Shown: piece after piece, positions 1-33,658 of the stretch | How positions within the stretch are numbered: the stretch's first letter is position 1 | Layout: every line of letters begins with the position of its first letter | DNA from: an uncultured bacterium | Lineage (GTDB): Bacteria > Bacillota_I > Bacilli_A > RF39 > UBA660 | Reading direction: 5' to 3' | Length of the DNA stretch: 33,658 nt | Assembly (NCBI GenBank): GCA_946643435.1 | Contig: CAMPCD010000010.1 | Location: forward strand, 1-33,658 | Translations under genes and position numbers: made by a program | Notes under the pieces: generated by a model | What the model was told of the DNA's origin: nothing | Database searches by the model: none | Seen by the model: the letters and a program-made list of their open reading frames with translations, nothing else

Positions 1-866
1 TCATCGTCATCTTCAACCATTAGTCTAGATAAATCTTCATTATTATCTTCTTCTACCATTGGAGGTTTGATATCATCATTAATAATATCACTAGTGATTA
101 TTTCTTGAGTTTGATGAATAGCATCTTCTATATCTTTAGATTCTTCTTCATCTTCCTTAGGTTCTTCTTCAACTTCTTCAGTTTCTTCTTCTGAAGGAGT
201 ATTTAAGATATTTTCAAGTTCTTCTTCAGATAATTCTTTATCATCTTTTGAAATACTATCTATTTCTTCAAATATCTTACCATCTATTATTTTATTAACA
301 TCTACATCATCTTCAGGTGATGTCATGTCTAATTCATCATCTTCTTTAGTTAATTCAGCTAACTTATCTGCATTGTCAGTAGCAAATATAGTTAACTCTA
401 CTACTTTAGAATCATAATAGTTTAAAGCTACTATAGTATTATTTAATTCATTTTCTAAATTATCTCTACTATCTTTTAAAGTTACTAATTCATCTTTTAA
501 ATTAGATGCTTCATCTTGTAACTTCATGATATTATCTTTTTCATTTTGTATTTGATTACTGTATTCAATAATCTTACCATTTATTTCTTTATTACCAGCT
601 TCAAGTAATTCAGTAAAACCTGCTGAATCAAACTTATCATGTAAGTCTTTTAAATCTGCTTCAAGCTTTTTAATTTTATCTTCAAGGTCAGATATAGTAT
701 TATTAGACTTTTCAACTTTATCTTTATAATCAGATGCTATAGCTACTTTATCATCGATATCTTCTTTAATGTTGCTTAGTTTCAATTCTAGTGTATTTCT
801 TTGAGCTTTTAACTCATCAATAACAGCAAAGAATTTACTATTAATAATGTTTACTAGTTCTTTCAT
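1..866 (-). CDS. Coiled-coil protein with acidic C-terminal region (3'-truncated by window edge)
   Basis: Open reading on the minus strand from ATG at 866..864 (MKELVNIINSKFFAVIDELKAQRNTLELKLSNIKEDI...) to the window edge without stop; AGAAGG SD about 10 nt upstream; heptad-like coiled-coil then Glu/Asp-rich tail. Absent from the ORF track because it runs off the edge. Confidence 0.8.
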   Translation of the reverse strand, partial: MKELVNIINSKFFAVIDELKAQRNTLELKLSNIKEDIDDKVAIASDYKDKVEKSNNTISDLEDKIKKLEADLKDLHDKFDSAGFTELLEAGNKEINGKIIEYSNQIQNEKDNIMKLQDEASNLKDELVTLKDSRDNLENELNNTIVALNYYDSKVVELTIFATDNADKLAELTKEDDELDMTSPEDDVDVNKIIDGKIFEEIDSISKDDKELSEEELENILNTPSEEETEEVEEEPKEDEEESKDIEDAIHQTQEIITSDIINDDIKPPMVEEDNNEDLSRLMVEDDD

Positions 867-966
867 AAATACCATACCTTCTTATTCTATTCAAATTATA
901 ACAAACATTATATTTTATGTAAATAATTTTTAATAAAATGATATTATTTAATTTATGTATAAACAA

Positions 967-995
967 TTGACTTTTACTCTAATAATTGGTATATT
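967..995 (+). promoter_or_regulatory. Sigma-A promoter of rpsD
   Basis: TTGACT (967-972), 17-nt spacer, TATATT (990-995). Confidence 0.75.
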
Positions 996-1002
996 ACTAA
1001 GT

Positions 1003-1154
1003 GCGTAGTTAGGCAGGAATATCATTAATATATTAATGTGTTTAATTGAAATAACTTTAGTAGCTAACTGCCTAAGTGAAAAAGATATTAAACACCCTAA
1101 TATTAAGATGATACCTTTCTATGTATATAAATATAATGAAAGGAGAAATAAAAT
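1003..1154 (+). promoter_or_regulatory. Structured rpsD 5' leader (candidate S4 autoregulatory RNA)
   Basis: Long-range pairing TTAGGCAG (1009-1016)/CTGCCTAA (1068-1075), palindrome CATTAATATATTAATG (1023-1038), and CCTTTC (1114-1119) complementary to the SD GAAAGG (1138-1143). Confidence 0.6.
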
Positions 1155-1757
1155 ATGGCAAGATATACTGGACCAGCTTTTAAGAAATCTAGAAGATATG
1201 GTTTTTCTACATTAGAAAATGGTAAAGACTTAGCTAAGAGACCTTATGCTCCAGGACAACATGGTGCAGCAAGAAGAAGAAAAGCTTCTGAATATAAGAT
1301 CCAATTAGATGAAAAACAAAAAGTTAAATTTACTTATGGAATGAATGAAAAACAATTTAAGAGATTATTTAAGAAAGCTCAAAATATGTCAGGTGTAACT
1401 GGTGAAAACTTCTTAAGATTACTTGAATCTAGATTAGATAATATCGTATTTAGAATGGGTATGAGTAATTCAAGAAGAGGTTCTAGACAATTAGTTAACC
1501 ATGGACATATCTTAGTTAATGGTAATAAAGTAGATATTCCTTCATATGAAGTTAAACCTGGTGATGTAATCAGTGTTAAAGAAAAATCTTTAGAACATCC
1601 AGCTATTAAAGAAGCTCTAGAAGCTAAGAAATCAACTCCAGCTTATGTTGAATTTGATGCTAAGAAATTAACTGGTACTTATGTAAGATATCCAGAAAGA
1701 AGCGAATTATCTGCTGATATTAAAGAATCACTTATCGTTGAATTCTATAATAGATAA
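1155..1757 (+). CDS. rpsD: 30S ribosomal protein S4
   Basis: [37 protein letters not shown]..., S4 domain; AAAGGAG SD. Confidence 0.98.
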
Positions 1758-1761
1758 TAAT

Positions 1762-1790
1762 AAAACTACACTTATGTGTAGTTTTTATTT
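1762..1790 (+). terminator. Rho-independent terminator of rpsD
   Basis: AAAACTACAC-TTAT-GTGTAGTTTT followed by T-rich tract. Confidence 0.9.
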
Positions 1791-1796
1791 TGTCTA

Positions 1797-1827
1797 AAAA
1801 TAAAAGAAGATAGATAACTATCTTCTT
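1797..1827 (-). terminator. Terminator of the 1818..2324 gene, overlapping its stop codon
   Basis: AAGAAGATAG (1804-1813)/CTATCTTCTT (1818-1827), loop ATAA; T-rich on minus strand. Confidence 0.8.
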
Positions 1828-2324
1828 GGTATACTTTCATATAAATCTGTATATACTTCATTTTTAAAATTATAGAAATCAGTAAAGTATGGCATTTGTA
1901 AGATATTAACTGGTTGAACTCTTGTAACAGTTGCTTTATCCACTGCTTCATGAAGTTTTTTCATGAAAGTATCTCTACTATCTGAACTATCTCTTAACAC
2001 ATCAAATACCTCTCTAAATGCAAACATCCATGTTGAATAAAAATCTTTAAAATTATTATTTGTAATACATACTTGTAAATATCTTTGCATCTTTGTTAAA
2101 AGATCAGTATCTCTTATACTATCTTCTAATACATCTTTAACTTGGGTATTATAATAGTCCATTACTGCAAGTAATAGTTTATTACCTGTTTGTAGAGATA
2201 ATGATGTTAATAAGACATTTGTTTGCATCATATCTCTAATAATAATAGATCTTTCTTTTTCTAAGTTTTGTATATCCTTACATATATTGCTTAAATAATC
2301 ATTGTTGCTTTTTACAATTTCCAT
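1818..2324 (-). CDS. Hypothetical protein, helical
   Basis: 168-aa ORF, SD GGAGAAGG upstream; no family recognised. Confidence 0.75.
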   Translation of the reverse strand: MEIVKSNNDYLSNICKDIQNLEKERSIIIRDMMQTNVLLTSLSLQTGNKLLLAVMDYYNTQVKDVLEDSIRDTDLLTKMQRYLQVCITNNNFKDFYSTWMFAFREVFDVLRDSSDSRDTFMKKLHEAVDKATVTRVQPVNILQMPYFTDFYNFKNEVYTDLYESIPRR

Positions 2325-2351
2325 AATGCCTTCTCCTGATTAATTATAATA

Positions 2352-3545
2352 TTACTTAATAATTAGTTTTACAACCTTTTTCTTTCCTTTATGAAGTACA
2401 AATTCATCTTTAGTTACTTCAAACTTAGGATCAGTTATCTTATCATCATCTATAGATACTCCACCTTGTTCTACTAATCTTCTACCTTCACTCTTAGATG
2501 GTATTAAATCAGCTGCCATCATGATATCAAGAATATTTCTTGATTCAGGACTAATTGGTGTAGCTTCTAAATCTTCAGTAGATCCACCAAATAATGCTTC
2601 AGACTTAGCTTTAGCTTTATTAGCTTCTTCTTCCCCATGTAAATCTTTAATGAATTCATATGCTAGAGTCTTTTGAGCGAATCTATCTTCTGGTCTTTCC
2701 ATATGTTTTCTCATAATTTCATCAATTTCATCTTTATCTAAGAAAGTAAATACTTTTAAGTATTCTTCTACTTTAGTATCACTTGAATTAATTAAATATT
2801 GGTAGATATCATATGCAGGAGTTTTATTAATATCTAACCATAATGCATTACCTTCACTCTTGCCAAATTTATTACCATTTGCATCAAGTATTAAAGGCAT
2901 AGTAAATGCATATGCTTCTTTACCTAACATTTTACCTATTAATTCAACACCTGTAGTAATGTTTCCCCATTGATCAGATCCTGCTGCTTGCATAATACAT
3001 CCTTTTTCTTTAAATAAATGAACAAAGTCATATCCTTGTAATAATGTATATGAGAATTCAGCATAAGTTATACCTGTTTCTAGTCTTCTAGATATTATAT
3101 CTTTATTAAGCATATAATTAACATTTATATATTTACCTACATCTCTTAAAAAATCAATAAATGTGAAATCTTTAATCCAATCATAGTTATTTACTACTTC
3201 AACATTATTATCAAATAATGATAATACTTGCTTCTTAATACCTTCAATGTTGTTTTCAACAACTTTCTTATCAATTATTTCTCTTTCTGCAGTAGGTCTT
3301 GGATCTCCTATTAAACCAGTTGCTCCACCTATTAATAAAATAGGATGATGTCCATATTTCATTAATCTTTTAGCAGTTAATAATGATGAATAATGTCCAA
3401 TATGTAATGAATCTGCTGTAGGATCAGTTCCCCAGTAGAATGTCATATTACCTTCATTTAATTTCTTTTCAAAATCTGCATTATTAGTCATATCTTTGAT
3501 AAGACCTCTGTACATTAAATCTTCATAGCATGTCATCTTTGCCAT
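2352..3545 (-). CDS. tyrS: Tyrosyl-tRNA synthetase
   Basis: HIGH-type motif (LHIGHYSSL), KMSKS-like 'KFGKSEGN', C-terminal S4 domain; T-box upstream. Confidence 0.97.
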   Translation of the reverse strand: MAKMTCYEDLMYRGLIKDMTNNADFEKKLNEGNMTFYWGTDPTADSLHIGHYSSLLTAKRLMKYGHHPILLIGGATGLIGDPRPTAEREIIDKKVVENNIEGIKKQVLSLFDNNVEVVNNYDWIKDFTFIDFLRDVGKYINVNYMLNKDIISRRLETGITYAEFSYTLLQGYDFVHLFKEKGCIMQAAGSDQWGNITTGVELIGKMLGKEAYAFTMPLILDANGNKFGKSEGNALWLDINKTPAYDIYQYLINSSDTKVEEYLKVFTFLDKDEIDEIMRKHMERPEDRFAQKTLAYEFIKDLHGEEEANKAKAKSEALFGGSTEDLEATPISPESRNILDIMMAADLIPSKSEGRRLVEQGGVSIDDDKITDPKFEVTKDEFVLHKGKKKVVKLIIK

Positions 3546-3569
3546 ATTTATTCCTTCTTTCTAAAATAT

Positions 3570-3702
3570 AAAAAGACCATGTCATAGGAACGAAGTTACT
3601 CGTGGTACCATCCTAATTCATGATCTCATAATCACCTTTATCTCTTAACGCGAGTTATACGATTTGGCTCCCTGGGTCGTAAATCCATATCAACACCAAT
3701 TA
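3570..3702 (-). promoter_or_regulatory. T-box leader of tyrS
   Basis: Minus strand TAGGATGGTACCACGAGTAACTTCGTTCCTA: T-box UGGU fits the ACCA end of tRNA-Tyr; antiterminator AGGA/TCCT with ACGA/TCGT; CATGGTC-TTTTT terminator end. Confidence 0.88.
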
Positions 3703-3707
3703 GTTAA

Positions 3708-3735
3708 ATTATAACATCTTAATCCTTAATGTCAA
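3708..3735 (-). promoter_or_regulatory. Promoter of tyrS leader
   Basis: Minus strand TTGACA (3735-3730), 16-nt spacer, TATAAT (3713-3708) with TG extension. Confidence 0.85.
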
Positions 3736-4967
3736 GGATTATTGTGTGCTACACCTGCTCTAATGATTAGATCAGACATATCTACACTATCTACACTCTC
3801 CATTGTCGAATACTTATCATGGTATTCTGCATTATTAATTATATCATCTGCTATATCTAAAGCAGTATAATTATATGAATAATCTTTAGATACTATTTCC
3901 ATATAGAAGACAGTATCTTCATTACCTGCTCTTAAAGCATATAACCTATTTCTAGTTCCTACTGTTGCTTCAATAACAATATATTTATTATCACCAATTG
4001 CAGTTTCTTTTATTGAATGAACATTAGCTTTATCATTATTTAATGTAGCAGTTATACTTTCTTTAGCATTAGCTAGATATTCATAAGAACCAGTTACAGC
4101 CTTAATGAATATTCTATATTCATCAGCTTTATCATAAACTAATATACCAGTATCAGTTTTATCAAAATCAAAGTCAGTTGGTATTTTATATAAATATTTA
4201 CCATTATAAGTGATATTATTACTACCATCTGCTACATGTGGTACTTTTTCTTGTGTAGTCTTTCTTGTAGTTCCTGGTGTATATACTTGTTTACCAAACA
4301 TAGTTGATCCTAATAATACACCAATTACTAAAGCAATTACTACTAGTATTATTACTAAGTTTCTAGGTAATACTTTTTTCTTAAATATTTTTAAAGAAAA
4401 CTTTTCTTTCTTTTCAGGCACTACACTTGTATCTGATATTTGATGATTCTCATCTCCTACAGTTTCAGTTGGTGTAGATACTTCATTTATTTCCATTCCT
4501 TGAGTATCTTTAGTTGCTTCTTGCACTTCAGGTAAAGCAAAATTAACACCAGCTTCTTTAGGAGCTTCTTCAGTTTCTTCTACTTCTTCTTTAGCTTCAG
4601 GATCATATGTAGATACATCTCCAGATGACGAGATATCCTTAACCCCTGATGATAAGTTTTCTTGATTAACTTCTAATGTTGGTGCTGCCATATCAGCAGT
4701 TGCTTTAACTTCTTCTACTGGACCTTCATCTAAATCAACAAAATTATCAATTATTTCAGGTTGATCAGCTGTATTTTGTTCTGTTATAGGTGTATTTTGT
4801 TGTTGAATTTGTTCTACTGGTGCTACATTTGGAGTATTAGCCATAGCAGATACTGAAGTAGTAGAAGCTGCTGGTGGAGTTTGCTCAAAAGCCATATTCA
4901 ATGCACCACATGAAGGACATATGTTATTACCTGGTAACAATTCAGTTCCACATAAAGAACACTTCAT
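3732..4967 (-). CDS. Zinc-ribbon, single-TM surface/regulatory protein
   Basis: N-terminal CxxC...CxxC (MKCSLCGTELLPGNNICPSCGA), long acidic low-complexity region, one TM helix (LVIILVVIALVIGVLLGS), C-terminal extracytoplasmic domain. Confidence 0.85.
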   Translation of the reverse strand: MKCSLCGTELLPGNNICPSCGALNMAFEQTPPAASTTSVSAMANTPNVAPVEQIQQQNTPITEQNTADQPEIIDNFVDLDEGPVEEVKATADMAAPTLEVNQENLSSGVKDISSSGDVSTYDPEAKEEVEETEEAPKEAGVNFALPEVQEATKDTQGMEINEVSTPTETVGDENHQISDTSVVPEKKEKFSLKIFKKKVLPRNLVIILVVIALVIGVLLGSTMFGKQVYTPGTTRKTTQEKVPHVADGSNNITYNGKYLYKIPTDFDFDKTDTGILVYDKADEYRIFIKAVTGSYEYLANAKESITATLNNDKANVHSIKETAIGDNKYIVIEATVGTRNRLYALRAGNEDTVFYMEIVSKDYSYNYTALDIADDIINNAEYHDKYSTMESVDSVDMSDLIIRAGVAHNNP

Positions 4968-5073
4968 ATTAATACACCCTTTCTATCATATATAATTATA
5001 TATTAATTGCTATATTTATTCAATATTGCATTAGTAATTAATATTATTTATAATAATCAACTAGGTGATGTAT

Positions 5074-5778
5074 ATGTCTAAAAAAACAGTTGTATTCGAT
5101 TTAGATGGTACTCTAACAGACTATGATTATACCAATAGATATGCTATAGAACGTGTCTATGAAGAATTACATAGAGAGTTAACTGATGAAGAATATGATA
5201 GATATCAAAGATTTGAACGAGATTATTATAATAGTTTTGAAAATTCTAAACAAAACATGGATACCCATGGTATGTCAAGAATAGACTATGTAAGAAGTAA
5301 GCTATATCAAGAATTATTCTATGATGAATATATTCCATTAGCATTTGCATATGAATTAATGAATATCTATATAGATAACTTAGGAATTAAAAATAAAGTA
5401 TATGAAGGTGTCCCTGAAGCTTTAGATTATTTAGCATCTAAATATGACTTATATATTGCTTCAAATGGTCCAGAAAAAGCTCAAGAAAGAAAACTAAGTA
5501 AAACAAACTTACTTAAATACTTTAAAGGTATATTATCATCAGAAGTAGCTGGTTATTCTAAACCACATCAAGAATACTTTGATTATTTATTTAAATCATT
5601 TGGTATTATTCCTACTGAATCAGTATTCATTGGTGATTCTCTAACATCTGATATTATAGGGGCAAATAAGAATGGAATGTACAGTATTTGGTATAATAGA
5701 ACATATTTACCTAATACTACAACTATAATACCTAATAAAGAGATACATCATATGGATGAAATTAAAAGAATCTTATAA
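5074..5778 (+). CDS. HAD-superfamily hydrolase (YjjG-type)
   Basis: DLDGTLTD motif I, ASNGP motif II, SKPHQEYFDY and FIGDSLTSDI motifs. ORF track begins at GTG 5065; ATG 5074 has better SD spacing. Confidence 0.9.
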   Translation: MSKKTVVFDLDGTLTDYDYTNRYAIERVYEELHRELTDEEYDRYQRFERDYYNSFENSKQNMDTHGMSRIDYVRSKLYQELFYDEYIPLAFAYELMNIYIDNLGIKNKVYEGVPEALDYLASKYDLYIASNGPEKAQERKLSKTNLLKYFKGILSSEVAGYSKPHQEYFDYLFKSFGIIPTESVFIGDSLTSDIIGANKNGMYSIWYNRTYLPNTTTIIPNKEIHHMDEIKRIL

Positions 5779-5821
5779 TATTGTATTTTTAATACTTTTA
5801 TAGTAATATTTATTCTAGGAG

Positions 5822-6157
5822 ATGGAAAAAATGGAAATTCAAACATTAATACAATATGGCATTATTGCATTAGTATTAATAATAATATCAATGATAATTT
5901 TAAAATTATCTAAGAAAGACTTTGGTCTAGAAATCAATAAACTAGTTAAGTATCTAGGAGGTAAAGATAACATACTTGATGCTGAAGCTAATATGTCAAG
6001 ATTTAAAGTAACACTTAAAGATGTAACTAAAGTCGATAAAGAAGGAATACAAAAGCTTGGAGCTAAAGGTATTGTAGAAGTAGACAATCAAATAAAAATA
6101 ATATTTGGTAATGATTCTAGAGCATTAAAAAGATATGCTGAAGAAATAAAAAAATAG
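5822..6157 (+). CDS. Single-TM protein with PTS EIIB (glucose-family)-like domain lacking the active-site Cys
   Basis: LGGKDNILDAEANMSRFKVTLKDVTKVDKEGIQKLGAKGIVEVDNQIKIIFG resembles EIIB-Glc LGGKENI..DACITRLRV...; Cys replaced by Asn. Confidence 0.8.
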   Translation: MEKMEIQTLIQYGIIALVLIIISMIILKLSKKDFGLEINKLVKYLGGKDNILDAEANMSRFKVTLKDVTKVDKEGIQKLGAKGIVEVDNQIKIIFGNDSRALKRYAEEIKK

Positions 6158-6180
6158 TAGTTCTCACTACTATTTTTATT
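6151..6180. terminator. Bidirectional terminator between convergent genes
   Basis: AAAATAGTAG-TTCTCA-CTACTATTTTTATTTT; T-tracts on both strands; overlaps TAG stop at 6155-6157. Confidence 0.85.
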
Positions 6181-6185
6181 TTGTA

Positions 6186-7346
6186 TTAATGTTTAAATCC
6201 TTTTTTAGATTCTTGAACACTAGATTCTAGTTCTTTATAACTTTCCTCTTTTTCTTTTTTAGTCTTTCTAAAATCTTCAACTCTCATAACATATAGGTAA
6301 CCTATTCTATCAGTAAGTATATAGAATACCGCTTCTTGATTAGGTCTTTCTTCATGATATAAGATTGGTTTATTTAAAGCATCTCTAATATCTAGTAAAT
6401 CTTCAAACTTTTTAATTACTTCAATTCTTAATGAACGAGTAACCATCATATCTTCTACTCTTTCAGTTATTATTGTTTCAGATATGTATCTATTATAATC
6501 TTTTAATATCTTATCTAGTTTTCTAGCATATTTAACTTCTGGAGTTCTATTTGCTACTACCCAGTAAATAACATATCCAATACCAAATAAATCAACTACT
6601 GATATTAATACTACTAGGACAAGCAAGAATTTATTCTTTAATATTGTTTCACTACTTTGTAGTGTTTGATCAACTGAGTTAGATAAGTTGTAATCCATTT
6701 CAATATCAACAGTCTTCTCAGTTAATGGAATATTTAAACTAATTACTTCTTTATCACTTAATTGTCTATCAAAGTCTGAATGTTTACCTTGAACATCAAC
6801 TATTAATGATACAGTTAATTTAGAATTAGCTGTTAATTTGTATTTATCAATAAATTCAGTAGCAATTGAATTAAACTTAGTATAATCAATATCTACATCT
6901 TCATGAATTCTAAATAAGTCTCCATCAGCATTTGCTGATTTTCTCTTAACTAAATAATCTTCTTTAGTATAGATGTTATTACCTTGAGTGTCATTTACTT
7001 CTACTTTAGCTATTACATAATAAGAATATTTTAAATCTAAGTTATCATCTACTTTGAAAGTATAATCAAAGTCAGTATCAATATTCTTGATTAATGAAGC
7101 AATGTATTTCTTATTCTTACCTAAGTATTTTTCAGAATAGAAACTATTTTCTTTTAAATATACTTTATAATCAATATTTGATTTTTCAGAGTAATGTACT
7201 TTATATGTTTTCTTAAAAGTAAAAGCAAAAGAAGCTATAAGTATTAGTAATAATAGTACAATTATTCCGATACCAACAGATAATGGTATATACTTCTCTT
7301 TAGGTTTACCCTTAAGTAAAGGAAGCTCAACATTACGCTCTCTCAT
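6186..7346 (-). CDS. DUF5305-like two-TM membrane protein
   Basis: N-terminal TM, about 200-aa ectodomain, second TM, cytoplasmic domain; next to S26B signal peptidase. Start reassigned to ATG 7346 (MRERNVEL...) with SD AAAGGGTG. Confidence 0.65.
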   Translation of the reverse strand: MRERNVELPLLKGKPKEKYIPLSVGIGIIVLLLLILIASFAFTFKKTYKVHYSEKSNIDYKVYLKENSFYSEKYLGKNKKYIASLIKNIDTDFDYTFKVDDNLDLKYSYYVIAKVEVNDTQGNNIYTKEDYLVKRKSANADGDLFRIHEDVDIDYTKFNSIATEFIDKYKLTANSKLTVSLIVDVQGKHSDFDRQLSDKEVISLNIPLTEKTVDIEMDYNLSNSVDQTLQSSETILKNKFLLVLVVLISVVDLFGIGYVIYWVVANRTPEVKYARKLDKILKDYNRYISETIITERVEDMMVTRSLRIEVIKKFEDLLDIRDALNKPILYHEERPNQEAVFYILTDRIGYLYVMRVEDFRKTKKEKEESYKELESSVQESKKGFKH

Positions 7347-7359
7347 ACAAACACCCTTT

Positions 7360-8493
7360 CTAGTAATTCTCGTTAATCCATACACTTGGCCATGCGATAT
7401 ATCTTATTCGTTTTTCCACACGACCGACTATCATATTACTTTCTACAATCCAGTTATCAACTGAACTGTTAGCATCTCCTTTAGTCATGTATACATATTC
7501 TTCACCTAGGAAGAACTTCTTATTGATTCTATGAACTATTAATGTATTATCTATTTTAAATACAATAATATCTCCTTCGTGTAATAATTCACCTTTATAC
7601 TTTTGATAAATTATTGCATCACCTTTTTCAATGGTTCCTGACATGGAACCAGATCCAACGGCTATCATAGAATATTTAAATTCTCTTGATACCAATCCAG
7701 CTAATATTGTAAAAATGATAAGTAATATAGCAGTTTCTACTCTATCCCACCATCTTTTACGTACATCTTTAGCTTTTGGTATATCTCTTTCTTTTCTTGT
7801 ACCATCTACAAACTTATATAGTATAAATGGTAATATCATGAACATACATGCTTGAATAAGCATATTTGCCTTTGGTACTATTGGTAAAAAGTACACATAT
7901 AAATCAATTATTAGTCTATATATATAACATGGTATATAACCATATTTATTAGTTAACCACATTAAGAATACATTTTTTGTTAAACTTGCACAAAAAGTTA
8001 ACGCAAAGAATTCATATACATTATTAAAACTACTTACATTCAAAACCTTTTTGCTTAAGCTCAAGTCTAATAACACAAAAATAATAAATAGACTTATATA
8101 TATAATTTTTGTTGTTAATTTACTACCTTTAGGTCCAGAACAAGTTATATATCTAACAAATTCAGTTAAAAATACAATAGCAAATACACTAATCCATACA
8201 TTAGGTTTTAAGTATTTATATAGCATATATGAATAGTTTCTCGAAAACTCAGAGAAAGTACCCATAAAATAGAATATAGATATTGTTAAGAATGAACCCA
8301 AAAAGACAATCAATATTGCATTTTCTAGATTTCTTTTATTAGGTCTTCTATATCCATATAATAAATAAGCTAATACTAAATAAATTGCTAATGCTATTAA
8401 AACTATTCTATTATCATATAACTTATTAAAGATATTAATAGATAAGGTGATAATTAGAATAATATTCAATAATATTTTAGAAATATTCTTCAT
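7360..8493 (-). CDS. Signal peptidase I, ER/archaeal type (S26B, SipW-like) with polytopic N-terminal extension
   Basis: GSGSMSGTIEKGDAIIYQKY (catalytic Ser), GDIIVFK, LIVHRI (His in place of Lys), TKGDANSSVDN box. Confidence 0.88.
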   Translation of the reverse strand: MKNISKILLNIILIITLSINIFNKLYDNRIVLIALAIYLVLAYLLYGYRRPNKRNLENAILIVFLGSFLTISIFYFMGTFSEFSRNYSYMLYKYLKPNVWISVFAIVFLTEFVRYITCSGPKGSKLTTKIIYISLFIIFVLLDLSLSKKVLNVSSFNNVYEFFALTFCASLTKNVFLMWLTNKYGYIPCYIYRLIIDLYVYFLPIVPKANMLIQACMFMILPFILYKFVDGTRKERDIPKAKDVRKRWWDRVETAILLIIFTILAGLVSREFKYSMIAVGSGSMSGTIEKGDAIIYQKYKGELLHEGDIIVFKIDNTLIVHRINKKFFLGEEYVYMTKGDANSSVDNWIVESNMIVGRVEKRIRYIAWPSVWINENY

Positions 8494-8533
8494 ATATTAT
8501 CACCTTTCTATATGAATATTTAAATTTTATATA

Positions 8534-9154
8534 TTAAGCAGATAAACCATTTGCAGTCATCATGCAAGTGAAAGTAATAGTCTTTTGAGTTGTTGGAGGA
8601 GTTGTTGTATCATCACCAACATAAGACTTAATCATTGTAACAGTTACATGAGCTTTTCCAGCAGATACTGTTGGAGTAGTTCCTGATTTTTTAGCAATAG
8701 TAGTACCTGTTAATTCATTATTAGAAGTTACAGTTACATGTCCAGTAGTATCAGTAAATGATGTTGTTGCAGTTGCAGGGAAATTAGTTGCATTGTAGTT
8801 TCCTTCAACACATTTCATATCACCTAATTGAGCATCATATTGTGATCCATTTTCAACATCGTATTCAAGTACAGATGTTTCACCAATTGTGTCTAATATT
8901 TGAGTTGTAAAAGTAATTGTCTTACCATCTGAAGAAATACTAGCTGCTGCATTAGTATCACCTGTTACACTGGCATTTGCAGATCCTGTAGCAGAAGCGG
9001 TATGGAACTTAACATTTGATTCAAAGTCAGATGTATTTGCTCCAATATTAATAGTTCCATTTATTACTAATTGAGTTGTTACTGCAGCAAAACCTACTGC
9101 TAATAATAATACTAAAACTACTATTCCTGTTCTTATTCCACTTTTATTGTTCAT
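8534..9154 (-). CDS. TasA/camelysin-like secreted protein with SipW-type signal peptide
   Basis: MNNKSGIRTGIVVLVLLLAVGFAAVTTQLVINGTINIGANTSDFESNVKF..., secreted beta-rich composition, immediately upstream of the S26B peptidase. Confidence 0.65.
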   Translation of the reverse strand: MNNKSGIRTGIVVLVLLLAVGFAAVTTQLVINGTINIGANTSDFESNVKFHTASATGSANASVTGDTNAAASISSDGKTITFTTQILDTIGETSVLEYDVENGSQYDAQLGDMKCVEGNYNATNFPATATTSFTDTTGHVTVTSNNELTGTTIAKKSGTTPTVSAGKAHVTVTMIKSYVGDDTTTPPTTQKTITFTCMMTANGLSA

Positions 9155-9256
9155 ATTCTTCTACTTCCTTTCTATGTTATACTTTAATTATAGATTAAAT
9201 CAAAATATATTAGAATACTTTATTTAAAAATTTACTATATTTATGTAAATAAAACG

Positions 9257-10351
9257 TTATAGCTCAATGTCTAATGCTCTTTTAATGACATCATCCATAT
9301 CATAATATTTATATTCAGCTAGTCTTCCTCCAAAGATAACTTTATCTTCTTTACTAGCTAATTCCTTATATTTATCAGCTAATTCATTATTCTTATCATC
9401 ATTGATTGTATAATATTTTTCCATACCCTTTACATAATCTTGAGGATATTCAAATGTAATAATAGTTTTAGGACTAGTTGAATCAAATTCAAAGTGTTTA
9501 TGTTCTATTACTCTAGTATAAGCTGGAGTATTATCTGTATAGTTAACTACAGCATTTCCTTGATAATTAGGCATATCTAACACTTTTTCTTCAAAGCGTA
9601 AACTTCTCCATTCTAATTCACCTAATGAATAATCAAAATATTCATCTAATGGACCTGTATAAACTAATTTATCACACATATTTAAGTATTTATCTTTATC
9701 ATCAAAGAAGTTAGTATTTAATCTTACTTCAATACCTTCTAACATCTTTTCAACTAATAATGTATATCCACCTATAGGTATACCTTGATATTTATCATTA
9801 AAATAATTGTTATCATATATTAATCTAACTGGTAATCTTTTAATAATAAATGCTGGTAACTCTTTACAAGGTCTATTCCATTGTTTTTCTGTATAACCTT
9901 TTATAAGTTTTTCATAGATTGTTCTACCAACTAAAGAAATAGCTTGTTCTTCTAAATTTGTTGGTTCATGATCTATTTCTTTCTTTTCTTCTTCAATATG
10001 TCTTAAAGCGTCTTCTGGAGTTACTACATCACTCCAAATCTTACTAAAAGTATTCATATTAAATGGCATATTATATATTTCATCTTTATATCTAGCTACA
10101 GGACTATTAGTATATCTATTAAATTCAACAAATGAATTTACATAATCCCAAACATCTTTATAGTCTGTATGAAATATATGAGCACCATATTTATGTACAT
10201 TTATACCTTCTACATTTTCAGTATAAATATTACCTGCTATATGGTTTCTTTTTTCTATCACAAGAACCTTTTTTCCCATTTTATTTAATCTGTTAGCTAC
10301 TGTTGCACCAAATAATCCTGATCCAACAATTATATAATCATAATGTTCCAT
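9257..10351 (-). CDS. glf: UDP-galactopyranose mutase
   Basis: FAD motif DYIIVGSGLFGATVANRL; HKYGAHIFHTDYKDVWDYVN; full-length homology. Confidence 0.97.
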   Translation of the reverse strand: MEHYDYIIVGSGLFGATVANRLNKMGKKVLVIEKRNHIAGNIYTENVEGINVHKYGAHIFHTDYKDVWDYVNSFVEFNRYTNSPVARYKDEIYNMPFNMNTFSKIWSDVVTPEDALRHIEEEKKEIDHEPTNLEEQAISLVGRTIYEKLIKGYTEKQWNRPCKELPAFIIKRLPVRLIYDNNYFNDKYQGIPIGGYTLLVEKMLEGIEVRLNTNFFDDKDKYLNMCDKLVYTGPLDEYFDYSLGELEWRSLRFEEKVLDMPNYQGNAVVNYTDNTPAYTRVIEHKHFEFDSTSPKTIITFEYPQDYVKGMEKYYTINDDKNNELADKYKELASKEDKVIFGGRLAEYKYYDMDDVIKRALDIEL

Positions 10352-10370
10352 ATCTACTCTCCTAATTTAA

Positions 10371-10379
10371 ATTATAACA
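10371..10379 (-). promoter_or_regulatory. Extended -10 promoter element of glf
   Basis: TGTTATAAT on minus strand just downstream of the preceding terminator; no convincing -35. Confidence 0.55.
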
Positions 10380-10380
10380 T

Positions 10381-10406
10381 AAAAAAAGATACATTAACAT
10401 GTATCT
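10381..10406 (-). terminator. Terminator of 10405..12042 gene, overlapping its stop codon
   Basis: AGATACAT-loop-ATGTATCT followed by T7 on minus strand. Confidence 0.88.
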
Positions 10407-12042
10407 AATTTATATTTGCTTGTTTAGTAGTATCTGGATCATGAATTAATACATAGCTAGTATTTTTAGCAGATGAAGTTTTAACAGTATTACCTTGTGC
10501 AGTTTGAGTAGTCTTAACAGTATTACCATTATTTGATTCAGATGTATTTACTCCACTTGTTCTATCATCATTAAGCTTACTAGCATCTACATCACTATTT
10601 CTATTTTCGTTCAATGTTCCTGCATCTACATCATTTTGATTAGGTGTTATTCCGCCTTTGCCATCTTCTTCACCATATTTCTTTTGAGCATCATCAGATA
10701 CTTCATTTCTTCCTGATGTACCATCTACTGCATTACCGCTTCCTTTAACAGTTTTACAATTTAAACTATTAAATGGATCAAGTAAACAACTTTGACAAGC
10801 ATGTGCTTCTTCGCTTATTACTTGATAATAAGTTAAACCATTTAAGAATGCATTAACAAGTGTTGGAGCAAAGAATATTCCTAATCCAATTACTATTCTA
10901 ATACCTAATGATTTAGCTTGTTCTGATAATGACTTTTCAGTACCAGCCATTACTACTTTAATAAAATCTATAGTACCAAATATTATTATTATCATAGGTA
11001 TAGCAAATTTAGCTAATACTATAAATACGCCTAATGCCTTTAATGCTCTAACAATATTTTCATCATGGCATATATCTTCTCCTATATGTTCACCATTAAA
11101 AGGATCATCTTGATCTAGAGCATGTAGTATTTTTTCATGTGCCTTTTCATTTTCTTCATTAGCTCTTTCAAGTTCTTTTTCTAAGTCTTCATTTTCACCA
11201 TCTTTTGAAGGATCATAGTCTTTTTTATTTTCAGCAATTTCTGACGATACCATTACTTGTCTTTTACCCTCAGATTTTTCTCTAGTATTAGTAAACTCAG
11301 CGCTATTATTCCAATTATAATCGGCTATCATATAATAAGGACATTTATTTTGTTTAATTAAATCTTTAGCTTCATTTGATAATTTAGGATTGCCAAAATG
11401 GTCATGAGTCCAAAAACCTTGATCAACACCTTTAAATTGGGTTACATAAGCAGCAACTGTTCCATCATCATAGATTTTCAAATATCCAGAAGAAGTACCA
11501 AATTTACCAACTTCATCTGTTGATGTCTTATATGCGCATGTTTTAACAGCTTCATCGTCATTTTGAATATCTTTGTCATCACCTTTACCAGAATCTGTTT
11601 TTTCGTTGTATGCATCTCCATTTGTTTTTTTATCTTCTTTTATAGTAGTTGATACACATATATGTGCTTCTTTTTCATCACTTACGCCAAATTTACCAAT
11701 ATAAGCAGCTAAACTATTATAATCATAACTAGCTCTTAAAGTTGCATTACCAGATGTTTCAACTAATAAATAATAAGGACAAACTTGATTTTTATTTAAG
11801 TAAGTTCCATATGTATTCCAACTTTTATCAGCCCAACCTTGAACTTTTTCATGGTTATTTTGTGACTTTCTGTTCATACTAGTAATAACACCTTTAGCTG
11901 AATTACCATTAATCTCGATAGTTGCAGATGTTCTACCATATGCATCTGATGCATAAACATAATTACATGTTTGTGCACTAACATTAGCAGTTATAAACAT
12001 TGATAAAACCAATACTAATATGTACTTTATTCTTTTATTCAT
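10405..12042 (-). CDS. Secreted/membrane protein with two Cys-containing tandem domains and a C-terminal TrbC/VirB2-like TM module
   Basis: Signal peptide; two copies of TCxY...C-PYY domain; TM segments AIPMIIIIFGTIDFIKVVMAG...IVIGLGIFFAPTLVNAFL; repetitive Asn/Thr/Ser tail. Start reassigned to ATG 12042. Confidence 0.75.
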   Translation of the reverse strand: MNKRIKYILVLVLSMFITANVSAQTCNYVYASDAYGRTSATIEINGNSAKGVITSMNRKSQNNHEKVQGWADKSWNTYGTYLNKNQVCPYYLLVETSGNATLRASYDYNSLAAYIGKFGVSDEKEAHICVSTTIKEDKKTNGDAYNEKTDSGKGDDKDIQNDDEAVKTCAYKTSTDEVGKFGTSSGYLKIYDDGTVAAYVTQFKGVDQGFWTHDHFGNPKLSNEAKDLIKQNKCPYYMIADYNWNNSAEFTNTREKSEGKRQVMVSSEIAENKKDYDPSKDGENEDLEKELERANEENEKAHEKILHALDQDDPFNGEHIGEDICHDENIVRALKALGVFIVLAKFAIPMIIIIFGTIDFIKVVMAGTEKSLSEQAKSLGIRIVIGLGIFFAPTLVNAFLNGLTYYQVISEEAHACQSCLLDPFNSLNCKTVKGSGNAVDGTSGRNEVSDDAQKKYGEEDGKGGITPNQNDVDAGTLNENRNSDVDASKLNDDRTSGVNTSESNNGNTVKTTQTAQGNTVKTSSAKNTSYVLIHDPDTTKQANIN

Positions 12043-12067
12043 ATATATCACCTTTTAATCTATTTTA

Positions 12068-12076
12068 ATTATAACA
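12068..12076 (-). promoter_or_regulatory. Extended -10 promoter element upstream of 10405..12042 gene
   Basis: TGTTATAAT on minus strand. Confidence 0.55.
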
Positions 12077-12079
12077 TAA

Positions 12080-12119
12080 TAAAAGAAAATAAATGTTAAG
12101 TAATTACTTACTTAACATT
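12080..12119 (-). terminator. Terminator of ftsY-ylxM
   Basis: 12-bp stem AATGTTAAGTAA/TTACTTAACATT followed by T-rich tract on minus strand. Confidence 0.85.
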
Positions 12120-12120
12120 A

Positions 12121-12402
12121 TTATACGTAATCTTTTATTTTATCCATCTCATCAGTAGATAAAATTGATTCAATTTTAGATTTATTATCTACTAAATGTA
12201 ATATACTCTCATATTCATTTAGTTTTTCTTTAACTTCTATAATAGTTTTAGAAACAGCATTTTTAGACACTTGATTATTTTCTGATATTTCTTCCATGGT
12301 TAGATTTTCAAAATAATAGTCTTCAAAATAACTTCTTTGTTTATCAGTTAATAAACCTTTATAGTAATCATATAAACTACTTAAATATAATATATCATCC
12401 AT
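12121..12402 (-). CDS. ylxM: YlxM/UPF0122 HTH protein (SRP-associated)
   Basis: LTDKQRSYFEDYYFENLTMEEISENNQVSKNAVSKTI; directly downstream of ftsY. Confidence 0.9.
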   Translation of the reverse strand: MDDILYLSSLYDYYKGLLTDKQRSYFEDYYFENLTMEEISENNQVSKNAVSKTIIEVKEKLNEYESILHLVDNKSKIESILSTDEMDKIKDYV

Positions 12403-12403
12403 C

Positions 12404-13672
12404 TTAAATCATATCCTTAAATAAACCATATATATAATCTTCAATATCAAATGCTGATAAGTCTTCTATACCTTCTCCAAGTCCTATAAACTTAACTGGT
12501 ATATTAACTTCTTCTTTAATTGCTAATACTATACCACCTTTAGCAGTACCATCAAGTTTAGTTAATACTATACCTGTTATATTAGTTATTTCTTTAAATG
12601 ACTTAGCTTGGCTAATACCATTTTGACCTGTAGTCGCATCAATAATTAATAATGTTTCATGAGGTGCATTAGGTACTAGTTTACCAATTACACGATTAAT
12701 CTTATCTAATTCATTCATTAGATTAACTTTATTTTGTAATCTACCTGCTGTATCAATAAATACAATATCAACTTTCTCTTTCTTAGCTATTTCAAGTCCA
12801 TCGTATATAACTCCTGATGGATCAGTTTGTTCTTTACCATAGAATAAAGAACCTGTTCTATTTGCCCATTCTTCTAGTTGAGGAACAGCACCAGCTCTAA
12901 AAGTATCTGCTCCAATAAGCATAACTTTCTTACCTTGTTTTTTATACTTATTAGCTAATTTACCAATTGTTGTAGTTTTACCTACACCATTTACTCCAAC
13001 CATAAGAATGATTGTAGGTCCTTCTTCAGCCATATTAATCTTATCTGTTAAAGATTCACCTTCAACATAGATTGAAAATAATTCATCAACTATTACTTCA
13101 TTTAAATATTTAGTATCAGTAATATTTTCATGTTTACATCTATTTCTTAATCTATCTAAGAATTTCATAACTGTATTAACACCAATATCAGCTTTAATTA
13201 ATATTTCTTCTAATTCATCAAAATAGTCATCATCTATCTTAGTAAATTTAACACCTAATAAATTTAATGAAGAAACAAATTCTTTTCTAGTTTTTTCAAG
13301 ACCTTTGTCATATGTAATAGTTTGTTGAACTTTATCTTTCTTCTCTTTATTTTTTTTCTTACCAAAGAAAGATTTCTTTTCTTCTTTTACTTCTTCAACA
13401 AAGTCTTCTTCTTTAAAGTCATCTTCTCCATCATCATCAATATCTAAATCAGGTTCAACAACTTCTTTTTCTTCAAAGTCTTCTTCAGCAAAATCATCTT
13501 CACCATCGTCATCAATATCTAAATCTACATGTTCTTCTTTTACTTCTTCAGTTTCATTATCAAGTTCTTCTTTAAGTTCTTCTATTGTTTCAACTTCTAG
13601 TTCTTCCTTGACCTCTTCTATTTCTTGTTCTTTTTTCTTAAATAAATTCTTTATATTAGAGAAAAAAACCAT
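12404..13672 (-). CDS. ftsY: Signal recognition particle receptor FtsY
   Basis: GVNGVGKTTTIGKLANKY, DTFRAGAVPQLEEW, DTAGRLQNK, TKLDGTAKGG; acidic N-terminal region. Confidence 0.97.
   Translation of the reverse strand: MVFFSNIKNLFKKKEQEIEEVKEELEVETIEELKEELDNETEEVKEEHVDLDIDDDGEDDFAEEDFEEKEVVEPDLDIDDDGEDDFKEEDFVEEVKEEKKSFFGKKKNKEKKDKVQQTITYDKGLEKTRKEFVSSLNLLGVKFTKIDDDYFDELEEILIKADIGVNTVMKFLDRLRNRCKHENITDTKYLNEVIVDELFSIYVEGESLTDKINMAEEGPTIILMVGVNGVGKTTTIGKLANKYKKQGKKVMLIGADTFRAGAVPQLEEWANRTGSLFYGKEQTDPSGVIYDGLEIAKKEKVDIVFIDTAGRLQNKVNLMNELDKINRVIGKLVPNAPHETLLIIDATTGQNGISQAKSFKEITNITGIVLTKLDGTAKGGIVLAIKEEVNIPVKFIGLGEGIEDLSAFDIEDYIYGLFKDMI
13400..13525 (-). repeat. Two in-frame direct repeats (period 75 nt) in ftsY N-terminal region
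   Basis: Encodes DLDIDDDGEDDFAEEDF and DLDIDDDGEDDFKEEDF. Confidence 0.85.
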
Positions 13673-13676
13673 ATTA

Positions 13677-15617
13677 TCACTCTCCTAATACTATTTTATA
13701 ATAATTCTTTTGTAGTATTGTCTTAGATACTTGGAACTTAGTACCTACAATATTATTCATCTTATCAATATATGCTTGATCTACTTCTACACCATCAAAA
13801 GGATAAAATTTCTTCTTCATATAATCATATCTACCTTTATCAGATATCCATGATTTATTATTATAAATAACTAAATCACTTGCAGATGAGAAGATATCAT
13901 GTCCCATCAATAATCTAGAATCATATTTAATATCAAACATATTTAATAATGTAGGTAATATATCTATAGAACCAACATTCTTATCAACTTCAATACCTTT
14001 AAGTTCACTGTTATATATAACTAAGTTATTTCTAAATATATCAAATGCTTCATCTTCGACAAAATCTACATATGACTTAATATCATTATTAGTTAAACCA
14101 TATGGATAATGATCAGGTGAAATAACTATAACTGTATCTTTAAGTGTACCTTGTTCTTCTAAATCTTTTAATAATATTTCTAATGATCTATCAAATTCAA
14201 TATTAGCTGCCATATAAGCTTTTATAGTATCATTAGCATTCATATCTTTAACTAAATCTTTATTTTTATTAGATATAGCATTTCCACCCCAACTATATTG
14301 TAAGTGTCCAGATATACTCATATAATATGCTACATATTTATTTGATTGACTAAATATTGGATATGAAGAATTAACTACTTCAATATCTGATGTAGGCCAT
14401 TGATCTTTTATACCCTCTAATGGATATTGATAATTAACATGATATCTATCAAATCCATAATATTTATCAAATCCTAAATTAGGATATGTTTTATCTCTCT
14501 TATAATAATTAAATGTCCATCCATGGAATGCATATGTATCATATCCATTCTTCTTAAATATATTACCTATAGTATATGGTAAATATACATCATGTGTTTC
14601 ATCCATAGAACATGTTGAAATACCTGGTAATAAAGATAATAAATTTACAAATTCTCCATCAGATGTAGAGCAATTATAAATTGGTTGATAGAAATTATTA
14701 AACTTAATTCCTTCATTAACAAGTTTATATAATGTAGGAGTTAATTCTTTATCTACAGCTATTGGATAAAATGCTTCAGCTGTAATAAATATTAAGTTTT
14801 TATCCTTAAATACTCCTGTCATTTTATTCTTATTTGTAGGAGTTTGTTTACTGAAATATGTATGTAACGATTTAACTGATTCATCACTTGTTTCACTTAT
14901 TAATTTATCAAAATCAATATTAGTTACATTATATTCTTTCTTATCATCATCTTTTATATCAACTACTTCATTATCTTCAATTAGGAATTCTATTTTTTCT
15001 TCAAAATTAGTTAAATTCTTAAATATATCTAAACATACAGTTGAAAATAAACCTATTGTATTTGTACTTTCCATAACATCATTCTTATTAGTTAATAACT
15101 TGAATGCTGAATTATTTTCATAACTCTTATAAGCTATTGAAGATGATGCAAAGATAACAGATACAACAATAAATAATAATCCTAATAATATTCTAGGTCT
15201 TTTATAAGAATATTTCTTAGACATAAATAATAGTATTACTAATGGAATAAATAAGCATAATACTATATATCCATTAGACATTATATGTTCTATTATGGAA
15301 TCATAGAATGTAGCTACTTGTCCACCATATAATAAAGCTTGATAACTAAATACTGTTTGATAGAAAGAATAATAAATAACTTCTGCTATAAATATTATGA
15401 AAGCTCCTATCCACATTATAATAGTTAATGCTTTATTTATTTTTTCACTAAATAAATTAGTTATGAAAGTTAATATAGCAGCTACTGGAAAAGTAAATGC
15501 GACTAAATATAATATATTATAATCAAATACTTTAAATATAGTTAATTTATATAATAATTCAATAACAAAAAAATAAATATAATTAGTTATTAATAATTTA
15601 CTATAATTATATTTCAT
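13677..15617 (-). CDS. LtaS-like membrane sulfatase/phosphoglycerol transferase
   Basis: Five N-terminal TM helices then sulfatase domain: FITAEAFYP, CSTSDGEF, AFHGW, ISPDHYPYG. Confidence 0.92.
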   Translation of the reverse strand: MKYNYSKLLITNYIYFFVIELLYKLTIFKVFDYNILYLVAFTFPVAAILTFITNLFSEKINKALTIIMWIGAFIIFIAEVIYYSFYQTVFSYQALLYGGQVATFYDSIIEHIMSNGYIVLCLFIPLVILLFMSKKYSYKRPRILLGLLFIVVSVIFASSSIAYKSYENNSAFKLLTNKNDVMESTNTIGLFSTVCLDIFKNLTNFEEKIEFLIEDNEVVDIKDDDKKEYNVTNIDFDKLISETSDESVKSLHTYFSKQTPTNKNKMTGVFKDKNLIFITAEAFYPIAVDKELTPTLYKLVNEGIKFNNFYQPIYNCSTSDGEFVNLLSLLPGISTCSMDETHDVYLPYTIGNIFKKNGYDTYAFHGWTFNYYKRDKTYPNLGFDKYYGFDRYHVNYQYPLEGIKDQWPTSDIEVVNSSYPIFSQSNKYVAYYMSISGHLQYSWGGNAISNKNKDLVKDMNANDTIKAYMAANIEFDRSLEILLKDLEEQGTLKDTVIVISPDHYPYGLTNNDIKSYVDFVEDEAFDIFRNNLVIYNSELKGIEVDKNVGSIDILPTLLNMFDIKYDSRLLMGHDIFSSASDLVIYNNKSWISDKGRYDYMKKKFYPFDGVEVDQAYIDKMNNIVGTKFQVSKTILQKNYYKIVLGE

Positions 15618-15654
15618 TTTAATCCCTCATTCACCATATTATTATATTATAATT

Positions 15655-15686
15655 ACATAAAAAAATAAACGAATAATCGTTTATTT
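15655..15686 (-). terminator. Terminator of prepilin-like gene, overlapping its stop codon
   Basis: AAATAAACGA-loop-TCGTTTATTT followed by T-tract on minus strand. Confidence 0.85.
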
Positions 15687-16226
15687 TATTGCACATTTTG
15701 TTTCATCAACTATTGTTGCTTTATAATTACCTAATGAATAATACATTTTACAAGCATCACCTAATGTACATTCAGGATTAGCTTTAATTTTTTCATATTC
15801 AAATGATATATGTACAGTACAATCAGGATCTACCTTACATTTATTATTAGCTTCATTGTAATTACAATTTTTATCATAATATCCATGATCTGCTAAGTAT
15901 CTAACATTTACATCCATACCATTTAAAGCTGCATATTCAATAAAAGCATAACCAGATAATTCAGTACCTGTTGATGTGACATAACTAGCAGTTTTAACTA
16001 TCTTATGTCCTGATTCATCATATGTAGTAATCTTATTAGCATGTATTAAATCTTCTGCATACAATTTTGCACCATCAGTTATAGCCTGTTTATCAATATC
16101 TTTTATAGCTTGTTTAGCTGCTCCAAAGGCTCTTTGAAATACTGGTATTAATAATACAACTAATACTCCAGCAAGTGTTATAACAGCTAATACTTCAACT
16201 AAAGTAAAACCTTTATTCTTTTTCAT
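15681..16226 (-). CDS. Type IV prepilin/pseudopilin-like protein, Cys-rich C-terminus
   Basis: MKKNKGFTLVEVLAVITLAGVLVVLLIPVF prepilin motif. ORF start 16256 reassigned to ATG 16226 with SD AAAGGG. Confidence 0.85.
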   Translation of the reverse strand: MKKNKGFTLVEVLAVITLAGVLVVLLIPVFQRAFGAAKQAIKDIDKQAITDGAKLYAEDLIHANKITTYDESGHKIVKTASYVTSTGTELSGYAFIEYAALNGMDVNVRYLADHGYYDKNCNYNEANNKCKVDPDCTVHISFEYEKIKANPECTLGDACKMYYSLGNYKATIVDETKCAIK

Positions 16227-16821
16227 CTTCATCACCCTTTGCATATAAACATCCACAGTAGTTTTGTCTATATAAACAATACTTTTTACATAGTTCTATA
16301 CTACGTTTATATCCTTCTCTTTTCTTAAAATCAGATAATAAATATTCAACACCCATTTGTTCTCCAATAGATGTACCTATTCTATTGATTGTTTCACTAT
16401 CTTTATATGGAGATACTGTTAATGTAGTACAGAAATAATCAAATTTCTTTTCCTTAGCTATCTTTGCTACATATTTCAGTCTAAATCCATAACAGACATG
16501 ACATCTTGCTCCACCTTCTGGTTCTTCTTCTAAACCTTTAGTTATCTCATGGAAATAATCATTTTCATAAGGAGCATCTATATATGGAATACCTAATTTA
16601 TTTAAGAATCCTATTTGTACATTCTTACGATGATCATATTCTTCAAGTGGTTCTATATTAGGATTGTAATATATTACAGTTATATCAAAGAAAGGTTTTA
16701 ATCTTTCTATAACTGATGAAGAACAAGGTCCACAACAAGAATGAAGTAATATACTCTTCTTTTCACCATTAAAGGATTCAATAGTTTTAATCATTACTTT
16801 ATCATAATTAATTTTATCCAT
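16213..16821 (-). CDS. queH: Epoxyqueuosine reductase QueH (DUF208)
   Basis: LLHSCCGPCSS, CHVCYGFRL, YC...YRQNYCGCLYA motifs. Start reassigned to ATG 16821 with SD AGAAGGTG. Confidence 0.93.
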   Translation of the reverse strand: MDKINYDKVMIKTIESFNGEKKSILLHSCCGPCSSSVIERLKPFFDITVIYYNPNIEPLEEYDHRKNVQIGFLNKLGIPYIDAPYENDYFHEITKGLEEEPEGGARCHVCYGFRLKYVAKIAKEKKFDYFCTTLTVSPYKDSETINRIGTSIGEQMGVEYLLSDFKKREGYKRSIELCKKYCLYRQNYCGCLYAKGDEDEKE

Positions 16822-17575
16822 TATTAGCACCTTCTGTTGATTGTTCAACTACTGTTTCTTCTCCCTTAGCTTTCTTATATATCATCTTACCTAAGTTACC
16901 ATCAAAGAAGAATGTACCAGGTTCAGTTATTCTATTTGTAGCAATAACATCTAAATATTCATTTAACCACGAACAATTCTTAGCATTAATATAAACTTGA
17001 TTTGAATCTGACATAGAAAGTAAGAATCTATTATTATCTAATATCGTATTAGTTGAATTATAAGGTGTATAAGTTATTTCACTTATAAGACCTAATACTC
17101 CACGATCTATCTTAGATAAATTCTCAGCAAGTAATACTAAAGATTCAGTTGGAGTATTATTTAACAACATAGGTAAAGCTCCAAATGATTCCTCATATGG
17201 TATTTGATTACCATCTTTTAATACCACATTATTACTTGATTTAATTACAAATACTGGACTATTCTCTTCTATATCTATCCTAATGGTAAAATTCCAACCA
17301 TATGAAACCTTAGCTTTACTTATTAAAGAATCACTTTCAAGTGTCTTCTTTAAATTATTAAGATTTAATGATATAAAAGAAGGATAATCTTGTAAGTTTA
17401 ACATTCTTATAATATCTATTTCTTTATAATAAGATACTCCATTTATTTCATAATGGTGTACTTTTTCTTTATAGATAAATAAACCAAAGGAAATAATAAT
17501 ATAAATCAAAAGTAAAAATACAATTATTCTAGGAACATTTAATACCTTTTTTGTTTTCTTATTATTTTTACTCAT
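16814..17575 (-). CDS. divIB: Cell division protein DivIB/FtsQ (POTRA)
   Basis: N-terminal basic tail, single TM, POTRA-like VSYGWNFTIRIDIEENSPVFVI; next to murG. Confidence 0.8.
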   Translation of the reverse strand: MSKNNKKTKKVLNVPRIIVFLLLIYIIISFGLFIYKEKVHHYEINGVSYYKEIDIIRMLNLQDYPSFISLNLNNLKKTLESDSLISKAKVSYGWNFTIRIDIEENSPVFVIKSSNNVVLKDGNQIPYEESFGALPMLLNNTPTESLVLLAENLSKIDRGVLGLISEITYTPYNSTNTILDNNRFLLSMSDSNQVYINAKNCSWLNEYLDVIATNRITEPGTFFFDGNLGKMIYKKAKGEETVVEQSTEGANNG

Positions 17576-17588
17576 GATTTTCACCTTC

Positions 17589-18662
17589 TTATTTTAATAT
17601 TTCTTTAATTGTATTATAAATAATATCAGCAGAATCAGGATTAGCTAGTTTTAAAGCATTATCCTTATATTCTTTATATTTCTTTTTATCAGATAATATA
17701 TTATTTATCTTTTCTTTTAATATTTCTTTTGTTACATCTTTTTCTTCAATCATGTCTCCAGCTTTACTTTCTTTAATTGATAAAGCATTGTAGTATTGAT
17801 GATTATTAGCTACATATGGAGATGGTATAAGAATAGATGGTAAACCTAAAGCAGTTATTTCAGCAATTGATGAAGCTCCTGCTCTAGAGATAATTAAATC
17901 TACATCTTTCATTAAACCAGATAAATTATTTATAAATGGTTCTACAAATACATTTGAAGATAATTTTAGTTTTTTAAAGTCTTCATAATAATTCTTTCCA
18001 GTTATATATAATACTTCATAATCTTCATCTTCAATATCTTTTAAGAATGGTATCATCTTACCATTCATAACAGATGATCCAAGTGATCCATTTACAACAA
18101 GAACACACTTCTTATTTTTATGTAATCCATATGTTGTTTTATCTATTTTATCATTAACTAATGCATTAGATGCTGTAGGATTACCTGTAAGAATAGCATT
18201 ATCACCAAAATATTTTAAACTATCTTTAAATGATACACCTATCTTATCAGCTTTCTTAGATACCCATTTATTAGATTTACCAGGTATACTATTTTGTTCA
18301 TGTATAAATGTCTTAATACCTAATTGTTGAGCAGCTACTATAACTGGTAAAGTTACATATCCACCTACTCCAATTACAATATCAGGTTTAAACTTTTTCA
18401 TTATCTTTTTACATTTATGTATAGCTTTAGGAATTAAATATAAATCTTTTATATCATTTTTTATATTACTCTTTGTTAATCCATATATTTCTATAGCTTC
18501 ATATTTTATATTATTCATTGGTACAATATCTTTTTCCATTCTATTATGTGTACCTATATATAATATTTCTGAATCATATTCTTTTTCTTTAATCTTTTTA
18601 ACAATAGCTAAAGCAGGATAAATATGTCCACCTGTTCCACCAGCTGAAATAATAACTCGCAT
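17589..18662 (-). CDS. murG: UDP-N-acetylglucosamine-N-acetylmuramyl-(pentapeptide) transferase MurG
   Basis: SAGGTGGHIYPALAI, HEQNSIPGKSNKW, GNPTASN, SRAGASSIAEI. Confidence 0.97.
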   Translation of the reverse strand: MRVIISAGGTGGHIYPALAIVKKIKEKEYDSEILYIGTHNRMEKDIVPMNNIKYEAIEIYGLTKSNIKNDIKDLYLIPKAIHKCKKIMKKFKPDIVIGVGGYVTLPVIVAAQQLGIKTFIHEQNSIPGKSNKWVSKKADKIGVSFKDSLKYFGDNAILTGNPTASNALVNDKIDKTTYGLHKNKKCVLVVNGSLGSSVMNGKMIPFLKDIEDEDYEVLYITGKNYYEDFKKLKLSSNVFVEPFINNLSGLMKDVDLIISRAGASSIAEITALGLPSILIPSPYVANNHQYYNALSIKESKAGDMIEEKDVTKEILKEKINNILSDKKKYKEYKDNALKLANPDSADIIYNTIKEILK

Positions 18663-18709
18663 ATTAACACCTCTAACAATATTATAATATAATTTTTAAG
18701 TATTTTTTA

Positions 18710-18737
18710 CATAAAAAAAAGAAAGTGTAAACTTTCT
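18710..18737 (-). terminator. Terminator of 18736..19176 gene, overlapping its stop codon
   Basis: AGAAAGT-GTAA-ACTTTCT followed by T8 on minus strand. Confidence 0.88.
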
Positions 18738-19176
18738 AATTTTCTTGTAACTTGATTATAAAATAATTAATTACGCCAGATATAATTGGTAGTAACAATG
18801 GATATGTTTGCATTGATACTACATCATATTTTCTCAATACACATAAAACAACTAAAGTAATTATTTCAACTATAATTGACATAACTAAAATGATTTTAGA
18901 TTTAAATAAATATAGAACATAATTAACAGCTTCATATATTAATACTATACTCATTGTAACTGTAGTATAAACAAATATATCTCTAGATACATCGTTAATA
19001 GCAGTTGCTAATTCAACATTACCATTTGTAGCAATAGCTAATGCACTCATAGCTGTAGCTGCAGTCATCATAATAATAATGTAATAACCAATTATATGTA
19101 CAAACATACCTACAATCTTAATAGTATTAATAACTAATAAATCCTTTTCTTGTTCTGTTTTTTTAACTCTAGCCAT
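18736..19176 (-). CDS. Hypothetical four-TM membrane protein
   Basis: 146-aa ORF, four hydrophobic segments, SD GGAAGGGAG. Confidence 0.75.
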   Translation of the reverse strand: MARVKKTEQEKDLLVINTIKIVGMFVHIIGYYIIIMMTAATAMSALAIATNGNVELATAINDVSRDIFVYTTVTMSIVLIYEAVNYVLYLFKSKIILVMSIIVEIITLVVLCVLRKYDVVSMQTYPLLLPIISGVINYFIIKLQEN

Positions 19177-19193
19177 AATATTTTCTCCCTTCC

Positions 19194-20216
19194 TTATTCT
19201 TTTGATTCATCTAAATAAAATGCATAATACTCATCATAAGTAATACCTGCATCATGCACTTTCTTAGCTAAGTCCTTACCTAAATATCTATAATGCCATG
19301 ATTCATAATGATATCCTGTAATCTTTTCATCACCTTCAGTATATCTAAGAATGAATCCATATTTATAAGAGTTTTCACTCAACCATGCATATGTTTTAGA
19401 ATCTTTAAATGTTTGAGCACTTGAACATTCCTTTGAATAAATATCTATTGCAAGTCCTGTTTGATGTTCAGACCAACCAGGTCTAGCAGCAATACTATCA
19501 GCATATGCTTCACCTTTATATTGTTTATAATAATTATATTCTTTTTCTTGTTCTACTTTTGATCTATATCCTGATAATGCAAGTAAGTAGATATCTTCTT
19601 GATTAGCTGCTTCCCACATCTCTAGATATGCATCATATACCTCTTGTCTTACTTCTATCTTATCATTTTCACCACCAAAGCGGTATTTCCAAGGAATAGC
19701 TACTAAATCATCAGGCGCATAATCACCTAATTGATAATGCTTATTAGCAATTACTGCTACTCCCTTAGATAGATCAGACTTTCTATCTTTAGTATATGGT
19801 TCCTCATTTGCATGTGAGTTAACAATACTCACTAAATGATTAAAATCATACTTTGAAGGTTCTTTATAATGAAAGAAATCTTGTTTCTTAGTTATTATTT
19901 GCTCTAAATATAAATCCAACTTAGCATACAAAAAATACTCACATTTAACAAAGTAAGGAATAAATTCTTTATATCCTTCTTCTTCTAATTGTTTTGTTCT
20001 TTCAATTAAATTACTTTCTTCATCATCATTTAATTTATCCAAAAATAATTTAACTTCATCATCAGTGTATCCTAATTCTTTTAACTTGTATTCATTAGAT
20101 TGCTTATATAAGTAATCTTGATAATACTTATATCCAAAAAAGGATGCAACACCTATGATAATTAGAAGAAATATGAAGAATTTAATAAATGTTTGAAACT
20201 TCATTTTCTTTTTCAT
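19194..20216 (-). CDS. D-alanyl-D-alanine carboxypeptidase (VanY/LdcB family)
   Basis: SGYRSKVEQEKEY, ARPGWSEHQTGLAIDI, YHYESWHYRYLG. Confidence 0.93.
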   Translation of the reverse strand: MKKKMKFQTFIKFFIFLLIIIGVASFFGYKYYQDYLYKQSNEYKLKELGYTDDEVKLFLDKLNDDEESNLIERTKQLEEEGYKEFIPYFVKCEYFLYAKLDLYLEQIITKKQDFFHYKEPSKYDFNHLVSIVNSHANEEPYTKDRKSDLSKGVAVIANKHYQLGDYAPDDLVAIPWKYRFGGENDKIEVRQEVYDAYLEMWEAANQEDIYLLALSGYRSKVEQEKEYNYYKQYKGEAYADSIAARPGWSEHQTGLAIDIYSKECSSAQTFKDSKTYAWLSENSYKYGFILRYTEGDEKITGYHYESWHYRYLGKDLAKKVHDAGITYDEYYAFYLDESKE

Positions 20217-20244
20217 ATAATCCCTCTATTGTCATTATAATATA

Positions 20245-20275
20245 AAATAAAAAAGAACACAATATGTGTTCTTTT
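20245..20275 (-). terminator. Terminator of HU gene
   Basis: AAAAGAACACA-ATA-TGTGTTCTTTT with T-rich tail on minus strand. Confidence 0.87.
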
Positions 20276-20283
20276 AAAGTATT

Positions 20284-20556
20284 CTAGTTAACAGAATCTT
20301 TTAATTTTGAACCAGCTTTGAATGAAACAACATTCTTTGCAGGAATCTTCATTGGTTGTTTTGTTAGAGGGTTAATACCTTCTCTAGCAGCTCTCTTCTT
20401 TGAAGAGAAAGTACCAAATCCAACTAGAGATACCTTTCCTTCTTTCTTTAATCCCTTTTGAATACCAGCTAATACAGCATCTAATACTCTACCAGCTTCT
20501 GCTTTTGAAACACCAGCTTCAGCAGCAACAAATTCTACTAATTCAGTTCTTGACAT
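20284..20556 (-). CDS. hup: DNA-binding protein HU
   Basis: VGFGTFSSKKRAAREGINPLTKQPMKIPAKNVVSFKAGSKLKD signature; SD GGGAGG. Confidence 0.97.
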   Translation of the reverse strand: MSRTELVEFVAAEAGVSKAEAGRVLDAVLAGIQKGLKKEGKVSLVGFGTFSSKKRAAREGINPLTKQPMKIPAKNVVSFKAGSKLKDSVN

Positions 20557-20597
20557 AATTTTTACCTCCCAAGTAAATGTATTTTTTTTCGTAGGCC

Positions 20598-20637
20598 ATT
20601 TAGTAGTAATGTACCTTACAACTAAAGCATACTAAAT
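20598..20637 (-). promoter_or_regulatory. Inverted repeat in hup 5' region
   Basis: ATTTAGTA (20598-20605)/TACTAAAT (20630-20637) enclosing GTAA/TTAC (20606-20609/20616-20619). Confidence 0.45.
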
Positions 20638-20649
20638 AAAATATACAAA

Positions 20650-20684
20650 ATCAATAAAAAAAACACCATATTACAGTGTTTTTT
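20650..20684 (-). terminator. Terminator of 20732..21448 gene
   Basis: AAAAAACAC...GTGTTTTTT; T-tract on minus strand. Confidence 0.75.
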
Positions 20685-20731
20685 TAATGTTTTTTCGTTA
20701 ATTTTATCATTTATCAATAAATTATATTCAA

Positions 20732-21448
20732 TTACTTGGCATCAATATTACAAGTACATGAAACATTACCACTTGTATTATAACAAGTTATAGTAGCTGT
20801 TGCATCACTGATGCCACTTGTACATAGTGTTTTCCCAGTATCTTTATACTTGTAATCACCAGTAGTTTTTGTTGAATATTTCTTAGTCATCGATGAGTTA
20901 TTTTTAATAGAATCAAATGATAATGTATTACCATCAGGAGTAGTTATTGACACACTTCTATTTGAAGAAGTAGGACTAACATGTATAATCTTTTCAGTGG
21001 TTTTATATTCACTTGTTGAATTATTATATGTTCCTGGTCCTCCACTTGGTACTTTATTTACTGGTCTAACAGTTGTACCTGTTGTTGTTTCTCTTTCTAC
21101 TGAAACAATACTCTTTTGAGTAGTTGAAATACGTTCAATAGCTGACTTAGTTGTTTCTGTAGTTGTCTTTTTAACAAATGGATTCATACCATTTTTATCT
21201 AAAAAGAAATAAACAACAACAACTGAACCAATTAATATTAATATAACTAATAAAACAGTTATTACATCACGCCAACTAAGACTTCTTTTTACAGTTGTTT
21301 GAATATTAGTTTTTAAATGTTCATCCAACGTATGTGATACACTTTCATCTTTTGTTGGTTGTGTTGTTTGTACTACTGTTGGTTGTTGTTCTTTTTTTAC
21401 AACTATTACTTTCTTTGTTTGTATTACTTTTTTATTATTATCTTCCAT
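20732..21448 (-). CDS. Hypothetical single-TM surface protein with Thr-rich linker
   Basis: One TM helix, Thr-rich region, Cys-containing C-terminus (CTSGISDATATITCYNTSGNVSCTC). Confidence 0.75.
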   Translation of the reverse strand: MEDNNKKVIQTKKVIVVKKEQQPTVVQTTQPTKDESVSHTLDEHLKTNIQTTVKRSLSWRDVITVLLVILILIGSVVVVYFFLDKNGMNPFVKKTTTETTKSAIERISTTQKSIVSVERETTTGTTVRPVNKVPSGGPGTYNNSTSEYKTTEKIIHVSPTSSNRSVSITTPDGNTLSFDSIKNNSSMTKKYSTKTTGDYKYKDTGKTLCTSGISDATATITCYNTSGNVSCTCNIDAK

Positions 21449-21456
21449 ATTAACAC

Positions 21457-22482
21457 CTATTTATTAATTTCAAATAATGTAAATGATCCATATCCATCAG
21501 CTAAATCCACACGCATAGTTGATTTACCAGCTCCATTTACTTCAATATGATAAATATAACTATTAGACTCTTTACCTCTACCAACATATGAAGCAGATGC
21601 ATTTAATCCTTGATTATCAAAAGACACACTTAAACTCTTATTATCAAAGTGTTGATTATATTTATCTTGGAAAGTAACTAATACATCAAACGATTCACTT
21701 AATGGAGTTATAGATCTTCTTTCTTTATATACGTCTCCTTCTAACACTTTAACAGTAACTTTATTTTCAACAACGTATATCTTAGTAGATGAACTACTAT
21801 TTCCTATATTTAAAGTTAAAGTCATTTCTCCTAATTTTTTACCAGTTAAAATAGGTAAAGACGTATTTTTATCAACAGATAACGATACCATATCTTTCGA
21901 ACTAGGTGTATAACTTATACCTGATATATTGTATCCTAAAGGATATACATCCAATTCAGGAGTTACTTTACCTTTTGTTGCAACAAAATAATAAGGATAT
22001 TTAAAATTAACATTTGCTGTAGCTATACTAATAACATTAATATTTATTTCTGCTTTTACATCTGCATATGATGCATATAATGTTGCAGTTCCAGTTAAAT
22101 TACCTGTTGATAATAAATATGTATTACCAGATGCTTGTACACTTATTATATTTGCATCTGATACTTCAAAGTTAACATTCCTGATACTTATTCCATCTAA
22201 ATTAAGAAAAGATGAAATATCAACAGATGCATTAGTAGCTACATCAACTGAAGTATTATTAAATCTCATAGAACAATTTAAACATAAATTAATTGTTGTT
22301 TGTTCCTGTTTCTTAGTTGCTATATATGTCGATTCTTCACCATCACTTGGTTTCTTAGAACCTTGAAGATTTAAATCAAAATCAAAACCAAATACTAGCA
22401 AATAAGAAGCAATAATAAATACTGAAACAATTAATACTATTGGAAGTGAATTAACTGTTCCATCCTTATTTTTTATTTTCAT
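21457..22482 (-). CDS. Membrane-anchored Ig-like (Big2-like) repeat protein
   Basis: N-terminal TM; beta-rich region with VNFEVSDANIISVQASGN.YLLSTGNLTGTATLYASYADVKAEININV typical of bacterial Ig-like folds. Confidence 0.65.
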   Translation of the reverse strand: MKIKNKDGTVNSLPIVLIVSVFIIASYLLVFGFDFDLNLQGSKKPSDGEESTYIATKKQEQTTINLCLNCSMRFNNTSVDVATNASVDISSFLNLDGISIRNVNFEVSDANIISVQASGNTYLLSTGNLTGTATLYASYADVKAEININVISIATANVNFKYPYYFVATKGKVTPELDVYPLGYNISGISYTPSSKDMVSLSVDKNTSLPILTGKKLGEMTLTLNIGNSSSSTKIYVVENKVTVKVLEGDVYKERRSITPLSESFDVLVTFQDKYNQHFDNKSLSVSFDNQGLNASASYVGRGKESNSYIYHIEVNGAGKSTMRVDLADGYGSFTLFEINK

Positions 22483-22491
22483 TTAAATCAC

Positions 22492-22992
22492 CTAGTTATT
22501 TTTTATATAATTTAAGAAATTACGACATGAATCTGATAAATCTTTATCAGCTAAATATTGATTTAAAGTCTTTCTTGTAAATTCAACACATCTTTCAGGT
22601 TCCATATTAACTAATTCACCAGATACTACTCTACCTTTATAGCATAATACTACCCAATCAATTAATTCATTAGAATTTTTATCAACATGTTGAGTATGTT
22701 GAGCAACAACAAAGTCATCTATCTCAAATGTTGCTTCAACACCAGCTTCTTCTCTTAACTCACGAAGTAAAGCTTCTCTAAAATCACCATCAGATCTATC
22801 TACTGATCCTCCAATAGCTTCAAGTTTACCTACTTCGTCACGAGCCTTTTCTCCTCTTCTATGTAAGATGATCTTACCATCTTGGTCATATAAAATACAT
22901 ACAACACATACTTTCATTTTATGTATTGTAGTATCATTTACAATCTTATCAATAAGTTCATCTATATTGTATACTTCTTCATTAAATAACAT
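22492..22992 (-). CDS. NUDIX hydrolase
   Basis: GGSVDRSDGDFREALLRELREEAGVE Nudix box. Confidence 0.93.
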   Translation of the reverse strand: MLFNEEVYNIDELIDKIVNDTTIHKMKVCVVCILYDQDGKIILHRRGEKARDEVGKLEAIGGSVDRSDGDFREALLRELREEAGVEATFEIDDFVVAQHTQHVDKNSNELIDWVVLCYKGRVVSGELVNMEPERCVEFTRKTLNQYLADKDLSDSCRNFLNYIKNN

Positions 22993-22994
22993 AC

Positions 22995-23993
22995 TTATTT
23001 CCTCTTCTTACTAACACTTACCTTATAAACATATGCATAGTTATCATATATTACAGTAAATATTGTCTCTTTGTGTTTAATTATTTCTACAAAGTCTATA
23101 GGTACTTTATGTAACTTAGATTGAGCTAATAACTCATCCATAGTATCAACAAATACTACATCTTTATTAGTTAAATTTGGTAAGAAGTTAATCTTAACTA
23201 AAGAATCTTTATATTTCTTCTTAATTGAATTTAATTCTTCATCATTAATTTCTTCTACTGGAGTTATTCTTTCAATTAAATAAGTAATACATAAAATATA
23301 TAAAACAACTGATCCTAAGAATTCACAGCAAATGATTAAATATGTTTTGTCATTCTTGATTTCATTAGAGAATTCTTTATAACTCTTTTCTTCACTTGGA
23401 GTTACAGTTATATATTCACCTGTTGTTATAGGAATATCTATTTCAATCTCTTTAGAATTAGTTACATATTTATCTATTTCTTTATTATATATATGATAAG
23501 TAACAACTAATTCATATTTAATCTTAGCTTTAAAATAATCAGCTATTTCTTTATTATTTTTAATAATATCTTTTAAATTAATATTAGTTAATTGATTAAT
23601 CTTAATAATATTTTTATTATCTAATTCATATTTATAATCTATAGATCTATATATTTCTTTCTTTTCTTCTACATTATCGAATAAAACTCCTCTTACATAA
23701 TATGTATAATCACCTGTTACAGCTTTATCAAATAAAGTTTGATAATTAAAGAATGCATCTATGGATTTAATATTATTAACATCATAGTCTTTTGTATTTT
23801 TAGAATTATAAAAATTATTATCTACTGATTCTATATTATATGTTAATGAGTTTTTTTCATTTATAGTTAATCTAGTAATATCAGTAGTATGTAATCTTAA
23901 GTTATCAAAATATAAATAATAATATAAAGAAATATTAGCTAATATTATTAATATTATTATAAATATAATATAAACTATCCTTCTTTTTTTCAT
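22995..23993 (-). CDS. DUF5305-like two-TM membrane protein (paralog of 6186..7346)
   Basis: Same TM-ectodomain-TM-cytoplasmic layout; tails alignable: FEDLLDIRDALNKPILYHEERPNQEAVFYILTDRIGYLYVMRV vs MDELLAQSKLHKVPIDFVEIIKHKETIFTVIYDNYAYVYKV. Confidence 0.55.
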   Translation of the reverse strand: MKKRRIVYIIFIIILIILANISLYYYLYFDNLRLHTTDITRLTINEKNSLTYNIESVDNNFYNSKNTKDYDVNNIKSIDAFFNYQTLFDKAVTGDYTYYVRGVLFDNVEEKKEIYRSIDYKYELDNKNIIKINQLTNINLKDIIKNNKEIADYFKAKIKYELVVTYHIYNKEIDKYVTNSKEIEIDIPITTGEYITVTPSEEKSYKEFSNEIKNDKTYLIICCEFLGSVVLYILCITYLIERITPVEEINDEELNSIKKKYKDSLVKINFLPNLTNKDVVFVDTMDELLAQSKLHKVPIDFVEIIKHKETIFTVIYDNYAYVYKVSVSKKRK

Positions 23994-24015
23994 AGTATCA
24001 CACAACCCTTATTTA

Positions 24016-24504
24016 TTAAGCTTGAATATAATTAAATATCATATTTACTTTTACTTTATTATATTTCTTTAATATTTCTTTTTGTTCTTCAGTTAAATTA
24101 GATTTGATAATATATTTTACTATTACATGATCCACATCTTTTTTATCTAAAAAGTCAGATCTAGATATTTGGAAATCTAATACTTCTTTTATTTCTTCAG
24201 GGACATCATCTATTAAAAGACTGTATAATTTCATATCTAATGATGAATCATTATGAATAGTAAATTCAAGTGTATATTCTTCTTTTGTTTCTTCCAAAGG
24301 AATAACATATGAAATTGTTGTATCTTCATTATCAAGTATAGTCACATCTTTAGTATATATTCCATCAATATATAATGGAGTTAAATCTATTTGATTAGAG
24401 TTATCAACAGCAAAAGATTTATTAACAGTTAATACTCCTCCACATGTTAAAACTATAGCTACTGCTAACATATATGGGAATAATACTTTCTTTAGTTTCA
24501 TCAT
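24016..24504 (-). CDS. Small secreted protein, possibly TasA/camelysin-like beta-sandwich
   Basis: Signal peptide MKLKKVLFPYMLAVAIVLTCGGVLTVNKSFA; YTLEFTIHNDSSLDMKLYSLLID segment. Confidence 0.6.
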   Translation of the reverse strand: MMKLKKVLFPYMLAVAIVLTCGGVLTVNKSFAVDNSNQIDLTPLYIDGIYTKDVTILDNEDTTISYVIPLEETKEEYTLEFTIHNDSSLDMKLYSLLIDDVPEEIKEVLDFQISRSDFLDKKDVDHVIVKYIIKSNLTEEQKEILKKYNKVKVNMIFNYIQA

Positions 24505-24551
24505 TATCACATCCTACATAATAATTATATAAAATTATAGGATTATAGTAA

Positions 24552-24581
24552 ATAAAAAAGAGAGTATTTTTTTACCCTCTT
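24552..24581 (-). terminator. Terminator of 24572..25414 gene, overlapping its stop codon
   Basis: AAGAGAGTA/TACCCTCTT (one G-U) followed by T6 on minus strand. Confidence 0.82.
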
Positions 24582-25414
24582 ACAGCACTTACTAATAAGT
24601 TTAAATATTTGTAATAATCTGAACTAGCTACACATAAATCAGTATCACAATTTAATTTACCATGTGGTGTAGCCATTTGAACTATTACAGTCTTAGCTCT
24701 ATTTGAATCTTTATATTTTATTAATGATTCTCTAGCATCTCTTACTGCTACTATAGTTCCTGATTTAGAATATAAATTTAAAGTAAATACAGAATTTAAA
24801 TATTCAATTTTATATTTACTTGTTTTCTTAACATATTTTTCTCCAACTTTCTTAAATCCATAATTTAATAATGGACTACCATCATAATGAGCAGCATCAT
24901 TAGGACTTAATGGTTGAGTTTGATAAATAATATGTTCATTAGAAGTATGTGGATGATGTTCAACAGGTTCTCTTTCATCAGACACTTCTATTACTTCTTT
25001 TGGTCCGCTAGACTTAGAAGAAGTATTTCCAGTTGTAATAGAAATAACAGTTCCTACTAGTATAAAAAATACCATACATGATAATACAACTAATAAAATA
25101 TTTTTTGTTTTATTATCTAATTGTACATTTTTATTCTTAGTTTCTTCTTTATCTTCATCAAATTGAACTTCGATTATATCTTCTTCTCTAATCTTCTTAA
25201 ATTCACCATTTGATAATTCTCTTTTTGTAACATTTAATGCTTTAGCTAATTTATCTAGAATAACTGGATCTTCTGGGAATTTAATACCATTTTCCCAAAC
25301 AGCTATATCTTCTGGTGAAACTTCAGCTATTTTTGCTAAATCTTCTTCAGACAATGAATTTGCAGTACGGACTTCTCTTAAAAAATTACCTTTTTTAATA
25401 TTTTCTTTATCCAT
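24572..25414 (-). CDS. XRE-family HTH protein with TM helix and extracytoplasmic domain
   Basis: LREVRTANSLSEEDLAKIAEVSPEDIAVWENGIKFPEDPVILDKLAKALNV HTH; TM KNILLVVLSCMVFFILVGTVI; C-terminal domain with CDTDLC. Confidence 0.85.
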   Translation of the reverse strand: MDKENIKKGNFLREVRTANSLSEEDLAKIAEVSPEDIAVWENGIKFPEDPVILDKLAKALNVTKRELSNGEFKKIREEDIIEVQFDEDKEETKNKNVQLDNKTKNILLVVLSCMVFFILVGTVISITTGNTSSKSSGPKEVIEVSDEREPVEHHPHTSNEHIIYQTQPLSPNDAAHYDGSPLLNYGFKKVGEKYVKKTSKYKIEYLNSVFTLNLYSKSGTIVAVRDARESLIKYKDSNRAKTVIVQMATPHGKLNCDTDLCVASSDYYKYLNLLVSAVRG

Positions 25415-25464
25415 ATTAATCCCCCATTTAAGATAAACGATATATTCCCTTTCGTTGTAGCTAT

Positions 25465-25493
25465 ATTATACTATTTTTTTATTAAATACGCAA
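25465..25493 (-). promoter_or_regulatory. Promoter of HTH-TM gene
   Basis: Minus strand TTGCGT-N17-TATAAT. Confidence 0.65.
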
Positions 25494-25499
25494 ATTAAT

Positions 25500-25534
25500 A
25501 ACAAATAAAAATAGATTAGTAAAAACTAATCTAT
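25500..25534 (-). terminator. Terminator of upp, overlapping its stop codon
   Basis: ATAGATTAGT-AAAA-ACTAATCTAT followed by TTTTATTTG on minus strand. Confidence 0.87.
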
Positions 25535-26157
25535 TTAGTACCAAATATTCTATCTCCTGCATCTCCTAAACCAGGAACAATATATTTATTTTCATTCAAA
25601 TGATCATCTATACATGCAGCATATATTTGAACATCAGGATATTTTTCTTCAACATTAGCTAAACCTTCAGGTGCAGCTATTATACATAAGAATTTAATCT
25701 TTTTAACTCCAACCTTTTTAAGTTCTCCAATGGCATCTATAGCAGATCCACCAGTAGCTAACATTGGATCTAAGATTATTACTTCTCTATTTTGAATATC
25801 CTTAGGTACTTTAAAAAAATAATTATGTGGTTCAAATGTTTTTTCATCTCTATACATACCAATATGACCTATTTTAGCATTAGGTAGTACTTGAATTACT
25901 CCATCAACCATACCCATACCAGCTCTTAAGATTGGTAAGAAAGCATATTTATCTTCATTTAATCTACCAGTCTTCATCTCTGTTATAGGTGTTTCAATAG
26001 TAATATCATCTAACTTTTCATCTTTAAAAGCTTCATAGCATAATAGCACAGCTATTTCAGATATTAACTCTCTAAATTCTTTAGTCCCAGTTGTTTTACT
26101 TCTAAGTATTGATAACTTATGTGTTATAAGTGGATGATTTAATTCTATTGTTTTCAT
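25531..26157 (-). CDS. upp: Uracil phosphoribosyltransferase
   Basis: [42 protein letters not shown]. Confidence 0.97.
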
Positions 26158-26167
26158 ATATTACCTC

Positions 26168-27559
26168 TTATTTTTTCTTTGTTGTTTTCTTTTTAGCAGC
26201 TTTTTTAATTTCTTTAACTACTTTATCAGTTATAGTCATTGTATCTTCAGGTATTTCCCAATCTAATTCATTTTGAAGTGCTTCTTTATCAGCAGGTATA
26301 ATTAAATTTAAAATAATACCTACAATTGCAGCTAAACTCATTCCTGAGAATGCTATATCTAAATCTCCGTTTACAATTGAAATTGTAGCACCACCTAAAC
26401 CAATAACTAACATGGCAGCTGCTACTGCAACATTCTTATTATCATCAAAATTAACTTGATTCTTAATTAATACTTTTAAACCATTTACTGCTATAAAACC
26501 ATATAGTAAGATTGATACTCCACCTAAAACTGGTGCAGGTATTAATTGTACTAAAGCAGTAAATTTACCAAAGAAACCTAAGATAATAGCAAATATTGCT
26601 GCTAATCCGATAACTTTAACTGATGCAACTTTAGTAATACCAACTACTGCAGTATTTTCACCATAAGTAGTATTTGCAGGTCCACCCATAGCACCAGCTA
26701 CTAATGTAGCTAAACCATCACCTAATAAAGTTCTATCTAAACCTGGATCTTGAATTAAATCTTTTCCAATAATATTAGATAAAGAAGTATGATCTCCAAT
26801 ATGTTCACACATAGTAACTAATGCTATTGGTGCAATAGTTATTAAAGCTCCAAATTCAATGTTGTAATGAACAAATGGGAATTGGAAGCTAGGTACTGAT
26901 AACCACGCAGCATCAGCTACACTTTTGAAATCTACTAATCCTAAGAATGCAGATAATACATATCCTGAGATAATACCAATTAAGAATGGTATTACTTTCC
27001 ATAAACCTTTTGCTCTAGTCATAACTAAAGCTGTAACTAAGAATGATACTAATGCAACAACTGCATTTTTCCATTCGAATACTTGTCCTTCAGCAATACC
27101 TATGTTTTGAATTGCTGATGAAGCAAGTCCTAATCCGATAACCATAATCATTGGTCCTATAACTACAGGTGGTAATAGTTTTTCTAACCAATCTTTACCA
27201 GTGAAATGAATAATAGTAGCTACTACAATGTAGATTAAACCTACTACCATAATACCAGTCATAGCTCCGCCTAAACCACCTTTTAAATATGCAGCTGCAA
27301 CAGGTGCAATAAAGGCAAATGAACTACCTAAATAAACTGGAGATTTACCTTTAGTACATAATATATAAATTAATGTACCAATACCAGATGTAACTAAAGC
27401 AACTGGTATAGTTAATACTTCTTCTCCTGCAGCAGTATTAACTAAAATTGGAACTAAGATTGTTGCTCCAAACATCGCAAATACATGTTGTATTGCTAGA
27501 ACTATCCACCTACTTAATGGTGGAGTTTCGTTGACATCATATGTCATTTTCTTTTTCAT
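26168..27559 (-). CDS. uraA: Uracil permease / NCS2 nucleobase transporter
   Basis: QHVFAMFGATILVPI, CEHIGDHTSLSNIIGKDL, GGPANTTYGENTAVVGIT; upstream of upp. Confidence 0.95.
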   Translation of the reverse strand: MKKKMTYDVNETPPLSRWIVLAIQHVFAMFGATILVPILVNTAAGEEVLTIPVALVTSGIGTLIYILCTKGKSPVYLGSSFAFIAPVAAAYLKGGLGGAMTGIMVVGLIYIVVATIIHFTGKDWLEKLLPPVVIGPMIMVIGLGLASSAIQNIGIAEGQVFEWKNAVVALVSFLVTALVMTRAKGLWKVIPFLIGIISGYVLSAFLGLVDFKSVADAAWLSVPSFQFPFVHYNIEFGALITIAPIALVTMCEHIGDHTSLSNIIGKDLIQDPGLDRTLLGDGLATLVAGAMGGPANTTYGENTAVVGITKVASVKVIGLAAIFAIILGFFGKFTALVQLIPAPVLGGVSILLYGFIAVNGLKVLIKNQVNFDDNKNVAVAAAMLVIGLGGATISIVNGDLDIAFSGMSLAAIVGIILNLIIPADKEALQNELDWEIPEDTMTITDKVVKEIKKAAKKKTTKKK

Positions 27560-27589
27560 ATATCCTCCTATGTATTTGGGTATTTTTAT

Positions 27590-27624
27590 CGCAAAAAAAG
27601 AAGATATACCACCATATCTTCTTT
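27590..27624 (-). terminator. Leader terminator upstream of uraA-upp
   Basis: Minus strand AAAGAAGATAT-GGTGGT-ATATCTTCTTT followed by T-run, between promoter and uraA. Confidence 0.88.
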
Positions 27625-27727
27625 GTTAACAATAAAAATTTAAATATGAAAGAATAAAGTCCCTACTAATTATATTCGATAGGAAAGTTAAAACACATCT
27701 TGTATTCTTCATATCTTACACCCTTAA
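27625..27727 (-). promoter_or_regulatory. Structured uraA-upp leader RNA (candidate riboswitch/attenuator)
   Basis: ATATGAAGAATA (27714-27703) pairs with TATTCTTTCATAT (27656-27644), one bulged U; internal CCTA/TAGG hairpin (27680-27683/27662-27665); followed by intrinsic terminator. Confidence 0.6.
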
Positions 27728-27731
27728 TAGC

Positions 27732-27760
27732 ATTATAAAAAATGTAAGATTATTTTTCAA
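27732..27760 (-). promoter_or_regulatory. Promoter of uraA-upp
   Basis: Minus strand TTGAAA (27760-27755)-N17-TATAAT (27737-27732). Confidence 0.82.
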
Positions 27761-27778
27761 TATAATTTGATATATTTT

Positions 27779-27787
27779 TGATATAAT
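27779..27787 (+). promoter_or_regulatory. Extended -10 of the dGTPase-like gene
   Basis: TGATATAAT 17 nt upstream of the ATG at 27804, divergent from the uraA promoter. Confidence 0.5.
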
Positions 27788-27803
27788 TTAATTAGGTGAT
27801 TTT

Positions 27804-28937
27804 ATGAACAAAATAAAAAAACAAATGTTAATCCATGAATCTCATTATTCCAAATATGCATGTAAAGATAAAGAAGCTATCAGATTACATGGAGATATCA
27901 ATGATGGTGATATAAGACCAAATTACTTTAGAGATATTGATAGAATAATACACTCTTTATCATATACAAGATATATAGATAAGACTCAAGTATTCTCAAA
28001 TAAATCAAATGATCATATTCAAAAAAGAATTATACATGTTCAATTAGTATCTAAAGTAGCAAGAACAATAGGAAGAGCTTTATCTTTAAATGAAGATTTA
28101 ATTGAAGCTATGGCTTTAGGACATGATATAGGACATGTTCCATTTGGTCATTTAGGTGAATCATATTTAAATGAATTATCACTAAAATATGATGGTACTT
28201 ATTTCATGCATAATGTAGAATCAGTAAGAGAATTAAATATATTAGAAGATCATGGTGTTGGTAAGAATTTAACTATTCAAGTACTTGATGGTATCTTATG
28301 CCATAATGGTGAATTTGTTCAAGAAAAATATAAACCAGTTAAAAAGACTAAAGAAGAATTCATAAGAGATTATGAATTATGTTATACCGATAAAGAACAT
28401 GCAAAACATCTTGTTCCAATGACTTTAGAAGGATGCGTAGTAAGAATATCAGATATTATAGCTTACTTAGGAAGAGATATTGAAGATGCTATTCGTTTAG
28501 GATTACTATATAAAAAAGAAATACCTAAATCTATTAAAGATATTATAGGTGATAATAATAAAGATATAATTGGTCATATAATAAATGATATTATTGAAAA
28601 TTCATATAAAAAGAATTATATTTCTATGTCTAAGGAAGTATATCAAGCAGTTAAAGATTTAAAAGAATTCAATTATATTCATATATATGATCCTTCAATG
28701 AATAAACTAGAAAAAGCACAAGTCAAAAGAATGTTTACTACTCTATTTAAACAATATTTAAATGATTTAAATAATAAGAATAAGAAGTCATCTATTTATA
28801 AAGTATTACTTAAAAATATGACTAAAGAATATATAGTTAATACTAGTAATAATAGAAAAGTAATAGACTATATTGCTGGTATGACAGATGATTATATGAT
28901 AAATGAATATAACAAAATAAAAGAATCTAATAACTAG
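27804..28937 (+). CDS. dGTP triphosphohydrolase-like HD-domain protein
   Basis: SYTRYIDKTQVF...RIIHVQLVSKVARTIGRAL...ALGHDIGHVPFGHLGE HD motif. Confidence 0.9.
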   Translation: MNKIKKQMLIHESHYSKYACKDKEAIRLHGDINDGDIRPNYFRDIDRIIHSLSYTRYIDKTQVFSNKSNDHIQKRIIHVQLVSKVARTIGRALSLNEDLIEAMALGHDIGHVPFGHLGESYLNELSLKYDGTYFMHNVESVRELNILEDHGVGKNLTIQVLDGILCHNGEFVQEKYKPVKKTKEEFIRDYELCYTDKEHAKHLVPMTLEGCVVRISDIIAYLGRDIEDAIRLGLLYKKEIPKSIKDIIGDNNKDIIGHIINDIIENSYKKNYISMSKEVYQAVKDLKEFNYIHIYDPSMNKLEKAQVKRMFTTLFKQYLNDLNNKNKKSSIYKVLLKNMTKEYIVNTSNNRKVIDYIAGMTDDYMINEYNKIKESNN

Positions 28938-28945
28938 ATTCTTTT
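28919..28945. terminator. Bidirectional terminator between convergent genes
   Basis: AAAAGAATCTA...TAGATTCTTTT; overlaps TAG stop at 28935-28937. Confidence 0.82.
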
Positions 28946-28946
28946 C

Positions 28947-29633
28947 TTATGCTCTAAATTCTTGGGCATAATAGTATGTTCCATTTATAGGAGCAATACC
29001 TATACCAATATAAACTAAGTTAGGATTCATAATATTCTTTCTATGTGTTGGCGAATTCATGAATGCTACCATAGATTTTTCTATATCATTGAAACCATAT
29101 GCTATATTTTCTGCTGCTCTATTATATTTAATTCCTAAATCACTATAAACAGTAGACCATTTACGACAATCTTTATTAGGATCATTATCTACACATTGTC
29201 TTACATGTTCAAATACTCTAGTATGAGACATTTCAGTAGCTCTAACAGAGGCTGCAACAGATAAATGATAATCATACTTCAATGGTTTTAATCCTTCACT
29301 GGCTCTATATCTATTAATGCTATCAATCATAGCATTAATATCATTTATATATATACTTACATTATTCTTAGCTTCATCTAATACTTCATTTGTACTAGGT
29401 CCCCTATTATCTTCTGAAACATAAGCAATTCTTTTAACAGTTGTTGTTTCTCTAGTTGTTGTTGTAATAGGTTCTTTAGTAGTAGTCGTAGTTGTTGTTG
29501 TACTAGTACTATTACCATTTACATAAGTATCATTATTAGAATTAATTGTATATGTATTATTTTCTTTTTTACCACACCCAGTTAATAATAATAAAGTTAA
29601 TAATACAATTATTATTAATCTCTTATCAACCAT
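28947..29633 (-). CDS. CAP/SCP-domain lipoprotein with Thr-rich linker
   Basis: Lipobox LLLLTGCGKK; CAP-domain INRYRASEGLKPLKYD, RATEMSHTRVFEHV, ENIAYGF, FMNSPTHRKNIMNPN. Confidence 0.92.
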   Translation of the reverse strand: MVDKRLIIIVLLTLLLLTGCGKKENNTYTINSNNDTYVNGNSTSTTTTTTTTKEPITTTTRETTTVKRIAYVSEDNRGPSTNEVLDEAKNNVSIYINDINAMIDSINRYRASEGLKPLKYDYHLSVAASVRATEMSHTRVFEHVRQCVDNDPNKDCRKWSTVYSDLGIKYNRAAENIAYGFNDIEKSMVAFMNSPTHRKNIMNPNLVYIGIGIAPINGTYYYAQEFRA

Positions 29634-29658
29634 AATAATTCCCCTTTGTTGGTTAGTT

Positions 29659-29687
29659 ATTATACATCAGATAAGAGTTCTTAGCAA
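29659..29687 (-). promoter_or_regulatory. Promoter of CAP lipoprotein gene
   Basis: Minus strand TTGCTA-N17-TATAAT. Confidence 0.7.
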
Positions 29688-29697
29688 ATTTTAGACA

Positions 29698-29728
29698 ATA
29701 AAAAAACTTGTAATTAAATTACAAGTTT
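29698..29728 (-). terminator. Terminator of SPFH gene
   Basis: AAACTTGTAA-loop-TTACAAGTTT followed by T-tract on minus strand. Confidence 0.88.
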
Positions 29729-29736
29729 CTTATTAA

Positions 29737-30864
29737 TTATTCTTGAGTTTCTTCAGCTTTTGGAGCTTCTGGAGTTTGAACAACACCAGCAAATGCTTGT
29801 CCTGGAGTTGGTTGTACAGGAGCTTCTCCTGCTTGTGGTTGTTGTTGAACACCCATAGCAGTATTTAATACATTAGCACCTTGTTGTTGTGCCATACCCA
29901 TACCCATGAATCCCATCATAGCACCATTGTCATTAGATGCAGCAGAATTCATAGCTGTAGCAGTAGCAGCTGCCATTGTACCAGCCATATTGTTTGCATA
30001 AACTTGACCAAGTCTTGCAGTCTTTGCAATTTCTGCATCCATTTCTTGCATGATCTTTAATGAGTCTTCAGTTGCATTAATGTTGATTGTAACATCACCA
30101 ACACCAATACCATAGTTTGCTCTCCATGAAGCATCTAATAATTGATTCATTAATGTAGTAATATCAGATTGATAATTTTGAATTTCTACAAATGATACAT
30201 TCTTTTGAGTCATTAATTGAGAAATTGCTTGTCCTACATTTTGAGCAAATTGTTGTTTTAACATAGAAGTATTACCTTCTGATGTAAAAATATCATTTAA
30301 TGTTAAAGTATCTTTAGGATTTGATCCTACTAAGTTAGCTATTAAGATAGCTGGGTCTACAACTTTAACAGCATACATACCATTGTATGTAACTCTAACT
30401 GATTGATAAATTGGATCCTTAATCATAACTGGTTGTTGAGAACCATAAGTTAAACCAGGAATTAGTTTAGTATTAACATAATAAACTCTTTGATCCTTAG
30501 CAGCTTGTCCACCATAAGTAATACGGCTTCCAATAGTCTTAATAGATTCTAATAATCCATTTCCAAATCCACCAGTAAAGATTGATGGTTCTGAAGAAGT
30601 ATCATAAGTATAAGTACCATCTTCAGCAGTAAATTCAACAATTTTACCATTGTCTACAATCATCATAGCCATTCCATTTGGAACTACTATTCCTGATCCA
30701 TTAGTTATTACACCTTCAGTATAAGTTCTATTAGCATCACCATGAGATACAACACCTCTTTGGATTACTACATCATTACTTACTTCTGGACATGTAATAA
30801 ACTCTTTAAATTGATCGCCAATTACTTGATTAACTGAACCAAGTGCAGCTTTGATTAATCCCAT
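29737..30864 (-). CDS. SPFH-domain protein (YdjI-like)
   Basis: MGLIKAALGSVNQVIGDQFKEFITC...VIQRGVVSHGDANRTYTEGVITNGSGIVVPNGMAMMIVDNGKI; SPFH region; Ala/Met/Gln-rich C-terminus. Confidence 0.88.
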   Translation of the reverse strand: MGLIKAALGSVNQVIGDQFKEFITCPEVSNDVVIQRGVVSHGDANRTYTEGVITNGSGIVVPNGMAMMIVDNGKIVEFTAEDGTYTYDTSSEPSIFTGGFGNGLLESIKTIGSRITYGGQAAKDQRVYYVNTKLIPGLTYGSQQPVMIKDPIYQSVRVTYNGMYAVKVVDPAILIANLVGSNPKDTLTLNDIFTSEGNTSMLKQQFAQNVGQAISQLMTQKNVSFVEIQNYQSDITTLMNQLLDASWRANYGIGVGDVTININATEDSLKIMQEMDAEIAKTARLGQVYANNMAGTMAAATATAMNSAASNDNGAMMGFMGMGMAQQQGANVLNTAMGVQQQPQAGEAPVQPTPGQAFAGVVQTPEAPKAEETQE

Positions 30865-30911
30865 ATTGTTCCTCCTATTTTTTAAATATTTGATTAATTC
30901 ATCATAAATTT

Positions 30912-30920
30912 ATTATATCA
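30912..30920 (-). promoter_or_regulatory. Extended -10 of SPFH gene
   Basis: TGATATAAT on minus strand. Confidence 0.5.
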
Positions 30921-30962
30921 TAAGAAAATACTAAAGAATTAATATTTTCTCTTATTTGTGTA

Positions 30963-30994
30963 AATAAAAAGAAGAAACTATTTAGCTTCTTCTT
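30963..30994 (-). terminator. Terminator of rny, overlapping its stop codon
   Basis: AAGAAGAAACT-ATTT-AGCTTCTTCTT (one G-U) followed by TTTTATTT on minus strand. Confidence 0.82.
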
Positions 30995-32537
30995 GTGCTC
31001 TTGTTTCACGTACAACTGTAATCTTAATTGTACCAGGATATTGCATTTCAGATTCAATTCTATTCTTAATATCACGAGCAATCTTAATACTAGTTAAATC
31101 ATCTACTTCAGCAGGTTTAACGATTACACGAATCTCTCTACCAGCTTGCATAGCATATGATTTTTCAACACCCTTAAATGAATTACCTATTTCTTCTAGT
31201 TGAGCTAATCTTTCAACATATTTTTCCATAGATTCATTTCTTGCTCCAGGTCTTGCAGCTGATAATGTATCAGCTATTTGAACTAATACAGCAATAACAC
31301 TTTTTTGTGGTTCATCACCATGATGTGATGCAATAGCATTAATAACTACTTCATCTTCACCATACTTCTTAGCTAATTCTTTACCGATTTCAACATGTGA
31401 ACCTTCTGTTTCAAAATCAATTGATTTACCAATATCATGTAATAAACCTGCTCTCTTAGCTAAATTAACATTTTCACCTAATTCAGCAGCCATAATACCA
31501 CATAAATTTGCAACTTCAATTGAATGTTGTAATCCATTTTGACCATATGATGTTCTGAAATTTAATCTACCTATATAATTAACTAATTCAGGATCCATCT
31601 TAGATAATCCTAATTCATAGATAGCATTCTTACCCATTTCAGTAATCTTTTGGTTTATATCTTTACAAGTTTTATCATATATTTCTTCAATTCTTGTTGG
31701 ATGAATTCTTCCATCCTTAATTAATGTTTCAATAGTTTCTTTTGCTATTTCTCTTCTATATGGATCAAATGAAGAAATAGTAATAGCTTCAGGTGTATCA
31801 TCAATTATTAAATCTACTCCTGTAACAGCTTCTATAGTTCTTATATTTCTTCCTTCTCTACCAATTAATCTACCCTTCATTTCATCATTAGGTAAACTAA
31901 TAGTTGATGTTGTTTGTAAGTTAGCTACATCCATTGAATACTTTTGCATTGAAGATACAAGTAAGTCTTTAGCTTGATTATCTACTTCAAGTTTAGCTTC
32001 AGCCATTTCATCTTTGATATATTCAGCTATTTCAACTTCCATTTCACTTTCAACACGTTTCATGATTTCATCATGAGCTTTTTCTTTAGAAAATTTAGCA
32101 ATACCTTCTAATTTCTCTAATTCTTCTTTAATTAAAGCATCCATCTTGTTATCTTTTTCTTGTACTTGTTTTTGTAAAGCAGTAAGATTTGCTTCTTTTT
32201 GATCTAATGAAGCATCTCTATTTTGTAATAATTCTTCACGATTATCTAAAGATTTTTCTCTCTTTAATAATCTTTCTTCAGCTTCTTCAGCTGCTTGTTT
32301 TCTTTCTTTAACTTCTCTATCTGCTTCTTGTTTAAGTTTAAATTGTTCTTGCTTTAATTCAGCAAGTGAATCCCTTTTATTTCTATCTGCTTCCTTTTTA
32401 GCAGCACTTATTATTTTTTCTGCTTTTTTACCTGCACCAAATCCTGTTATAACTACTAGAATTATAGTACCAATTATTCCTACTACAAGGCCAATAAAAA
32501 GAAAAACTAATGGAGGCATACCCATTCCTGGTCCCAT
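30978..32537 (-). CDS. rny: Ribonuclease Y
   Basis: N-terminal TM, coiled coil, KH (GRLIGREGRNIRTIEAVTGVDLIIDDTPE), HD (LLHDIGKSIDFE). Confidence 0.97.
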   Translation of the reverse strand: MGPGMGMPPLVFLFIGLVVGIIGTIILVVITGFGAGKKAEKIISAAKKEADRNKRDSLAELKQEQFKLKQEADREVKERKQAAEEAEERLLKREKSLDNREELLQNRDASLDQKEANLTALQKQVQEKDNKMDALIKEELEKLEGIAKFSKEKAHDEIMKRVESEMEVEIAEYIKDEMAEAKLEVDNQAKDLLVSSMQKYSMDVANLQTTSTISLPNDEMKGRLIGREGRNIRTIEAVTGVDLIIDDTPEAITISSFDPYRREIAKETIETLIKDGRIHPTRIEEIYDKTCKDINQKITEMGKNAIYELGLSKMDPELVNYIGRLNFRTSYGQNGLQHSIEVANLCGIMAAELGENVNLAKRAGLLHDIGKSIDFETEGSHVEIGKELAKKYGEDEVVINAIASHHGDEPQKSVIAVLVQIADTLSAARPGARNESMEKYVERLAQLEEIGNSFKGVEKSYAMQAGREIRVIVKPAEVDDLTSIKIARDIKNRIESEMQYPGTIKITVVRETRAQEEAK

Positions 32538-32619
32538 TTAAATTCCTCTTTTCATATAAAATTATTTATAGATTAATATCTATAAACTTATTATAGTTTA
32601 AAAGATATTTTTTTACAAT

Positions 32620-32652
32620 AAAAATAAAAAGAAACAAAGTAAATTGTTCCTT
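32620..32652 (-). terminator. Terminator of folA
   Basis: AAGAAACAA/TTGTTCCTT (one G-U), T-rich tail on minus strand. Confidence 0.75.
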
Positions 32653-32658
32653 GTCTAT

Positions 32659-33114
32659 TTATTGTTTTCTTCTATATATCTTTCTAGTATATTCAGGTGT
32701 TTCTTCACCAATTGTAATATTAAATTTGCTTTCATCAAATTCAGGAAAAAATACATCACCATTTTCAATAACCATATTAATATCAGTTATATACATTACA
32801 TCTACCATTGGAATAGCCGCTTTAAATAAATTATATCCACCTATTATATAAATATTACCACTTGCTAATTCTATAGCTTTTTCTATGGAATCAACAGTTA
32901 TAACTCCTTCATATTTAGTGGTTCTTGAAATAACAATATTAGTTCTGTTTGGAAGAGGATGACCTATATCCTCATAAGTTTTTCTTCCCATGATAACTGT
33001 ATTATTAACAGTTAATTCTTTAAATTGTTTTTGTTCCCCTTTAATATTCCAAGGTATTTTTCCATCTTTACCTATAACATTATTTTTAGATCTAGCAACA
33101 ATTAATCCTAACAT
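32659..33114 (-). CDS. folA: Dihydrofolate reductase
   Basis: MLGLIVARSKNNVIGKDGKIPWNIKGEQKQFKELT; VIMGRKTYEDIGHPLPNRTNIVISR. Start reassigned to ATG 33114 (SD GAGGTG). Confidence 0.95.
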   Translation of the reverse strand: MLGLIVARSKNNVIGKDGKIPWNIKGEQKQFKELTVNNTVIMGRKTYEDIGHPLPNRTNIVISRTTKYEGVITVDSIEKAIELASGNIYIIGGYNLFKAAIPMVDVMYITDINMVIENGDVFFPEFDESKFNITIGEETPEYTRKIYRRKQ

Positions 33115-33128
33115 TTGATACACCTCAT

Positions 33129-33482
33129 TTAATATACTTCTTTTTCTATCCATCTAACTATTACTTTAGTAATATAGTTTATTTCATTTTCAGTTAATTC
33201 ATGTTCATCATCTATATGATGTATTCTTTGTAAACAACCTCGACAACAAGTACCTGTTGCATGTTGAGCTATAAATGTTGGATGTACTTGTCTCATTGGT
33301 GTTTGTTTTCCATCATTAGGTAATTTAATTTTTAATCTTTTATTAATTATATCTAATGTATCACTTTCTATTTTATCAATACCTTTTTCCTTAACATATT
33401 CTTTCATTTTATTATTTAAATGAAAAGATCCTCTAAACTTTGATTTAGAAAGTGAATCTAATAATTTATCTATATTATCCAT
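33129..33482 (-). CDS. DUF4186-family protein
   Basis: SKFRGSFHLNNKMKEYV...HPTFIAQHATGTCCRGCLQRIHHI...LTENEINYITKVIVRWIEKE. Confidence 0.8.
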   Translation of the reverse strand: MDNIDKLLDSLSKSKFRGSFHLNNKMKEYVKEKGIDKIESDTLDIINKRLKIKLPNDGKQTPMRQVHPTFIAQHATGTCCRGCLQRIHHIDDEHELTENEINYITKVIVRWIEKEVY

Positions 33483-33504
33483 ATACATCACATATTAATT
33501 ATAC

Positions 33505-33537
33505 AATAAAAAAAGATGTTTATATATGAAACATCTT
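33505..33537 (-). terminator. Terminator of the truncated gene at the window edge
   Basis: AAGATGTTT (33513-33521)/AAACATCTT (33529-33537), T-tract on minus strand; overlaps stop codon 33520-33522. Confidence 0.82.
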
Positions 33538-33657
33538 ATGTATTTCTTCTTTTAAAGAATTGAAATCAAATACTATTAAATAGAATACTGTTATAACTGC
33601 AAATATAAATGATATATGAATAGTTAATAAATTAGTAGTAAATTTAAAGAATACTAA
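33520..33657 (-). CDS. C-terminal end of a membrane protein (5'-truncated by window edge)
   Basis: Minus strand open frame LVFFKFTTNLLTIHISFIFAVITVFYLIVFDFNSLKEEIHKMFHI* entering from window end. Confidence 0.6.
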   Translation of the reverse strand, partial: LVFFKFTTNLLTIHISFIFAVITVFYLIVFDFNSLKEEIHKMFHI

Positions 33658-33658
33658 T

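Follow-up and report, generated by a model that had tools for sequence, protein, structure and literature searches.

In Bacillus subtilis, the products of the tapA-sipW-tasA operon build TasA fibres by donor-strand exchange (PMC9674648, PMC10151520), the donor strand being the mature N-terminus of TasA, residues 28-38 (PMC9674648). Even in Bacillus itself TapA is not a conserved protein (PMC10151520), and for its TasA/CalY filaments Bacillus cereus employs a different accessory assembly factor, CapP (PMC13082335). The SipW-dependent secreted protein of the Clostridium perfringens sipW-bsaA operon also makes filaments (PMC7395162), and around the Sulfolobus thread gene neither a chaperone nor an usher could be clearly recognised (PMC9715654). 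The cassette described here lies in a 33,658-nt stretch of DNA (the window), which is contig C10 of a very AT-rich 1.13-Mb draft genome (56 contigs, 79.7% complete), and is a variant of the SipW/TasA kind.

As in B. subtilis (PMC9674648, PMC10151520), a SipW-type peptidase is encoded together with a secreted beta-sandwich subunit, and the N-terminal strand of that subunit would come right after the signal peptide. Unlike tapA-sipW-tasA, however, the cassette lacks a further small secreted gene; the place behind the peptidase is taken instead by a protein of the DUF5305 family, which a PF17231 search did not find in a B. subtilis control genome, and the peptidase carries a multi-transmembrane (TM) N-terminal extension that B. 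subtilis SipW lacks. With C. perfringens the cassette shares a secreted protein that is, here by prediction, SipW-dependent, and one of 60 relatives of our substrate matches the BsaA SipW-dependent family TIGR04090, but the clostridial operon has accessory secreted proteins of its own, which are short, and a two-component system, with no DUF5305 described (PMC7395162). CapP is located in the cell wall and is chaperone-like (PMC13082335), whereas DUF5305 is a predicted two-TM membrane protein.

The three minus-strand genes (Table 1) have the order and strand that the first-pass annotation gave them and look like one operon: each is preceded by a Shine-Dalgarno-like sequence, and the gap between substrate and peptidase genes is ~40 nt. 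The DUF5305 gene of that annotation is confirmed by PF17231, but its listed start is not, as GTG 7385 (open reading frame 6186-7385) falls within the peptidase gene; the true start is most likely ATG 7346, 13 nt past the peptidase stop and downstream of AAAGGGTG, because both the alignment and the Shine-Dalgarno sequence fit it. The hairpin that follows the cassette is probably a two-way terminator shared with the convergent gene; it is missing from the output of a terminator scan for which it is too A/T-rich. The window also holds a second TasA-like/DUF5305 pair (22995-24510) that was absent from the first-pass annotation. Two other proteins in the window may be mentioned for completeness: a 548-aa protein (10405-12051) with a signal-like N-terminus, two further TM segments, a Ser/Thr/Asn-rich tail and no confident family, and an apparently solitary pilin-like protein (15681-16256) with a type IV N-methylation motif (PF07963, 4e-7).

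Table 1. Features of the cassette and of the second pair in the window.
Feature	Position	Strand	Basis
TasA/AbpX-like secreted subunit, 206 aa; SipW-type signal	8534..9154	-	family profile, model and conservation
Long-form S26B (SipW-type) signal peptidase, 377 aa	7360..8493	-	TIGR02228 and invariant Ser/His/Asp motifs
DUF5305 protein, 386 aa from ATG 7346	6186..7346	-	PF17231; start from Shine-Dalgarno sequence and alignment
A/T-rich hairpin, then T run	6150..6177	.	direct reading of sequence
Second, divergent TasA-like secreted protein, 164 aa	24016..24510	-	substrate HMM, E 9e-7
Second DUF5305 protein, 336 aa; orphan pair without peptidase	22995..24005	-	PF17231, 29.0 bits, at cut-off

The peptidase had been called an S26B enzyme of the Ser/His type, and this assignment holds. 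It matches the curated signal peptidase I model TIGR02228 at 70.3 bits (cut-off 51.85) through a catalytic domain at residues 256-369, and because the S283-M284, H321-R322, G339-D340 and D346 motifs are invariant across 33 relatives, it is, judged by sequence, a genuine S26B enzyme of the Ser/His(/Asp) type. It does not belong to the Bacillus SipW equivalog NF046067, against which it scores 50.9 bits (cut-off 190). The N-terminal extension, ~240 aa long and multi-TM, has conserved positions among the same relatives that include G78, E111, R114, P204 and P207, and contains no known domain in Pfam or NCBIfam.

Recurrence of S26B-DUF5305 co-localisation in related genomes had been set beforehand as a test of the cassette, and the association does recur. 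A search of public genomes seeded from the peptidase rather than from DUF5305 yielded 79 loci; DUF5305 is the next gene after 75 of the 79 untruncated long-form peptidase genes, with a median distance of 9 nt (range -38 to +74). Across 78 genomes from the same family, 36 of which contain PF17231 and 75 TIGR02228, DUF5305 follows 39 of 42 S26 matches in 360-410-aa frames as against 1 of 108 other S26 matches, in each case among the matches listed (p = 3e-31, the related genomes not being independent). That the three genes are adjacent by chance, a reading for which we can name nothing beyond the small size of the genome, is extremely improbable in the face of these counts and of an association that recurs in other families and in Halobacteria, and we reject it.

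The substrate belongs to this unit as well. In 69 of 75 loci (92%) the gene immediately before the peptidase is TasA-like, and in 32 of 74 so is the gene immediately after DUF5305, which mostly encodes a protein of 300-1300 aa, compared with a background of 0-10% at a distance of at least four genes; the HMM that defines these genes was built from genes of the same loci, chosen by signal motif and not by distance. Per genome, DUF5305 and TasA-like genes occur together in 31, alone in 5 and 4, respectively, and are both missing from 38 (p = 3e-12), the five being those of the 36 DUF5305 genomes that have no TasA-like match at E 1e-10. It is near certain, then, that a long-form SipW-type peptidase, DUF5305 and TasA-like substrates form a recurrent module.

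Such tight linkage might also be expected if DUF5305 were part of the signal peptidase, as a subunit without catalytic activity that confers specificity for SipW-type signals, in which case the products need not be fibres. The 75/79 adjacency, the median gap of 9 nt and the occurrence of the partner with the long-form peptidase only all suit this idea. We nevertheless think it unlikely: 16 of the 56 DUF5305 matches in the 78 same-family genomes have no adjacent peptidase, several of these peptidase-less copies adjoin a TasA-like or small secreted gene, and short-form SipW enzymes encoded in the same genome appear to work without DUF5305. The second pair in the window shows this too: its DUF5305 gene directly follows the small TasA-like gene, without a peptidase, which ties DUF5305 to the substrate and not just to the peptidase. 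Two other loci (L071 and L083) show a matching order of small secreted gene, DUF5305 and NUDIX, followed by an Ig-like protein. The genome also contains, on contig C2, a SipW cluster without DUF5305 (L012, 6485-17505). In it, three additional S26 genes and several genes for TasA-like secreted proteins accompany an AAA+ protein of 513 aa and companion proteins that are 324 and 368 aa long; a block resembling this cluster stands beside a DUF5305 cassette elsewhere (L054).

The family assignment of the third protein, proposed as DUF5305-like, is borne out by PF17231 (cut-off 29), which scores the cassette copy at 47.2 bits and the second copy at 29.0 in a genome-wide search, while hmmscan of single proteins leaves the cassette copy unreported and gives the second copy 27.4 bits. 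The Pfam entry records no function, and DUF5305 is named in no paper we found, literature coverage being incomplete. The first-pass description of a two-TM protein with a large ectodomain and a conserved cytoplasmic tail holds for 112 of 121 relatives, which have two TM segments, an ectodomain of ~200 aa and a tail of ~105 aa. The mean charges flanking the TM segments (+2.1, +0.7, -1.0, +2.2) favour an N-in/C-in topology. The AlphaFold model (pLDDT 89.1) shows a TM segment, a beta-sandwich with strands that exceed 30 residues, a second TM segment and a small cytoplasmic alpha/beta domain. A sequence search gave no solved relative. Foldseek matches (the TMEM106B lumenal domain, a proteinase inhibitor, ApaG and C5a-peptidase domains) are generic Ig/FN3-like and were not used to assign function, and no homology to the TasA-like domain was found, hhalign aligning the TM segment only, at a probability of 13%.

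The cytoplasmic domain raises the question of whether DUF5305 might be a signalling switch that senses an internal cue, perhaps c-di-GMP in one relative, and gates the peptidase, assembly or release through its ectodomain. This domain is conserved, and response-regulator, STAS and similar signalling genes lie near some haloarchaeal copies. MshEN is a domain that binds c-di-GMP elsewhere, and the regulatory reading stays alive because one copy from Bacilli (L170, 5581-7518) is fused to a C-terminal MshEN domain (E 7e-10). Yet this is the single MshEN fusion seen, most DUF5305 tails have no further recognised domain, and a structural partner would show linkage to peptidase and substrate equally, so we regard a switch as doubtful. 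Another copy (L172, 3489-6188) is fused to DUF285 repeats, an arrangement that would be odd if the tail is cytoplasmic.

The substrate has the properties of the SipW-type secreted protein that had been postulated: a single N-terminal hydrophobic segment and a VGFA/AVTTQL-type processing region, with putative cleavage between A23 and A24 followed by the mature N-terminal strand AVTTQLVINGTINI. A23, L29 and I31 are conserved at 90% or more in the family. Taken alone, the window protein matches neither the camelysin profile PF12389 nor any TasA model, so the search suggested by the first-pass annotation did not place it; only one of its 60 relatives matches PF12389 (E 0.0011). The 60-sequence family profile (A4), on the other hand, finds a solved member of the TasA/AbpA/AbpX donor-strand superfamily, AbpX, the archaeal bundling pilus protein X (9sj2, E 2.4e-4; 9rhp, E 2e-3), in an alignment that spans the G...v.tf...N.Gti.A motif. 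On this profile evidence, its nearest solved relatives are fibre subunits, although, unlike those of AbpA/AbpX, the putative fibre would be bacterial, and identity is low. The AlphaFold model (pLDDT 80.6) places a beta-sandwich behind the signal helix, a fold that may be of the TasA-like kind expected of this gene, and the ten best Foldseek matches include Sulfolobus threads (7pnb), AbpA bundling pili (7ueg) and the TasA fibre (8aur). These three matches are weak (E 0.05-0.18, TM score <0.4), as is the best match to any fibre subunit (E 0.02).

With an alternating-hydrophobic stretch behind the putative A23/A24 site that the model leaves unpaired, and with the donor strand of TasA being its mature N-terminus, donor-strand assembly of the predicted subunit is plausible. 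The observation that the substrate gene is less AT-rich than its neighbours stands (GC 0.335), but the suggestion that it was acquired or is specially expressed does not: the rise is mainly at codon position 2 (0.498), in a Thr/Ala-rich protein that is 20% Thr, and GC3 (0.101) is like that of the neighbouring genes.

The substrate profile reaches well beyond the cassette. It identifies the TasA-like protein of the second pair, which was not in its building set, and makes 18 matches in the genome, most of them in frames of 370-2090 aa scattered outside cassettes. Ten dispersed large proteins (373-1957 aa; contigs C38, C22, C23, C16, C24, C42 and C3, L198-L204) share the N-terminal signal and TasA-like module of the substrate (GFAAVTTNLIING...), with blastp E values of 2e-7 to 4e-18 in a 20-protein set; the module is followed by LRR_5, Listeria-Bacteroides repeat or DUF4832/4874 domains, or by nothing recognised. 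Three relatives (G021, G060 and G067) have 21-40 genes with the module each, several of them confirmed by translation. An LPxTG motif lies near the C-terminus in 3 of 202 TasA-like proteins, without the context of a sorting signal. The peptidase-less TasA-like/DUF5305 pair and the ten scattered large surface proteins with the substrate's N-terminal module are newly seen here. Because so many large proteins begin with this module, the small protein of the cassette may represent the minimal form of subunit in a large class. The same scatter of long frames outside cassettes could mean that the TasA-like domain merely exports large proteins and retains them at the surface, the cassette protein being one member and forming no polymer. 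We consider this improbable: 92% of loci retain a small single-domain subunit immediately before the peptidase, and its closest solved relatives are the AbpX fibre subunits. We regard fibre formation by the TasA/AbpX-like subunits as probable.

DUF5305 is also found in a few other families of Bacilli, beside S26 and secreted genes (L170, L171, L172), and on six haloarchaeal plasmids. On three of these a signal peptidase I gene is adjacent, on a fourth it is one gene off and on a fifth ~4.6 kb away; the sixth has none within the stretch, which the end of the record cuts. Most of the plasmids also encode, near DUF5305, secreted proteins in which a GAF-type signal region recurs. One contig of a Bacilli MAG (G156, C49; L169) with DUF5305 beside S26 has 60% GC and haloarchaeal-type genes; as it is probably a haloarchaeal contaminant, it was left out and the named haloarchaeal plasmids were used instead.

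In the model presented here, the pre-subunit, by its sequence, would be inserted by Sec through its hydrophobic N-terminus. The long-form peptidase, whose enzyme class is established, would be positioned by its multi-TM extension and cut after A23, freeing the alternating-hydrophobic N-terminal strand, which by homology with TasA, AbpA and AbpX would be taken up into the next subunit to complete its beta-sandwich, so that a fibre grows by donor-strand exchange. Beside the peptidase, DUF5305 would take cleaved subunits on its ectodomain and nucleate or hold the base of the fibre, a membrane-bound substitute for TapA whose cytoplasmic domain would couple the assembly to the cell interior; we infer this step from the near-obligate linkage, the topology and the model. 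The large proteins that carry the TasA-like module may be exported likewise and serve as functional heads that are tethered to the fibre or form part of it.

The case for export and for the linkage of the cassette is strong, and the dedicated export module with a DUF5305 partner that was first proposed from this DNA is strongly supported by the co-localisation, the upstream TasA-like gene, the profile similarity to AbpX and the structural model. For the complete reading, in which a SipW-type module is dedicated to exporting and assembling TasA/AbpX-like subunits and DUF5305 is its membrane platform or anchor partner, we see an even chance. The role of platform or anchor is plausible because peptidase and DUF5305 are near-obligate neighbours, also in other families of Bacilli and on haloarchaeal plasmids, because the TasA-like gene lies upstream and co-occurs by genome, because DUF5305 pairs with such a gene even where the peptidase is missing, and because the predicted N-in/C-in topology puts a beta-sandwich outside the cell; the profile match to AbpX and the module shared by the ten large proteins argue for the module as a whole. 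Counting against the complete reading are the failure of the substrate alone to match any TasA/camelysin model and its weak fold matches, the generic Ig-like matches of a DUF5305 protein without a solved relative, the five DUF5305 genomes lacking a TasA-like match, and the MshEN fusion, which suits a regulator at least as well. It is tempting to go further and speculate, tentatively and at clearly less than an even chance, that DUF5305 is the assembly platform of TapA-less donor-strand fibres common to Bacilli and Halobacteria, with the TasA-like domain as a sortase-independent plug-in that mounts large adhesin-like proteins, tens of them in each small genome, on these fibres.

The linkage points to a likely role for DUF5305, a family without an assigned function, and the near-obligate peptidase/DUF5305 pair of Bacilli families and haloarchaea is a concrete candidate for nucleating or anchoring TasA-like fibres where TapA is missing. 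The TasA-like N-terminal module on large proteins, in turn, suggests a route for the display of surface proteins in small-genome, mostly uncultured gut Bacilli.
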